Source: Meiothermus sp.
Lineage (GTDB): Bacteria > Deinococcota > Deinococci > Deinococcales > Thermaceae
Length of the DNA: 64,000 nucleotides
Assembly (NCBI RefSeq): GCF_026004075.1
Contig: NZ_BPIK01000001.1
Coordinates: forward strand, 283,501 to 347,500
Reading direction: 5' to 3'
Positions 1 to 64,000 of the stretch are shown here, piece after piece. The position numbers were made by a program, and so were the translations under genes. Every line of letters starts with the position of its first letter. Within the stretch, counting starts at the first letter, position 1. The notes under the pieces are model-generated. The model searched no databases and had not been told where the DNA came from. It saw only the letters and a program-made list of their open reading frames with translations.

Positions 1-588
1 CTCTCGGAGAAGCTCCGCTACCAGACCCACCCCGGCCCCGAGGCCCGTATCGGCCTGGGCCTCCTCATCACCGACGAGCTGCAACTCAGCCGGGCCTACG
101 GCGACTACCTGGCGGGCGAGCCCACCCGCGACCCCCCGCTCATCGCCATGAGCTTCAGCGCAGTGGACGAGACCCTGGCCCCACCGGGGGGCGAGACCCT
201 GTGGCTGTGGGCGCAGTACTACCCCCATAAGCTGGCCTCGGGGACGTGGGAAACCCGCGCCATGGAGGCCCGGGAGGGGGTGATTCGGAGCTTCGAGCGC
301 TTCGACCCGGATATTCGCCGCAAGATTGTGGCCGAACTGGTGCAGACCCCGCTCTGGCTCGAGCAGGAGTTTGCCATGCCGGCGGGGAATGTGATGCACC
401 TCGAGATGACCCCCGACCAGATGTTCATGTTCCGTCCCTGGCTGGGGGCCCACGAGTACAGGTTTCCGGGGCTAAAAGGCCTCTACCTGACCGGGGCCAG
501 CACCCATCCCGGCGGGGGCATCATGGGCGCGAGCGGGCGGAATGCCGCAAGGGTGTTGCTCGGGGACTTGAGCCGCAACCGGGTATAA
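1..588 (+). CDS. CrtO-like carotenoid oxidoreductase, 3' part only
   Basis: The frame is open from the first base, so this is the last 195 residues of a longer protein that begins outside the window. It ends with a segment containing [20 protein letters not shown], the typical C-terminal FAD-binding signature of the CrtI/CrtO (phytoene desaturase/carotene ketolase) superfamily. The HPGGG core and the preceding RFPGLKG context resemble CrtO-type carotene ketolases more than classical CrtI. The N-terminal dinucleotide-binding motif is not in the window. It lies just upstream of crtY on the same strand, so it probably works in the same carotenoid pathway, for example in ketone formation on the beta ring. 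A CrtI-type desaturase is the main alternative. Confidence 0.75.
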
Positions 589-661
589 GTTTTACAGGCC
601 TCTGCCGTGTATATAGCGCATTAGAAGGATGCACGGTGAGGGTTGTGTGTGTCCGCTTTGT

Positions 662-681
662 AACCCTGGCTAGCCAGGGTT
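662..681. promoter_or_regulatory. Perfect 20-bp palindrome upstream of crtY
   Basis: AACCCTGGCTAGCCAGGGTT is a perfect palindrome between the CrtO-like gene and crtY, 27 bases before the crtY start. No T-run follows it, so it is not a standard intrinsic terminator. It could be an operator for a dimeric regulator of the carotenoid genes or an RNA hairpin in the crtY leader. I do not recognise the bound protein. Confidence 0.45.
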
Positions 682-708
682 GGGCGTGGCGGCGTAGCCT
701 GTTACCAG

Positions 709-1902
709 GTGAACGCGGCTTACGACTACGACTACATCATTGTTGGGGCCGGGGCGGCGGGCCTGAGCCTGGCCTACCATCTGGTGCAGGCGGGCCTGCA
801 GGACAAGCGCATCCTGCTGCTCGAGCGGGCCCCCAAAACCCTCAACGACCGCACCTGGTGCTTCTGGGAGGTGGGGGAGGGCCCCTTCGAGCCGGTGGTC
901 TTCCGCCGGTGGGATCGCATCTGGTTTTATGGGGAAGGCCTCTCGGAGCGGCTCGAGATCGCGCCCTATGCCTACAAGATGATCCGCGGCCTGGATTTTT
1001 ATAACTTCATGCACCGCTGGATGGCAGAGCAGCCCAACATCCGCCTGCACTACGGGGAAGTCACCCGCCTCGAGGAGGCCCCGCAAGGGGTGCGGGTCGA
1101 GGCGGGTGGGCAGGTGTTCGTGGGCCGCTGGGCCTTTAGCAGCCTGTACCAGCCCGCGCCCCGGCAACCCGGCTACCACTACCTGTTGCAGCACTTCAAG
1201 GGCTGGGTGGTGCGAACCCCCCGGCCGGCCTTCGATACCGGGGCCGCGACCTTTATGGACTTTCGGGTTCCCCAGGAGGGCGCGGTGCGTTTTGCCTATG
1301 TCCTGCCCTTCGATGCCCGGACGGCGCTGGTGGAGTACACCCTCTTCTCGCCCGAGCTGCTGCCCCCGGACGCCTACGATGCCGGGCTGCGGGCCTACCT
1401 CGAGGGCCCGCTGGGCCTGGCGCAGTACGAGGTGCTCGAGACCGAGTTCGGCGTCATCCCCATGACCGACGCGCCCTTTGCCCGCCGGCCAAGCCCCCAC
1501 GTCATGAATATCGGCACCGCCGGAGGCTGTACCAAGGCCTCTACCGGCTACACCTTCCGGCGCATCCAGCAGCAGTCGCGCCGCATTGCCGAAGCCCTTG
1601 CCCAGACCGGCCAGCCCTTCTTCCCAGAGCCGGCCTTCAACCGGCACGCCTACATGGACAGCGTGCTCCTGAACGTGCTGGCGCACCGCCGTAGTCCGGG
1701 TAAACAGGTTTTCAGCGACCTGTTCCGCAAAAACCCCCCCCAGCGGGTGCTGCGCTTTCTGGACGAAGAAACCAGCCTGCTGGAAGATTTGCAGATTATG
1801 TCCAGTGTGGATATTCCGGCGTTTCTGAGGGCTACGCTGGCGGTGGGAAGGTCGCGCTGGCCCCTGACGAAGTCGGGCCGAATGGAGCCCAGGCGAGGGT
1901 AG
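709..1902 (+). CDS. crtY: Lycopene beta-cyclase, CrtY type
   Basis: A 397-residue flavoprotein that cyclises a psi end of lycopene to a beta ring. The N-terminus has a dinucleotide-binding motif (IIVGAGAAGLSLAYHL, about residues 10-25), followed by LLERAPKTLNDRTWCFWE, which matches the NRTWCFW signature of CrtY cyclases. The central GTAGGCTKASTGYTF and following helix are also family-typical. The GTG start at 709 puts the FAD motif at the usual distance. It is the first gene of a tightly packed run; cruF starts two bases after its stop. Since the next genes hydrate and glucosylate a psi end, this cyclase probably acts on only one end of the carotenoid. Leu-Glu pairs are encoded CTCGAG throughout. 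Confidence 0.93.
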   Translation: MNAAYDYDYIIVGAGAAGLSLAYHLVQAGLQDKRILLLERAPKTLNDRTWCFWEVGEGPFEPVVFRRWDRIWFYGEGLSERLEIAPYAYKMIRGLDFYNFMHRWMAEQPNIRLHYGEVTRLEEAPQGVRVEAGGQVFVGRWAFSSLYQPAPRQPGYHYLLQHFKGWVVRTPRPAFDTGAATFMDFRVPQEGAVRFAYVLPFDARTALVEYTLFSPELLPPDAYDAGLRAYLEGPLGLAQYEVLETEFGVIPMTDAPFARRPSPHVMNIGTAGGCTKASTGYTFRRIQQQSRRIAEALAQTGQPFFPEPAFNRHAYMDSVLLNVLAHRRSPGKQVFSDLFRKNPPQRVLRFLDEETSLLEDLQIMSSVDIPAFLRATLAVGRSRWPLTKSGRMEPRRG

Positions 1903-1904
1903 CG

Positions 1905-3064
<1,160 letters not shown>

Positions 3065-3068
<4 letters not shown>

Positions 3069-3754
3069 TGCGTCCCTGGGAACGATTGCTGAGCCTGGCC
3101 TTCAAGGCCCTGTTTCGCCGCACGGTGCAGCGGGGCCTGCGGGGGGTGTGGGTGCGGGGGGCCCTGCCGGGGCAGGCCTGTGTGCTGGCCGGTAACCACC
3201 ACTCCTGGTGGGATGGCTATCTGCTGCCCGTCTTGTTCTGGGGGGCTGGGCGGCCTTTCAAAATTGTGGTGGGGGAGCGCCGCTTGCGGGAGTTTGCTTT
3301 CTTTCGCCGTCTCGATACGGTCTCGGCCAGCAAGCCCAGGGAGGCGCTGGCTGCCCTTGGGCGGGGGGAGGCGCTGATCATCTTCCCCGAGGGTGAGCTG
3401 CGCCCGCCGGGGCCGCTGGGCGGGCTGAACCGGGGGGTGGTCTGGTTCGCCGAGCGGGCGGGGGTGCCGGTGGTGCCGGTGGCCTCGAGGGTGGTGCTGC
3501 GCGGGCACGAGCTGGCCGAGGCCTATCTGGTCTTTGGTGCGCCCATAGAACCCGATTTGAAGCTGCTGCGCGAGCAACTGGAGCGGATGCTGGCCGAGCT
3601 CGACGACCAGATCCGCACCGCCCCCGCCGAGGAACCGCTGCCGGGTTTCGAACTGCGGCTGGCCGGGCGCAAGAGCACCCACGAACGCATGGCGGCCTGG
3701 GGGGCGGCGCTGGGTAAACTGATCGGGCTGGCCGGGCGTAAAGGCGCTCCGTAG
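3065..3754 (+). CDS. PlsC-like acyltransferase, probable carotenoid-glucoside acyltransferase
   Basis: A 229-residue protein of the lysophospholipid/glycerophosphate acyltransferase superfamily. It has the catalytic HX4D block (NHHSWWD, about residues 40-46) and the FPEGE block (about 110-114). The family moves an acyl chain to a hydroxyl group at the membrane. It overlaps cruF by ATGA and is followed by cruG after four bases, so it is made with enzymes that hydrate and glucosylate a carotenoid. That context suggests it acylates the carotenoid sugar, since Meiothermus and Thermus pigments are fatty-acyl glucosides. A role in ordinary phospholipid synthesis is the alternative but is less well supported by the position. 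Confidence 0.82.
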
Positions 3755-3758
3755 TCGT

Positions 3759-4847
3759 ATGGTATCTATCCTCGAGGTGCTCTGGTATGGGGTGCTGGCC
3801 TGGCTGGGCCTCAAGCTTCTGGTACTGCTACTGAACATGCTCTTTTTCCCGGTTTTGAAGCGGGAGAAACTGCGCGGGCCGCGCCCCACGGTCTCGCTCT
3901 TGGTGCCGGCTCGCAACGAGGCCCACAACCTGCGGGAAACCCTGCCGGGCCTGCTGCTGCAGGGGGTGCAGGAAATTCTGGTGCTGGACGACCATTCCAC
4001 CGACGCGACCGCCCAGGTGGTCGAGGAATATAGCCGCCAGGATGCCCGCGTGCGCTTGCTTGCGGGCCTGCCCAAACCCGAGGGCTGGATGGGCAAGACC
4101 TGGGCCTGCTACCAACTGGCCCAGGCGGCCCAGGGCGAGGTGCTCATCTTCACCGATGCCGATGTGCACTGGCGCAAGCGCGGGGTGCGGGCGGTGCTGG
4201 CCCGTATGGAGCGCGAGCGGGCCGGGCTGGTCTCGGTGTATCCGCGCCAGATGACCCACAGCCTGGCCGAACGGGTGATTCTGCCCCTGATTGACGATGT
4301 GCTCCTGTGCTACCTGCCCTACCCCCTCCTCCGAACCCCCTTTCCTTTGGCGTCGGCGGCCAACGGGCAGGTGATGGCCTTTACCCGGCTGGCCTATCTG
4401 GCCTCGGGGGGACACGCTGCGGTGCGGGGGGAGGTGCTGGAGGACGTGCGCCTGGCGCAAAAAACCAAGGCTGCGGGGCAGCGCCTGGCCCTGGCCCTGG
4501 GGGGCGGCCTGGTGGCGGTGCGGATGTACCGGAGTTTTGCCGAGATTGTGGAGGGCCTGGGCAAGAACCTGATCGAGTTTCACGGGCGCAGCCGGGTGGT
4601 TCTGGCCCTCTCGTACATGGGGCATCTGCTGGCCTATACCCTGTGCTGGCCGCTGGCCCTGTTCAGTCCGCTGTGGCTTTGGGTGGGGGTGCTGGGGCTT
4701 TTGGAGCGCCTGCTGCTGGGCCTCAAAACCAGGCGGGCGTGGTGGGAGTTGGTGCTGGTGCCGATGGCGCCCTTGCTCAGCACGCCCATCTATTTGCGCT
4801 CTGCACAACGAAAATATACCTGGAAAGGGCGAGAATATAGCCGATGA
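3759..4847 (+). CDS. cruG: Carotenoid 2'/1'-O-glycosyltransferase, CruG-like GT2
   Basis: A 362-residue family 2 glycosyltransferase. An N-terminal membrane helix (about residues 7-30) precedes the GT-A domain: [30 protein letters not shown] and the metal-binding TDADVHW. Two to three helices follow near the C-terminus (about 285-345). CruG-type enzymes transfer a sugar from a nucleotide sugar to the hydroxyl made by CruF. Its place directly after cruF and the acyltransferase supports that role. The stop overlaps the next gene's ATG (ATGA). A general membrane-bound GT2 cannot be excluded from sequence alone, but the context is specific. Confidence 0.86.
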
Positions 4848-6199
4848 AGGCCATTGTGATAGGAGCGGGTTTTGCGGGGCTGGCGGCGGCGCTGCGGCTA
4901 AGAAAGGCGGGCCTCGAGGTCACCGTCTTCGAGCAGTTTGACCAACCGGGTGGCAAGGCCATCGGCTGGGAAGGGGTGCCCACCGGCCCCACTGTCCTCA
5001 CCCTGCCCGAGATTCCCCGCCGCATCTTCGAAGCGTTTGGGGCTACACTGCCCGAACTTAAGCCGGTCTCGCCCCTCACCCGCTACACCTGGCCCGACGG
5101 GCGGGTGTTCGCGCCCGAACTGGATCTGGAGGCCACCCTAAGCCAACTCTCGGTGCAGGAAGCCCGGCATTACCGGCGCTTGCTGCAGGTGGCCCGCACG
5201 ATGTACGAAGGGGCCCGGGACACCTTCATCGAAGGGACTCCCCCGCACCTGGCCCAACTGCTGCGCTACGCCCTGCGCGACGGCCTGAAGGCCCACCCCA
5301 CCCGCTCGCTGGCGGCCCTGGTGCAGTCCGGCCCCTACCTGACCCCCTTTTTCCTGCGCTTTGCTACCTACTTAGGGGCCAACCCCTACCGGGCCCCGGC
5401 GGTGCTGCACAACATCGCCTGGGTGGAGCTGGGGCTGGGCGTGTTTCACCTGGCCGGGGGGATGCGAGCCCTGGCCGATAGCCTCTTCCGGCTGGCCCTA
5501 GCCCAGGGTGTGCAGTTTGCCTTTGGGCACAGGGTATTGCAGATGCAACGCTTGCCGGGCCGCGTGGGCGCGCTGCAAACCGACCAGGGCTGGCACCGCG
5601 CCGACCTGTATATCTCGGCTGCCGACCGGCACTTCACCCTAAAGTGGCTGGGCCTGCCCCTGCCGGGCTATGCCCTGGGGGTCTCGGGCTTTGCGCTGCT
5701 ACTTAAGCTGGCCGAGGCGGTACCGCTGGGCCACCACATCTATTTTTCGTCGGACTACCGGGCCGAGTGGCAGATGATCGCCGCCGGACGCTGGCCGCAA
5801 GACCCCACCCTGTACCTGCATACCGACGGCGAGACTGCCTTCTTGCTGGTGAACGCACCCCCGATGGGCCAAACAGAGCCCCCAGAAGCCGAGGACTACG
5901 CCCGGCTACTGCTGGACAAGCTCGCCCGGGTGCACCCCCTGCCCATTGCGGCCTGGCGGGCCATGAGCCCCCAGGACTACAGCCTGACCGCCTACCGTGG
6001 GGCTTTGTACGGGCGGGTGCCGCATGGCCTGCTGGGGGCCTTGCGGCCTGGCTGGGGGGTGGCGGGTCTGCGCAATTTCGCGCAGGTGGGCGGAACGGTT
6101 CACCCTGGCGGGGGTGTGCCGCTCTCCATGCTTTCGGGCTGGAACGGGGCAGGCTGGCTCCTGGATAGAACGCTTGGGGGAGGTGGGCGTGAGCCTTAA
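4844..6199 (+). CDS. crtD: Carotenoid 3',4'-desaturase, CrtD/CrtI family
   Basis: A 451-residue FAD-dependent phytoene-desaturase-family enzyme. The N-terminus is [20 protein letters not shown], and the C-terminal FAD motif is [18 protein letters not shown]. The internal block [15 protein letters not shown] is typical of CrtI/CrtD proteins. Because it sits after cruF and cruG rather than beside phytoene synthase, a late desaturation, probably the C-3',4' bond next to the hydrated end, fits better than phytoene desaturation. This assignment within the superfamily is inferred from context. It overlaps cruG by four bases and the P450 start by eleven. Confidence 0.8.
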
Positions 6200-7328
6200 G
6201 GGCCGCGTTTCAACCGGGAAGGCCGGGCTGCGCGGGCTGCCCCAACCCAAAGGCCATCCCTGGGGGCCTTTTGCCCACCTGCCGCGCTGGGCAGGGGAGC
6301 CACTGGCCTTGCTCGAGGAAGGGGCGGCCCTGGGGCCCATCTTTGCCCTGGGCCTGGGCCGTCCGGCGGTGGTGGGGTACAGCCCCGAGTGGAACCGGCG
6401 GCTGCTTGGCGACCTGGAAACCTTTCGTTCCAAAGGCAGCTTTTCCAGCCTGGTGCCCTACCTGAACGGCGGCATCATCACCACCGATGCCCCCGCACAC
6501 AGAGTCAAGCGCCAGGAACTCAACCCCCATTTCCACGCCAGGGCCCTGGGGGGGCTCGAGGCCCGTATCCGCACGGCCTTGCAAGAAATCCGCCCCCAGG
6601 GCGTGTTCGAGGCCAGCCGCTGGGCCTCGGAGGTGGCCCAGACCAGCCTCAATGTGGCCTACTTTGAGGGGCAGTTTCCCAGGGCCGAGCTGGCCCGGTT
6701 CCTGGCACCGCTCAAACAGCCCTTTCCTGCTCCCCTGTGGCCGCGGCCCCTGCTTTTTGCCCGGATGCGCCGCCGAATAGGGGAGATGCAGGCGCGGGGT
6801 TTGGGGCTGGCCGCCCATCTGCCGTTGGAAGAAGTCCTGATCGGGCTGGCGGCCGGCTACGACACCACCGCCCACACCCTGGCCTGGGCCCTGTGGCACG
6901 CGGCCTGCTACCCCGACTGGCATCACCCGGCGGGGCATCCCCTGCTCGTCAAGGAGACCCTGCGCCTGTACCCGCCGGGCTTTATCGGGAGCCGCCGGGT
7001 GGCGCGGGCCCTCGAGTTCGAGGGAGTCCTCATCCCCCGAGGTGTGCTGGCGCTTTACAGCCCCTACCTGACCCACCGCCACCCCGACCTGTGGCAGAAC
7101 CCCCTGGTGTTTGACCCGGCGCGCTTCGAGGGCCGCATTCCAGCCTGGGGGTATCTGCCTTTTGGTGGGGGGGAGCGCATCTGTTTGGGGATGCACTTTG
7201 CCCAGATGGTGCTGGGGGTGGCCCTTTCGCTCTTTGGGCCGCTCGAGCCCCTGCAAGGCGACCCCCAGCCCAAACCCGGCCTAACCCTGGCCCCCAGGGG
7301 TGCGCTGTGGCTGCGGGCAGTGGAGTAA
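6189..7328 (+). CDS. Cytochrome P450, CYP175-like carotenoid hydroxylase
   Basis: A 379-residue P450. It has the I-helix oxygen-activation motif AAGYDTTAHT, the ExxR motif in KETLRLYPP, and the heme-cysteine loop PFGGGERICLG. The overall look resembles CYP175A1 of Thermus thermophilus, a beta-carotene hydroxylase. I chose the GTG at 6189 because GGGAGG lies five bases upstream and the N-terminus MSLKGRVS fits a short soluble P450; the frame also runs open further upstream inside crtD. As last gene of the carotenoid run it probably oxidises the beta ring. Position C-2 or C-3 cannot be told from the sequence. A redox partner is not encoded nearby. Confidence 0.9.
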   Translation: MSLKGRVSTGKAGLRGLPQPKGHPWGPFAHLPRWAGEPLALLEEGAALGPIFALGLGRPAVVGYSPEWNRRLLGDLETFRSKGSFSSLVPYLNGGIITTDAPAHRVKRQELNPHFHARALGGLEARIRTALQEIRPQGVFEASRWASEVAQTSLNVAYFEGQFPRAELARFLAPLKQPFPAPLWPRPLLFARMRRRIGEMQARGLGLAAHLPLEEVLIGLAAGYDTTAHTLAWALWHAACYPDWHHPAGHPLLVKETLRLYPPGFIGSRRVARALEFEGVLIPRGVLALYSPYLTHRHPDLWQNPLVFDPARFEGRIPAWGYLPFGGGERICLGMHFAQMVLGVALSLFGPLEPLQGDPQPKPGLTLAPRGALWLRAVE

Positions 7329-7474
7329 CGCTTCTTGCAAGTACCTTTTTTGTTACCCTTAAGCATGCCCAGTGCAGTGGTCTTCGATGCATATGCAACC
7401 CTGTTCGATGTGCAGGGTTTGAGCAAGGTCTGCGAAGTCATCTATCCGGGTCGAGGAGCTGCACTCTCTGAGCT

Positions 7475-8498
7475 CTCAAGTTACGCAAGGAAGAAAAAAG
7501 GCGATAGAATAGGGGTCTTCTGGTGCAACAGGAGACCCCAAGATGAGTATAACCCCGTTGGCGACGTACTTGGAAGCGATGCTGGTGTCAGTAGATAACC
7601 AAAGTTGTAGCGGTTTAGCAGACGGCTTCGATAGCGAATCAATCTCCCACGATTGGTTCCAACGAACACTCAAAGACAGTAAGGTGTGCTCGTTGTACCA
7701 AGACTTGGTCAACAAGTTGGGTTTAGAGGGGGGATACTTGCTCCTAGATGACACCATCTTGGAGAAACACACCCTCGGGATAGAAGGCATCTGCAAGCTG
7801 CTGGACACCAAAACGGGTGGATTCATCTTGGGGTTGAGTGTAGTCTTGTTGTGCTGGAGTGATGGAAAGAAGACCATCCCACTGGCTTTTCTGCCCTACA
7901 CCAAAGGCAAGAGCAAGCACGATCTAGCGGTTGAGTTACTCGGGCAAGCCAAGGAATGGGGTCTAACTCCGAAGTACACCTTGTTTGATGCCTGGTATGC
8001 CAGCCAGAAAGTCCTCAAGACGGTGATACGTTTGGGATGGCACTTTGTCACCCGGCTTAGGAAGAATCGCTATCTGGATGGCAAGCAGCTCAAGACCCGC
8101 TGTCGTCACCCCCACTGGCACACCATCGGCAAGCTCAAAGGCGGAATCGAGGTCAAGGTTTTTCGCAGGGGTAGTAAGTTCTATGCCACCAGCGATACCT
8201 CACTGGAGTGGAAGACCGTCAAAAAGCTCTACAAGATACGGGCTGAGATCGAGGAGGTTTTCCGAGTGCTCAAGCAGGAGTGTGGCTGGCAGGGGGTACA
8301 ACAACGCAACATCAACACCTACAGCCACCACCTGACCTTCGGCCTATTGGCCTACCACTACCTCCAAAGGCTCAAGCTTCAGACCCGTTCTGGAGTCTTT
8401 GTACTCCGTCGCAGGCTCATTTCTCGCAAGTTGACCCTCAATCGAGATGACCTCATCGCCTTCCTGGACACCGCTGCTTGAGTCTTGCGTAACTTGAG
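7475..8498 (+). mobile_element. Insertion sequence of 1,024 bp, IS4 superfamily
   Basis: The ends are a perfect 15-bp terminal inverted repeat: CTCAAGTTACGCAAG at 7475-7489 and its complement at 8484-8498. TGAGCT flanks it on both sides (7469-7474 and 8499-8504) as a direct 6-bp target duplication. It holds one transposase gene. Base composition is lower in GC than the surroundings and the host's CTCGAG Leu-Glu codon pair is absent from it, consistent with recent arrival. Exact IS family naming needs a database comparison. Confidence 0.93.
7543..8481 (+). CDS. DDE transposase, IS4 superfamily
   Basis: A 312-residue transposase filling the IS. Catalytic acidic residues are visible: first Asp in LLLDDTILEKH, second Asp in LFDAWYASQ, and the Glu in the stretch YKIRAEIEEVFRVLK. 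This stretch fits the Y-(2)-R-(3)-E-(6)-K signature of IS4-type transposases exactly. GLSVVLLCWSDG and WHFVTRLRKNR are also family-like. The ATG at 7543 follows a GGAG eight bases upstream. The reading frame is intact, so the element may still be active. It is oriented with the disrupted HAD gene. Confidence 0.92.
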   Translation: MSITPLATYLEAMLVSVDNQSCSGLADGFDSESISHDWFQRTLKDSKVCSLYQDLVNKLGLEGGYLLLDDTILEKHTLGIEGICKLLDTKTGGFILGLSVVLLCWSDGKKTIPLAFLPYTKGKSKHDLAVELLGQAKEWGLTPKYTLFDAWYASQKVLKTVIRLGWHFVTRLRKNRYLDGKQLKTRCRHPHWHTIGKLKGGIEVKVFRRGSKFYATSDTSLEWKTVKKLYKIRAEIEEVFRVLKQECGWQGVQQRNINTYSHHLTFGLLAYHYLQRLKLQTRSGVFVLRRRLISRKLTLNRDDLIAFLDTAA

Positions 8499-9048
8499 TG
8501 AGCTGTGGCGCAGGAAGCAGCTCGAGTACACCTGGCTGTTGTCCTTGATGGGACAGTACCAGGATTTCTGGACGGTCACCCGCAAGGCCCTGCACCATTC
8601 CTGCAGTGCCTTGGTTTTGCCCCTGAGCGCCGATCACCAAGCGCAATTGCTGGAAAGCTACCTGGCCCTGGAACCCTACCCCGAGGTGCCTCCGGTGCTG
8701 CGACGCCTCTCCGGACGCTTTCCGCTGGCCATTCTGTCCAATGGAACCGAGGAGATGCTGAGTAAACTGCTACACCACAACCGCCTGGAAGGCTATTTCA
8801 GCCAAATCCTTAGCGTCGAGAGCGTCAAAACCTACAAGCCCCACCCAAAAGCCTACGACCTGGCTGTCCGGGCCTTTTTCGCAAGCCCCGCAGAGATTGT
8901 TTTTGTTTCGTCCAACGGCTGGGATGTGGCCGGGGCCAAGGCATTTGGTTTCAGGGTTGCCTGGTGCAACCGCACGGCTGCGGCGCCCGAGACCCATGCC
9001 CCCGAGCCCGACTGGATGGTGGGGAACCTCGAGGAACTCGAGTCCCTC

Positions 9049-9417
9049 CTACTCTGATGCCGTATCCACGGGGGTTGGTCTGCCCTGCTCGTCAACGGCC
9101 ACATAGGTCAGGTTGCCTTTAGTGGCCAGCACCTTGGGCTCGCGCAGGTTCTCGCGGTACACCTCCACCTCAACCGTTAGCGAGGTGCGACCGACCCGCA
9201 CGACTTTGGCCACCACTTCCAGCAGGTCGCCTACCTTGATGGGCACCTCGAATACCACCTCGCCCACCCGCACCGTCACACAGCGTTTGCGAGCACGGCG
9301 AATGGCCGCATAGGAGCCCACTTTGTCCATCAGGCCCAGGACAAAACCACCAAAGGCGTTGCCACCAGGGTTGGCGTGTTCGGGGAAAACCAGTTCAAGG
9401 GTGCGGGCTTCACTCAT
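9049..9417 (-). CDS. Acyl-CoA thioesterase, hotdog fold (YciA-like)
   Basis: A 122-residue single-hotdog protein. The segment ELVFPEHANPGGNAFGGFVLGLMDKVGSYAA carries the Asn/Gly-rich loop and helix of YciA/Acot-type thioesterases that hydrolyse acyl-CoA. The following strands (VTVRVGEVVFEVPIKVGDLL) fit the fold. It is convergent with the HAD pseudogene and overlaps it by nine bases. A TATAAG hexamer (complement of 9427-9432) lies nine bases before the ATG, suggesting its own promoter and a very short leader. Chain-length preference cannot be judged. Confidence 0.88.
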   Translation of the reverse strand: MSEARTLELVFPEHANPGGNAFGGFVLGLMDKVGSYAAIRRARKRCVTVRVGEVVFEVPIKVGDLLEVVAKVVRVGRTSLTVEVEVYRENLREPKVLATKGNLTYVAVDEQGRPTPVDTASE

Positions 9418-9482
9418 AGCACCAACCTTATACCAGATTCGGCCCCCCAGGCCCGGCCGTACGATGAACTCCTCGGAACGGG

Positions 9483-9612
9483 TATACTCTTAGGCGTTGA
9501 AAAAACAGCGGTTTTCGAAAAACTTGCGATGTCTGAAAGCTAGAGAACCGCGATAGGGGCAAACGTCCAGACCACCTGTGCAACACTGGCCCCACAAAAC
9601 GGAGGTTTCGTA
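9483..9612 (+). promoter_or_regulatory. gdhA promoter (-10) and about 120-nt leader
   Basis: TATACT at 9483-9488 is a good -10 hexamer, but no clear -35 is seen 17 bases upstream. From there to the gdhA ATG is an unusually long untranslated stretch for this window. It contains the small palindrome TTTTCGAAAA and a CGGTT/AACCG pair, and ends with a GGAGG Shine-Dalgarno at 9601-9605. The thioesterase promoter faces the other way in the same gap. Confidence 0.45.
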
Positions 9613-10887
9613 ATGCCACTCAGAAACGCCTACCGCCCCCCTGGAGACTCGAGCCTGTGGGATAGTTTTTTACGCCGCCTCGAGACCACCATCCAGGTAG
9701 CCAAGATTCATCCCGCCACCATCCAGTACCTGACCCACCCCAAGCGGATGGTGGGCGTCTCGCTACCGGTGGTCATGGATGACGGAGGGGTGCGCAACTT
9801 TACGGCCTACCGGGTCATTCACAACATCGCCCGCGGGCCCGCGCTCGGGGGGGTGCGCTACCACCCCGAGGTGGGGTTAGGCCAGACCTGCGGCATGGCC
9901 GCCTGGATGACCCTGAAGTCGGCAGTGTTTGGCCTGCCTTTTGGCGGCTCGGCCGGGGGTGTGGCAGTGGAGCCCGCCAAGCTATCGAGGCGGGAGCTCG
10001 AGCGCCTTTCGCGCCGTTATGTGACCGAGCTTATCGAGCTCATCGGGCCGGACGAAGACGTACTGGCCCCCGATGTGGGCACCAACGCCACCGTGATGGC
10101 CTGGTTCCAGGACACTTTCACCATGACCCGCGGCCAGACCACTCTCAGCGCCGTGACCGGCAAGCCCACCCAGCTTGGTGGGGTGGCCGTGCGGGACGAG
10201 GGCGGCGGGCAGGGCCTGGTATACACCCTGGCCGACCTGGCCAAGGTCAGGGGCTGGCCGGTAGCCGGGGCCAGCGTGGCCATTCAGGGTTTTGGGCAGG
10301 TAGGGAGTGCGGTGGCCCGGTATGCGGTCAAGGAGGGGCTGAAGGTGGTGGCGGTCTCCACCAGCCGGGGTGGGGTGTACAACCCCGAGGGGCTGGACGT
10401 GGCGGCCCTCGAGCAACACTACGCCCAGAACGGCCATCTCGAGGGCTTCCCCGAGGCCAAATTCATCACCAACCACGAGCTGCTCACGCTCAAGGTCAAC
10501 TACCTGGTTCCCGCGGCCATCGAGGGCGTGATTCACGAGCACAATGCCCGGCAAATTGCCGCCGAGGTGGTGATCGAGGGGGCCAACGGGGCCATCACCC
10601 CCGAGGCCGAGTACCTGCTCAAGCTGCAAGGTGTTCAGGTGGTGCCCGACATCCTTGCCAACGGCGGGGGTCTGGTGCTCTCGTACCTCGAGTGGGTACA
10701 GGATCTCTCCATGCTCTTCTTCGAGGAAGCAGAGGTACAACAAAAACTCCGTGAGTTTATCCACCAGAGCTTGCAGGCGGTGCTCGAGCGGGCGAAGCCC
10801 CTCCAGGGCGACCTGCGGGCCGGTGCTTATGCCCTGGCCCTCGAGCGCATCAACGAGGCCACCCGCCTGCGGGGCGTGTATCCATAA
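9613..10887 (+). CDS. gdhA: Glutamate dehydrogenase-like regulatory subunit GdhA
   Basis: A 424-residue Glu/Leu/Phe/Val dehydrogenase homologue, first of a gdhA-gdhB pair. It keeps the Rossmann motif ([13 protein letters not shown]) but lacks two substrate/catalytic lysines found in GdhB: PAKGG is PALGG, and GGGKGG is GGSAGG. In Thermus thermophilus the equivalent GdhA is known to be a regulatory subunit that joins catalytic GdhB in a hetero-oligomer and mediates leucine activation. The residue changes here fit a non-catalytic role. A GGAGG lies upstream of the ATG. gdhB follows after 41 bases and is presumably co-transcribed. Confidence 0.9.
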
Positions 10888-10928
10888 AGAGTTCTTTGCC
10901 AACCACCTATCCGTTTTCGGAGGAACGC

Positions 10929-12206
<1,278 letters not shown>

Positions 12207-12266
12207 GGTCAAACCCCGGTCAGGTGTGGCGTAGGCTGAATAACCCAAGGCCCTATCCCCTTGGCG

Positions 12267-12272
12267 TATGCT
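12267..12272 (+). promoter_or_regulatory. -10 element for a leaderless acetyltransferase mRNA
   Basis: TATGCT lies exactly six bases before the GTG at 12279. The same TATGCT-N6-GTG layout occurs before apaG at 26.2 kb. No Shine-Dalgarno is visible between them, so the mRNA probably starts at or next to the GTG. No convincing -35 is seen. Confidence 0.45.
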
Positions 12273-12278
12273 AAATAT

Positions 12279-12842
12279 GTGACGCTCAGCAACACCTGGC
12301 CTCGTCATGGAAAGGTAACCCTCAAACCCTTTACCGAAGCCCTCACTGAAACCGAGTGGCGGCGGTTTTATGAATGCTTCCGTGACCCGGAAATTGCCGA
12401 GTGGAACGGGAGCCGTCCACTCAGAATGCCGTTATGGCTTTTTAAGCGGGTGGTGATGGGCGAGGTTAGCCGGGGTGATCGGGTAGGGTTTGGCATCCTG
12501 GACGAGAACGGCGAGTGGTTGGGTACCGTGGAGCTCTACGAGATGAACCACAGCGAGGCCACGCTTGGCATCCTGATAGGAGCCAAGAACCGCTGGGGCC
12601 AGGGCTATGGCACCGATGCGGTCAAGGCGGTGCTGGAGTATGCTTTCCTCACCCTTCGGCTGCAAAAGGTCAAGCTGCGCACCTACAAACACAACCTTCG
12701 GGCCCAGCGTGCCTTTGAAAAAGCAGGTTTCCGCCATATAGCGACCCCTCCTGCTCCAACACCGCGCTTTAATTTCGGCCTGGCGCCCAAGGCCGAATTT
12801 GTGCCGATGGAAATTACCAAAGAAGACTGGGAGGGTGTTTGA
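12279..12842 (+). CDS. GNAT N-acetyltransferase, RimJ/RimL-like
   Basis: A protein of about 187 residues of the GNAT superfamily. The acetyl-CoA binding loop is visible as AKNRWGQGYGTDAVKAVLEYAF, and HNLRAQRAFEKAGFR is the usual C-terminal helix of RimJ/RimL and SpeG-like members. The family acetylates protein N-termini, amino acids or small amines; the substrate here is unknown. I prefer the GTG at 12279 over the TTG at 12261 because the promoter layout suggests a leaderless start there. It is 72 bases after gdhB and may be independently transcribed. Confidence 0.85.
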   Translation: MTLSNTWPRHGKVTLKPFTEALTETEWRRFYECFRDPEIAEWNGSRPLRMPLWLFKRVVMGEVSRGDRVGFGILDENGEWLGTVELYEMNHSEATLGILIGAKNRWGQGYGTDAVKAVLEYAFLTLRLQKVKLRTYKHNLRAQRAFEKAGFRHIATPPAPTPRFNFGLAPKAEFVPMEITKEDWEGV

Positions 12843-12855
12843 GGTTGTGGCCCAC

Positions 12856-13815
12856 CTAATTCACCCGCACCAGCTCACGCTTCGCCAGGCTTTCTAGTTC
12901 GTCGCGGTAGATCGAATGCGGCAGCCCATGGAGGGCTGCGACGGCTTGCTCCACCCGGGCAGCGATGGCCTCGGTGACCTCGAGGTCGGCTCCCGAAAGC
13001 ACTGCCAGCTCCTGCAAACGGGCGATATCCCCCGGTTCAGCGGCCCGGCGCTTGAAGATGGCCCCGACCTCTTCGGGGTAGGCTTCCAGAAGCCGCAGGG
13101 TGATGAGGGTTACCTTGCCCTCGCGCACATCCCCGCCGGCGGGCTTGCCCAGCACCTCGGCTGTGCCCATCAAGTCCAGGTAGTCGTCGCGCATCTGAAA
13201 GGCCTGACCGTAGAACGAGCCAAAACGGGCCAGGGCCTCGCGCTGTGCCGGGGGCGCATCCCCCAGCACCGCAGCCCCCTCGCAGGCCACCCGCATCACC
13301 GAGGCGGTTTTGCCGTCAATAATCCGCTCGTAGTTCTCCAGCGAATAGTCGTGCAGGGCGGCCACCTGAAACTGCAACACCTCGGCCTCGGAGAGCTGCC
13401 GGGCGGTCTCGGCGAACATAGCCACCAGCTCCATATGCCCGGTCTGGGCCAACAAAGCCATCAGCCTCGAGAGCAGGTAGTCGCCCGAGAGCACCGAGAC
13501 CGCGTTGCCGTATTTGCGAAAGGCGGCCTCCTTGCCGCGCCGGGTCTCGGCGTCGTCTACGAGGTCGTCGTGCAGGAGCGAGGCCGAGTGCAAAAGCTCC
13601 ACCGCCAGGGCCAGCTCCATGGCGTTTGGCACGCCCCCCAGGGCATTGCTGGCCAAAAAAACCAGCCGGGGGCGCACCCGCTTGCCCCCCGCGGTGACCA
13701 GGTCTTCTTCGATGAGCTGGACGAACTCCACCTCCGAGCGCACCACCTCGCGCAGGCGCAGCTCAAAAGCTTCTAGCAAGATGGATAGGTCGGGGGTAAA
13801 GTCCTTGATGCTCAT
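12856..13815 (-). CDS. Polyprenyl diphosphate synthase (IspB/HepT family)
   Basis: A 319-residue trans-isoprenyl diphosphate synthase. The first Asp-rich motif is LLHDDLVDDAETRRG, and the second is QMRDDYLDLMG; GGKRVRPRL and GKTASVM are also canonical. It condenses IPP onto allylic diphosphates. A long-chain product for the menaquinone tail is likely, but a C20 product feeding carotenoids is possible; the residue upstream of the first motif that sets chain length was not modelled. A TATAAT lies seven bases before the ATG, so its mRNA should be leaderless. It lies downstream of the broken lipoprotein gene. Confidence 0.9.
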   Translation of the reverse strand: MSIKDFTPDLSILLEAFELRLREVVRSEVEFVQLIEEDLVTAGGKRVRPRLVFLASNALGGVPNAMELALAVELLHSASLLHDDLVDDAETRRGKEAAFRKYGNAVSVLSGDYLLSRLMALLAQTGHMELVAMFAETARQLSEAEVLQFQVAALHDYSLENYERIIDGKTASVMRVACEGAAVLGDAPPAQREALARFGSFYGQAFQMRDDYLDLMGTAEVLGKPAGGDVREGKVTLITLRLLEAYPEEVGAIFKRRAAEPGDIARLQELAVLSGADLEVTEAIAARVEQAVAALHGLPHSIYRDELESLAKRELVRVN

Positions 13816-13822
13816 CTAAGCG

Positions 13823-13828
13823 ATTATA
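13823..13828 (-). promoter_or_regulatory. -10 element TATAAT before the polyprenyl synthase
   Basis: On the minus strand TATAAT is followed by seven bases and the ATG at 13815. No Shine-Dalgarno is present. This gives the polyprenyl synthase its own leaderless promoter, so the IS in the upstream lipoprotein gene need not silence it. Confidence 0.6.
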
Positions 13829-14061
13829 GCTTGGAAACAGAGCAGAAAAAACCGGCCTACCCAAGCTTAAGTTGTTTACGGATTAATGAGTACTGGAGCA
13901 GGTAGCGTAATATCGCGCACGGTGCCGTTCAGGCTCTGGGCCTGGTAGCCGGTGATTTCCAGGGTGCCTGGGTTGGCGGAAAAGGTAAGCGTTTGGGCTA
14001 GTTTAGGGCAGGCATCGGCGGTGGTTGGAGGCAGGCACTCGGCTACACCAAACCCAGTTAG

Positions 14062-14914
14062 AATCTACAAACCACCTTACCCAAATCAGGCACTGCAGTT
14101 ATGTTTAGAGCATGAACCGCCGTGCTTACCCATCGGACGTCCGTGATGAGGAATGGGCTCTGGTGCTGCCCTATTTGACCCTCGCCCCGCTGGAAGCACC
14201 CCAGCGCAAGTACGACCTGCGCGAAGTGTTCAACGCCCTGCGCTGGATGGTTCGAACCGGTGCTCAGTGGGACTACCTGCCCCACGACTTCCCACCCCCC
14301 CATATCGTTCAGGCGCAAGCCTACCGCTGGATGAACCGGGGGGTCTTCGAAGACCTGGTACACGACCTGCGCATGACCCTGCGAATGCTCCAGGGCAAAG
14401 CCGCCCATCCCAGCGCTGCCATCTACGATGCTCGCACCCTACAGTCCACCCCGCAAAGTGGGGAGCGGGCCGGATACGATGGGTACAAACGACGCAAGGG
14501 AAGCAAAGTTCACCTGGCGGTAGATACCCTGGGGCATCTGCTGGCCCTGGTAGTAACGGCGGCCAGTGAACAGGAACGGGCCCAGGTGGGAGCCCTCAGT
14601 CAACAGGTGCAGGAAGTGACGGGGGAGCAGGTGGAAGTGGCCTTTGTGGATCAGGGTTACACTGGGGAGGAAGCGGCACAAGCGGCAGAGGCGGAAGGCA
14701 TCGCCCTGTGTGTGGTCAAGGTGGAAGGGGCCAAACGAGGATTCGTGCTGCTGCCGAAGCGTTGGGTGGTGGAACGTTCGTTTGCCTGGACATCCCGGTT
14801 TCGCAGGCTGGCGCGAGACTATGAGCGGCTGGCTGAGACCTTGCGAGGTTGGCACTGGTTGGCTTTTTCGATTCTGATGACAGCGAAAACTGTGGAGCTT
14901 TTACGAACAGCTAG
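14062..14914 (+). mobile_element. IS5-family-like insertion sequence, about 853 bp
   Basis: One intact transposase gene is bracketed by AGTTAG at 14056-14061 and 14913-14918. A 4-bp TTAG duplication fits the YTAR targets of IS5-type elements. I could not find convincing terminal inverted repeats, so the ends are uncertain by several bases. The element splits a lipoprotein gene on the opposite strand. If the ends are right, the transposase stop codon lies inside the right target duplication. Confidence 0.7.
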
Positions 14915-14918
14915 TTAG
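14112..14918 (+). CDS. IS5-family transposase
   Basis: A 268-residue DDE transposase. The N-terminal part [20 protein letters not shown] and [18 protein letters not shown] are the usual IS5/IS1031-type helix region. The catalytic domain has the first Asp in HLAVDTLG, the second in [12 protein letters not shown] and the Glu in [21 protein letters not shown]. The frame is full length and uninterrupted in a single ORF. The TAG stop at 14916-14918 overlaps the presumed target duplication. Confidence 0.92.
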
Positions 14919-15137
14919 CAGGCTCTAGCTGGGCGGGCGTGCCGTTGACGTAGATGCGGGTAACGTAGGCGGACGGACTGCCGGGTATGGGCTGCACCTC
15001 AAATGAGACCTGGTAGCCACCCGCAGCGGGCCCAAACGATACCGGGTGGAAGCGCACCGTGGGAATCCCAAAGTCGGTTACAAAATTACTGCAGCCAGCC
15101 AGTGCAAAAGTCGCTATCACCAGTGCGATAAACTTTT

Positions 15138-15779
15138 TCATCCGATCATCTCCTCTCTCCATTTGGGGTTTAAGACGAAGAACGACAGCCGACTCAGTCC
15201 GGCCAGAAAATCTACGTTCTCCACCGCCACCTCTTTAGGCACTTCCAGAACTGCTGGAGCAAAGTTCAGGATACCTTTGATACCAGACTCTACCAGACGA
15301 TCGGCCACGGCTTGGGCCGAATCTGCAGGAACTGCCAAAAGGCCGAAATCTATGCGCCTTTCAGCGACGGCCCGTGGCAGGTTATCCATGCTTTCGACCT
15401 GCAAGCCCCGGAAGGTGGTGGTAACTTTGGAGGGGTCGCGGTCAAACAAGCCCTTCAGCTCGAAAATCTCGCTAAAGCCAGGGTAGTCGGCGATGGCCTG
15501 CCCCAAACGGCCCATGCCCACAATGCAGAGCCCCCAACGGCGATTCAGGCCCAGAATTTGCCGGAGTTCCCGGCGCAAAACCTGCACCGTGTAGCCCACC
15601 CCCCGCGTGCCGTAACTTCCGAAGTACGAAAGGTCTTTGCGTACCTGAAAGGCGGTAACCTGAGCTTCCTCAGCCAGTTGTTCGGAGGAGGTGCGATTGA
15701 TCCCACGGGCCTCGAGGTCTTCCAAAATCCGCAGGTAAGTGACCAGGCGAGAGATGGCCGCGCTGGGTACTTTAGCCAT
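15138..15779 (-). CDS. rex: Redox-sensing transcriptional repressor Rex
   Basis: A 213-residue Rex protein. The winged helix (about residues 1-80) includes AISRLVTYLRILEDL and SSEQLAEEAQVTAFQVRKDLSYFGSYGTRGVGY, and the NAD(H)-binding Rossmann domain starts at WGLCIVGMGRLGQAIADY. Rex senses the NADH/NAD ratio and represses fermentation and respiration genes at low NADH. It lies 25 bases after the SPOR gene and its stop overlaps the lipoprotein start (ATGA). I did not recognise a Rex operator in this window. Confidence 0.95.
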   Translation of the reverse strand: MAKVPSAAISRLVTYLRILEDLEARGINRTSSEQLAEEAQVTAFQVRKDLSYFGSYGTRGVGYTVQVLRRELRQILGLNRRWGLCIVGMGRLGQAIADYPGFSEIFELKGLFDRDPSKVTTTFRGLQVESMDNLPRAVAERRIDFGLLAVPADSAQAVADRLVESGIKGILNFAPAVLEVPKEVAVENVDFLAGLSRLSFFVLNPKWREEMIG

Positions 15780-15804
15780 AAAACACTACTCCTATTTGGT
15801 GCAT

Positions 15805-16650
15805 TTAGCGAACCTCCAGAACCTCGAGGCCTCGAGCCCGCAAATCGGCTGCCGCCGCGGCGGTATCCTCGAAGGGGCCGACCCGTACCTTAACCAGGCC
15901 ACCTTCCTCCACCAGCACCACCGGATAGCCAGCCTGCTGCACAGCTTCTATAGCTGCCTGGGCGCTTTGAGCATTGCGGAAAGCTCCAACTTGAAGGTAA
16001 CGACTAGCTCTGGGAGAGACTTCGGGGGTGGGTGCGGCAGCCGGAACCCGACCTACTTGGGGCTGATACTGACTGAGGGTGCTGGCAATGGCACGGGCCC
16101 GATCCTGGCTGTTGTAGGGGCCTACCCAGACCCGGGTAAGGTTACCAGCAGCCTCGAGGCCCACCGGGTACCCTTGCCCCCGTAACGTTGCGGCCAGGCG
16201 CTCGGCGTTTTCGCGGTTGCTAAACGAGCCCACCATTACCCGCCAACCTCCCTCGGGGTCGGCAGCTAAGCTGGGTCGCTCGGCTTTGGGTGTAGCCGTT
16301 GCTTCTGGCTGCGGGCTAGGGGTTTTCTTCTCCGCTACTTTGGGGGGAGCCGGAACGGGTTTGCTGGGTGCCACTGGAGCGGTGGGCGCTTGCGGAATGG
16401 GTAGTAGCGTAACCACGGTCTCGGGCTCTGTTTGGGGTTTGGGCTGAGACGGGGTTGGGGGGTTCGGCTGTGGAGCGGGCGGTTGAGTCTGTTGCGGCGC
16501 CAGAGGGGCAACGGTCTGTGGAGGCGTGGGGTTCCCTTGCGGTCCACTAAAGGGATTAATTCCCAGCAGAAAAAACACCACGCCTGCCATAATGGCTGCA
16601 ACCAAAAGAAAAATCAGCGCATCCAGCCAGTTTGCTCGAATCCAACCCAT
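15805..16650 (-). CDS. Membrane-anchored protein with two SPOR domains
   Basis: A 281-residue protein: one N-terminal transmembrane helix (about residues 9-29), a Pro/Gln-rich linker (about 33-125), then two SPOR domains (WRVMVGSFSNRENAERLAATL and YLQVGAFRNAQSAQAAIEAV). SPOR domains bind glycan strands stripped of stem peptides and localise proteins to division septa. The layout resembles FtsN or DedD in topology only. It follows the TPR gene after nine bases and precedes rex, so it is likely in one operon with them. A cell-envelope role is likely; a specific partner is not known. Confidence 0.88.
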   Translation of the reverse strand: MGWIRANWLDALIFLLVAAIMAGVVFFLLGINPFSGPQGNPTPPQTVAPLAPQQTQPPAPQPNPPTPSQPKPQTEPETVVTLLPIPQAPTAPVAPSKPVPAPPKVAEKKTPSPQPEATATPKAERPSLAADPEGGWRVMVGSFSNRENAERLAATLRGQGYPVGLEAAGNLTRVWVGPYNSQDRARAIASTLSQYQPQVGRVPAAAPTPEVSPRASRYLQVGAFRNAQSAQAAIEAVQQAGYPVVLVEEGGLVKVRVGPFEDTAAAAADLRARGLEVLEVR

Positions 16651-16659
16651 GCCACCAAT

Positions 16660-18102
16660 CTACCGCAATAAGTCTCGAGCTGGGGCATAGCCCAGATCGG
16701 CGGAGCGTTGCCAGGCCCGCCGGGCCTCGGCCACCCGGCCCAGGGAGCGCAGGGTGAGGCCCAGGTTGTACCAGGCCACCGCATTGCGACCATCCAGGGC
16801 TACAGCCTGCGAAAGTACCCGCTCGGCATCGGAGTATTTGCCAGCAGAGTAGAGGGCTGCGCCTAGGTTGGCAGCCGTAGAGGCGCTGGGGGCCAGGGCC
16901 TGGGCCTTCTCCAGCGATTCGGCGGCGGCGGCATAGTCCTTCAGGTTGAACTGCGAGACCCCCAGGAGGAACCAGGCTTCGGCGTTGTCGGGTTTTTGCT
17001 GGACTACCTGCGAGAGCATCTCGACGGCCTCGTTGTAGCGACGGAGGGCATACGAAGACTTGCCCTGCAGGAACAGGGCCTCGAGCCTATCGGCGCCCTG
17101 GCTGGCCCTGGCGGCCATTGCGGCAAAGCGACCTGCCTCGGCAGCCTGACCTAAGCGGTCGTGGGCGGTGGCCAGACCCAGCAGCACCTTGGGCTCGTCG
17201 GGGTTCTGAGCGTAGGCGTTCTGAAAGGCCTCCAAAGCGCCCCTGGCGTTGCCATCGCGCAGACGGGCTACGCCCAGGTTGTAGTGGGCCGCCCACAGCT
17301 TGGGGTCAAGGCGGACGGCTTCTTGCAGGGTGGCCTGCTGTTCGCGGCCCTGCTGCAGGGTGGATTTCTTGAGCAGCAACTGCGCCCGCGCAGCGTTGTC
17401 TTTGGCGGCTTCCAGCCCCCGGTCAATCTCGCGCAGGGCCCGCAGGGGCAGCCCCTGGGCAATGTAGATATCGGCAATTTGCGAGACGGCCTGAACGTTG
17501 GCGGGGTCGTTGGCCAGAATTTGATACAGCACCGGCAGGGCCTCGAGCGGCTTGTTGGCCTTGACCAGGCTATCGGCCAGCAACGAGGTGAGCTCGGCGT
17601 CGCCGGGTGCTTTTTCCAGGCCTTTACGGGCGGCAGCGGCGGCGGCCTCGTGCTGCCCCTGGGTGCGCAGGGCCTTAACCTGGCCCAGATAGGCCGGTTT
17701 AAGGTCATTGGCGCCCAGACCGGCCTTCTCGCCTACCTCAATTGCTTTGGCGAACACCTGGGCAGCCTCGCCGGCCTGGCCCTGGCGGTCGCGTACCACC
17801 CCCAGGTTGAACCAGCCCTCGAAGCGGTTGGGGTCAAGAACGGTGAGCTGGGTAAACTCGAAAGCTGCCCCCCGCAGGTCACCCAGGCGGTATAGGGCCA
17901 GCCCCAGCCCAAAATGCGCGCTGTAGTTGGAGAAATCGCGGGCAATTACGGCTTCAAAGCCCTGCACGGCCTCGTTGAGGCGCCCGGCCTCGAGGGCGGC
18001 CTGGGCCTGTTGCAGGGTCTGTGCTACCGCGGGTGCAGGCTGGCTTTGCTGCGCCCAGCCCAGCGTGAGAAATAGAAGCGCCGCGTACAAAAGTTGTTTC
18101 AT
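16660..18102 (-). CDS. Secreted or periplasmic TPR-repeat protein
   Basis: A 480-residue protein with an N-terminal signal peptide (MKQLLYAALLFLTLGWAQQ) and TPR repeats over nearly the whole mature part, with recurrent patterns such as AHFGLGLALYRLGD, GWFNLGVV, AWFLLGVSQFNLKDY and AWYNLGLTLRSLG. Such proteins are scaffolds for complexes. It is the first gene of the TPR-SPOR-rex-lipoprotein run. An envelope role beside the SPOR protein is plausible, but no enzymatic domain is seen and the partner is unknown. Confidence 0.85.
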   Translation of the reverse strand: MKQLLYAALLFLTLGWAQQSQPAPAVAQTLQQAQAALEAGRLNEAVQGFEAVIARDFSNYSAHFGLGLALYRLGDLRGAAFEFTQLTVLDPNRFEGWFNLGVVRDRQGQAGEAAQVFAKAIEVGEKAGLGANDLKPAYLGQVKALRTQGQHEAAAAAARKGLEKAPGDAELTSLLADSLVKANKPLEALPVLYQILANDPANVQAVSQIADIYIAQGLPLRALREIDRGLEAAKDNAARAQLLLKKSTLQQGREQQATLQEAVRLDPKLWAAHYNLGVARLRDGNARGALEAFQNAYAQNPDEPKVLLGLATAHDRLGQAAEAGRFAAMAARASQGADRLEALFLQGKSSYALRRYNEAVEMLSQVVQQKPDNAEAWFLLGVSQFNLKDYAAAAESLEKAQALAPSASTAANLGAALYSAGKYSDAERVLSQAVALDGRNAVAWYNLGLTLRSLGRVAEARRAWQRSADLGYAPARDLLR

Positions 18103-18214
18103 AGCGTCTCCTTCAAGTTAAACCTCATCTTGCGGCCCATTGTAGCACGTGAAGAAGGGTCACAAGCGGCAAATGCACTTGTCAAGCCTTTCAATCATCC
18201 GCCCACCGGGCATC

Positions 18215-18243
18215 TTGACCAAACCGGCCCGCCCGGCTAATAT
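18215..18243 (+). promoter_or_regulatory. Promoter of the initiator tRNA gene
   Basis: TTGACC at 18215-18220 and TAATAT at 18238-18243 are separated by exactly 17 bases. The predicted start is around 18250, about 20 bases before the tRNA. The spacer is very GC-rich. Confidence 0.75.
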
Positions 18244-18270
18244 GTAAAAGCTGTCACATGCAGCCGCCGA

Positions 18271-18347
<77 letters not shown>

Positions 18348-18357
18348 AAACCTACGA

Positions 18358-18383
18358 AGCCCCCTGGCAACTGGGGGCTTTTT

Positions 18384-18385
<2 letters not shown>
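18358..18385 (+). terminator. Intrinsic terminator after tRNA-fMet
   Basis: The arms AGCCCCC and GGGGGCT flank a short loop and are followed by T7. It directly follows the tRNA. On the other strand the same hairpin has an A-rich/T-poor flank and overlaps the 3' end of the IPP isomerase gene, so it may also separate the two convergent units. Confidence 0.85.
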
Positions 18386-20364
<1,979 letters not shown>

Positions 20365-20375
<11 letters not shown>

Positions 20376-20841
20376 CCTTTTGCTGGCCCTGGTGTTTGCG
20401 CTCCTGGCCTGGGCCATGGCCCTGTGGGTCTCGGCGGAGGTGAGCCTGAGCCCGGCCCAGAACCGCCTGCAAAGCCGCATCCACCTGGGCCTCACGCTGG
20501 CCACCCAACTGCTCTACGTGCTGCTGGTGCAGAGCGTGGGCTCCTGGCGCGATGCGCTGCTGGTGATCTCGGTCATGCTGGCTTTGGCCTGGTACGCCAT
20601 GCTGGGCCTGACCAGAGCCCTGCGCCAGAACACGGCCGAGAGAAAAGGATCGCTGATGGGGCGCCTCGAGCTCTCCGGACACCGAGCCTTTGCTTTTGCT
20701 GCCCTCATCCTGATGGGCGTTGGCGCGCTTTTTGCGCTCTTTGACCCCACCCTGGCGCTTACCATCGCCCTGCCCTTGGGCGTGGCCCTGTTCTGCACCC
20801 TCTGGGTGACCTACTGGGTGCGTAATACCGTTTCCGCTTGA
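20365..20841 (+). CDS. Small integral membrane protein of unknown function
   Basis: A 158-residue protein with about four predicted transmembrane segments (about residues 4-24, 43-59, 62-85 and 108-150, the last being two helices). I recognise no family. It overlaps the dehydrogenase by eleven bases and is probably translationally coupled to it. Its stop codon lies within the first arm of a long inverted repeat. Confidence 0.7.
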
Positions 20842-20881
20842 ATCCTTCACCGTTGGACGCAGCAGAGGTGAAGGATTCAAG
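20837..20881. repeat. Inverted repeat with 15-bp arms (first of a tandem pair)
   Basis: CTTGAATCCTTCACC at 20837-20851 is exactly complementary to 20867-20881, with a 15-base loop. It begins inside the stop codon of the membrane protein gene. There is no T-run, so a simple intrinsic terminator is not obvious. Confidence 0.8.
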
Positions 20882-20902
20882 CCGACCGAAGGGAGTAGAA
20901 AA

Positions 20903-20956
20903 GCATTTCGGTAGTATCGTTTAGGCTTGCCGAAGGGAACGATACTGCCGAAATGC
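20903..20956. repeat. Inverted repeat with 19-bp arms (second of the pair)
   Basis: GCATTTCGGTAGTATCGTT at 20903-20921 pairs with 20938-20956 with a single T/C difference that still allows a G-U pair in RNA. The loop is 16 bases. It lies between two convergent genes, 22 bases after the first inverted repeat. Confidence 0.8.
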
Positions 20957-20975
20957 GTGTAAAAGAGCCTAGCCG

Positions 20976-21410
20976 CTACGAACGCCGGGTGGGGCGCAGC
21001 AAAAACAGCGCCAGCGAGATGAGCAAGAAAGCGATACCGGCCTGTAGCGGAATGGGGAAGCTGGGGATGTACTCCACGTTGCAGGGAATGGGGCCTTTAC
21101 AGACGTTGGGGGCCAGGCCGGGCACCCATAGCTCCAGAAGGTGGTAGCTGCTCCAGAACAGGCCCACCAGCGACAGGGTGAGGGCATAGGGGCGGATATG
21201 AACGTCGTTGCGCCAGGTGGCGATGCCCAGGATTAATACCAGCGGGTACATGGCGATGCGCTGGTACCAGCACAGGGTACAGGGGATAAAGTTGCGCACC
21301 TCCGAGTAGTAGAGGCTGCCCAGGGTGGCGACCAGCGCCACCAGCCAGGCGAAGGCCAGCAAGAGCGCGTTTCTGTCGAGCGGGGTGGATTGGGTCTGCA
21401 TCTGGCTCAT
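20976..21410 (-). CDS. Disulfide bond formation protein, DsbB/BdbC family
   Basis: A 144-residue, four-helix membrane protein. The first redox pair is CTLC in NFIPCTLCWYQRIAMYP, and the second is in NVCKGPIPCNVEY. Such proteins reoxidise a DsbA-like thiol oxidase and pass electrons to quinone. No DsbA-like partner is encoded in the window. It is the last gene of an ftsY-unknown-dsbB run, with an ATGA overlap to the gene before. Confidence 0.92.
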   Translation of the reverse strand: MSQMQTQSTPLDRNALLLAFAWLVALVATLGSLYYSEVRNFIPCTLCWYQRIAMYPLVLILGIATWRNDVHIRPYALTLSLVGLFWSSYHLLELWVPGLAPNVCKGPIPCNVEYIPSFPIPLQAGIAFLLISLALFLLRPTRRS

Positions 21411-22054
21411 TCTAAGGCGTAGCGTATGAAGTGGCTTAGGACGCGGCCAGGCAGCTCGGCCTCGGTTCCGGCCAGCCGCACGAAGGGCCGGGGATGGATG
21501 CGTCCTATCAGGGCCGCGCCCACCCCGTTTCCCAGCCGCGCGGGAACCACCCCTGCCAGGAGGCCGGTGTCCTGATGGGTGAGGATGGCGCCCGCGGCGT
21601 CGCCGTACAGGTAGGCCACAAAAGCCAGGCTGTGGGGGTCTTGCAGCAGCCGGCCCACCCGTTCAGCGAAGGGAAAGCGCCACTGGGGGGCCTGGTAGGC
21701 CTCGGTGAGCAGGCGGGCGATGGACCAGGCCTCCGACCAGGGCACCTGCTCAGTCCAGTAGGCGCGGGGGCTGGGCTCGGACTGGCAGAGCTCGAACGCA
21801 GCCGTGGCCCGGTAGCCCAGATCCAGCAGCCTCGAGGTTTCGGAGCCCTCGAGTACGGTAAAGGCCGGGGGCGCTCCAACAGCCCGGAAGCGGGCCTCGA
21901 GCTCCTCTCGAGCAGCCTCGAGGTAGCCAAAGGCGGTGTTGGCGAGCAGCAGGGGAAAGCTGGGCTGGAGCAGATAGGGGATACCCGCAACCTCCCCGGA
22001 GTGGGCTGCCGAGGCCAGCGGACGGTACAGGGGGTACAGGTCGTGGGGGGTCAT
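21407..22054 (-). CDS. Protein of unknown function, possible GNAT-like fold
   Basis: A 215-residue protein between ftsY and dsbB, overlapping both by four bases (ATGA type). Segments such as VLEGSETSRLLDLGYRAT and a C-terminal VVPARLGNGVGAALIGRI faintly recall GNAT acetyltransferases, but the acetyl-CoA loop is not clear. I do not assign a function. The tight coupling shows that it is a real gene. Confidence 0.7.
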   Translation of the reverse strand: MTPHDLYPLYRPLASAAHSGEVAGIPYLLQPSFPLLLANTAFGYLEAAREELEARFRAVGAPPAFTVLEGSETSRLLDLGYRATAAFELCQSEPSPRAYWTEQVPWSEAWSIARLLTEAYQAPQWRFPFAERVGRLLQDPHSLAFVAYLYGDAAGAILTHQDTGLLAGVVPARLGNGVGAALIGRIHPRPFVRLAGTEAELPGRVLSHFIRYALE

Positions 22055-22968
22055 GCGCCCAGCAGGGCCTCCACAAACTCGCCTGCGTCGAAGGGTTGCA
22101 GGTCGTCGGCTTTCTCGCCCACCCCGATAAACTTGATGGGCACGCCCAGCTCGCGCACGATGGGCACCAGCACCCCCCCCTTGGCGGTGCCGTCCAGCTT
22201 GGTCACGATCACCCCGGTCAGGCCCACGGTCTGGTGGAATTTTTTGGCCTGCTCGAGGCCGTTCTGCCCCGTGACGGCGTCCAGCACCAGCCAGACCTCG
22301 CCGGGCTCGCCGGGGTCGGCCTTGGCGATGGAGCGCTTGACTTTAGCCAGCTCCTCCATCAGGTTGTGCTTGGTGTGCAGCCGCCCGGCGGTGTCTACCA
22401 GCAGCAGATCCAGGCCCCGGGCCTTGCGGGCCGAGGCCGCGTCGAAGGCCAGCGCGGCGGGGTCGGAGCCTTCGGGGCCCTGAATCACCGGGATGCCCAG
22501 CCGCTCCCCCCACAGCCCGAGCTGGGCCCCGCCCGCAGCGCGGAAGGTATCGCCGGCACAGAACATCACGCTTTTGCCCTTGCTCTGGTAGTACTGCCCC
22601 AGTTTGGCGATGGTGGTGGTCTTGCCCACCCCATTAACCCCCACCATCAGAATCACCTTGCCGGCGGGCTCCACGGTGGACTTTTTGGCGTTGGGGTTGA
22701 AGCCCGCCTTGCGGATTTTGGCCCGGAAGCGGTCGGGCTCGAGCTGCACCGTGAGGGCCTGTTTTAGCGCCTCGCGCAGGTCTTTTTTGCCCGACTGGCG
22801 TACCTCCTCCAGAACTTCCTGGGTGGCCTCCACGCCCACATCAGCGGCAATCAGGGCGAACTCGAGTTCCTCCAAGACCGCCTCGGGGTTTTCGCTCCAG
22901 GGGATGGCTTTGACCAGGTTGTCGCGGGTTTTGCTCAGACCCTCTTTGAGGCGTTGCAGCCAACTCAT
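22051..22968 (-). CDS. ftsY: Signal recognition particle receptor FtsY
   Basis: A 305-residue SRP receptor GTPase with a short N-domain and a full G-domain: GVNGVGKTTTIAKLG (P-loop), DTFRAA, DTAGRLH, TKLDGTAKGG and the C-terminal GVGEKADDLQPF. It docks SRP-ribosome complexes at the membrane. The acidic A domain of proteobacterial FtsY is missing, as is normal for Thermus. I start at ATG 22968 (MSWLQRLKEGL); TAGACT lies seven bases before it on the minus strand, so the mRNA is probably leaderless. Confidence 0.96.
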   Translation of the reverse strand: MSWLQRLKEGLSKTRDNLVKAIPWSENPEAVLEELEFALIAADVGVEATQEVLEEVRQSGKKDLREALKQALTVQLEPDRFRAKIRKAGFNPNAKKSTVEPAGKVILMVGVNGVGKTTTIAKLGQYYQSKGKSVMFCAGDTFRAAGGAQLGLWGERLGIPVIQGPEGSDPAALAFDAASARKARGLDLLLVDTAGRLHTKHNLMEELAKVKRSIAKADPGEPGEVWLVLDAVTGQNGLEQAKKFHQTVGLTGVIVTKLDGTAKGGVLVPIVRELGVPIKFIGVGEKADDLQPFDAGEFVEALLGA

Positions 22969-23029
22969 GGTACTAAGTCTACCCTTTTGTTTTGGCGACA
23001 AGGGACTCTGCTATGATGTGCAGGTTGCT

Positions 23030-24004
23030 ATGGTTGTACCGCCTACCCCCGAAAACCTCGAGCGCGCCGCCCAGATTATCCGCAATGGGGGGCTGGTGGC
23101 CTTTCCCACCGAGACCGTCTATGGCCTGGGGGCCAATGCCCTGGATGCCATGGCTGTGGCCAAAATTTTTGAGGCGAAAGAGCGCCCCAGCTTTGACCCA
23201 CTGATCGTGCACGTCTCGGATCGCGAGATGTTGCAGCGCGTGGTGCGGGAGGTGCCTGCCCTGGCCGAACAGCTTATCGCGCGTTTCTGGCCGGGCCCCC
23301 TGACCCTGGTGCTGCCCAAGTCGGAGTTAGTCCCAGAGATCGTTACCGCGGGTCTACCCACGGTAGCTGTGCGTATGCCGGCTCACCCGGTGGCCCAGGC
23401 GCTCATCCGGCAGGCAGGGGTGCCGGTGGCCGCGCCCAGCGCCAATCCCTTCGGCTACCTGAGCCCCACCCGGGCCGAGCACGTCGAGCGGATGCTGGGG
23501 GAGCGGGTAGATCTGATCCTGGATGGGGGAAGAACCGAGTTTGGAGTAGAGTCCACCATTGTCTTGTTGGCCGAAAAGCCGGTTGTGCTCCGTTACGGCG
23601 CGGTGGCTTTGGAGGCGCTCGAGCAGGTGGTGGGGGAGGTGGCGCTGCAGGTTGAGGAGCGCGAAAAGCCCCTGGTACCGGGGCAGTTGCCCCAGCACTA
23701 TGCGCCCCACACGCCCATCCGTATTGCTGCCCCAGAGGATATCCCGCCGCCCCAGCGCAAGCGGGCGGGCTACCTGGCTTTCCGGGAGGTGCCCAAAGGG
23801 TTTAAGGTGGTAAAGGTTTTGTCCCCTACCGGCAATTTGCTGGAAGCCGCCGCCCATCTATTTGAAGCCCTGCACCAGCTCGATCGATTGGGACTGGAGG
23901 CGATCTACGCCGAGCCGATACCGGAAGTGGGGCTGGGAAGGGCCATTATGGATAGACTGCGGCGGGCCTCCACAAAACCCCTGAACCCCACCCTGCCTAC
24001 ATGA
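23030..24004 (+). CDS. tsaC: Threonylcarbamoyl-AMP synthase, Sua5/TsaC
   Basis: A 324-residue Sua5-type protein. The YrdC domain (about residues 1-205) shows GGLVAFPTETVYGLGANA, KERPSFDPLIVHV, FWPGPLTLVLP and APSANPFGYLSPT; the C-terminal SUA5 domain (about 225-324) follows, beginning near PLVPGQLPQHYAPHTP. It makes threonylcarbamoyl-AMP for t6A in tRNAs reading ANN codons. The start is the ATG at 23030; a TATGAT hexamer at 23012-23017 lies twelve bases upstream. It is divergent from ftsY. Confidence 0.93.
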   Translation: MVVPPTPENLERAAQIIRNGGLVAFPTETVYGLGANALDAMAVAKIFEAKERPSFDPLIVHVSDREMLQRVVREVPALAEQLIARFWPGPLTLVLPKSELVPEIVTAGLPTVAVRMPAHPVAQALIRQAGVPVAAPSANPFGYLSPTRAEHVERMLGERVDLILDGGRTEFGVESTIVLLAEKPVVLRYGAVALEALEQVVGEVALQVEEREKPLVPGQLPQHYAPHTPIRIAAPEDIPPPQRKRAGYLAFREVPKGFKVVKVLSPTGNLLEAAAHLFEALHQLDRLGLEAIYAEPIPEVGLGRAIMDRLRRASTKPLNPTLPT

Positions 24005-24169
24005 ATAGGCTCACGCTGGAGGATTGGATACGCCGACTGAAGCGATCTGCGCACGCGGAGCGCAATACCACCCGAAAAAAGACGCTTTCTTTGCCGAGCG
24101 TAAGGGGGGCTTGCCAGGCTTCACCAAGGTATTTATTGAAAATTGTCTTTGTGAGGCCTGCGCTAGAGA

Positions 24170-24175
24170 TATAAT
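24170..24175 (+). promoter_or_regulatory. Consensus -10 before a small membrane protein
   Basis: A perfect TATAAT at 24170-24175 predicts transcription starting around 24182, only nine bases before the ATG at 24191. The GTG at 24179 would lie upstream of that start, which decides the gene start. A -35 is not clear. The gap from 24005 to here holds no other feature I can support. Confidence 0.6.
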
Positions 24176-24190
24176 CATGTGAGGCTAAAA

Positions 24191-24697
24191 ATGCGAGGGC
24201 GAAATGTCTTTCTGTTGGTCTTAATCGTCTTGATGGCGGTTTTTGCTTGGCGCAACTGGGCCGTCTTCAGTGAGGAGAAAACACTCTCGCTTATCTTCAC
24301 CCAGGTTACCGCGCCATTTGGCATCGTGATGCTTACCATCATGGCGGTACTGGTGGCCGTCTACTTCATGTACACGGTGGGCCTCGAGACCGCCGCCTTG
24401 CTCGAGGTCAAGCGGTATGCCCGCGAGCTGCTGGCCGCTCGCAAGCTGGCCGATGAGGCCGAGGCCAGCCGCTTCTCGGAGCTGAAAAAGTGGCTCGAGG
24501 GCGAACTGGCAGGCATCAATGCTCAAAGCCCGACGGGGCTCGAGGCCAAGCTACAAGCCATCGTAGAGCGGATAGATCGGGTCGAGCACGAGCTACGCGA
24601 GGATATCGAAAGGGCCGGTAACACCCTGGCTGCATACATTGGTGAGCTGGAAGACCAGATAACCGGCCAGGACAGGCATCCGCCCCCTCCGCGTTGA
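24191..24697 (+). CDS. Membrane protein with two helices and a coiled coil (LapA-like)
   Basis: A 168-residue protein with two transmembrane helices (about residues 5-24 and 40-64) and a long Glu/Arg/Leu-rich tail (about 75-155) likely to be coiled coil. The layout resembles LapA/DUF1049 proteins, but I cannot confirm the family. Function unknown. It has its own promoter and is followed by a tRNA gene. Confidence 0.75.
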   Translation: MRGRNVFLLVLIVLMAVFAWRNWAVFSEEKTLSLIFTQVTAPFGIVMLTIMAVLVAVYFMYTVGLETAALLEVKRYARELLAARKLADEAEASRFSELKKWLEGELAGINAQSPTGLEAKLQAIVERIDRVEHELREDIERAGNTLAAYIGELEDQITGQDRHPPPPR

Positions 24698-24722
24698 GCA
24701 AATTGACTAAACCCGCTAGACT
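24694..24722 (+). promoter_or_regulatory. Promoter of tRNA-Ile2
   Basis: TTGAGC at 24694-24699 and TAGACT at 24717-24722 are 17 bases apart. The predicted start is about 24729, seven bases before the mature tRNA. The -35 overlaps the stop codon of the preceding gene. Confidence 0.65.
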
Positions 24723-24735
24723 AGACCCTGCTTGG

Positions 24736-24812
24736 GGGCCGTTAGCTCAGTTGGTCAGAGCAAGCGACTCATAATCGCCAGGTCGCGGGTTCAAGTCCTG
24801 CACGGCCCACCA
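24736..24812 (+). tRNA. tRNA-Ile2 (CAU, lysidine-modified)
   Basis: A 77-nt cloverleaf with anticodon CAT and encoded CCA. The body, especially GCGACTCATAATCGC and the GGTTCAAGTCC T-arm, matches Ile2 tRNAs rather than elongator Met. The acceptor pairs C4-G69 and C5-G68, known recognition elements of the lysidine synthase TilS, are present. I therefore call it the AUA-reading Ile tRNA. T6 follows directly. Confidence 0.8.
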
Positions 24813-24902
24813 TTTTTTCAAGGCTACTACGCCTGCTGGCCTTGATTTGCCGGGCAGGCTCCTGAGTTTGTCGAAAAAGTAAGAAGCGATTTGAGGGCGC
24901 AG

Positions 24903-26060
24903 GTGAACCGGGTAATTGTTAAAGCGGGCAAAGGCAAAAAAGTGCGCAACTTTTATCCGGGCCTGTTTGCCGACGAACTGGCTTCGGTGCCAGAACAGGC
25001 CGGGGTTGTGCAGGTTTATTCCGAAGAAGAGGGTTTTTTGGGGGTGGGGTATTACGACCCCCAAAGCCGGGTGGCGGTGCGGGTCTACCGCTTCGACGAG
25101 GGGCCGCTCGACAAAAGATTTTTCCTGCAGCGCTTCGAGCGGGCCCAGAAAAAGCGGGCCCGGCTAGACCCCTTTCACCGCCTGGTGCACGCCGAGGCCG
25201 ATGGGCTGCCGGGGCTGGTGGTGGATCGTTTTGGTGGTGTGCTGGTGGTGCAGGTGCGCAACCGGGCCATGGAAGCCCTGCGGGTGCACTGGCTACCGGC
25301 CCTGATCGAAGCCTTGCAGCCAGCCAGCATTTACGAACGCTCCGACGTGGACAGCCGCCGCCAGGAAGGACTCCCGGAGCAGGTGGGTGTGCTGTACGGC
25401 GAAGTGCCGCCGGTGCTGGAAGTTCAGGAAGATGGCCTGATCTTCCAGATTCCCCTGGCCCTGGCCCAGAAAACCGGTTACTACCTCGACCAGCGGGAGA
25501 ACCGCCGGCGGCTCGAGCAGATGGTGGGGCCCGGTGAGCGGGTGCTGGACGTTTACAGCTATGTGGGAGCTTTTGCGCTGCGTGCAGCCCGAAAAGGGGC
25601 CTATGCACTGGCGGTGGATAAAGACCTCGACGCTTTGGCTGTGCTGGATCGGGCCGCCTCGATGCAGGGCTTGCGGGTGGATATCCGCCAGGGGGATGCG
25701 CTAGCGGTGCTGGACGATCTGGCTCGAGGCAGAACCCCGCCCTTTCAGCACGTCTTGCTCGACCCCCCCACCCTGGTTAAGAAGCCCGATGAACTGCCCA
25801 GGGTCAAGCGACTGCTGGTGGATTTGTTGCGGCCGGCCCTTCGGCTGTTGGATCGGGAAGGCTGGCTGTGGCTCTCGAGCTGCGCCTACTACCTGGGGGT
25901 GGACGCGCTGCTCGAGGTGACCCGCCGGGCTGCTGCCGATGAAGGCCGCCGCCTGCGGGTGCACGCCGTCCACTACAACCCGCCCGACCACCCCTGGAGC
26001 CTGCATGTGCCGGAATCGCTGTACCTGAAAACGGTCGTTTTTCAGGACGACCCCCTTTAG
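24903..26060 (+). CDS. Class I SAM-dependent rRNA cytosine-C5 methyltransferase (RlmI/RlmO-like)
   Basis: A 385-residue protein of the RlmI family. The N-terminal PUA-like part (about residues 1-75) is followed by the YccW linker domain and a Rossmann methyltransferase domain: [45 protein letters not shown] and the Cys in [11 protein letters not shown]. Thermus has a homologue that makes m5C1942 in 23S rRNA. I prefer the GTG at 24903 because GAGGG lies five bases upstream; a TTG at 24891 is possible. Confidence 0.9.
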
Positions 26061-26174
26061 TTCGGACGGTTTAGTGCGTTAATCCCAATGTAGGGCTGGA
26101 GGTGCTGCTCTTGAAGTCTCTTCCCGCTCCAGTGGGAGTACCGCCCCTAACATCCGGATTTACAGGAGAGGGGT

Positions 26175-26180
26175 TATGCT
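26175..26180 (+). promoter_or_regulatory. -10 element for a leaderless apaG mRNA
   Basis: TATGCT lies six bases before the GTG of apaG, the same layout as at 12267-12279. No Shine-Dalgarno is present. No clear -35. Confidence 0.5.
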
Positions 26181-26186
26181 CATAAA

Positions 26187-26579
26187 GTGTCGGCGAGCCT
26201 GCCCATCCGAAACGTCATCCATGTGGAGGTAGAGGTGGTTTACGCCCAGGCACACTCGAGGCCTGGGCAGCAGGTGTTTGTCTATTTCATCACCCTGGAA
26301 AACCGGGGCTACGAAACCGTGCAGCTCTTGCGCCGGGAATGGTTCATTCAGGACGCCCAGGGAGGGCTGGCGCACGTAGAGGGTGAAGGGGTGGTAGGTG
26401 AAAAGCCCATCCTCGAGCCGGGGCAGCTTTACAAATACAACAGCTTCTGCCCCATAGCCCAACCTCCAGGCCTAATGTGGGGTTTTTATACCTTTCAGAA
26501 CATGCTGGGTGAACTGTTTCGCGTGGAGATCCCAGCCTTTGCCCTGCGCCTGCCGGACGCCCACCGCACCCTCAACTAG
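26187..26579 (+). CDS. apaG: ApaG domain protein
   Basis: A 130-residue ApaG protein with an immunoglobulin-like fold. VYFITLENRGYETVQLLRREWFI, the VEGEGVVGEKPILEPGQLYKYNSFCPIAQPPGLMWGFY block and the Gly-rich loop are family-typical. ApaG is linked to Co/Mg sensitivity and diadenosine tetraphosphate phenotypes in enterobacteria, but its biochemical role is not settled. GTG start at 26187 with a leaderless promoter. Its end overlaps the convergent ABC gene by four bases. Confidence 0.92.
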   Translation: MSASLPIRNVIHVEVEVVYAQAHSRPGQQVFVYFITLENRGYETVQLLRREWFIQDAQGGLAHVEGEGVVGEKPILEPGQLYKYNSFCPIAQPPGLMWGFYTFQNMLGELFRVEIPAFALRLPDAHRTLN

Positions 26580-27319
26580 GCCAGTACGCTGGCGGACTCG
26601 CTGGCGTCTTCGGTGAGGCGTAAGAAGAACTCCTCGAGGTCGCTCGAGCCGTGCTGGTGCAGGAGCTGCTTGGGAGAGCCCAGTGCCAGCAGACGCCCTC
26701 GGTGCACCAGAGCCACCCGGTCGGCGACCTGCTCGGCCAGGTGGAGCTGGTGGGTGGCGTAGAGCACCGCCCGTCCGTCCTTGGAGTATTCGCGCAACAA
26801 GTCCTTGACCAGTCGGGTGGCGTGGGGGTCGAGCCCCACCATCGGCTCGTCCAGAATGAGGGCTTGGGGAGCGTGCAGAAGGCTCATGGCGAGCGAGAGC
26901 TTTTGCCGCATACCATGCGAGTAGGTCTCGATCAGCGACGAAGCAAAGCGGTCGAGGCGGAACTGCACCAGCAGTTCCTCGATGCGGGCCTCGGCTTTGG
27001 GCCTTGGAAGGCGGTAGACGCCGGCGGCGAAGCGCAGGAGCTCGAGGCCCGACAGCTTGCCATACAGGTAGGGCCGGTCGGGTACGTAGCCGAACTGGGC
27101 CTTGGCCCGCACCGGGTCTTTCCACACGTCCACCCCGTTTACCAGTGCCCGGCCCCGGCTGGGTCGCAGCAACCCCACCAGCGCCTTTATGGCGGTGCTT
27201 TTGCCCGCGCCGTTGGGCCCGAGCAGGGCCAGGGTCTCGCCGGGGTGCACTTCCAGGCTCAGGCCGTTCAGGGCCTCAAACCGGCCATATCGTTTGCTGA
27301 GGTCTTCCAGCCGAATCAT
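26576..27319 (-). CDS. ABC transporter ATP-binding protein without an adjacent permease
   Basis: A 247-residue ABC ATPase. Walker A is GPNGAGKSTAIKALVGL, the signature region is YSHGMRQKLSLAMSLL, and Walker B is LILDEPMVGLDP; a His switch follows in ATHQLHLAEQ. It resembles the CcmA/NatA/YtrB group that pairs with ABC-2 permeases. No membrane partner is adjacent on either side. I chose the ATG at 27319; TTTAAT lies seven bases upstream, and a GTG at 27325 is an alternative. Substrate unknown. Confidence 0.9.
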   Translation of the reverse strand: MIRLEDLSKRYGRFEALNGLSLEVHPGETLALLGPNGAGKSTAIKALVGLLRPSRGRALVNGVDVWKDPVRAKAQFGYVPDRPYLYGKLSGLELLRFAAGVYRLPRPKAEARIEELLVQFRLDRFASSLIETYSHGMRQKLSLAMSLLHAPQALILDEPMVGLDPHATRLVKDLLREYSKDGRAVLYATHQLHLAEQVADRVALVHRGRLLALGSPKQLLHQHGSSDLEEFFLRLTEDASESASVLA

Positions 27320-27332
27320 CGCCACGATTAAA

Positions 27333-27388
27333 GCCTAAGGCCGAAAGCCTCTGGCAAGGGTGCAAAACCTGCTCTTAGGCTTTCGGCC
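27333..27388. repeat. Two overlapping, mutually exclusive hairpins after ctpA
   Basis: GCCTAAG (27333-27339) can pair with CTTAGGC (27374-27380), while GGCCGAAAGCCT (27339-27350) can pair with AGGCTTTCGGCC (27377-27388). The arms overlap, so both cannot form at once. It lies between the ctpA stop and the ABC gene start on the minus strand. It may terminate ctpA or be a small regulatory structure. Confidence 0.6.
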
Positions 27389-27399
27389 CGGGGGCGGGT

Positions 27400-28716
27400 T
27401 TACCTTAGCTCTTCCAAGGCTCGCCGCAGGATGGCATCTTTGTTCAGGTCTACCTCAGCCTGGCCGCGCTCGGCAGGCAGGTTGACCGCGGGCCGGGGCT
27501 GGCTGAAGTTGAACTTGCCCTGAGCGTCGGCCTTGGTGGTAAAGGTCTGGCCGCCAATGGTGATGGTCACGGTCTCGCCGGGCTTGGCCCCGGTGCCCTC
27601 GAAGGCCACCGGCACCTCAAAGCGGGTGTCCTTGACCTCGATGTCGGGCTTGATGCCTTCTTTGTTGATACCCCGGCGCTTGGGGGTGAGCCACTCGAAG
27701 GTGACCAGGGTCAGGTCGCCGCCGTTGGCCAGGTCAATCACGTTCTGCCCCACACCCTTGCCAAAGGAAGTCTCGCCGATCACCTTGGCCCGCCCGGTGT
27801 CCTGCATGGCCCCCGCCACAATCTCCGAAGCCGAGGCCGAGTTGCCGTTGATCAGCACCACCATGGGCCCGCTCCAGGTGACCTGGCCGTTGGCCTCGCA
27901 GTAGAGCCGGGTCTCGTTGCGGGTGCGGGTGTATACGATAGGCCCCTCGCGGATAAAGGCCCGTGCCACCTGGCAGCCCTGATCCAGCAGACCGCCGCCG
28001 TTGTCGCGCAGGTCGAAGACCAGCTTTTGCACACCCCGCTGCTTCATCTCGTTCAGGGCCGCATTGAGCTGCTCGATGACCCGCACATTGCCGAAGGTTT
28101 CCAGTGCCACGTACCCCACGTTGCCGGGCAGGATGGTCTTGGAGACCGAGATAATCTCCACCCGCTGCCGGATCATCTCGAAGCGCAGGATGGCATTGGT
28201 GCCTTCCCGGCGGATGCCGATGGTGACCTTGGTGTTTTGCGGCCCCCGAATCTGGGCCACAATTTCGTTCAGATCGAGCTTGGTAACGTCCTGACCGTTG
28301 ACCTCGACGATGATATCCCCGGCCCGGATGCCGGCATTGAAGGCCGGCAGACCCCGGATAACCCCCTGCACCCGTGCGCCACCCCCGTTTTCGTTGGGGG
28401 CCAGGGTCGCGCCAATGCCAAAGAACTCACCCTGGATATCCTGGTTGCGCAGGTTGGCCCGTTGGGGCGGGGAGTAGCTGGTAAACTCGTCGTCTAGTGC
28501 GCCCAGCATGCCCCGTATGCCGCCCTCGAGCACACGGTTGAGCTGGTCGGGCTCGAGGCGAGTTAGATACTGGGTTTGCAAAAGTTGATAGGTTTGAATC
28601 AGGGCTTGTCCGTAGGGGTTGCGGTTGAAGGACTCGGCGACCCCCCCTGAAAGCTGGGCATAGACCAGGGCGGCCAGAATACCACCCACCACAATTATCC
28701 AGGCTCTGCGCTTCAT
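27400..28716 (-). CDS. C-terminal processing peptidase, S41 family (CtpA)
   Basis: A 438-residue serine protease with an N-terminal membrane anchor (about residues 5-23), a PDZ domain (about 95-175: FFGIGATL to IRGPQNTKVTIGIRR), and the tail-specific protease domain. The catalytic Ser is in NGNSASASEIVAGAMQD and the Lys in GETSFGKGVGQ. Such enzymes act outside the membrane on envelope proteins. It has an extra C-terminal beta region of about 90 residues. I chose the ATG at 28716 over the GTG at 28728 since AGGTGA lies eight bases upstream. Confidence 0.93.
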   Translation of the reverse strand: MKRRAWIIVVGGILAALVYAQLSGGVAESFNRNPYGQALIQTYQLLQTQYLTRLEPDQLNRVLEGGIRGMLGALDDEFTSYSPPQRANLRNQDIQGEFFGIGATLAPNENGGGARVQGVIRGLPAFNAGIRAGDIIVEVNGQDVTKLDLNEIVAQIRGPQNTKVTIGIRREGTNAILRFEMIRQRVEIISVSKTILPGNVGYVALETFGNVRVIEQLNAALNEMKQRGVQKLVFDLRDNGGGLLDQGCQVARAFIREGPIVYTRTRNETRLYCEANGQVTWSGPMVVLINGNSASASEIVAGAMQDTGRAKVIGETSFGKGVGQNVIDLANGGDLTLVTFEWLTPKRRGINKEGIKPDIEVKDTRFEVPVAFEGTGAKPGETVTITIGGQTFTTKADAQGKFNFSQPRPAVNLPAERGQAEVDLNKDAILRRALEELR

Positions 28717-28862
28717 GGTTTCGTTCACCTAAGACCCCAGTTTAGCGGCAATGAATGAGAGCGAAGTGTTCACTAAGGGACAAAAAGGCGGAGTATCAAG
28801 AAACAGGAGCGGTCTGGCTTTTTTAACGCCTGATGCCCGCGCTCGTAGTACCCTGAGTACCG

Positions 28863-29549
28863 ATGATCCACTTTCACCGGGTTACGCTCGAGTACCCCCG
28901 TACCCAGACCAAGGCCCTCTTCGACCTGAACTTGGAAATAAAAAAAGGCGAGTTTGTTTTTCTGGTAGGGCATTCCGGTGCGGGTAAATCCAGCCTGCTC
29001 AACCTGATTCTGAAGCGCCTCGAGCCCACCTCGGGAGCGGTTTATTTTGCTGGAGAAAACCTCAAAGCACTCCATGGTGACCGCATTGCCCTGCACCGTC
29101 GCCGGATTGGAGTGGTGTTCCAGGATCACCGGCTATTGAAGGATAGAACCGTCGAGGAAAACCTGCTGTTTGCCCTGCATGTGCTGGGGGTGCCCCGGAA
29201 CGAGTGGGATACCCGCGTGACCCGCGTGCTCAGGCAGGTGGGGATTGTGCATAAAAAGCGGGCCTATCCCGAAGAACTCTCGGTAGGGGAGGCCCAGCGG
29301 GTCGCCATTGCCAGGGCGTTGGTGGGCGACCCCCAGGTACTCCTGGCCGACGAACCCACGGGTAACCTCGACCCGGCCAATGCGCTGGCGGTGCTGGAGA
29401 TATTCAAATCGGTGCACGCTCGAGGGGCCACCGTGCTGATGGCAACCCACTCCCGCGATCTGGTAGAAGCCTATCCCCAGCGGGTGGTTGTGCTCAAGGC
29501 AGGGCAACTGGTGCGCGATGAGCGGGAGGGCAAGTACAGCCTGGCCTGA
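28863..29549 (+). CDS. ftsE: Cell division ATP-binding protein FtsE
   Basis: A 228-residue ABC ATPase with FtsE features: FHRVTLEYPRTQTKALFDLN, Walker A GHSGAGKSSLLNLI, RRRIGVVFQDHRLLKDRTVEEN, and Walker B VLLADEPTGNLDP. The ABC signature reads LSVGEAQRVAIARA, with Val where the usual LSGG has Gly. FtsE normally acts with the membrane protein FtsX to control septal murein hydrolases, but the next gene is hpf and no ftsX lies in the window. A TACCCT lies eight bases before the ATG. Confidence 0.88.
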   Translation: MIHFHRVTLEYPRTQTKALFDLNLEIKKGEFVFLVGHSGAGKSSLLNLILKRLEPTSGAVYFAGENLKALHGDRIALHRRRIGVVFQDHRLLKDRTVEENLLFALHVLGVPRNEWDTRVTRVLRQVGIVHKKRAYPEELSVGEAQRVAIARALVGDPQVLLADEPTGNLDPANALAVLEIFKSVHARGATVLMATHSRDLVEAYPQRVVVLKAGQLVRDEREGKYSLA

Positions 29550-29734
29550 GGGTGTGGGCTTGGACAAATATCCCTCATCCGGCAATGGTAGTATTTAGAT
29601 ACCAGGCTCGAGGGCATTTTGAAAGCCTAAAGCAGTGTTTCGGGAATCCCAAAAAAGTGGAGGTTCCGAGTGGCCTTCGCTATACCTCGAAACCCAGCCT
29701 GGAAATCTAACTCGGAACGCGATTGGAGGGCAAA

Positions 29735-30286
29735 ATGAACGTCTACAAGCTGGTTGGTCGTCAAATTGAGATTACTGAGGCCCTCAAGAACTACCTGGAT
29801 AAGAAGATGGCCCGCCTAGACCGCTACTTCGATAACAACGTTGAAGCCAAAGTTGTGCTCTCGATGGCCCAGGGGGCACGCATCGAGCGTAAGGCCAAGG
29901 CGGAGATTCAGGTCAATGTGCCGGGGGGTATTGTACGCGTAGAGGAGTCCGATCCTGATATGTACGCGGCTATAGATCGCTCGATTGACCGCCTCGAGTA
30001 CCAGCTCAAGCGCTACAAGGAGCGTCACTTCCAGCGCGAGCGTCACGCAGTGCCAGAGGCAGTGCTGGCCGGGAGCGCCCAGACCGAGGCTGAAGAAGAG
30101 GCCGAACCTCGCATCGTGCGCACCAAACGCTTTCACATGAAGCCCATGACCCCAGAAGATGCTGCTTTCGAGATGGAAGCCCTGGGGCACGACTTCTTCG
30201 TGTTCCGCAACTCCGATACCGATCAAATCAACGTGATTTATCGGCGCCGTGATGGCAATTACGGCCTAATCGAGCCCACCGCCTAA
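29735..30286 (+). CDS. hpf: Ribosome hibernation-promoting factor, long form
   Basis: A 183-residue long HPF. The N-terminal S30AE domain (about residues 1-100) begins NVYKLVGRQIEITEALKNYLDKKMARLDRYF, and the C-terminal dimerisation domain is KRFHMKPMTPEDAAFEMEALGHDFFVF. The long form pairs 70S ribosomes into inactive 100S dimers in stationary phase. ATG 29735 has GGAGG five bases upstream, so the longer MEGK start is not needed. The 185-base upstream gap is a likely regulated leader, but I see no clear promoter. Confidence 0.95.
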   Translation: MNVYKLVGRQIEITEALKNYLDKKMARLDRYFDNNVEAKVVLSMAQGARIERKAKAEIQVNVPGGIVRVEESDPDMYAAIDRSIDRLEYQLKRYKERHFQRERHAVPEAVLAGSAQTEAEEEAEPRIVRTKRFHMKPMTPEDAAFEMEALGHDFFVFRNSDTDQINVIYRRRDGNYGLIEPTA

Positions 30287-30323
30287 ACAGGCCCCACCCC
30301 GCTGTGGCGGGCATACAGCCAGC

Positions 30324-30908
30324 ATGCGCATTCTGGTTACGTCGCTCAAAGGCGGGGTGGGCAAAACCACCACAGCCATACACCTCGCCGCGTTTTTGCA
30401 GCTTCATGGCTCCACGCTGCTGATTGACGCTGACCCTGCCGAAGGTGCCCTGGTCTGGGCCCGCCAGGGGCCCGGACTGCCTTTTGAGGTAGCCGGCCCG
30501 GAGGAGGCCCGGCCCAAGCGGTTTGAGCACGTAGTGATTGATACGGCGGGGCATGCCAAAGCTAAGGTGCTGCGCGAATATGCAAACAAGGCTGACCTGG
30601 TGATCGTTCCCACCTCGCCGGGGCTGCTTTCCCTGGTCAGCCTGGAGCAGTTCGAGCAAGCTCTGGAGGGCCTGCCCTTGAAGGCCCTGGTTACCTTGGT
30701 TCCACCCTTTCCCTCACTGGACGGAGTACGCACCCTTGCTTACTTGAAGGCCCAAAAAATATCCCACTTCAAACACGTTATACATCGCCGGGCGGCCTAC
30801 GAAAAGGCGGTGTTGGCAGGCACTTTGGTGCAAAACGTCCCAGACCCACGGGCTGCGCGGGCCTGGGAAGAGTATGTGCTGGTGGGACGAGAGCTGCTCA
30901 AAAGGTAG
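30324..30908 (+). CDS. Orphan ParA/MinD-family ATPase
   Basis: A 194-residue small ParA-like ATPase. The deviant Walker A is SLKGGVGKTTTAIHLAAFL, Walker A' is LLIDADPAEGALVWAR, and Walker B is HVVIDTAGH. It lacks a DNA-binding N-terminal domain and has no ParB or centromere partner next to it. Roles of such orphans range from plasmid-like partition to positioning of protein clusters. The cargo is unknown here. It follows hpf after 37 bases. Confidence 0.88.
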   Translation: MRILVTSLKGGVGKTTTAIHLAAFLQLHGSTLLIDADPAEGALVWARQGPGLPFEVAGPEEARPKRFEHVVIDTAGHAKAKVLREYANKADLVIVPTSPGLLSLVSLEQFEQALEGLPLKALVTLVPPFPSLDGVRTLAYLKAQKISHFKHVIHRRAAYEKAVLAGTLVQNVPDPRAARAWEEYVLVGRELLKR

Positions 30909-30958
30909 TGCAGCTTCATCGTTGGCGCTGAACCACCGATGCTCAAGGTGTCCGATCG

Positions 30959-32119
30959 CTAATCTACCGCCTGGACTACCCGCGCAACCCGCTCGAGCGC
31001 TTCTTGTACGAGCTGGCGGCTGGTCGCAAAGTTTAGACGCAGCCAGCCCTGGTACTGTGGCCCGAACATCTTGCCGTCGTTGAGACCCACTTTGGCCCGC
31101 TCGAGCATGACCCTATGAATCTCCTGGGCAAAAGGGGTTTTGGAGAAGTCGAGCCAGGCCAGGTAGGTGCCTTGCGGGGGCCGGTAGCCCACCTGGGGTA
31201 GGTGCTGCTGCATGAACTGGGTGATGAAGTCGCGGTTGCCTTTCAGGTAGGCCCGCACCTCCTGTAGCCAGTCCTGGGCGTGCTCGAGCGCGGCTCGCCA
31301 GGCAGCCATGGCGAGCACGTTGGGGTGGCCCCCAAGGCCTTTGCTGACCTGGGCCATGGCGCTCAAGATCTGCTTGTTGTGGCTGATGGCTACCCCGCCG
31401 CCCAGCCCGGCAGTGTTGTACGACTTACAAGGCCCGGTGAGGGTCACGGTGCGCTGGGCAATCTCGGGGCTTAAAGAGGCAATGGGGATGTGCTGGCCCT
31501 CGTAAATCAGGTCGGCCCAGAGTTCGTCGGACATCACCCACAGGCGGTGGCGCAGAGCGAATTCAGCCAGCTGTTCTAGCTCGTCGCGCCGGAAGACCCG
31601 CCCGGTGGGGTTCTGGGGGTTGCACAGCAGCAACAGCCGGGTGCGAGGGGTTACCAGGCGCTCGAGCTGTTCAAAATCGATCTCCCAACTGCTGGGGGTG
31701 GGTAGCAGCGGATTGTACCGGGCCACGCGATGATGCTCACTGAGCGCGTTAAGAAAGGGATGATAGACCGGCACCTGGGTAATCACCTCATCGCCGGGGC
31801 TGCTCAGGGCCAGCACGCTGGCGTAGATGGCCGGCACAACGGAGGTGGTGAGCAGCAGGTTTTCGGGGGTAAGACCTTCCAGGCCGTACCTGCTTTGCTG
31901 CTGAATAATGCGCTCCAGCAGCAGCTTATCCCCTTTCATCTGGGGGTAGCCCACCCGCTCCTGCAGCCGTTCCACAATAGCCTGGGCGATGGCCGGGCTG
32001 ATGGGGAAGTCCATGTCGGCTACCCACATGGGCAGTACATCCTCGGGATAAAAGTGCCATTTGCCGCTGTAGCCGTAGGGGTCGCGCAGGGTGCGGGGCG
32101 ATAACTCGTCGAGTTGCAT
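30959..32119 (-). CDS. PLP aminotransferase, PatB/MalY (C-S lyase) type
   Basis: A 386-residue fold-type I PLP enzyme. MWVADMDFPISPAIAQAI near the N-terminus is the hallmark of the MalY/PatB cystathionine beta-lyase group. NPQNPTGRVF, SDELWADL and the Schiff-base Lys in TGPCKSYNTAGLGG are in place. It probably cleaves C-S bonds of cystathionine or similar amino acids, or acts as an aminotransferase. A TATAAG lies eight bases before the ATG, overlapping the end of the preceding gene. Confidence 0.88.
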   Translation of the reverse strand: MQLDELSPRTLRDPYGYSGKWHFYPEDVLPMWVADMDFPISPAIAQAIVERLQERVGYPQMKGDKLLLERIIQQQSRYGLEGLTPENLLLTTSVVPAIYASVLALSSPGDEVITQVPVYHPFLNALSEHHRVARYNPLLPTPSSWEIDFEQLERLVTPRTRLLLLCNPQNPTGRVFRRDELEQLAEFALRHRLWVMSDELWADLIYEGQHIPIASLSPEIAQRTVTLTGPCKSYNTAGLGGGVAISHNKQILSAMAQVSKGLGGHPNVLAMAAWRAALEHAQDWLQEVRAYLKGNRDFITQFMQQHLPQVGYRPPQGTYLAWLDFSKTPFAQEIHRVMLERAKVGLNDGKMFGPQYQGWLRLNFATSRQLVQEALERVARVVQAVD

Positions 32120-32128
32120 GGCTATAGC

Positions 32129-33250
32129 TTATAGCTCCGGCTTGGTGGGGTGAGCAGGGATAATTATGTCTTCCATTTCTTCTTCCAGCATGACCCGGTT
32201 ACGCCCGCTGGCCTTGGCCCGGTACATGGCCTCGTCGGCGCGGCTTAGCAGGGCAGCGATGGTGTCACCCTGGCGATAGCAAGCCACCCCAAGGCTTAAC
32301 GTAACCGGTACACCCGATATGGGATTTTCGCGGATGGCCTCGAGCAAGCGTTGTGCCAACAGATGAGCTTGGTGAAGGTCGGTCTCGGGAGCAAGGATTA
32401 GAAATTCTTCACCGCCCCATCGGGCCAGACTATCGCTCTCGCGCAGGTGCTGTGCCAGCCTACTGGACACTTCCCGCAAGACCTGGTCGCCTACCGAGTG
32501 GCCGTAGGTGTCGTTTACTTGTTTGAAGTGGTCGATGTCGGCCAGCAGGAGCGCAAATGGGCGGTTGTAGCGACGAGCCCGATCCAGCTCGCCTTCCAGT
32601 CTTTGCTGCATGGCCCGGCGGTTGGTTAGATTGGTCAGGGCGTCGGTGTGGGCCATCTGGTGCATCTGAGCGTAGTGTCGGCGCAGGTAGGCAAACATAT
32701 ACAGCAAGGCCAGGTAAGCGATATTGGAAAGTGTGAACTGTAGGGCGGTATTGATAGACGACACATTAAGAGACGGGCTCATGAGCAAGCCAACGCCCCC
32801 CGCCAGCAGCCCCGAAGCCAGGTATATGAGCGAAAATCGCAGGGCCTGCCTTCGGTTGAGCAGATTAAAGGCCATTAGATAGACCATTGGAAACCACAGG
32901 GCGGCGGGAGTAATTCCATCGCGCTGGTGCAGCTTATAGCCTGTTTCATAAAAAAGGCTGAAAACTTCATAGGCTGCAATCATGAAGAGGGCAGTTTGCC
33001 AGACCCGCCGGATGCCCTGTGGATTGCGCCAGAGGTAGATTTCCAGCAAGATAAACCCTGCGGCCATTGGCAGAAGCAAATACTGATCGGGCAATGACAG
33101 CTTACCCGCTATTGCCGAGAGTCCCCAGGCAGCCAGGGCAGCCAGGGCCCCGAGCGGCAGCAACCACAGGCTGATGCGGACTCGCAGACCCTCGAGGGGA
33201 TCGGCAACTTCAATGGTGGCGTATGGGTCGGGCGTGTAGCGGGGCGGCAT
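32129..33250 (-). CDS. Membrane diguanylate cyclase (GGDEF)
   Basis: A 373-residue protein with about six transmembrane helices (residues 25-195) and a C-terminal GGDEF domain. The active site is GGEEF in LARWGGEEFLILAPE, with DIDHFKQVNDTYGHSVGDQVL before it. RESD lies exactly five residues upstream of GGEEF, a complete RxxD inhibitory site, so the product c-di-GMP should feed back on it. It is the only c-di-GMP enzyme in the window. The membrane sensor part has no recognised ligand domain. Confidence 0.92.
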   Translation of the reverse strand: MPPRYTPDPYATIEVADPLEGLRVRISLWLLPLGALAALAAWGLSAIAGKLSLPDQYLLLPMAAGFILLEIYLWRNPQGIRRVWQTALFMIAAYEVFSLFYETGYKLHQRDGITPAALWFPMVYLMAFNLLNRRQALRFSLIYLASGLLAGGVGLLMSPSLNVSSINTALQFTLSNIAYLALLYMFAYLRRHYAQMHQMAHTDALTNLTNRRAMQQRLEGELDRARRYNRPFALLLADIDHFKQVNDTYGHSVGDQVLREVSSRLAQHLRESDSLARWGGEEFLILAPETDLHQAHLLAQRLLEAIRENPISGVPVTLSLGVACYRQGDTIAALLSRADEAMYRAKASGRNRVMLEEEMEDIIIPAHPTKPEL

Positions 33251-33482
33251 AACAATTTTCTAGTCAATCTAACACCAATACTGGAGTTTTTGAGTTTATT
33301 TCAGCGCAACCAACGAAAGTTTCTTGAAACGTACAAGAACGCTAGCCCAATTATCACCGGGCACAAATGTCATTCCCGGCCGGACGGCGCCCTTTGGGGC
33401 GAGCAGTTGGCTCGAGCCCAGTTTAGCGGCCTTTGCCCACCCTGGTCGAGCCTGGCGGGCTTTTGATAGGCTTTGATCCGAG

Positions 33483-34130
33483 ATGTTGAAGTTGGAGTCG
33501 GACTGGTGGAGGATGGGCCTGCGGGTGGCTGGCGTGGACGAAGCCGGACGCGGGGCATTGGCCGGGCCGGTGGTGGCCGCAGCAGTGATCCTGCCCCCAC
33601 CGAAAGGCCAGGCCCAGTACCCCTTCTACGACTCCAAAATCCTTACCCCTAAGGCGCGTAACCGCCTGGAAGCACAAATTCGGGCGGTGGCTTTGGCCTG
33701 GGGGGTGGGTTGGGCCGAGGTGGTCGAAATAGATCGACTCGGCATCTTGAAGGCCACCCATCTGGCCGCCGCGCGGGCTTTAGAGCAGCTCGAGGTGCCT
33801 CCGGAAGCATTGCTTACCGACTATTTACGCCTGGAGGGAGAGTGGCGCCAGTATTTGCGTAAAAATCCATCCCGGCCCGACTCGTTGCACCTGCTGCGCT
33901 GTCCGCCTAAAGCCGATCAGCATAGCCCTACCGTGGCAGCAGCCAGTATCCTGGCAAAAGTAGCACGAGACCGCTATATGGAAGCGCTCGAGCAGCAGTA
34001 CCCCGGCTATGGTTTTGCCCAACACAAGGGCTACGGTACTGCGCTGCACCTGCAAGCTTTAGAGAGACTGGGTCCCTGTGCGGTGCATCGACATAGCTTT
34101 GCGCCGGTGGCTCAGGCCGGGCTTTTTTAG
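33483..34130 (+). CDS. rnhB: Ribonuclease HII
   Basis: A 215-residue RNase HII that cuts RNA in RNA/DNA hybrids and at single ribonucleotides. The acidic motif GVDEAGRGALAGPVVAAAV is clear; the further acidic residues are in LLTDYLRL, and AAASILAKVARDRYM plus the GYGFAQHKGYGT block complete the family pattern. TAGGCT lies ten bases before the ATG. The upstream gap 33251-33482 holds no other supported feature. Confidence 0.94.
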   Translation: MLKLESDWWRMGLRVAGVDEAGRGALAGPVVAAAVILPPPKGQAQYPFYDSKILTPKARNRLEAQIRAVALAWGVGWAEVVEIDRLGILKATHLAAARALEQLEVPPEALLTDYLRLEGEWRQYLRKNPSRPDSLHLLRCPPKADQHSPTVAAASILAKVARDRYMEALEQQYPGYGFAQHKGYGTALHLQALERLGPCAVHRHSFAPVAQAGLF

Positions 34131-34189
34131 GAATTCTTAAGGCGGCATTGCCCCTAGCCAACCTGGCGTAAAATGCGCTCGAGAAGATT

Positions 34190-34684
34190 ATGCGTGTAAA
34201 ACTGCTGCTTGCCTTACTGGCCATACTGTTTTCCGGCTGCTTTCCTGCACGTTCTAGCCTCACCGTGGGGCTGCGCTTTGGTATCGAGCTAAACCCTGTG
34301 ATCACCCGCTTTGAACCCGACCGAGGACAGGCCGCTAGCTACCGGGTGGGGGATAGCGTGAGCTTTATCATCACCCTGACCCGGCCAGGCTACGTGGTAT
34401 TGGTTGGCATAGACCCGGACGGGGTGACCTACGAGTTCGACCGGATTTATCTGAACCCTGGTACCCACAGGCTTTCGGGGCCGCCGGGGTTCCGCTACGA
34501 GGTGCGCCCGCCCCTCGGCTTGCAGCGGGTGCGGGCCATCTATACCGATACCCCGCACCCCTCTGGGTTTGTTTTCCGTGGTAGATATAGCCTGGAGCTT
34601 TGGGATCAGCAGGTCTCCATCTACATTCAGCGCTCGGGCTCGAGAGTGCAGGATGTGGCCGAAACATACTTCTACATTCACTAA
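34190..34684 (+). CDS. Lipoprotein with a DUF4384-like domain
   Basis: A 164-residue protein with a lipoprotein signal peptide (MRVKLLLALLAILFSGCF, lipobox FSGC). The mature part has YRVGDSVSFIITLTRPGYVVLVGIDPDG, which is the pattern of DUF4384, a beta-sandwich domain often found in envelope proteins. Function unknown. It begins 59 bases after rnhB. Confidence 0.8.
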   Translation: MRVKLLLALLAILFSGCFPARSSLTVGLRFGIELNPVITRFEPDRGQAASYRVGDSVSFIITLTRPGYVVLVGIDPDGVTYEFDRIYLNPGTHRLSGPPGFRYEVRPPLGLQRVRAIYTDTPHPSGFVFRGRYSLELWDQQVSIYIQRSGSRVQDVAETYFYIH

Positions 34685-34896
34685 AGCCACAAAACCAAAG
34701 CGGTTTTCCACGATCTCCAAAAGCAACCGAAGCGATCCTCGAACGCGCCTCAGACCAAGTCGCTTGCGCGATTCCGACTGAGCCGGAACCTATCAGGTGT
34801 GGCAAGTGCGTGGCGCTTTACTGCGATTTCCTCTATAGGTCATTCGCGTGTAGAGCTGGTAGGCTCGAGGGTCTTGTACCAACAATATACGCAGTA

Positions 34897-34925
34897 TTGA
34901 TACCCCAAATGCGCTGACATATAAT
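34897..34925 (+). promoter_or_regulatory. Promoter of the TRAP transporter operon
   Basis: TTGATA (34897-34902) and TATAAT (34920-34925) are separated by exactly 17 bases, the best promoter in the window. The leader of about 45 bases contains a GCAAAAAG/CTTTTTTGC inverted repeat (34943-34963) and ends in the strong GAGGAGG Shine-Dalgarno of dctP. The rest of the gap 34685-34896 shows nothing I can support. Confidence 0.8.
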
Positions 34926-34977
34926 CTCCTCGCACCGAACGTGCAAAAAGGTAGCTTTTTTGCTGAGGAGGAATTCG

Positions 34978-36060
34978 ATGAAGCGACGTGACTTCTTGAA
35001 GAAAGCAGGGGTTGGTGCTGTAGCGGCCAGCACGGTATTTGGTCCGGTTTACGCCCAAACCTTGCCGCGTTTGCGCTGGCGTATGGCCACGAGCTGGCCT
35101 CGCTCGCTGGATACCCTGTTTGGCGCTGCCGAGATTGTGGCCAAGCGGGTGGCCGAGATGACCGATGGGCGTTTCGAGATTACCCCCTACCCGGCGGGTG
35201 AAATCGCCCCTGGGTTGCAGGTGCTGGACGTGGTACAGGCTGGCAACGTCGAGATGGGCCACACCGCCAACTACTACTATGTAGGTAAAAGCCCTTCGCT
35301 GGCCTTCGACACCGGGGTACCCTTTGGCCTGAACCCCCGTCAGCAGAATGCCTGGCTCTACTTTGGCGGTGGGTTGCAGGCCATGCAACGGGTGGCCGCC
35401 GACTTCAACGCCATTACCTTCCCGGCGGGTAACACCGGGGTGCAGATGGGGGGCTGGTTCCGCAAGGAGATCAAAGGCCCGGAAGACCTCAAAGGACTGC
35501 GCTTCCGTATCCCAGGGCTGGGCGGACAGGTCATGGCCCGCCTGGGGGTTACGGTGCAAACCCTGCCGGGGGGTGAGATCTTCCTGGCGCTCGACCGTGG
35601 GGCCATTGACGGGGCCGAGTGGGTGGGCCCCTACGACGACGAAAAACTAGGCCTGAACAAAGCTGCCCGCTTCTACTACTACCCCGGCTGGTGGGAGCCC
35701 GGCTCCACGGTTTCTGCTCTGGTTAACCTGGATCGCTGGAAAAGCCTGCCCAAGGAGTACCAGGAGATTATCAAGGCGGCCTGCGCCGAAGCCAACGAGC
35801 GAACCCTGGCCGAGTACGATGCCAAAAACGCCCCGGCGCTGGCACGCTTGCAGCGGGCCGGTACCCAGCTCAGGCCCTACCCTTCCAGCGTGCTGCAGGC
35901 GGCCAACAAAGAATCCACCGCTTTGTACGAGGAAATTGCAGCCAAAGACGCCACTTACCGCGGCATCTACGAAAACTGGAAGAAATTCCGCGACGAGATT
36001 CGGCGCTGGTTCGCGCTCAACGAGTTCCGCTACGACGACTTTACCCGTACTTTGCGCTAA
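34978..36060 (+). CDS. TRAP transporter solute-binding protein, DctP family
   Basis: A 360-residue periplasmic binding protein with a Tat-type signal ([19 protein letters not shown]). [21 protein letters not shown], the conserved Arg in [11 protein letters not shown] and [22 protein letters not shown] match the TakP-like branch that binds 2-oxo acids or lactate-type monocarboxylates, often with a metal ion. It delivers substrate to the DctQM permease encoded just downstream. Start ATG 34978 with GAGGAGG. Expression above the permease is likely because of the hairpin after its stop. Confidence 0.9.
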
Positions 36061-36076
36061 CCTTGGCCTCTTCAAA

Positions 36077-36106
36077 TCCCCTACAGTGGCACTGTAGGGG
36101 AATTTT
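36077..36106 (+). terminator. Terminator-like hairpin between dctP and dctQ
   Basis: TCCCCTACAGT and ACTGTAGGGGA form a perfect 11-bp stem with a GGC loop, followed by AATTTTTG. It is likely to work as a partial terminator or 3' stabiliser that lowers permease expression relative to the binding protein. Confidence 0.75.
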
Positions 36107-36182
36107 TGTAGCCAATTGATTATTGATTGACGGAACCCAACCTGCTCGTTACGATGGGCAGGGCCAAAAAGGAGTCAGTAAA

Positions 36183-36224
36183 ATGCACGAAAGGGTACTT
36201 TTACCTGAGGGAGGTTGGGTTTGA
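36183..36224 (+). CDS. Leader mini-ORF overlapping the dctQ start
   Basis: ATG at 36183, with AAAAAGGAG seven bases upstream, opens a 13-codon frame (MHERVLLPEGGWV). Its TGA overlaps the TTG start of dctQ in the sequence TTGA. Translation of dctQ from its weak TTG could be coupled to this leader. It lies after the attenuator hairpin. It could also be chance, since such short frames are common. Confidence 0.4.
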   Translation: MHERVLLPEGGWV

Positions 36225-36778
36225 AGGCGTTGCTCTTCGCTTCCAGGCTAATTGATAGCCTTAACGAATGGGTAGGGCGTGTGGTCTTGTGGCTGGTAGT
36301 GCCGATGATCGCTATTGGGGCTTACAACGCTATAGGACGTAGCCTCGATAAAAGCATTGGAACCCGGCTGGCCTCCAACACCTACTTCGAGCTGCAGTGG
36401 TATCTCTTCTCCCTGATTTTTTTGTTGATGGTGGGCTACGTGCTCAAGCACAACGGCCATATCCGGGTGGATGTGGTCTATGCCCGCCTGGGCGCACGGG
36501 GTCGGGCCTGGGTGAATATGCTGGGTTCGATTTTGTTTGTGGTGCCTTTTGCTTTGATTCTCTTCTACGTTTCCCTACCGCTGGTGGCGTTCTCTGTGCA
36601 GGTGCGGGAAGCCTCCCTAGATGCCGGTGGACTGCCTCGCTGGCCCCTGAAGCTCATGATGTTGCCAGCCTTTATCTTGCTCGCTTTGCAGGGCTTTTCG
36701 GAGTTTGTCAAGAACCTGGCTTATTTGCGTGGGGTGTTGCCCCAGCTACCCAGCGAGGCTGAAGGGGAGGTGGCCTAG
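36221..36778 (+). CDS. TRAP transporter small permease, DctQ
   Basis: A 185-residue protein with four transmembrane helices and the central conserved block FELQWYLFSLIFLLMVGYVLKHNGHIRVDVVYARL, typical of DctQ. It forms the small membrane subunit with DctM. The start is uncertain: TTG at 36221 has GGGAGG six bases upstream and overlaps the leader ORF stop, whereas TTG at 36215 has none at proper spacing. dctM begins directly after its stop. Confidence 0.9.
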   Translation: MKALLFASRLIDSLNEWVGRVVLWLVVPMIAIGAYNAIGRSLDKSIGTRLASNTYFELQWYLFSLIFLLMVGYVLKHNGHIRVDVVYARLGARGRAWVNMLGSILFVVPFALILFYVSLPLVAFSVQVREASLDAGGLPRWPLKLMMLPAFILLALQGFSEFVKNLAYLRGVLPQLPSEAEGEVA

Positions 36779-38203
36779 ATGGTGCTTTCCGGCGGTGGGG
36801 TGGAGCTGTTGGGCGGGGCAATGTTTATTGCAGCCCTGGTGCTGATTTTTACGGGCTATCCGGTGGCTTTTGCGCTGGGTGGGGTGGCGCTTATTTTTGG
36901 GGCCATTGGCATTGGTATCGGTGAGTTCGACATCCGCTTCGTGGGCAGCCTGCCCCAGCGCATCTTTGGCATAATGTCCAACTACACCCTGCTGGCCATT
37001 CCGTACTTTATTTTTCTGGGACTCATTCTGGAGAAATCCAAGCTGGCCGAGCAGCTTTTAGACACGGTTGGGCAGCTTTTTGGCCCCATCCGGGGCGGTG
37101 TGGCTATTGCGGTGGTGCTGGTGGGTACTTTGCTGGCGGCCACAACCGGGGTGGTGGCGGCTACTGTGGTGGCGATGGGCCTTATCTCGTTGCCGGTGAT
37201 GCTCAAGTACGGCTACAGCAGACCTCTGGCTACGGGGGTGATTGCCGCCTCGGGAACCCTGGGCCAGATTATTCCCCCTAGCATTGTGCTGGTGGTACTG
37301 GGCGACCAGCTGGGCGTTAGCGTGGGCGACCTGTTCTTGGGTGCTTTGATACCAGGGCTAATTCTCTCCGGCAGCCTGATCTTGCTGGTGGCGCTGGTGG
37401 CCCTGGTTCGGCCTAAGCTGGCCCCGGCTCTGCCGCCGGAGGCCCGCCCGTACCGGGGCTGGGAGCTGGCCTGGCGGGCCCTGGTAGCGCTGGTGCCGCC
37501 GGTGCTGTTGATTTTGTTTGTACTGGGCAGCATTTTCTTTGGCATCGCGACCCCTACGGAGGCCGGGGCGGTGGGCTCTATTGCAGCGCTGCTGATGGCG
37601 GCTGCCTACCGGCGCTTGAGCTGGAAAGTGTTTCGCGATGCCGTGGCCGAGACGGCGCGCTTCACCAGCATGGTGATCTTTATCCTGATTGGGGCTACCG
37701 CCTTCAGCCTGATTTTCCGGGGCCTCGAGGGCGACAAACTGGTGAAAGACATTCTGGTGGCGCTACCCGGCGGAGAAATAGGGTTTATCGTCTTTGTGAT
37801 GGTGCTGGTCTTTGTGCTGGGCTTCTTTATTGATTTTTTCGAAATCTGCTTTATTATTGTGCCCCTAATTCTGCCAGCGGCTACGGAAATCTGGACGGCC
37901 CAGGCCGAGGCCTTGCAGATGGCCGGTAACTACGACCTTTCCACCGAGGCCTTTGTGCAGCAAAAGCTATTGTGGTTTGGCATCGTGCTGGCCATGAACC
38001 TGCAGACCAGCTTCCTCACTCCGCCCTTTGGTTTTGCTCTCTTCTACCTGCGCGGAGTGGCCCCACCGGAGGTCAAGACCACCGAGATCTACAAAGGGGT
38101 GATTCCCTTCATTATCGTCCAGCTTATTGTGCTTGTGATGGTCATTGCCTTCCCCAGCCTGAGCAGTTGGCTGCCCTCGCTGCGGGGGGTACCAGGGGGC
38201 TAG
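36779..38203 (+). CDS. TRAP transporter large permease, DctM
   Basis: A 474-residue protein with about twelve transmembrane segments. TGYPVAFALGGVALIFGAIGIG, TTGVVAATVVAMGLISLPVMLKYGY, ASGTLGQIIPPSIVLVVLGD, and IATPTEAGAVGSIAALLMA are hallmark DctM blocks. It couples substrate uptake to a Na+ or H+ gradient. It starts at the base after the dctQ stop. It is longer than usual in the C-terminal third, with a segment around residues 370-400 as in the TakM group. Its end overlaps the convergent quinone reductase gene by four bases. Confidence 0.93.
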   Translation: MVLSGGGVELLGGAMFIAALVLIFTGYPVAFALGGVALIFGAIGIGIGEFDIRFVGSLPQRIFGIMSNYTLLAIPYFIFLGLILEKSKLAEQLLDTVGQLFGPIRGGVAIAVVLVGTLLAATTGVVAATVVAMGLISLPVMLKYGYSRPLATGVIAASGTLGQIIPPSIVLVVLGDQLGVSVGDLFLGALIPGLILSGSLILLVALVALVRPKLAPALPPEARPYRGWELAWRALVALVPPVLLILFVLGSIFFGIATPTEAGAVGSIAALLMAAAYRRLSWKVFRDAVAETARFTSMVIFILIGATAFSLIFRGLEGDKLVKDILVALPGGEIGFIVFVMVLVFVLGFFIDFFEICFIIVPLILPAATEIWTAQAEALQMAGNYDLSTEAFVQQKLLWFGIVLAMNLQTSFLTPPFGFALFYLRGVAPPEVKTTEIYKGVIPFIIVQLIVLVMVIAFPSLSSWLPSLRGVPGG

Positions 38204-39162
38204 GGTATCAGCAGCACCTTGCCAGTGGTCTCGCGGCTTTGCAGCGCCCGATGGGCCTGGGCGGCCTGGGCCAGGGGGAACTCGGCCCCGATTCGGATTT
38301 TGAGCTGGCCTTCCAGGGCCCAGCGCATCACGTCGCCGGCCCGCCACTCCAGCTCCTGCCGGGTCTGGGTGTAGTGCCACAGAGAGGGCCGGGTCAGGTA
38401 GAGGCCGCCTTTCTGGTTGAGGATTTGTGGGTTGAAGGGGGGCACCGGCCCGCTGCTCTGCCCGTACAGCACCAGCATGCCCCGGATGCGCAGGCTGTTC
38501 AGGCTGCCTTCCCAGGTGGACTGCCCCACCCCGTCGTAGACCACATCCACCCCTTTTCCACCGGTAATTTCGCGGACTTTCTGGTCGAAGCCTTCGTAGG
38601 GCAGGGCGTAATCGGCCCCGGCTTCCTTGGCCAGGGCCCGCTTTTCCTCCGAGGAAGCAGTAGTGATGACGGTGGCCCCAATTCGCTTGGCCATCTGAAT
38701 TAAGAGGAGCCCCACCCCACCAGCCCCGGCGTGCACGAGGCAGGTCTCACCGGCCTTGAGAGGGTAGGTGCTGTAAACCAGGTAGTGGGCGGTCATGCCC
38801 TGTAGCATGCCGGCCACGGCAATTTTGGCCTCGAGCCCATCCGGAATCTGCACCAGTTTGTTGGCGGGCACCACGGCGTACTCGGCGTAGCTGCCTTGCA
38901 CATTGGAGTAGACCACCCGGTCGCCGGGCTTCACACCAGCCACCCCCGGCCCCACTGCCTCGACCACACCGGCCCCCTCCTCGCCCACCGTAAAGGGGGT
39001 GGGGACGCTGTACAGGCCAGCGCGCTTGTAGATATCAATAAAATTGACCCCAATGGCCTGAAGGCGTACCAGGGCCTGGCCTTCGCCGGGGGTGGGGATA
39101 GGGATTTCTTCCAGTTGCAGGGCCTCGAGGCCGCCGGGTTGGTGTACGCGAATGGCTTTCAT
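38200..39162 (-). CDS. NADPH:quinone oxidoreductase, zinc-independent MDR family
   Basis: A 320-residue quinone oxidoreductase of the medium-chain reductase family. MKAIRVHQPGGLEALQLEEIP, GVNFIDIYKRAGLY, and the NADP motif VHAGAGGVGLLLIQMAKRIGA are typical of Qor. The zinc-binding cysteines of alcohol dehydrogenases are absent. It reduces quinones or enones with NADPH. TAGTCT six bases before the ATG suggests a leaderless mRNA. Confidence 0.92.
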   Translation of the reverse strand: MKAIRVHQPGGLEALQLEEIPIPTPGEGQALVRLQAIGVNFIDIYKRAGLYSVPTPFTVGEEGAGVVEAVGPGVAGVKPGDRVVYSNVQGSYAEYAVVPANKLVQIPDGLEAKIAVAGMLQGMTAHYLVYSTYPLKAGETCLVHAGAGGVGLLLIQMAKRIGATVITTASSEEKRALAKEAGADYALPYEGFDQKVREITGGKGVDVVYDGVGQSTWEGSLNSLRIRGMLVLYGQSSGPVPPFNPQILNQKGGLYLTRPSLWHYTQTRQELEWRAGDVMRWALEGQLKIRIGAEFPLAQAAQAHRALQSRETTGKVLLIP

Positions 39163-39164
39163 AG

Positions 39165-40700
39165 CTATAGACTAACCCGATTTTGGCGCAACTTGAACGG
39201 CAAGGAACCCCTGGCCCGCGCGCCGCCCAGCACCTTGACCAGGGCTCGCAGGGTGGGGGCGCGGAAGCCATAGGTCACGAAGGCCGGTTTGCGCAGGCTC
39301 AGGATGTGGTAGGGGTTCCACAAAGCGATGTGCGCGGCCCGTTTGCCCAGGGTGAAAGCATGCTTGAGGAGCTGGGTTTCCGCCTCGCTCAGGCTGCCGC
39401 GACCGACCGAGACCACCAACAGGTAGTCGGCCTTGGCGGCGGCCTGTTCCAGCCCGCTCTTGAAGGCATCGGCCTGTTTGGGGTCGTAGACAAACTGACT
39501 GACCCTGGCGAAGCGGGTCTCGAGCAGATCGGCAAAGTCCTTGACTGCGAGGGTCTCGCCGTAAGGGCCGGCCTCGAAGGTGCTGCCCGCCGAGACTACC
39601 AAAATTCGATCCGAGCGCCGGGGGCGCAGCGGCCGGCGGTAGGCGGTAATGCTCCGCAGGGCCACCTGTTCCATGAGAGTCTGGTCGCGCTTCTGCTGGG
39701 CTGCGGGGTAGGGCTGGGCCTGGCCGGGGAAGCGCTGGGCTGCCTCCAGCAAACGCAGCTGGCTTTGTCGGGCCTGCGCCTCGGAAAGTGAGCCGTTTTC
39801 AAGGGCTTGCTGGATGGCGGTGGCCTGGGCGATATGCACCTCGGGCTTGCCCAGCGACAGAATCATATCGGCCCCGGCCTGCAAGCTTTTTACGGCAGCC
39901 TCGCCGATGGAGTAGTTTTTGGTGATGGCTTTCATGTCCAGCGCATCGGTGACGATGATGCCCTGAAAGCCCAGTTTTTTACGCAAGAACCCGGTGAGGA
40001 TTTTTTTAGAGAGGGTGGCCGGGTGCTGTTTGTCCAGGGCGGGAAAGCGGATATGGGCGCTCATAATCGAGCTGATCTGGGCTTCCACGGCTTTGCGAAA
40101 GGGGTAGAGTTCGGTGCGCTCGAGCTCTTCCAGCGTTTTATCCACCACCGGCAGCTCGAGGTGCGAGTCCAGGAAGGTGTCGCCGTGTCCGGGGAAATGC
40201 TTGACCGCGGCCATTACCCCGGCCTGCTCAAGGCCCCGGGCCCAGGCCAGCGCCAGCCGGGCTACTTTTTTGGGGTCGGAGCCAAAGCTGCGGTCGCCGA
40301 TCACCGGGTTTTTGGGGTTGGTGTTCACGTCCACGGAGGGGGCAAAGTTCCAGTTGATGCCCAGTGAGATGAGGGTACGCCCCACCGCCGCCCCCACCGC
40401 TTCGGCCGTCTTGACATCCCCCACGGCGCCCAGGGCCATCGGGGAAGGGGCCAGGGCAGACTCCAGTACCCGCTGCACCGCCCCGCCCTCCTGGTCAATG
40501 GCAATCCAGGCCTGGGGCCCCAGCAGCGAGCGAATCTCGGCGACCAGTTCGCGAACCTGATCGGGGTTCTGGATGTTTTTGCGAAACAAACATACTCCCC
40601 CAAAGCGGTAACGCTCGAGGTGGGCGCGGGTGGCCGCATCCAGGGTGGGGCCGGGGATGTCTACCATCATCAGGCTGGTGGCAAGATACAGGCTTTCCAT
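39165..40700 (-). CDS. nagZ: Beta-N-acetylhexosaminidase, GH3 (NagZ-like)
   Basis: A 511-residue GH3 enzyme. The general acid/base dyad is in KHFPGHGDTFLDSH, and the nucleophile Asp in IIVTDALDMKAI; WNFAPSVDVNTNPKNPVIGDRSFG is also typical. It removes non-reducing N-acetylglucosamine from muropeptides or glycans. No signal peptide is visible, so it is cytoplasmic. About 170 extra C-terminal residues follow the TIM barrel, as in two-domain NagZ proteins. Start ATG 40700 has AGAGGT upstream; TACAAT lies further up. It is divergent from the nanE operon and shares its regulatory gap. Confidence 0.92.
   Translation of the reverse strand: MESLYLATSLMMVDIPGPTLDAATRAHLERYRFGGVCLFRKNIQNPDQVRELVAEIRSLLGPQAWIAIDQEGGAVQRVLESALAPSPMALGAVGDVKTAEAVGAAVGRTLISLGINWNFAPSVDVNTNPKNPVIGDRSFGSDPKKVARLALAWARGLEQAGVMAAVKHFPGHGDTFLDSHLELPVVDKTLEELERTELYPFRKAVEAQISSIMSAHIRFPALDKQHPATLSKKILTGFLRKKLGFQGIIVTDALDMKAITKNYSIGEAAVKSLQAGADMILSLGKPEVHIAQATAIQQALENGSLSEAQARQSQLRLLEAAQRFPGQAQPYPAAQQKRDQTLMEQVALRSITAYRRPLRPRRSDRILVVSAGSTFEAGPYGETLAVKDFADLLETRFARVSQFVYDPKQADAFKSGLEQAAAKADYLLVVSVGRGSLSEAETQLLKHAFTLGKRAAHIALWNPYHILSLRKPAFVTYGFRAPTLRALVKVLGGARARGSLPFKLRQNRVSL
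39169..39174 (-). promoter_or_regulatory. -10 element before the quinone oxidoreductase
   Basis: On the minus strand TAGTCT is followed by six bases and the ATG at 39162. It overlaps the last codons of nagZ, so the gene can be transcribed on its own. Confidence 0.45.
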
Positions 40701-40819
40701 GAGCACCTCTTCATTGTATGGCCGTGAAGTTCAGGGGTTTTGTAAGGGGATGGGCGTCCTTAGCTTACTGTTCTTTGCTGGGTTTTCGGGGGCACAGACT
40801 GGCTGAAACCTACGGCGTC

Positions 40820-40852
40820 TTGACAAAATACTACTTCATAAACTAGCATTTT
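40820..40852 (+). promoter_or_regulatory. nanE promoter with an overlapping operator-like inverted repeat
   Basis: TTGACA at 40820-40825 and TAGCAT at 40844-40849 are 18 bases apart. Between and over them lies AAAATACTA (40825-40833), ten bases, then TAGCATTTT (40844-40852): an inverted repeat matching at eight of nine positions. A repressor bound here would cover both promoter boxes. The RpiR protein encoded two genes later is the natural candidate. The site could also affect the divergent nagZ gene. Confidence 0.6.
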
Positions 40853-40881
40853 CAATAGAAAAAAACTTCAAAGAGGTTCCC

Positions 40882-41568
40882 TTGCTAAACAGAGCGCAAA
40901 TTCTTGAGCAGCTTCGTCACGGTTTGATTGCCTCGTGCCAGCCGGTGCGGGGTGGGCCATTGGATCGCCCCCCGTTGGTTGCGGCCTTGGCCCAGGCTAC
41001 CTTGGCAGGGGGGGCTGTGGGGTTGCGTATTGAGGGCCTGGCAGATTTAGAAGCCACCCGCGCCGCTACATCGGTTCCGATCGTTGGTCTGGTCAAGCGG
41101 GAGGTGCCGGGCTCGCCGGTATACATCACCCCTGAGCTATCCGATGTCAGGGCCCTGGCCGAGCGGGGAGCCGACATCATCGCTTTTGACGCCACCCTGC
41201 GCCCGCGCCCGGTAGGGGTGGGGACGATGATCGAGGCCATTCATGCATTGGGGTGTCTGGCCATGGCCGACATCTCGACCCTGGAGGAGGGCCTCGAGGC
41301 CCATCGGCTGGGCGCCGATTTTGTGGGTTCGACCATGTCGGGCTATACCGAGTATTCACCGCAGCTATCCGGCCCCGATTTGGAGCTGGTGCAGGAGCTT
41401 TCCAAGCGAGGCGCGAGGGTCATTGCCGAAGGCCGCATTGCGACACCGGAGCAGGCCAGGGCGGCCCTGGAGGCGGGGGCTTTTGCGGTGACGGTGGGAA
41501 CCGCTCTAACCCGTATCGAGCTTCTGACGCAAGGGTTTGTGAACGCACTGAGGAGGGTGGCGAAATGA
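40882..41568 (+). CDS. nanE: N-acetylmannosamine-6-phosphate 2-epimerase, NanE
   Basis: A 228-residue TIM-barrel epimerase converting ManNAc-6-P to GlcNAc-6-P. GLIASCQPVRGGPLDRP, GAVGLRIEGLADLEATRA, PIVGLVKRE, ADIIAFDAT, ADISTLEEGLEAHRLGADFVGSTMSGYT and VIAEGRIATPEQARAALEAGAFAVTVGTALTR match NanE closely. The TTG start at 40882 has AAAGAGGT upstream. It is the first gene of the amino-sugar operon; its product feeds NagA. Its stop overlaps a short ORF (ATGA). Confidence 0.94.
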   Translation: MLNRAQILEQLRHGLIASCQPVRGGPLDRPPLVAALAQATLAGGAVGLRIEGLADLEATRAATSVPIVGLVKREVPGSPVYITPELSDVRALAERGADIIAFDATLRPRPVGVGTMIEAIHALGCLAMADISTLEEGLEAHRLGADFVGSTMSGYTEYSPQLSGPDLELVQELSKRGARVIAEGRIATPEQARAALEAGAFAVTVGTALTRIELLTQGFVNALRRVAK

Positions 41569-41651
41569 GCCGGGCCGCAGTTTTGTGGTTTGGTGCTGGG
41601 CGTAAGACACTGCTCTTAAGCTTTGTCCGGGGGGGATGCACGCATGCCTAA
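41565..41651 (+). CDS. 28-codon ORF, possible remnant of a sugar kinase
   Basis: It starts in the ATGA overlap with nanE and ends seven bases past the rpiR ATG, so it fills the gap. The product begins MSRAAVLWFGAGRKTLLLSF. This recalls the N-terminal phosphate-1 motif of BadF/BadG-type N-acetylglucosamine kinases (pattern LGxDGGGTKT), with the key Asp and one Gly/Thr changed. An internal deletion of a nagK-like gene is one reading; a chance coupling ORF is another. Confidence 0.35.
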   Translation: MSRAAVLWFGAGRKTLLLSFVRGGCTHA

Positions 41652-42483
41652 TGGGGCGCTGGCATCGTTGCGAAGCCTCGGGGGTCATATGACCCCTGCA
41701 CTGCGCAAGATTGCCGACTACGTGCAGGAGAATCCGGAAAAACTGCTCTACCAAACGGTGGTGGAGGTAGCCGATGGCTCGGGCTCTTCGGAAGCCAGCG
41801 TGATTCGCTTCTGCCGTGACCTGGGTTTTAGCGGGTTCCAGGAGTTCAAGCTGGCCCTGGCCTCTGACCTGGCTGCCAGCCCGGTGGGGCTGGGGCCGCA
41901 GGATAACCCCCGAACCCCCGAAGAGGCCCTCGAGTACGTCCTGCATCACGCCAAGCAGGCGCTCGAGGATACCCGCCGCCTGGTAGATTTGAAACTGATA
42001 ACCAAGGCGGTAAACCTAATTCTGAAGGCCCAGCGCATTGATATCTACGGCGTGGGGGCCTCGGGGGTAACCGCGCAGGACTTTGCCTACAAGTTTATGC
42101 GCCTGGGCTACGCTACCCAGGCCTACCCCGACCCCCATATGGCCGCCATGGCGGCTGCAACCCTGGATAAAAAGTCCCTGGCTATCGGCATCACCCGTTC
42201 GGGCACTACCATTGACACGGTCAAAGCCATGGAGATTGCCAAGCGTTCGGGGGCGGCGACCATTGCCATCACCCAGCGCACCAAAAGCCCGGTGGCCCGT
42301 TTTGCCGATGTGGTGCTGGTCACATCGGTGTCTGAAAGCCCCCTGACGGGCGGGTCGGTAACGGCCAAAATGGGACAACTGCTGGTACTGGATCTGCTCT
42401 ATACCTTGGTGGCCCTGGGCCGAAAACAGGCTTCGGACTTTATTGCCCGCACGGCAGCAGCCGTGGCGGATAGGAACTACTGA
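41644..42483 (+). CDS. RpiR/MurR-family transcriptional regulator
   Basis: A 279-residue regulator with an N-terminal HTH_6 domain (about residues 1-77: MTPALRKIADYVQENPEKLL and SEASVIRFCRDLGFSGFQEF) and a C-terminal SIS domain (about 105-260: IDIYGVGASGVTAQDFAYKF, GITRSGTTIDTV). SIS domains bind phosphosugars such as MurNAc-6-P or GlcNAc-6-P, the effectors expected for this operon. I start at ATG 41644; an upstream in-frame start at 41623 exists. Its likely target is the inverted repeat over the nanE promoter. Confidence 0.93.
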   Translation: MPNGALASLRSLGGHMTPALRKIADYVQENPEKLLYQTVVEVADGSGSSEASVIRFCRDLGFSGFQEFKLALASDLAASPVGLGPQDNPRTPEEALEYVLHHAKQALEDTRRLVDLKLITKAVNLILKAQRIDIYGVGASGVTAQDFAYKFMRLGYATQAYPDPHMAAMAAATLDKKSLAIGITRSGTTIDTVKAMEIAKRSGAATIAITQRTKSPVARFADVVLVTSVSESPLTGGSVTAKMGQLLVLDLLYTLVALGRKQASDFIARTAAAVADRNY

Positions 42484-42613
42484 GATGCGCAGCAACAAGT
42501 GCCAAGGATTCACTGGCCGCGGGGGTTTTGGGCCCCCTGCGCTAGTTGGATGCTCGAGGCTTCCCATCGGCTTTTCGGGTTGATACCCGTTGGCAATCGT
42601 AGGAGGATAAACT

Positions 42614-43858
42614 ATGGTTAAGCGTTTGTTGGCAGCGTCGGCGTTGGCCCTGGGCTTGAGCGCATTTGCCCAGACCCAGATCGAGTTCTGGACCTACTAC
42701 CTGAGCCCGAACTTCGACAACTACATCAAAAGCACCATTGCCGATTTCGAGAAGGAAAACCCCACCATCAAGGTGCGCTGGGTAGACAAGCAGGACACCA
42801 TGGAGCGCGACCTGACCGCAGCGGTGGCTTTGGGCCGGGCCCCCGATGTGGTGAACCTCTGGCAGGACTCCACCTTTGCTGCTGCTCAGAACAAGATCCT
42901 TACCCCCATCACCCAACTGGTCAACCGCAATGTGCTCAACCAGCTCTACTACCCCAACGTGCTGGACATGTTCGTGATGGAGGGTCAGGTCTACGGGCTG
43001 CCCTGGTACGGCTGGCTCGACCAGGGCGTGATGATGTACAACCCCGACCTGCTGCAAAAGGCCGGGGTAGACGTGCGTACTATTCGCAATACCGACGATC
43101 TCCTGGCGGCCTCGGCCCGCATTAAGCAAGCCACGGGGGCCTATGGCTGGCTGCCGCCGGTCAAAGACCCCAACGGGGCCAGCTTTCTGGGCCGCTTCTT
43201 CCTGGAAGGGCTGCCGATCTACGACAAAGACGGCAAAGCAGCTTTCAACTCTCCGGCCCACGTAGCCCTGCTGCAAAAGTACGTGGATGCCATGAAAAAC
43301 GACGTGATCCCCCAGGAGCTCTTGCGCAAGGAAGCCTTCCAGCTTTCCAACGAGCTCTATAGCCAGGGTAAGGCTGCCATTGTGGTGGGGGCACCGACTA
43401 CCCTCAACCGGGTCAAGGAGGCCAACCCCGACCTCTACGCCAAGACCCGCATCGTGCCCGCGCCCTTGGGCAAAGCGGGGATTCAGACTGGCGGCGCCAT
43501 GAGCCTGGTAATTCCCAGCGCATCGAAGAACAAGAGCGCTGCCATTCGCTTCGCCCTCTTCGTGACCAACCGCACCAACCAGGTCAAGTTTGCCAATGTG
43601 GTGCCTATCGTTTCTACTGCGGCGGGCTCGGAAAACGACCCTGGCCTGAAGGCCAAGAGCAACGACCCCCTGGAAATTGGCAAGGGCATGAACTCCGCCT
43701 CGGGCCGCCTGATTAACCCCGGCTTCAAGCCCCCCAAAAACACCGACGATGTCTACAAGAACTTCAACGACAACATCGAGGCGGCCTTCCTGGGGCGTAA
43801 GACCGCCAAACAGGCTCTGGACGATGCGGTAGCTTTTTGGAACGCCAACGCCAAGTGA
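42614..43858 (+). CDS. Sugar ABC transporter solute-binding protein
   Basis: A 414-residue family 1 binding protein with a Sec signal peptide ending in AFAQ (MVKRLLAASALALGLSAFAQ). IEFWTYYLSPNFDNYIKSTIADFEKENPTIKVRWVD, then YGLPWYGWLDQGVMMYNPDLLQKAG and AAIVVGAPTTLNRVKE, match carbohydrate-binding CUT1 proteins. It probably captures oligosaccharides for the two permeases downstream. AGGAGG lies seven bases upstream. No lipobox, unlike many Gram-positive homologues. Confidence 0.92.
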   Translation: MVKRLLAASALALGLSAFAQTQIEFWTYYLSPNFDNYIKSTIADFEKENPTIKVRWVDKQDTMERDLTAAVALGRAPDVVNLWQDSTFAAAQNKILTPITQLVNRNVLNQLYYPNVLDMFVMEGQVYGLPWYGWLDQGVMMYNPDLLQKAGVDVRTIRNTDDLLAASARIKQATGAYGWLPPVKDPNGASFLGRFFLEGLPIYDKDGKAAFNSPAHVALLQKYVDAMKNDVIPQELLRKEAFQLSNELYSQGKAAIVVGAPTTLNRVKEANPDLYAKTRIVPAPLGKAGIQTGGAMSLVIPSASKNKSAAIRFALFVTNRTNQVKFANVVPIVSTAAGSENDPGLKAKSNDPLEIGKGMNSASGRLINPGFKPPKNTDDVYKNFNDNIEAAFLGRKTAKQALDDAVAFWNANAK

Positions 43859-43873
43859 GCCGATAGCCAGTAG

Positions 43874-43924
43874 CGGATAGCTGATAGCCTGTGGATTCTC
43901 CGGCCATGGGCTATCAGCTATCGG
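43874..43924 (+). repeat. Inverted repeat between binding protein and permease genes
   Basis: CGGATAGCTGATAGCC at 43874-43889 pairs with 43909-43924 with one mismatch in sixteen; loop of 19. Partial copies of the unit GATAGC(C/T) also lie just before it. Such hairpins after a binding-protein gene usually protect its mRNA or attenuate the permeases. Confidence 0.7.
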
Positions 43925-43937
43925 CCAAGGGTTCTTT

Positions 43938-44852
43938 ATGAAACAACAGGCTTTCACCACCACCCTCATCGCCTATGCTTTTTTGGCACCGGCCTTGGTG
44001 CTGATGGGGTTATTTACGTTTTATCCGGTTATTTATGGCTCCTATCTGGGTTTTACCGACTACACCGTGGCCGACCTGGCTACGGGCGAGGGGCCCAAGT
44101 GGGTGGGGCTCAAAAATATCCAGTTTGTGTTGGCCGACCCTCTGTTTCAGACAGGTATCCTCAATTCGCTCAAATACTTGCTGGTGGTGCCCATTCTCCA
44201 GATTGCTTCGTTGGCGGTAGCGGTGCTGGTCAACCAGAAGCTGCCCTTTATGGCGTTTTTTCGGGTGGGTTACTACATTCCGGTGGTCACTTCCATCTCG
44301 CTGGCAGCGGTGATGTGGGAGTGGATTTTTCAGAAAGAAGGTTTTCTAAACTGGTCTTTGCAACTGCTCAACGTGTTGAACAGCGAAGGCCGCTTTAACT
44401 GGCTGCTCAACGAAAACACCGCGCTGTGGGCCATCATGCTGGTTACCTTCTGGCGGGGCTTTGGTTACTACATGGTGCTCTACCTGGCGGGTTTGCAGAG
44501 CATCCCTGCCGAGCTCGAGGAAGCCGCCACCCTGGACGGTGCTTCGGCCTGGCAGCGTTTCTGGCTGATTATCGTGCCGCTGATGCGACCCACCCTGCTC
44601 TTGTGCAGCCTGCTTTCGACCATTGCGGCCATACGGGTGCTCGAGGAGATCATCGTTTTCACCGGAGGCAGCGGTGGGCCGCTCAACAGCACCTACACCG
44701 CCTTGCTTTATGTCTACAACAAGAGTTGGGGCAATATGCTCAACGCCAACTTCGGGGTGGCCGGGGCGGCCGGGTTGCTGATTGCCCTGGTAGGGTTTGC
44801 CCTGAGCTACGTCAACTTTCGCCTGACCCGTGAAGAAAGGAGCGAGCGATGA
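43938..44852 (+). CDS. Sugar ABC transporter permease, MalF type
   Basis: A 304-residue CUT1 permease with six transmembrane helices. TTLIAYAFLAPALVLMGLFTFYPVIYGSYLGFTDY starts it, and the ATPase-contacting EAA loop is ELEEAATLDGASAWQRFWLIIVPLMRP. It pairs with the next gene. No ATPase gene is present in the operon, so a shared MsmK/MalK-like ATPase encoded elsewhere must energise it. Confidence 0.93.
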   Translation: MKQQAFTTTLIAYAFLAPALVLMGLFTFYPVIYGSYLGFTDYTVADLATGEGPKWVGLKNIQFVLADPLFQTGILNSLKYLLVVPILQIASLAVAVLVNQKLPFMAFFRVGYYIPVVTSISLAAVMWEWIFQKEGFLNWSLQLLNVLNSEGRFNWLLNENTALWAIMLVTFWRGFGYYMVLYLAGLQSIPAELEEAATLDGASAWQRFWLIIVPLMRPTLLLCSLLSTIAAIRVLEEIIVFTGGSGGPLNSTYTALLYVYNKSWGNMLNANFGVAGAAGLLIALVGFALSYVNFRLTREERSER

Positions 44853-45730
44853 GCCCACAGACCCAGGAAGCGGCCCGTTTGCGGGCTCGAGCCGCCCTGC
44901 GCAAGGGGCTCGGCACCGCTTTGAGCTACGCGCTCATGCTGCTGATACTGGCCTTTGCCATCTTTCCTTTTTTGTGGACGCTGGCCATTTCGATTACCGA
45001 TAAACAGGCCAGTGGCATTAGCATCTACGACTTTCCCAGCAGCCTGTTTCCTCCAGCCGTCACGCTGGGTAACTTTTTCGAGGTCATCACCAAACTCAAC
45101 CTGGGCAAGTATTTCCTCAACTCGGTCATCATCACCGCACTGACGGTGGTTGGAACCCTGGTGGTCTCGGCCCTGGCAGCCTATCCGCTGGCCCGCTTGC
45201 AGTTTCCGGGCCGAGCCCTGATTTTTGGTGCCATTGTTTCGACCCTGGTCTTGCCGACCGAGATTGCCTTTATCGTCAATGTGCTGACGCTGCGCGATCT
45301 GGGACTTTTGGGCACGTATGCAGGGGTGGTGCTGCCCATCATCGCAACAGCCTTTGGCATCTTTCTGATGCGCCAGGCTTACCTGGCCATTCCCGGCACC
45401 CTGATGGAAGCGGCCCGCATAGATGGCGCTACCGAGCTACAAATCCTGTGGCGGGTGATGATTCCCCTTTCGGTGCCCTCGCTGACCGCCTTGGGCATCT
45501 TTACCCTGGTGGGCACCTGGAATGCCTTTTTCTGGCCCTCGGTGGCCCTCCTGACCAACGACGACCTATTGCCCATGTCGGTAGCGATTCTCAAGCTCAA
45601 GGGTCAGTTCAACTACGACGTGTTCAACGTGGCCGCAGGGGCCATGATTATGATGATTCCGGTACTGGTGGTGTTTTTCATGGCCCAGCGCTTCTTCATG
45701 CGGGGCATGGAAGGGGCCGTAAAGGGCTGA
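44849..45730 (+). CDS. Sugar ABC transporter permease, MalG type
   Basis: A 293-residue CUT1 permease with six transmembrane helices. The EAA loop is TLMEAARIDGATELQILWRVMIPLSVPSL, and the N-terminal FAIFPFLWTLAISI and C-terminal QRFFMRGMEGAVKG are typical. It overlaps the MalF-like gene by four bases (ATGA), so the two are translationally coupled and form the transport channel together. Confidence 0.93.
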   Translation: MSPQTQEAARLRARAALRKGLGTALSYALMLLILAFAIFPFLWTLAISITDKQASGISIYDFPSSLFPPAVTLGNFFEVITKLNLGKYFLNSVIITALTVVGTLVVSALAAYPLARLQFPGRALIFGAIVSTLVLPTEIAFIVNVLTLRDLGLLGTYAGVVLPIIATAFGIFLMRQAYLAIPGTLMEAARIDGATELQILWRVMIPLSVPSLTALGIFTLVGTWNAFFWPSVALLTNDDLLPMSVAILKLKGQFNYDVFNVAAGAMIMMIPVLVVFFMAQRFFMRGMEGAVKG

Positions 45731-45856
45731 ATAGGTCAGGCGCACGAACCCAACCGGATAGCGCTTAGGAGGTACGGGACATCTGCCGAAGGGCCAGATG
45801 AACGCCAGGCTGCTCAGTGGTTCGGGTAGATTGAGAAACAGGTTGCCATCCGACGT

Positions 45857-47410
45857 ATGAAGCGAGTTCTACTGCTGCCAGCCGATACCAGACCCGTAAC
45901 CCTCGAGCTGCCCCACCAACTGGCGCGGGTAGCGGGGCTGGAGATGCGCTCGCCTGCACTGGAAATTTTGAACCGGATGAACGAACCGGGAAATACCGCG
46001 GCCCTTGCGGAGTGGTTGCGGCGGGAGGCGCCTGTGGCCGATGTGGCCATCGTAAGCCTGGAAACCCTCTGTTTGGGGGGTATGATTCCGGCCCGACGGG
46101 TCTCGGATAGCCTGGAAGCGACATTGCAGCGCCTCGAGGTTCTGCGGGAGATCAAGCACAAGCACCCCGGTCTGCGCATCCTGGCCCATGGTGTGGTGGT
46201 TCGGGTGGCCCACGACAACGACCCCTTGGAGGAAAAGCCCTACTACGGCGAATGGGGGGCGGCGTTGCGCAAGGTTTCGGAGTGGATGGATCGCCTGGAG
46301 CGGCAGCAGGCCGCTGGGCAAGCGCTGGGCGATGCGCCGATGGAGCTGGATCGGGCTCGCTTGCACCTGCCCAAAGAGGTTTTGCAGGACTGGCTCGAGA
46401 CCCGCGAGCGCAACCATGCCCTGCATATGGCGGCAATTGACCTGCTCAACGAGGGCATCCTCGAGCATCTGTGCCTCACCCTGGACGACACCACCCCCTA
46501 TGGCCTGGCGGCCCGGGATCGAAGGCGGCTCGAGGCCCGCCTGGACGAACTGGGCCTGTGGAGCGAGGCCGATATCTACCCTGGGGCCGACGAGGTAGCC
46601 TGCACCTTGCTGGCAAGGGCCCTGGTCAACCACTCCGGGCGCAGAACCAGGGTCTTGGTGCGTTACCCTTCGGTGCTGGCGGAGCAGGCGGAGATGCTGT
46701 ATGAAGATCGCCCGCTGGGGGAACTGGTCAGGGCCCATGTGCGGGCTGCGGGAGGCTTGATGGTGCAGACAGTAGAGGAGGCCGACCTGGTTCTGGCCGT
46801 GAACGCACCTGCCATCCGGCAAGCCCACCACCAGCCCGACTTTGAGACGGTGGATACTGCAGCCCGCCACCTGCCCGACTTTGTAGACCGTCTGGTGGCC
46901 GACCAGGCCGCCGGCCGGATGGTGGCGGTGGCCGATGTGGCCTATGCCAACGGGGCCGAGAACCGCTTCGTGCAATTGTTGTTGCAGTCGGTGAACCTTC
47001 CGGGGCTGGCCGGTTTTGCAGCCTGGAATACCGCTGGCAATAGCCTGGGTAGCGCCCTCGCAACAGGAATTTGCGCTTTGTATGGCGACGACCCGGTCTC
47101 GCTGGCCGAGGCCAATTTTTCCCGGTTGGTGGACGACTGGCTTTATCAGAGCCGGGTGCGCCCAGAGGTACACGACAAACTAACCGAGGAAATCGGTAAG
47201 CCGCCCAGCCCCTTCGACCTGGGCGACCTTAAGTGGGGGGCCGAGCTCGCCATTGATCAGCGTCTTACCCCTTTGGCCTATGGGCTTTGGCAGCAGTTTT
47301 TCGCTCCCAGTCTGCCGGGGGTAAAGCTGGAGTGGAACCGCCCCAGGCTGGCCTGGCCGCGTTTGTTTACCGGAGTGTTTCCGTTGCGCCTGGTACGGGA
47401 GGATGGGTAA
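45857..47410 (+). CDS. DUF4127 family protein of unknown function
   Basis: A 517-residue cytoplasmic protein (no signal or helices) of DUF4127. The N-terminal VLLLPADTRPVT, VAIVSLETLCLGGMIPARRV, LRILAHGVVVRVAHDNDPLEEKPYYGEWG and LCLTLDDTTPYGLAARDRR fit the pattern LPxDxRPV...D/E-L-GG-I. It has many conserved Asp, His and Asn that could form an active site. No activity is known to me. It sits between the sugar permeases and the alpha-mannosidase (stop and ATG overlap as TAATG), so a role in glycan or sugar processing is likely. A 20-codon ORF (45798-45860) overlaps its start as ATGA, with a weak AAGGG upstream. Confidence 0.82.
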   Translation: MKRVLLLPADTRPVTLELPHQLARVAGLEMRSPALEILNRMNEPGNTAALAEWLRREAPVADVAIVSLETLCLGGMIPARRVSDSLEATLQRLEVLREIKHKHPGLRILAHGVVVRVAHDNDPLEEKPYYGEWGAALRKVSEWMDRLERQQAAGQALGDAPMELDRARLHLPKEVLQDWLETRERNHALHMAAIDLLNEGILEHLCLTLDDTTPYGLAARDRRRLEARLDELGLWSEADIYPGADEVACTLLARALVNHSGRRTRVLVRYPSVLAEQAEMLYEDRPLGELVRAHVRAAGGLMVQTVEEADLVLAVNAPAIRQAHHQPDFETVDTAARHLPDFVDRLVADQAAGRMVAVADVAYANGAENRFVQLLLQSVNLPGLAGFAAWNTAGNSLGSALATGICALYGDDPVSLAEANFSRLVDDWLYQSRVRPEVHDKLTEEIGKPPSPFDLGDLKWGAELAIDQRLTPLAYGLWQQFFAPSLPGVKLEWNRPRLAWPRLFTGVFPLRLVREDG

Positions 47411-50400
47411 TGCAGGATTTGCAGCGTTTGTGGGTTCGCTGGAAGGAGTTATTGGCCTGGCAGAACCTGGAAGCCCAGCCCATTAGAGGGGAGTTTCAGG
47501 CTGCGGGTGGCCCCCGGGTCTCCATCCAGCCCGGTGACCTATGGCCTGATCGTAGCTTTCCGGTACGCTTCTTTTTTGAGGTCACCGTACCCCCACCCTG
47601 GGCTGGGAAACCTGTCTGGATTCGCATCAAACCGGGGGGGGAGGGTTTGTTGCTCGCTAACGACAGGCCCCTGGGGGGGCTTAACCCTTACCACGCCGAG
47701 TACCCTTTGCTGGAACCTGCACAGGGAGACGAAAAGATACGCCTCGAGGTCGAGGCGGTGCCCAAAGGGGTGTTTGGTAGTCCAGTGCAAGAACCCCGGC
47801 TCGAGCAGGCCACCTTACTGGTGCCCGACCTCCAGGTGCGGGCTTTATGCACCGACCTGGCCTGCGCGCTGGAGGCGGTGCCATACCTTGCCCCCGACCT
47901 GGCCCAACACCTGCTGGACGTGCTGAGCGAAACCTTTTCCCGTATCGAGCTGCCGCGCAGCCCGGCACAGGCCTACCTGAACCAGCTCGAGCGTTCGGCC
48001 TGGGCTCAGGAAACCGCCAAGCTGTGGGAGGAGTGGCGCTTCGAGGGGCCGGGCCTTCCCTTGCAAGAGGGGCACCGAAAAAGCCTCGAGGCCGCTCGAG
48101 ACTTCTTCCGGCAAGCCCTGGCGCACCTCCGCCAACGCTACCCAGCCTCCGGCAAGCTCTTGCTCTCCGGGCATGCCCACATAGACCTGGCCTGGCTGTG
48201 GCCCATCGCCGAGACCCGGCGCAAGATCCGCCGTACCTTTGCTACGGTGCTGCACCTGATGGAGCGTTATCCCGAGCTCCATTTCAACCAGTCCAGCGCC
48301 CAGGCTTATGCCTGGCTCGAGCAGGACGCCCCGGCGTTGTTTGAACAGGTGAGGGCACGGGTGCAGGAGGGGCGCTGGGAGCTGGTGGGTGGCATGTGGG
48401 TGGAGCCCGATGGCCAGCTGCTTTCGGGGGAGTCCTGGGTGCGGCAGTTGCTCTATGGACAGCGCTACTTTCAGCAGAAGTTCGGCATCCGGGCCCAGGT
48501 GGCCTGGTTGCCCGACACCTTCGGTTTTGCCGCCAACCTGCCCCAGCTTTTGAAGCAGGCGGGCCTCCCTTACTTTTTCACCACCAAGCTCAACTGGAAC
48601 GAGACCAACCCCTTTCCCCACGACCTCTGGGAGTGGGAGGGCCTGGACGGCTCGAGGGTGCTGGCCCACGGCTTCTGGAACCCCAACGAGGGCTATAACG
48701 GGCGGCTGGAAGCCCTCGATCTGGCGGGCACCTGGAAGAACTTCAAGGGCAAGCGCTACCACGATACCTCGCTGCTTACCTTTGGCTATGGCGATGGCGG
48801 TGGCGGCCCCAGCGCCGAGATGATGGAGCGCTACGCCCGTTACCGCGAATTCCCCGGCCTGCCCAGCGTGGAGATTGGGCGGATAGATGGGTTTTACCGG
48901 GGCGTGGAGCGCAGGGGGGCCGGGCTTGGTGAAGCTCAGGGTACTCGCAACGGACAGGGGGCAGGGGAGAAGGGGGAAGAAAATGGCGAGGGCTTTATGG
49001 GGCCCTGGCCGCTGCCAACCTGGAGTGGGGAACTCTACCTCGAGCTGCACCGGGCCACCTACACCACCCAGGCCGCCCTCAAAGCGCTCAACCAGCGCCT
49101 CGAGCAAACCCTGCTGGAGGCGGAGATGGCCTGGACGCTGGCTTCCCTCAAGAAAATAGACCCCCGCCTGACCCTGGATGAACCCAGCTATCCGGCGCGC
49201 GACCTCGAGGGTCTCTGGAAGGTCTTGTTGCTGCACCAGTTCCACGACATCCTGCCGGGCTCCAGCATTCACAGCGTGCCAAAGGAGGCGGCCGAAAGCC
49301 TGCGGGTGGCCCTGATTCAGGCCGAGGAAGTGCGGCAGGAGGCCCTGGGGCTGCTTTCGGCGGAGGTGCGCAAGGTGCACCCCGAGGCGGTGGCGCATCT
49401 GGTGGTGTGGAACCTGAGCACCTCGCCGCGCCCCTTGCGGTTCAAGCTCCTTCGCCCCACCGAGCAGTTCTTCCGCTTGCTCACCAGCACCGGCAACGAG
49501 GTACCCTACCAGGAGTCAGGCCCCTATATCCTGATCGCTGCCGAGGAGACCGTGCCGGCCCTGGGCTACCTGGCTTTGGCGGTGGTAGGTCATCTAGACG
49601 CCCGCCGAACTCCTGCGGTGCGGGTCAAGGGCCTCGAGCGGGTGCTGGAAAACCAACATCTGCGGCTGGAGGTGGCCCCGGATGGCACCATAAGCCGCCT
49701 CTACGACAAAGACCACCGGCGCGAGGTGCTGGCCGGACGCGGCAATCAGATCTGGGTTTATACCGATGTGCCGCGCTACTGGGAAGCCTGGGATCTGGAC
49801 GCTTCGTATGTCCGGGAGGGCCGCGAAATCCCCGCCACCCAGGTCAAGCTGATTGAGGGAGGCCCCATGCGGGCCGGTATCTGGGTGGAGCGCAAAATAG
49901 GCGCGTCGCGCCTCGAGCAGACCTACTGGCTGTGGGGCGGTTCGCGTCGCCTGGAGATCGAGACCACCGTCCACTGGCAGGAGCGCCGCACCCTGCTCAG
50001 GGCTTTGTTTCCAGTAAACGTGCGAAGCCATGAAGCCTGGTTCGACACCGCTTTTGGTGCCGTGCCGCGACCTACCCACACCAACACCGGTTGGGATGCA
50101 GCCCGTTTCGAGGTTCCGGCCCTGCGCTGGGCCGATCTGAGCGAGGCCGGGTATGGGGTGAGCCTGCTGGGCGGCTTCAAACACGGCTACAGCGCCCGAG
50201 GGAACGTGCTGGGTCTGTCGCTCCTGCGGGGGGCCATCTGGCCCGATCCGCTGGCCGATGTGGGCGAGCACCATTTCAGCTATGCGCTCTATCCGCACCC
50301 AGGGGACTGGCGCAGCGGAACGGTGGCCCAGGCCGAAGACTTCCTGGCCCCCTTGTTGTCGCTGGCCCTGCCGGTGCATGCCGGAGGCCAGCCTTCCAGT

Positions 50401-50664
50401 CGCCAGTTTTTGCGCCTGTCGCCCTCGAGCCTGCGCATAGCCGCGTTCAAGCGGGCCGAGGAGGGCTTTGGCTACATTTTGCGGCTCTACGAGGCGCATG
50501 GTGGACGGGGTGAGGTGGAGCTCGACCTTACGGCCCTGGGCATTCGCAGTGCCAGCCGGGTGAACCTGCTGGAAGAAACGGAAAAAACCCTTTCCCTGCG
50601 GAACGGTCACCTGACCCTTTCCTATGCCCCCTATCAGGTGATTACCCTGAAACTGGAGCTGTAG
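47410..50664 (+). CDS. Alpha-mannosidase, GH38
   Basis: A 1,084-residue cytoplasmic GH38 enzyme that releases alpha-mannose. Zinc ligands are seen in GHAHIDLAWLW (His at about 255/257 and Asp 259), the nucleophile Asp at about 369 in WLPDTFGF, and the downstream zinc His in LHQFHDILPGSSIHSV. The C-terminal half is the beta-rich GH38C region. A Gly/Glu-rich insert lies at about residues 500-535, right before the GELYLELHRATYTTQ block. Start ATG 47410 overlaps the DUF4127 stop. It precedes nagA without a gap. It may degrade imported N-glycan-like oligosaccharides. Confidence 0.94.
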   Translation: MQDLQRLWVRWKELLAWQNLEAQPIRGEFQAAGGPRVSIQPGDLWPDRSFPVRFFFEVTVPPPWAGKPVWIRIKPGGEGLLLANDRPLGGLNPYHAEYPLLEPAQGDEKIRLEVEAVPKGVFGSPVQEPRLEQATLLVPDLQVRALCTDLACALEAVPYLAPDLAQHLLDVLSETFSRIELPRSPAQAYLNQLERSAWAQETAKLWEEWRFEGPGLPLQEGHRKSLEAARDFFRQALAHLRQRYPASGKLLLSGHAHIDLAWLWPIAETRRKIRRTFATVLHLMERYPELHFNQSSAQAYAWLEQDAPALFEQVRARVQEGRWELVGGMWVEPDGQLLSGESWVRQLLYGQRYFQQKFGIRAQVAWLPDTFGFAANLPQLLKQAGLPYFFTTKLNWNETNPFPHDLWEWEGLDGSRVLAHGFWNPNEGYNGRLEALDLAGTWKNFKGKRYHDTSLLTFGYGDGGGGPSAEMMERYARYREFPGLPSVEIGRIDGFYRGVERRGAGLGEAQGTRNGQGAGEKGEENGEGFMGPWPLPTWSGELYLELHRATYTTQAALKALNQRLEQTLLEAEMAWTLASLKKIDPRLTLDEPSYPARDLEGLWKVLLLHQFHDILPGSSIHSVPKEAAESLRVALIQAEEVRQEALGLLSAEVRKVHPEAVAHLVVWNLSTSPRPLRFKLLRPTEQFFRLLTSTGNEVPYQESGPYILIAAEETVPALGYLALAVVGHLDARRTPAVRVKGLERVLENQHLRLEVAPDGTISRLYDKDHRREVLAGRGNQIWVYTDVPRYWEAWDLDASYVREGREIPATQVKLIEGGPMRAGIWVERKIGASRLEQTYWLWGGSRRLEIETTVHWQERRTLLRALFPVNVRSHEAWFDTAFGAVPRPTHTNTGWDAARFEVPALRWADLSEAGYGVSLLGGFKHGYSARGNVLGLSLLRGAIWPDPLADVGEHHFSYALYPHPGDWRSGTVAQAEDFLAPLLSLALPVHAGGQPSSRQFLRLSPSSLRIAAFKRAEEGFGYILRLYEAHGGRGEVELDLTALGIRSASRVNLLEETEKTLSLRNGHLTLSYAPYQVITLKLEL

Positions 50665-51762
50665 ATGACAGTGCTCGCAGGTACACTGATAACCCCCAAG
50701 CTGTCCTATTCGGGCCGTATTGTGTTCTCGGAGCAGGTCGAGGCTCTGGAGCCACTGGATGCCGCCCAGGACTGCCCAGAACGCTACATTCTTCCGGGTT
50801 TTATAGACCTGCACGTGCATGGGGGGGGTGGGGCCGACTGCATGGATGGGGAGCAGGCCGTGCGACAGATGGCCCGTTTCCACGCCCAGCATGGCACCAC
50901 TGCCCTGCTCGCTACCACCGTCACGGCGCCGCTGGAGGAGCTCGAGGCCGCCCTAAGGGGCATCGCTGCAGTGGTGCACAACCCCGGCCCCGGCGAGGCG
51001 CGGGTGCTGGGGGTGCACCTGGAGGGGCCGTTTATCAGCCCGGAAAGGCTGGGGGCCCAGCCGCCCTACACCCTCGAGCCCAGCATCGCAATCATGCGCT
51101 ACCTGCTTTCCCTGGCCCCAATTCGAGTGGTGACGCTGGCCCCCGAACGGCCGGGGGCGCTCGAGCTAATCCGCTTCCTGACCGAGCAGGGGGTGCGGGT
51201 GCAGCAAGGCCACACAGCGGCCACCTACGCCCAGTCGCTAGCAGGTTTTGAGGCCGGGGCCCAGGGTTTTACCCATTTCTACAACGCCATGACCCCCCTG
51301 CGCCACCGCGAGCCAGGGGTGGTGGGGCTGGGCCTCGAGCGCGCCCGCTGGGCCGAGGTTATCCCGGACGGACTGCACGTGCACCCGGCGGCCATCCGTG
51401 CGCTGGCCCGAGCCATCCCCCAGACCTATGCTGTAACCGATGCGGTGGCTGCCGCAGGACGGCCCGAGGGGGAGTACCGGTTGGGGCGGCACCGCGTCTA
51501 CAAGAAAAGCCAGGGGGTTTTCCTGGCCGATGGCACCCTGGCTGGGAGCGCTCTTACCATGGACAGGGCTGCGTATAATCTGCGCTGCTGGGGCTATACC
51601 GTGCCTGAGGTGATGCAGATAACCTCGAGCTTTGCCGCCCAATACCTGGGAATCCCGCATGGGCTGGAAATAGGCCGGCCCGCCGACCTGGTAGTGCTCG
51701 ACGAGCAGTTACAGCTTGTGGAGGTGTATGTGCGAGGCCAGAAAGTGGAGGTCTCTGGATGA
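50665..51762 (+). CDS. nagA: N-acetylglucosamine-6-phosphate deacetylase
   Basis: A 365-residue amidohydrolase that converts GlcNAc-6-P to GlcN-6-P and acetate. Metal and substrate motifs: LPGFIDLHVHGGGGADCMD, VLGVHLEGPFISPERLGAQ, QQGHTAATYAQ, GFTHFYNAMTPL, VIPDGLHVHP and the catalytic Asp in YAVTDAVAAAG. ATG directly follows the mannosidase stop. Its product is the substrate of the SIS protein encoded next. Confidence 0.95.
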   Translation: MTVLAGTLITPKLSYSGRIVFSEQVEALEPLDAAQDCPERYILPGFIDLHVHGGGGADCMDGEQAVRQMARFHAQHGTTALLATTVTAPLEELEAALRGIAAVVHNPGPGEARVLGVHLEGPFISPERLGAQPPYTLEPSIAIMRYLLSLAPIRVVTLAPERPGALELIRFLTEQGVRVQQGHTAATYAQSLAGFEAGAQGFTHFYNAMTPLRHREPGVVGLGLERARWAEVIPDGLHVHPAAIRALARAIPQTYAVTDAVAAAGRPEGEYRLGRHRVYKKSQGVFLADGTLAGSALTMDRAAYNLRCWGYTVPEVMQITSSFAAQYLGIPHGLEIGRPADLVVLDEQLQLVEVYVRGQKVEVSG

Positions 51763-52802
51763 AAGCGGTCGAAACCAAGATGTTCAAAGAGGCCCATCAA
51801 GCCCCTGCGGTGGTGGAGCAGGCCTTGCGAGAAAACAAGAGCGAGATGGAGCTACTGGGCACCTTCTTGCGCCGCCATACCCCGCCCTTCGCGCTGACGG
51901 TGGCTCGAGGTAGCTCCGACCATGCGGCACTTTATGGCAAGTACCTGATCGAAAGCCTGCTGGGTCTGGTCTGCTCCTCGGCCATACCTTCCATCCACAC
52001 CGTATACGGTCGCCACCTGTCGGTGAACAAAGCTCTGGTGATCGCAGTTTCCCAATCCGGGGAAAGCCCCGACCTGATCGAGGTCACCCGCCAGGCCCGG
52101 CGCGACGGGGCCCTGACCCTGGCCTTTGTAAACAAGGAAAACTCGCCCCTGGCCCAGACTGCCGAGGTGGTGCTGCCGCTCTGGGCAGGCCTCGAGGAAG
52201 CGGTGGCGGCCACCAAAAGCTACCTGGCCACCCTGGCCTCGCTGGCCCAGTTGGTCGCCGCCTGGGCCGAAGACAAAACCCTTAAAGAAGCCCTGGCGGT
52301 GTTGCCGGAAGCCCTGTACAAAGCCGCACACGCCAACTGGCAGGCGGGGCTGGAGCCGCTGGTGGAAGCGGAAAACGGCCTGGTGGTGGGACGCGGTTAT
52401 GCTTTTGCGGTGGCCAACGAGCTGGCCCTCAAACTCAAAGAGACCAGCGCCTTTCACGCCGAGGCCATGTCGGGCGCCGAGCTCTTGCACGGCCCGGTTG
52501 CGCTGGTAGAGCCCGACTTCCCCCTGCTGGTACTGGCTCCCAAAGACAAACCCCTGCCCGGCATGCTGAGCTTGCTGGAAAACCTGCGCGGTAAAGGCGG
52601 ACACCTGCTGGTGGCCTCCTCCGAAAGCGAGGTGCTGGAGCTGGCCCATACCCCCTTGCCGCTCCCCGGCAGGCTCCACCCGGTGCTGGACTCCATTCTG
52701 CTGGCCCAGGCCTTCTACCCCTTCGCCGCCGAACTCTCGGTGGCCCGGGGCTTCGACCCCGATGCCCCGCGCAATCTGTCCAAGGTGACCCGCACGCGCT
52801 GA
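51759..52802 (+). CDS. SIS-domain glucosamine-6-phosphate deaminase/isomerase (NagB-II type)
   Basis: A 347-residue protein with two SIS domains like the isomerase half of GlmS but without the glutaminase part. VARGSSDHAALYGKYLIES, VIAVSQSGESPDLIEV, EEAVAATKSYLATLASL, GRGYAFAVANELALKLKETSAFHAEAMSGAELLHGPVA are conserved. Such proteins convert GlcN-6-P to Fru-6-P plus ammonia. It overlaps nagA by four bases, supporting this role. AgaS-like activity is an alternative. Confidence 0.92.
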   Translation: MKAVETKMFKEAHQAPAVVEQALRENKSEMELLGTFLRRHTPPFALTVARGSSDHAALYGKYLIESLLGLVCSSAIPSIHTVYGRHLSVNKALVIAVSQSGESPDLIEVTRQARRDGALTLAFVNKENSPLAQTAEVVLPLWAGLEEAVAATKSYLATLASLAQLVAAWAEDKTLKEALAVLPEALYKAAHANWQAGLEPLVEAENGLVVGRGYAFAVANELALKLKETSAFHAEAMSGAELLHGPVALVEPDFPLLVLAPKDKPLPGMLSLLENLRGKGGHLLVASSESEVLELAHTPLPLPGRLHPVLDSILLAQAFYPFAAELSVARGFDPDAPRNLSKVTRTR

Positions 52803-52817
52803 GGTGCTTCGGATTGA

Positions 52818-52823
52818 TAGGAT
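52818..52823 (+). promoter_or_regulatory. -10 element before hbd
   Basis: TAGGAT lies six bases before the ATG of the hydroxyacyl-CoA dehydrogenase, with no Shine-Dalgarno. It suggests a leaderless mRNA separate from the amino-sugar operon. Confidence 0.45.
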
Positions 52824-52829
52824 ACAGCT

Positions 52830-53702
52830 ATGGAAATTCGCAAGATTGGTGTGATCGGTGCAGGGCAGATGGGGGCGGGCATTGCCCAGGTGGCGGCCCA
52901 GGCAGGTTATCAGGTGGTGCTGCGCGACCTCGAGCAGACCTTCCTCGAGCGCGGCCTTAGCAGCATTAAGCGTTCCATCGGCAAGCTGCTGGAAAAAGGC
53001 AGGCTCGATCAGCAGGCCCACGACGCGGCCCTGAGCCGCATTGTGACCACCACCCACCTGGCCGACCTCAAAGACTGCGACCTGGTGATCGAGGCCATCG
53101 TGGAGCACGAGCCCACCAAGCTCGAGCTTTTCCGCGAGCTCGACGCCCTCGTCCAGCCCGCGGCCATCCTGGCCTCCAACACCTCCTCGATTCCCATCAC
53201 CCGCCTGGCCTCGGCCACCCGCCGACCGGAGCGCTTTATCGGGATGCACTTTATGAACCCGGTGCCCCTGATGGAACTGGTAGAGGTAATCCGGGGCTAC
53301 CTCACCGACGAGGCCACCACCCAGGCCGTGCTGGAAGCGGCCCGCCGCATGGGCAAGACCCCGGTGGAGGTCAACGACTACCCCGGTTTCGTCTCCAACC
53401 GCATCCTGCTGCCCATGCTCAACGAGGCCATCCAGTGCGTGATGGAGGGGGTGGCTACGCCCGAGGCCATCGACCAGGTGATGAAGCTGGGCATGAACCA
53501 CCCCATGGGCCCCCTCACCCTGGCCGACTTCATCGGCCTGGACACCTGTCTCTCCATCATGGAAGTTCTGCACCGGGGGCTGGGCGATGACAAATACCGG
53601 CCCTCGCCCCTGCTGCGCAAGATGGTGCAGGCTGGGCTTTTGGGCCGCAAGAGCGGGCGGGGTTTTTACCGCTACGACGAAAAGGGCAACAAGATCGGAT
53701 GA
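52830..53702 (+). CDS. 3-hydroxybutyryl-CoA dehydrogenase family
   Basis: A 290-residue 3-hydroxyacyl-CoA dehydrogenase of the short Hbd/PaaH type. NAD motif [61 protein letters not shown] contains the catalytic His; [19 protein letters not shown] and [11 protein letters not shown] complete it. It oxidises 3-hydroxyacyl-CoA in fatty or aromatic acid breakdown. Its stop overlaps the next ATG (ATGA). Confidence 0.94.
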
Positions 53703-54358
53703 CCCGGCTGGATCACCTGGTGCTGGCCGCCCGGACCCTGCAAGAGGGGGTGGAGTACGTTCAGGACACCCTGGAGGTGCTGCTTCCATCGGCGGGGGGC
53801 CGGCACCCCTTGATGGGCACGCACAACCGCTTGTTGAACCTGGGGGGCGGCGTGTATCTGGAGATCATCGCCATTGACCCCCAGGCGCCCGCGCCGGGCC
53901 GCCCGCGCTGGTTCGAACTGGATCGCTTCGCGGGGCCGCCGCGCCTTCTGACCTGGGTGGCCCGCACCGAGGGCCTCGAGCGCTACGCTGCGCTGGGGCT
54001 GGGCCCGGTGACCAAAGCCAGCCGGGGCGACCTCGAGTGGCACATCACCCTCCCCGAGGATGGGCGCCTGCACTGGGGCGGGGTGGTGCCCTACCTGATT
54101 CAGTGGGGTTCCCACCACCCTACCGATACCCTGCCGGACGCAGGCTGCCGCCTGCTGGCCTGGAAGCTACAGCACCCCCAGCCCGAGGCCGTAGCCCCGG
54201 TGCTGCAACAACTGGGCCTCGAGTATTCGTTAGAAGTATCTTTACATCCGGGGCTCTGGGCCCTCGTCCAGACCCCCGCCGGACGCAAGGTGCTCTTTAG
54301 CCAGGCTGGGGGCTCTGCCGGACAAAAAACCGGCCCAGCCAGTCCAGAAATCGGCTGA
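53699..54358 (+). CDS. VOC/glyoxalase-like protein
   Basis: A 219-residue protein beginning [21 protein letters not shown], with [21 protein letters not shown], the pattern of the glyoxalase-like domain family with a vicinal-oxygen-chelate fold. Metal ligand candidates are His in the first strand and Glu in YLEII. Substrate unknown. It overlaps hbd by four bases. Its last 62 bases overlap the convergent ParB-fold gene, an unusually large overlap for this window. Confidence 0.82.
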
Positions 54359-55208
54359 TGGGGCCTTTCTGGACGCTGCGCTGCACCGAAAGGGCCGCCT
54401 CTTCGGGGCCCACATCGTGCCCGATGGCCTGGGACAAAAAGTAGCGGTGGTCGGAGATCCACAGGTACAGGTCGGCCTCGGTACGGCCCGGGAAGTTTTT
54501 CAGCACGCCGTTCTCGCGAATCTCCAGAATGGTGGGTAGGTAGAGGTTGTCGTACCAGTCGACAACCGCCTCTTCCCAGCTAATCGAGCGCTTCTGCTCG
54601 AGGCCCATGAAATACTGATGGGTGCGGATGTGATCGAGCAGCACGTCGTAGCGGCCAGGCCGGCTGAACAGGATGGGTTCGTGGTTGGGGCGCAGCTGGG
54701 GCAGCCGGGTCTTCTCTAAGAACTCGGCGTACTCCCCTTTCAGAATCACATCCTTGATGGTGTCGTGAGGCTCGAGGTCTACCGGAACGTCGAGCTCGAT
54801 GACGTAGGCATCTATGTAATGCTGGCCTTGGGCTTTGGCTAAAGCCGTGCGGTGGTTGCCGTCTTTTACAAAGTAGGCATCGCCAACCTTGTAAACGTGA
54901 ATAGGGGGAAACTCCACCCCCTCGAGCTGTGCCTGCCGGAGCTTGGCCCAGCGATCCAGGGTAAAGGGTTCTTTGGGCATGAACTCGGCGTCGAAGTCGC
55001 CATAACGATCGACCGAACCAATGATTTTATCTACCTCGATAGTCTGTAGCCCTTTGTAAGACTCGCCCCTGGGGCGCAGGCTGGAAGAAACCGCGCTGTA
55101 GGGCAGCAGATCGTTGGGCTGGCCGCGCAGACGGCGTAGAATATCGTGAACTAACACACGACGCGACAATGCCTCGGCCTCTAGCTGGGCTTGGTGTTCT
55201 GAATCCAT
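54297..55208 (-). CDS. ParB/sulfiredoxin-fold protein of unknown function
   Basis: A 303-residue protein. Around residues 95-120 is VGDAYFVKDGNHRTALAKAQG, the ParB/Srx-type motif (GxxR/NGNHR). No helix-turn-helix of chromosomal ParB is visible, and a helical C-terminal part (about 190-300) follows. It is not near a ParA gene (the orphan ParA lies 24 kb away). ATG 55208 has AAGGTGAG upstream; a GTG at 55217 is possible. TATACT lies about 130 bases before, so the leader seems long. Function unknown; a nucleotide-binding or CTP-dependent role is possible. Confidence 0.75.
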   Translation of the reverse strand: MDSEHQAQLEAEALSRRVLVHDILRRLRGQPNDLLPYSAVSSSLRPRGESYKGLQTIEVDKIIGSVDRYGDFDAEFMPKEPFTLDRWAKLRQAQLEGVEFPPIHVYKVGDAYFVKDGNHRTALAKAQGQHYIDAYVIELDVPVDLEPHDTIKDVILKGEYAEFLEKTRLPQLRPNHEPILFSRPGRYDVLLDHIRTHQYFMGLEQKRSISWEEAVVDWYDNLYLPTILEIRENGVLKNFPGRTEADLYLWISDHRYFLSQAIGHDVGPEEAALSVQRSVQKGPISRFLDWLGRFFVRQSPQPG

Positions 55209-55385
55209 GGGGCTCACCTTGATACGCTTTCGAATCTGCGCTGTGTTGGTGCAGCCAGGCTGGGGCTTCTCCTAATGGCTTGAAATCTGGCGTAAGGCTT
55301 TGCTGTGGCGGAATTGGGTTGAGGTTTTCGCCACAACCCGGCTCGAGTATAACCCAGCCCCAAAGCACCCCCGACCGACCATAGC

Positions 55386-55426
55386 CAAAAAATGAGCACA
55401 CACCTGCCATATGCAGCGGGTGTGTG
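55386..55426 (-). terminator. Intrinsic terminator of sdrP
   Basis: On the minus strand CACACACC and GGTGTGTG form an 8-bp stem, followed by CTCATTTTTT. It begins 19 bases after the sdrP stop. The gap between here and 55208 holds the ParB-fold gene's leader. Confidence 0.75.
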
Positions 55427-55444
55427 TAAGCAGTTTAAGCAGTT

Positions 55445-56053
55445 CTAGGCGGCCTCTTTGGAAAGGCGCTCGAGGCCGCTGGGGTTTTCCAGCACCAGCT
55501 TGCCATAGCCAGAGCGGATGTAGCCCTCGCGGGTCAGCTCGCCGATTACCTTGGTTACGGTTTCGCGCACCGAGCCCACCGCCGAGGCAATCTCGTCGTG
55601 GGTGGCCCGAACCCCCACCCGCCCGTTTTTCTCGGTGTAGGCCACGGGGGTACGGGAGAGGTCGAGCAGGGTGGCCGCGATACGGTTCTTGAGACGCTGG
55701 CCGGAGATGCGCTGGATGGTCTGGTAGGTCTGGGCCAGGGCTTTGACCAGGCCCTGCACCAGGCTGGCCATTTCTTGGGCCGAGAGCTGGCCAGGGGCCA
55801 GGGCGTCTACCTTGGTTTCGGTTACGGCTTCGGCAAAGTAGGTGCGCTCGGCGCCCGAGATGACCTCTTCGCCGAAATACTCACCAGGGCGCACGAACCG
55901 CAGGGTTAGGGCGTTGCCTTCGTCGTCTACGCTTTGCAGCCGTACCAGACCCTCCCGCACCCGGTAGAGCTGATCCTTGGGGCTGGGCTCTCCGGGGTAG
56001 AGAATGATCTCGCCAGGATCGAAGGTTAGGGTGTCCAGGATGCTGGTTTGCAT
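55445..56053 (-). CDS. sdrP: CRP/FNR-family regulator, SdrP-like
   Basis: A 202-residue regulator with a cyclic-nucleotide-binding-like domain (about residues 1-115) and a C-terminal HTH (about 125-195). ILYPGEPSPKDQLYRVREGLVRL, EGNALTLRFVRPGEYFGEE, and ATHDEIASAVGSVRETVTKVIGELTREGYIRSGYGK match my memory of Thermus SdrP, which activates nutrient and redox stress genes without needing cAMP. I start at ATG 56053 (MQTSILDTL) with AAGGAG upstream. It has a strong promoter and a terminator of its own. Confidence 0.88.
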   Translation of the reverse strand: MQTSILDTLTFDPGEIILYPGEPSPKDQLYRVREGLVRLQSVDDEGNALTLRFVRPGEYFGEEVISGAERTYFAEAVTETKVDALAPGQLSAQEMASLVQGLVKALAQTYQTIQRISGQRLKNRIAATLLDLSRTPVAYTEKNGRVGVRATHDEIASAVGSVRETVTKVIGELTREGYIRSGYGKLVLENPSGLERLSKEAA

Positions 56054-56076
56054 AGCTTCATCACTCCTTGAATTGC

Positions 56077-56105
56077 AATATAGCAGGACTTGGTGATTTT
56101 GTAAA
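56077..56105 (-). promoter_or_regulatory. Promoter of sdrP
   Basis: Minus strand TTTACA (56105-56100), 17 bases, TATATT (56082-56077). The leader is about 20 bases and contains AAGGAG. The surrounding 100 bases are markedly AT-rich for this genome. Confidence 0.75.
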
Positions 56106-56156
56106 CATTCATGTTGATTTATTTGAAGTGAGTGAGGCCACATTTGGAAAAATGTG
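56104..56156. promoter_or_regulatory. Two palindromes upstream of the sdrP promoter
   Basis: AACATTCATGTT (56104-56115) overlaps the -35 and CACATTTGGAAAAATGTG (56139-56156) has 7-bp arms about 34 bases upstream. Both are candidate sites for a dimeric activator or for autoregulation. I cannot assign the protein. Confidence 0.45.
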
Positions 56157-56216
56157 TAATGTGGACTGGATACCCAGCTATACGCGTGGACATAGCAGGT
56201 TGGATGTGAGCGGCTT

Positions 56217-57125
56217 TCACCACCAGCCCCGGCGCTTCATCCAGAGGGCCAGCCCGCCCCCAATGGCCAGCAGCCCCCCCCAGAAATACGCCCGCCCTGC
56301 GGGCCACTGGTACTCGGTAAAGGCTTCGAAATTGGTGCCGTAGATGCCGGCCCAGAGGGTCATGGGCAGGAACAGCACCGAGATGACCGTAAGGGCCTGC
56401 ACCACCCGGTTGAGCCGGTTGTTCTGGGCCGAGAGGTACACCTCCAGCACGTTGGATAGCTCGTCTCGGGCTGCATCCAGCCCCTCGTAGACCCGGCCCA
56501 TGCGGTCGGTGAGGTCGCGGAAAAGATAAGCCTCGCCGCCCAGGAGGGGGAGGCGCTCGAGGTGCAGCAAGGCCTCGCGGGCCTGCGAGACCAGGCGGCG
56601 GGTGCGTAGCACCTCGCGGCGGGCGGAAAACACCTGGCGGGGGATTTCGGGGGTGTTGTCGCCATTCAGGGCCAGCTCTTCCAGGTCTTCGACCCGGTCG
56701 GTGAGGGCATCGGTGTACTCGAAAAAGGTTTGCACGCCCTGATCGAGCAGGCGTTGCCACAGTCGCAGGCACGCACCCCCCCGGAAGCTATTCCAGATTT
56801 GCTCGAGGTAGTCTACCGGCTCGTTGCGGTAGGTGAGCAGCACCTGGGTCTCGGGGAAGTAAAAGTACGAGACCCGCTCAGTGCGGCTGTGGGCGTTATG
56901 GGGGGACTCGAGGGTACGAAAGATCAGAAAAAGGTGCTTGGGGTACTCCTCGAAGCGGCTCCAGTGTCCGATCTCCTGGGCATCGGCCAGGGCCAGGGGG
57001 TTGAGGGGGTACTGCTTCCCAATGAGTGCCAGTTCCTCGGGTGTGGGGGTTTCGACATCCACCCAGACCTGGGTTTCCAGCAGGCCGCAAGTGGCCCCGT
57101 TGGAGAGTTGCTTGGCCCGAATCAT
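56217..57125 (-). CDS. CorA-family divalent cation transporter with a GTN motif
   Basis: A 302-residue CorA-like protein: an N-terminal alpha/beta domain, long stalk helices (about residues 130-240), then two transmembrane helices (about 243-263 and 277-297). The signature loop after the first helix reads YGTNFEAF, while classical Mg transporters have YGMNF. It probably still moves Mg, Co or another divalent ion, but the changed residue lies at the pore mouth. It is followed by sdrP. cutA lies just upstream. Confidence 0.88.
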   Translation of the reverse strand: MIRAKQLSNGATCGLLETQVWVDVETPTPEELALIGKQYPLNPLALADAQEIGHWSRFEEYPKHLFLIFRTLESPHNAHSRTERVSYFYFPETQVLLTYRNEPVDYLEQIWNSFRGGACLRLWQRLLDQGVQTFFEYTDALTDRVEDLEELALNGDNTPEIPRQVFSARREVLRTRRLVSQAREALLHLERLPLLGGEAYLFRDLTDRMGRVYEGLDAARDELSNVLEVYLSAQNNRLNRVVQALTVISVLFLPMTLWAGIYGTNFEAFTEYQWPAGRAYFWGGLLAIGGGLALWMKRRGWW

Positions 57126-57141
57126 GATTTATGGCTTGTTG

Positions 57142-57453
57142 CTAGCCCACGCTCTGGCCGATCCACTCGAGGTAGCTCTGCGACCCCGTCTCAATCTCGT
57201 GAGCGATAATCTCGGGCACCTGGTAGGGATGCAGCGCTTTGATGCGGGTTTCTAGGGCTGGGTAGCGCTCCTGGCGGGTTTTGATGATGAGCAGCAGTTC
57301 GCTGCTTTCCTCCACCTGGCCTTGCCAGCGGTAGACCGAGGTGAGGCCCGGTAAGACATTGACACAGGCCGCCAGTTCCTCGTGTACTACCGTATGGGCG
57401 ATGCGCCGGGCGGTCTCGAGGTCGGGGACGGTGCAAAAAACCGTGAGGTACAT
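57142..57453 (-). CDS. cutA: CutA divalent-ion tolerance protein
   Basis: A 103-residue CutA1 protein with the full family pattern: VFCTVPDLETARRIAHTVVHEELAACVNVLPGLTSVYRWQG, ESSELLLIIKTRQERYPALE and HPYQVPEIIAHEI...YLEWI. It forms very stable trimers; its cell role is still debated. TAATCT lies seven bases before the ATG on the minus strand, overlapping the end of the preceding gene, so a leaderless start is likely. Confidence 0.95.
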   Translation of the reverse strand: MYLTVFCTVPDLETARRIAHTVVHEELAACVNVLPGLTSVYRWQGQVEESSELLLIIKTRQERYPALETRIKALHPYQVPEIIAHEIETGSQSYLEWIGQSVG

Positions 57454-57463
57454 GCCTACCAGA

Positions 57464-58360
57464 TTACCGGATGCCCAGCGTTTGCACCGCCAGGCGGGCT
57501 GCGGCCAGATCCCAAAGCGCGTGGCCCACGCTCTTGAACAGCACTATACCCGAGGCCGGTCGGGGCTGGTGCAGGGCCGCCTCGAGCGGCTGCACAAGGT
57601 TCCAGTCTACCCCGGCTTGCAGCAGGTCGCCCGCCTCCGAACGGGCCCCCTCGAGGGTATCCACGTACAGCCGGGCCTGCCGCACCAGCTCCGGGGCGAC
57701 CTCGGCCATCTCGGGGCGGTAGGCTCCCACGGCGGCAATAAAGGCGCTCGAGGGGGCCTGCCGCAGCACCGGGGTGGGGCTGGTGGTGGCAGTTACGATC
57801 AGACGCACCTCCTCGAGGACGGGCTCGAGGCTGCGCACGGCCTGGGCCAGCAGGCCGCGCCCACGGGCATAGGAGGCCAGGGCTTCGGCGTGCTCGAAGT
57901 GGCGCGAGTACACGTACACCTTGTCGGTGCCCAGCCCCTCCTGGAAGGCCTCCAGATGGCTTCTGGCCTGCACACCTGCCCCGATGACGAGCAGGGTGCC
58001 GGTGGGGTGGGGGGCCAGGGTCTGGGCGGCCAGCAGCGAGACCGCCGCCGTGCGCCGGGCCGTTACCACTGCGCCGTCCAGCAGGGCCAGGCGTTGGCCG
58101 GTATCGGTGCGCATCACCCAGACCTCGGCCCGCACGCTGGGGCGCTCTTGGGGGTGCACCGTCACCAGCTTGGTTACGGTGATCTGGGGGTCGGTGGCCG
58201 GCATCAGCAGCAGGGTAGCCCCACCCGCCAGCGGCACCACCAGGCGCTCGGGGGCCTGAACCGCTCCCTGGGCGCGGGCCTCGAGCACCCCGGCGATGGC
58301 CTGGGCCAGGGCTGGGTAGGGGAGGGCCTGGGCGGTTTCTTCGGCTGTGAGAATGCGCAT
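57464..58360 (-). CDS. Ornithine cyclodeaminase/mu-crystallin family dehydrogenase
   Basis: A 298-residue NAD(P)-dependent enzyme. The Rossmann motif is GTLLVIGAGVQARSHLEAF; KLVTVHPQ, ALLDGAVVTARRTAAVSLLAA, AVGAYRPEMAEVAP and the C-terminal IVLFKSVGHALWDLAAA are typical. Members are ornithine cyclodeaminases, alanine or ketimine reductases. The ornithine-specific residues cannot be settled by eye; a reductase of cyclic imines such as piperideine-carboxylate is as likely. Confidence 0.9.
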   Translation of the reverse strand: MRILTAEETAQALPYPALAQAIAGVLEARAQGAVQAPERLVVPLAGGATLLLMPATDPQITVTKLVTVHPQERPSVRAEVWVMRTDTGQRLALLDGAVVTARRTAAVSLLAAQTLAPHPTGTLLVIGAGVQARSHLEAFQEGLGTDKVYVYSRHFEHAEALASYARGRGLLAQAVRSLEPVLEEVRLIVTATTSPTPVLRQAPSSAFIAAVGAYRPEMAEVAPELVRQARLYVDTLEGARSEAGDLLQAGVDWNLVQPLEAALHQPRPASGIVLFKSVGHALWDLAAARLAVQTLGIR

Positions 58361-58369
58361 GACCCCAGC

Positions 58370-58825
58370 CTACCCCATGCGGAGCAGGGAATCTGGGGTG
58401 AGCACCTCCACCGGGTCGCCCACCCGCACCAGCCCGCCCTGCAGGACTCTGGCGTAGACACCTCGGGCGCTGTAGAGCACCTTGGGTAAGCGCAGGTCGA
58501 AGGCCGATAGGGTGTTGCAAACCGTACAGACGGTGGTGAGCTCGAGCACCGCCGTTCCAATCTTCAACCGACTGTGCGGGCCCAGCGTATGGGGGTCGAA
58601 ATCTATCAGCAGGTTCTCGCCCAGAGCGCCCCAGGGCAGCTCGATGCCGGCCTGGCGCGCTCTAGCGTAGCTGGTCTGCCCCGCTACCAGCACCGCCCGG
58701 TCGGGGTGCTTGCCAAAATGCCGGTCGCCCTCCACCCCCTGGCCCTCGACCAGACGAACCTGCAATAAGGCCGGTTTGGGCAGGCTGGGGGCGAGCCCAG
58801 CGTGGAGGGAGAGCAGTTGCGGCAT
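58370..58825 (-). CDS. MOSC domain protein
   Basis: A 151-residue single MOSC domain. VEGQGVEGDRHFGKHPDRAVLVAG, the GALGENLLIDFDP block and the Cys residues in LTTVCTVCNTL fit the family, which handles sulfur or the molybdenum cofactor. It lies directly after the cytochrome c gene and a molybdopterin sulfite dehydrogenase, which supports a Moco-linked role. It is probably in the same transcript as these. Confidence 0.88.
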   Translation of the reverse strand: MPQLLSLHAGLAPSLPKPALLQVRLVEGQGVEGDRHFGKHPDRAVLVAGQTSYARARQAGIELPWGALGENLLIDFDPHTLGPHSRLKIGTAVLELTTVCTVCNTLSAFDLRLPKVLYSARGVYARVLQGGLVRVGDPVEVLTPDSLLRMG

Positions 58826-58826
58826 T

Positions 58827-59528
58827 TTACTTGAGCTCGAGCTTGGCCCGCTCGGCGTAGACCTGCGCGGGGGTCATTTGTTTGCGCAGGCCTTTGACCT
58901 CATCGGCAGTGTAGGGCTTGAAGTCTTTGAGCAGGCGGTCGTTGCCCCAGGCAGTGGCAATGTAGTTGAGCAGATCGGCGAGCTGTGCATCGCTGAGGCT
59001 GGGGAATCCCGGCATGGGGGTGTTGTAGTTGGTGGCGCCTACACGGATGCTGCCCTGCAGGCCGTTGACAACCACCAGGGGCAGGTAGGCCCGCCCACCT
59101 TTGGCATTCAGGATGTCGGCGACGTGCCCGGCCAGGGGTGGAAAAGCGCCGGCCACGCCTGCTCCATTGGGTTGGTGGCAGCCCTGGCACACCGCATAGG
59201 CCTGGCTGGGGCTGGTCGCGCTCGAGGTGGTCTGGGGGGCGGCGGGTGCGCTGCTTTGTGGGCCAAAATTCTCGGCCAGATACGCCACAAGGGTCTTGCG
59301 CTCCTCCGGGTTCACCTGGGCCCCAAAACCGATCATCTGCCCGACGATAAAGTCCCAGTCGTTGGCGTTCAGGCGCTGGCTGGTGACGACTTCCAGCCCA
59401 TGGCAGACGGCGCATTTTTGCTCCAGCAGGGCCTTGCCAGGCCCCTCCGGTAGCTGTGCCTGCCCTAGCGCCAGGAATAGAGCAGCACACAGTCCAACCC
59501 AAGCCCACACGAAGGTTTTTTTCATCAT
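58827..59528 (-). CDS. Diheme cytochrome c, probable sulfite dehydrogenase electron acceptor
   Basis: A 233-residue exported protein: signal peptide (about residues 1-25), then two c-heme sites, CAVCH (39-43) and CQGCH (114-118), with axial Met candidates in MPGFPSLSD and the first domain's QMIGFG. A Ser/Thr/Pro/Ala linker joins the domains. It follows the sulfite oxidase-like gene on the same strand and probably takes electrons from it to the terminal oxidases. The two start ATGs at 59528 and 59525 are equivalent. Confidence 0.9.
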   Translation of the reverse strand: MMKKTFVWAWVGLCAALFLALGQAQLPEGPGKALLEQKCAVCHGLEVVTSQRLNANDWDFIVGQMIGFGAQVNPEERKTLVAYLAENFGPQSSAPAAPQTTSSATSPSQAYAVCQGCHQPNGAGVAGAFPPLAGHVADILNAKGGRAYLPLVVVNGLQGSIRVGATNYNTPMPGFPSLSDAQLADLLNYIATAWGNDRLLKDFKPYTADEVKGLRKQMTPAQVYAERAKLELK

Positions 59529-59551
59529 TGGTTCCTAACTGTTTTGTACCA

Positions 59552-59600
59552 GCTTTACCAAGCTAAATGCAGACCTGGTAGGGGTACATCTTGGTGAAGC
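59552..59600. repeat. Inverted repeat between the sulfite dehydrogenase genes
   Basis: GCTTTACCAAG (59552-59562) and CTTGGTGAAGC (59590-59600) pair with one G-U in eleven. It sits in the 150-base gap between the two genes and may set their relative expression. No T-run follows. Confidence 0.5.
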
Positions 59601-59678
59601 CTAGCGAACTTTCTTTGATCGGGGCGGAGAGGCCCCAATGGGAACTTTCCACCCCAACTGGGTACTGGGCAATTTGGG

Positions 59679-60923
59679 CTAGCCCACCCGAATCCTGACT
59701 TTGTCTACGGCGTTCCACTCGTAACCGTTGGGGTTCCAGAAGATGGCCCCGTCAATCGGCTGGCTGCGCCCCAAGGCGTCGGTGGCGCGCGACCAGATCT
59801 CGCTGTCGCCGGCAGCCACCAGTACCCGGATGCGCCAGCGGTACCAGCCGTAGGGTGAGGAGGGTTTTTCCAGGGTGGCAGCCTGCCAGCTCCGGCCCTG
59901 GTTGGTGGAGACCTCCACGCTGGTGATGGGTGCCGAGCCGTCGTTCCAGGCCACCCCGGTTACGTCAATCAGGCCGCTCACGGCTTCACCCTCGGTGGGG
60001 CTGAAGATAATGGACTTGACGTTTTGCCGCCAGTTGGGCCGGCTGTTGTCGAGGGTGAACTGGAAGCTGCTGCCCACTGGGATGGGGTTGTTGGGCACGC
60101 GGTAGCGGGGAATCATGGTGTTGTTGTTGGAAGGGGCGGCCTCGAGGCGCAGCTTGTTGACCCACTTTATGTTGTTGATGCCGTAGTACCCCGGCACAAT
60201 CAGGCGCAAAGGCCCACCGTGTACCGTGGGCAGCGGCTCGCCGTTCATCTCGTAGGCCAGCATACCGTTGGCCAGAATGTCGGACAGCGGGATGCTGCGC
60301 TCGATATCGGCGGCGTTGGGGTTGGCGGGCTGGTCGGCGCCCTCGGCGGTGAGAAACCGGGCCTCGGCCTTGATGCCTGCAGCCTCGAGCAGGTTGGAGA
60401 GCTTAACCCCCTTCCAGCGCACGTTGGCCATAGAGCCGCGCTCCCACTGGGCGCCGCTGGCTCGGGCATATTTAGAGAAGAAACTGCGGCCGTTGCCCGA
60501 GCACTGCAGTACCATCTCGAGCTCTGTGGCCGGCAACGCTTTGAGCTGGGAAAGCCGTAGGGTGATGGGGCGATCCACAAGGCCGGTCACTTCCACCGTC
60601 CAGTCGCTGACCTGGGGCGGAGCGGTGGTGGGGGTCATGCCCGGTGGCACCGGCTGGTTGTTGCGGATGTACATGATGCTCTTGGGGGTGAGGGCGTGCT
60701 GCCGGAGCAGGCTGACGGGGGTCTCGAGTTCGATGGGGTTGGTGTTGCGTACGATTAGGCCGGGGTCTTTACCCGCTACCAGCGTATCGGCAGTGGGTTG
60801 TTGCTGGGCCATGCCCATGCCCATCAGGCCTACCGCTGCACCGGCTGCGGCAGATTTTTTTAGAAAGGTGCGACGATCCATCTCGAGTTGCTCTAGATCC
60901 AGCTCTTTTTCTTTTTCCTTCAT
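59679..60923 (-). CDS. Molybdopterin sulfite dehydrogenase (SorA/SoxC-like)
   Basis: A 414-residue sulfite oxidase-family enzyme with a Tat signal (DRRTFLKKSAAAGAAVGL; Arg 17-18). The molybdenum-coordinating Cys is about residue 141 in VLQCSGNGRSFF; HGGPLRLIVPGYYGINNIKWVNKL and the C-terminal Mo-co dimerisation domain follow. It probably oxidises sulfite to sulfate outside the membrane and reduces the neighbouring cytochrome c. ATG 60923 has GGGAGG five bases upstream. The sequence continues in the + direction into no competing gene. Confidence 0.92.
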   Translation of the reverse strand: MKEKEKELDLEQLEMDRRTFLKKSAAAGAAVGLMGMGMAQQQPTADTLVAGKDPGLIVRNTNPIELETPVSLLRQHALTPKSIMYIRNNQPVPPGMTPTTAPPQVSDWTVEVTGLVDRPITLRLSQLKALPATELEMVLQCSGNGRSFFSKYARASGAQWERGSMANVRWKGVKLSNLLEAAGIKAEARFLTAEGADQPANPNAADIERSIPLSDILANGMLAYEMNGEPLPTVHGGPLRLIVPGYYGINNIKWVNKLRLEAAPSNNNTMIPRYRVPNNPIPVGSSFQFTLDNSRPNWRQNVKSIIFSPTEGEAVSGLIDVTGVAWNDGSAPITSVEVSTNQGRSWQAATLEKPSSPYGWYRWRIRVLVAAGDSEIWSRATDALGRSQPIDGAIFWNPNGYEWNAVDKVRIRVG

Positions 60924-60985
60924 ACGAGCCTCCCTGTCGCTTGACGAAACAATAAAGCTTGGTAAGGTTGGTTGCTGTTTTCTCA

Positions 60986-61014
60986 ACTATAACCACCGAC
61001 CCATAGATACTCAA
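60986..61014 (-). promoter_or_regulatory. Promoter of the sulfite dehydrogenase operon
   Basis: On the minus strand TTGAGT (61014-61009) and TATAGT (60991-60986) are 17 bases apart. The predicted leader is about 55 bases and ends with GGGAGG. It lies between the mutL stop and the dehydrogenase ATG. Confidence 0.7.
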
Positions 61015-61043
61015 GAGGGGTATATAAAATAAAGCTATAACGG

Positions 61044-62678
61044 CTATTCGCTTCGGGATAAAGCGGGTTCTACTACGGCTCGAACACCCCGCCGGCCAAA
61101 GCGCCGGGCCAGCTCGCCCTCGCCCAGTACCAGCACAGTGGGCCGCCCGTGTGGGCAGACCCAGGGCAGTTCGCAGCCGGCCAGCGCGTCCAGCAGGGCC
61201 TGGGCCGAGGCGCTGGAGAGCGGGTGTCCGGCCTTGATGGCCGGCAGGCAGGCCAGCCGGGCCAGTACTGTGCGCCAGGCAGCAGCGAAGCTCGAGGCCC
61301 CCAGGCTGCCCTTCACTACCTCGCCCACCAGCGAGGGGTAGCCAGCCAGGAAGGCTGGTATGGTGCGGACGCGGTACCTGCCAGGGCCAAAGGGTTCGAT
61401 CTGCAACCCGGCCTGCTCGAGCGCCTCCAGCCGTTCGGCCAGGTTCATCTCTTCGCCCAGGCTCAAGGAAAGCAGCTCGGGGTGGGGCAGCTCGAGCGGG
61501 GGCTCCTCGAGGTAGCGGCGCGACAGCTCCTCGTAGAGGATGCGCTCGTGAGCGGCGTGCTGATCCACCACATACAGCTCGTCTCCGGCCTCGGCCAGCA
61601 GGTACAGCTCGCGGAAGCTGCCCAGGTAGCGCAGGTGCGGGAAGTGGGCCCGCTGCACCGGGGCCGGGCCGGTGAGGGGGGTGGGTTCGGGCAGGGCGCG
61701 GGCCAGGGGGTGGGCCGAGAGCAGTCCCTGCACGGCCTGGGAGACAAAGCCCAGGATGGCCTCGGGCCGGATGAGCCTGACCCTGGACTTGTCGGGCGAG
61801 GTGTTGATAAGCAGGTGATCGGTGGGAAGCTCCAGGTTCAGCACCCCCACCGGAAACTGGCCGGCGGGGAGAAGTTCCTTGTAGGCGGCCAGCACCGCTT
61901 GTAGCAAAGGCTCGGGCCACTCCACCGGGCGCCGGTTGAGCGCCAGCAGCAGCCGGTCGCGCCGGGGGCGGGAGAGTTCTGGCCTGGAGAGCAGGCCCCG
62001 CAGGGTAAAAGGCCCCTCGGCGGCCTCGAGCGGCAGCAGCCGGTTGGCGACCACCGAGCCCCACAGCAGCTTGACCACCTCTGCAAAGCCACCCCCGGCG
62101 TGGGCGATTTTTTCCTCGCCGTCCACCACCAGCCGCAGGGCTATTTCCGGGCGGTGCAGCAGGTAGCGCGAGACCAGGTGCACCACCTTGCGCGCCTCGG
62201 CGGCGGGGGCCTCGAGGGCGTTGCGGCGGGCGGGCAGGTGACAGAAGAGCGCCGTCACCTCGACCTGGGTTCCGGCGGGGGCAGGGTGTTCGAGCAGCTC
62301 GGTTTTGTCCTGAAAAGCCGTCAGGGTGGCCCCGCCGAGCTGCTGGGGGGGCCTCGAGGTGAGCCGCACCTGGGCGGCCTGGCGGATGGCCCACAGCCCC
62401 TCCCCCCGAAAGCCCAGGGTGTGGATATTTTGCAGGTCGGTGAGCTTGCTGGTGGTGTGGTGCTCGAGGGCCAGTTCCAGCTCCTCCTTGGGGATGCCCA
62501 GGCCGTTGTCGCGCACCAGGATTTTGTCCAGCCCCCCGCCCCACAGCTCGATGTAGAGCCGAGTGGCGCCCGCGTCCAGGGCGTTCTCAAGCAGCTCCCG
62601 CACCACGTCGGCGGGGCCCGAGATCACCTCACCGGCGGCAATCTCGCGGATGAGTTCGGGTGGCAGTTTGCGAATCAT
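61044..62678 (-). CDS. mutL: DNA mismatch repair protein MutL
   Basis: A 544-residue MutL. The N-terminal GHKL ATPase is clear: IAAGEVISGPADVVRELLENALDAG, VRDNGLGIPKEEL, HTTSKL and TLGFRGEGLWAIRQAA. The C-terminal domain carries the endonuclease motif DQHAAHERILYEEL plus ACLPAIKAGHPL and CPHGRPT, so this is a nicking MutL, as expected in a bacterium without MutH. ATG 62678 overlaps the mutS stop by four bases; the two are translationally coupled. Confidence 0.96.
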   Translation of the reverse strand: MIRKLPPELIREIAAGEVISGPADVVRELLENALDAGATRLYIELWGGGLDKILVRDNGLGIPKEELELALEHHTTSKLTDLQNIHTLGFRGEGLWAIRQAAQVRLTSRPPQQLGGATLTAFQDKTELLEHPAPAGTQVEVTALFCHLPARRNALEAPAAEARKVVHLVSRYLLHRPEIALRLVVDGEEKIAHAGGGFAEVVKLLWGSVVANRLLPLEAAEGPFTLRGLLSRPELSRPRRDRLLLALNRRPVEWPEPLLQAVLAAYKELLPAGQFPVGVLNLELPTDHLLINTSPDKSRVRLIRPEAILGFVSQAVQGLLSAHPLARALPEPTPLTGPAPVQRAHFPHLRYLGSFRELYLLAEAGDELYVVDQHAAHERILYEELSRRYLEEPPLELPHPELLSLSLGEEMNLAERLEALEQAGLQIEPFGPGRYRVRTIPAFLAGYPSLVGEVVKGSLGASSFAAAWRTVLARLACLPAIKAGHPLSSASAQALLDALAGCELPWVCPHGRPTVLVLGEGELARRFGRRGVRAVVEPALSRSE

Positions 62679-64000
62679 ACCTGCGAAAGGCGTTCCGCTT
62701 CGGCCTCCTGGGGGGCCAGGCCCCGGAGCTGGTCCTGCAGCCGGCGCAGGAACAGCAAGGCCTCCAGGGGGCTGGTACGGGCCAGGTCGAGCTGCAAAAG
62801 CTCTTCCAGAATCTCCTTGGACAGCCCCTTCTGGCTGGCTTCCAGACTCTCTAGCACGCTTCTGGCCCGCTGCAAGACGGCCTGGGGGAGCCCTGCCAGC
62901 CGGGCTACCTCGAGGCCGTAGCTCTGGCTAGCCGGGCCAGGCAGAACCTGGTGATAAAACACCAGCCCCCCTGCTTCCTCTTTGGCAGCTACGTGGGCGT
63001 TGCGGGCCGCGGCCATGCGCAGGGGCAGGGCGGTGAGCTCGAAGTAGTGGGTGGCAAACAGGGTGTAGGCCCGCACCTGGTCGTGCAGGTACTCGCAGGC
63101 CGCCCAGGCCAGGGCCAGCCCGTCGTAGGTGCTGGTGCCGCGCCCGATCTCGTCCAGCAGTACCAGGCTCCTGGGCGTGGCCCCCTGCAGGATGCCGGCC
63201 AGCTCGTCCATCTCCACCATAAAGGTGCTGCGCCCGCCGGCGATATCGTCGGAGGCCCCAATCCGGGTGTAGATGCGGTCGAAGAGGGGCAGGGTGGCCG
63301 ACTCGGCGGGTACGAAGGAGCCCACCTGGGCCAGCAGGGCGATCAGGGCGGTCTGCCGCAGGTAGGTGGATTTGCCGGCCATGTTGGGGCCGGTCAGGAT
63401 CAGCAGCCGGGCCGCCGGGCTCAGCGAAAGATCGTTGGGGATGAAGGGGTTGTTGCGTTCCACCACCGGGTGACGCCCGGCCACAATCTGCAGGGTTCCA
63501 TCCCGGGAGAAGCGGGGGCGGCTGTAGCTGTACTCCACCGCGGCCTCAGCCAGTGCAGCGTACACGTCCAGCTCGGCCAGCACCTGGGCAGCCTGGCGCA
63601 CCTCGTCGGCGGCCTGGGCCACCCGTTCGCGCAGCTCGAGGAAGACTGCGTACTCGCGCTTGACGGCCTCGGTCTCGGCCTGCAGAATTCTGCGCTCCTG
63701 CTCCTTGAGTTCGGGTGTGCTAAAGCGCATGCGGTCTTTGAGGGTTTGCAGGGCCCGCCAGTCCTGGGGCACCAGGGCGTAGTGGGGCCGGGTGACCTCG
63801 AGGTAATACCCAAACACCGCGTTGTAGCCCACCTTCAGGTTGGGGATGCCGGTCTTCTCGCGCGCCTCGCTTTCCAGCCGGGCGATCCAGGCCCGCCCCT
63901 CCTCGGCCCGCTGACGCAGCTCGTCCAACTCGGGGTCGAAGCCCTCGCGGATCAGGCCGCCGTCGGTAATTTTGAGCGGTGGATCTTCTACCAGCGCCGC
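62675..64000 (-). CDS. mutS: DNA mismatch repair protein MutS, C-terminal part
   Basis: The last 441 residues; the gene begins beyond the right edge of the window. The clamp and lever end (GIPNLKVGYNAVFGYYLEVTR) is followed by the ABC ATPase: Walker A TGPNMAGKSTYLRQTALIALLAQVGSFVPA, the FMVEMDE signature, Walker B LVLLDEIGRGTSTYDGLALAWA and FATHYFEL. A helix-turn-helix and short tail end it. It recognises mismatches and recruits MutL. Confidence 0.96.
   Translation of the reverse strand, partial: AALVEDPPLKITDGGLIREGFDPELDELRQRAEEGRAWIARLESEAREKTGIPNLKVGYNAVFGYYLEVTRPHYALVPQDWRALQTLKDRMRFSTPELKEQERRILQAETEAVKREYAVFLELRERVAQAADEVRQAAQVLAELDVYAALAEAAVEYSYSRPRFSRDGTLQIVAGRHPVVERNNPFIPNDLSLSPAARLLILTGPNMAGKSTYLRQTALIALLAQVGSFVPAESATLPLFDRIYTRIGASDDIAGGRSTFMVEMDELAGILQGATPRSLVLLDEIGRGTSTYDGLALAWAACEYLHDQVRAYTLFATHYFELTALPLRMAAARNAHVAAKEEAGGLVFYHQVLPGPASQSYGLEVARLAGLPQAVLQRARSVLESLEASQKGLSKEILEELLQLDLARTSPLEALLFLRRLQDQLRGLAPQEAEAERLSQV

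Follow-up and report, generated by a model that had tools for sequence, protein, structure and literature searches.

In the stretch of Meiothermus sp. DNA analyzed here (64,000 nucleotides, hereafter the window), a 13-codon leader mini-ORF lies immediately upstream of dctQ, the gene for the small permease subunit of a TRAP transporter, and most likely hands ribosomes to dctQ by translational coupling. The anatomy of this leader and its conservation among close relatives were observed directly, and from them we infer promoter activity, the transcript start, translation of the mini-ORF, and the coupling itself.

Organization of the dctPQM locus

The elements named in the original prediction, i.e., a perfect 11-bp stem followed by five T residues, a Shine-Dalgarno sequence (SD), a 13-codon mini-ORF, and a TGA stop that overlaps the dctQ TTG start, were all confirmed at their positions (Table 1). 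The terminator stem at 36077-36101 reads TCCCCTACAGT-GGC-ACTGTAGGGGA, with 11 perfect pairs, 6 of them G-C, and is followed by A and T5. Downstream of the promoter-like site, an element absent from the original prediction, the dctQM transcript would start near position 36162, AAAAAGGAG occupies 36166-36174, and the ATG of the mini-ORF sits 27 nt past the -10 element. The TGA of the mini-ORF is contained in the TTGA at 36221-36224, and the position of the dctQ start at 36221 was backed by the relatives.

Table 1. Features of the dctPQM locus (positions refer to the window)
Feature	Position	Strand	Characteristics
dctP, TRAP solute-binding protein	34978..36060	+	PF03480, E 2.8e-62
dctP intrinsic terminator	36077..36107	+	11-bp stem, 3-nt loop, A then T5
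dctQM promoter-like site	36127..36155	+	TTGACG-N17-TACGAT, between terminator and mini-ORF
Mini-ORF Shine-Dalgarno AAGGAG	36169..36174	+	6-nt SD, 8 nt 5' of the mini-ORF ATG
Leader mini-ORF MHERVLLPEGGWV	36183..36224	+	ATG at 36183, 13 codons, TGA at 36222-36224
dctQ Shine-Dalgarno GAGGGAGG	36207..36214	+	inside the mini-ORF
dctQ, small TRAP permease subunit	36221..36778	+	TTG start; PF04290, E 6e-17
dctM, large TRAP permease subunit	36779..38203	+	PF06808

The best solved relative of DctP was 7ug8 (E 6e-131), which bears the name ketoacid-binding protein. The leader of dctP itself (34897-34977) contained a near-consensus promoter-like site, TTGATA-17-TATAAT (11/12 match), and two small hairpin-like repeats noticed by eye.

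Conservation of the mini-ORF start and its placement

Relatives of dctQ were sought in 41 genomes, 33 of which gave a match, and in 18 Meiothermus genomes, with a match in 17; 30 loci out of 38 dctQ matches formed the comparison set. Thirteen loci (L001-L013, including that of the window) with dctQ at least 84% identical to the window's gene are referred to as the clade, and because L002 and L003 are the same in the leader region, they represent 12 distinct loci.

An SD-led ATG or GTG (SD of at least 4 nt; ATG in 10 loci and GTG in 2), located 27-33 nt past the -10 element and followed by an open frame running across the dctQ SD, was present in 12/12 distinct clade loci, which are related by descent and do not count as 12 independent trials. 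In the dctQ tree, 5 of the 10 inner branches were unresolved and 2 were well supported; independent events could not be counted. Dinucleotide shuffles of the clade leaders, keeping the last 15 nt 5' of dctQ, gave an expectation of 0.37 of 12 loci with such a start within 24-36 nt, a range set after inspection of the loci, and 1.05 of 12 without the distance limit. The dctQ SD was GGAGG or GGGGG in all 12 loci. For the window sequence alone, chance is not negligible: when the 110 nt upstream were shuffled with the last 14 nt kept, an SD-led ATG/GTG mini-ORF ending at -6 to +3 arose in 278 of 5000 shuffles when an SD of 4 nt or longer was required, in 121 with 5 nt or longer, and in 19 with 6 nt or longer. 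It is the comparison with relatives that raises the mini-ORF above chance, and it looks conserved in the clade.

The nearest locus outside the clade, L014 (dctQ 66% identical), was without the mini-ORF. In 12 more divergent loci whose promoter hit scored at least 9.75, the distance from the -10 element to the start of dctQ itself is 26-38 nt, compared with 63-74 nt in L014 and the 12 clade loci. By these distances, the clade mini-ORF therefore occupies the place held by dctQ elsewhere.

Drift of the peptide and frame, and position of the stop codon

Codons 2-6 of the mini-ORF had a mean pairwise identity of 0.33 across the clade, so the peptide is not conserved, and the sensing through a leader peptide offered in the original prediction was not borne out. 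The alignment was anchored on the mini-ORF start, which makes the comparison of start conservation with codons 2-6 partly circular. An LPRGG-like peptide end common to several clade loci corresponds to the coding of the dctQ SD region. Given the low identity of codons 2-6, the features that persist are the SD, the start, and an open frame across the dctQ SD. The drifting peptide and frame therefore argue against amino-acid sensing and for ribosome delivery, i.e., translational coupling.

The mini-ORF stop was found at +1 (NTGA) in L001, L005, L012, and L013, at -3 in L004, L006, L008, and L009, and 23-28 nt inside dctQ in L002, L007, L010, and L011, with a mini-ORF length of 12-14 codons where it falls at the junction. 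Junction stops (-3 or +1) thus occurred in 8/12 loci, not significantly more than the 5.0/12 expected with a random frame and the downstream sequence fixed (P ~0.06, computed without correction for shared ancestry). The triplet before the dctQ start was a stop in 7/12 loci, variously TAG, TAA, or TGA, and in three of these seven (L007, L010, and L011), the mini-ORF runs in another frame. As a selected feature, the junction position of the stop is suggestive on these sequence counts. In almost every bacterial genome surveyed, genes are enriched for A at their fourth base (PMC5850271), and NTGA may also be favored for reasons within dctQ.

Promoter-like site and terminator-like hairpin among relatives

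A promoter-like site 5' of dctQ with a score of at least 9.75, the cut-off used, was present in 26/30 loci, all except L025, L028, L029, and L030; the scan motif was written after inspection of the sequences, and the count is a description and not a blind test. The weakest of the 26 hits were L004 (TTGGCG, TGGGAT) and L015-L018. The dctP gene adjoins dctQ in 10 of the 14 closest loci, and in 10/10 of these, all in the clade, a terminator-like hairpin separates dctP from the promoter-like site of dctQ, by the criterion of at least four T in an 8-base tail window and with poor tails in several of them (L004, L006). In L010, L012, and L013, neither dctP nor such a hairpin was found in the upstream DNA examined (541 nt for L010), and promoter and mini-ORF were retained. 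In L014, no hairpin was seen, and a 55%-identical dctP ends 593 nt upstream.

This distribution in the 14 closest loci indicates that the hairpin tracks dctP and the promoter tracks dctQM. Since the promoter-like site is downstream of the hairpin and recurs among the relatives, the hairpin most likely only ends the dctP transcript. The binding protein gene dctP and the permease genes dctQM are likely separate transcription units, which corrects the picture of a single operon.

In L006-L010, the ATTGAC at the -35 position had, by eye, a mirror image, GTCAAT, close to the inferred transcript start, and in L004 both motifs differ together (ATTGGC/GCCAAT). This mirror upstream of dctQ could be an operator or could have arisen by chance.

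Frequency of SD-led candidate coupled leaders in the genome

The genome sample covered 464 kb (the window and 20 further stretches), in which a home-made caller with rough gene starts placed 390 genes; the 203 having 60 nt or more of upstream sequence were used. SD-led mini-ORFs ending at -6 to +3 preceded 6/203 genes when the SD had to be 4 nt or longer (shuffles predicted 5.5), 5/203 for 5 nt or longer (1.5 predicted; 2/100 shuffles reached this count), and 2/203 for 6 nt or longer (0.33 predicted; 3/100 shuffles reached this count), each count including the dctQ mini-ORF itself. SD-led coupled leaders are not a general habit of this genome, and strong cases are a little over-represented.

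A GTG-initiated mini-ORF (22 codons, SD GGAGGT) at 29670-29738 ends in a TGA overlapping the ATG (29735) of the next gene, the start of which resembles that of a ribosome hibernation-promoting factor; the mini-ORF is possibly another coupled leader. An SD-led ATG mini-ORF of 18 codons at 26176-26232 has a stop beginning 5 nt before the called start at 26235, which is uncertain.

Predicted RNA structure and rejected readings

The predicted openness of the dctQ SD at 60 °C (0.19-0.55 unpaired in the 12 clade loci, with the scored 5-mer slightly upstream of the best SD in L007 and L008) overlapped the range in 9 relatives lacking the mini-ORF (0.07-0.53). An SD-sequestering hairpin (ACCTC-GAG-GAGGT, in several relatives) was rejected because openness was not clearly lower in the clade than in these nine. 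In the predicted folds, no structural lock that a passing ribosome could open was found to set the clade apart. A larger stretch than the leader folds with a z of -2.90, but it includes the terminator.

A programmed frameshift from the mini-ORF into dctQ was discarded, as the frame relation varies among relatives. An origin of the leader from a mobile repeat was likewise rejected: the leader had one match in its own genome, the other strong ones were only the dctQ loci of G010 and G012, and the remaining matches among the 18 genus genomes had E ~0.05 or worse. A search of 34700-38400 on both strands against Rfam gave no match at the leader; the sole match (38305-38400, E 0.52) was far below the gathering score.

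Proposed ribosome delivery and alternative explanations

In the explanation we favor, the dctP transcript would end at its own terminator, and dctQM would form a second unit with its own promoter, the mRNA of which would open with a strong SD and the short ORF, at the site where distant relatives start dctQ. Ribosomes would load at the mini-ORF SD, translate over the dctQ SD, and terminate at the dctQ start or slightly beyond it, where the terminating ribosomes would reinitiate or would open the start for another ribosome. The weak TTG/GTG start of dctQ would thus be served through coupling, and the mini-ORF peptide would have no function of its own. Against coupling, the strong dctQ SD makes de novo initiation possible.

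The same strong SD fits an alternative that we consider unlikely, in which the upstream SD-ATG acts as a brake that captures ribosomes, lowers de novo initiation at dctQ, and keeps the permease below the binding protein. The four loci in which the frame runs 23-28 nt into dctQ, so that a reinitiating ribosome would have to move backward, also speak for a brake; the exact ending at the junction in the other eight speaks against it, and the TTG/GTG starts would by themselves hold the level low. Distinctly unlikely, too, is a relic without effect, left when the ancestor gained a longer 5' UTR, with the SD-ATG kept by chance or for mRNA binding. Such a relic would agree with the drift of frame and peptide, with the overruns in 4/12 loci, and with genome-wide mini-ORFs that are at chance level when the SD is 4 nt or longer and only mildly above it at 5, but SD and start were kept in 12/12 loci against an identity of 0.33 in codons 2-6, a comparison that is partly circular.

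The original prediction combined an attenuator with a leader coupled to dctQ; the coupled leader was supported by its anatomy, the near-fixed promoter distance, and a stop at or just inside the dctQ start, and the attenuator was not. A hairpin setting the read-through from dctP into dctQM, or a leader peptide sensing a metabolite, is very unlikely: a perfect terminator does exist and some read-through from dctP may occur, but the terminator lies upstream of both the dctQM promoter-like site and the leader ORF, and promoter and leader were retained in L010, L012, and L013, loci with no dctP in the upstream DNA examined (541 nt only for L010). The clade peptides differ and have no common run of one residue, and the terminator scan gave no terminator-like site between the mini-ORF and dctQ; peptide sensing is unlikely because the peptide drifts and no such site follows the mini-ORF. 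Extremely improbable is a long-range RNA lock in which AACCCAACCT (36134-36143) would base-pair with AGGTTGGGTT (36212-36221), masking the start of dctQ. Much of this pairing is present in the predicted fold of 36110-36260, but that fold was no better than shuffles (z -0.25), the AACCCAACCT arm is within the promoter spacer and hence outside the inferred transcript, and by eye it was not conserved in 13 other aligned loci.

Ribosome delivery through the mini-ORF has an evolutionary extension, itself improbable as a whole: a lineage-specific leader ORF would have arisen between promoter and gene in the clade ancestor and taken over initiation, letting dctQ keep mostly weak TTG/GTG starts, and dctQM output would follow the conditions of ribosome termination and recycling and not its own start site, a general sensor of the translation state uncoupled from dctP. 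The locus offers a clean comparative case in Thermales, with the leader mini-ORF in one clade and a like promoter and the same gene without it in relatives, and the gain of a coupled leader is testable by swapping leaders between the two.

Comparison with known systems

The features of a leader-peptide attenuator were absent from the locus: the only intergenic terminator-like site lies 5' of promoter and leader, and the peptides are neither conserved nor rich in regulatory codons. Those of a coupled leader were found, namely, its own initiation signal, a junction stop (in 8/12 clade loci), and an unconstrained peptide with a constrained position; under coupling, dctQ translation would depend on the mini-ORF. 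The open-licence literature yielded nothing on a leader ORF with translational coupling in Thermus or on a TRAP transporter in Meiothermus, and none of the matches listed concerned the dctQ leader locus by its title or the start of its abstract.

The closest likeness is to the mycobacterial RTGA-coupled small ORFs upstream of annotated genes, for which Shell et al. 2015 (PMC4633059) describe a position that is sometimes conserved when the sequence is not. Both have a short unannotated first ORF, an NTGA stop/start overlap, and a place that is kept when the peptide is not. The mycobacterial coupled ORFs counted in that study begin leaderless transcripts, whereas the dctQ mini-ORF has its own SD and, by inference, a short 5' UTR; moreover, the overlap in the window is TTGA and not RTGA, and some clade relatives use a stop followed by GTG or overrun the junction. 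Termination-reinitiation of overlapping genes (PMC6728339) shares the stop/start overlap and the SD within the upstream ORF, but both partners there are ordinary genes, and here the first is a 13-codon leader. In the bicistronic design leaders of biotechnology (PMC5995908, PMC12548453), a short first cistron similarly delivers ribosomes to the second; those leaders are engineered, whereas the dctQ leader occurs naturally and in a single clade. A 2025 review (PMC12548453) names the delivery of ribosomes through a short ORF as a proposed function. On its sequence features, the dctQ mini-ORF fits the known kind of coupled small ORF, and the new elements are its lineage and the comparison with relatives that do not carry the mini-ORF.
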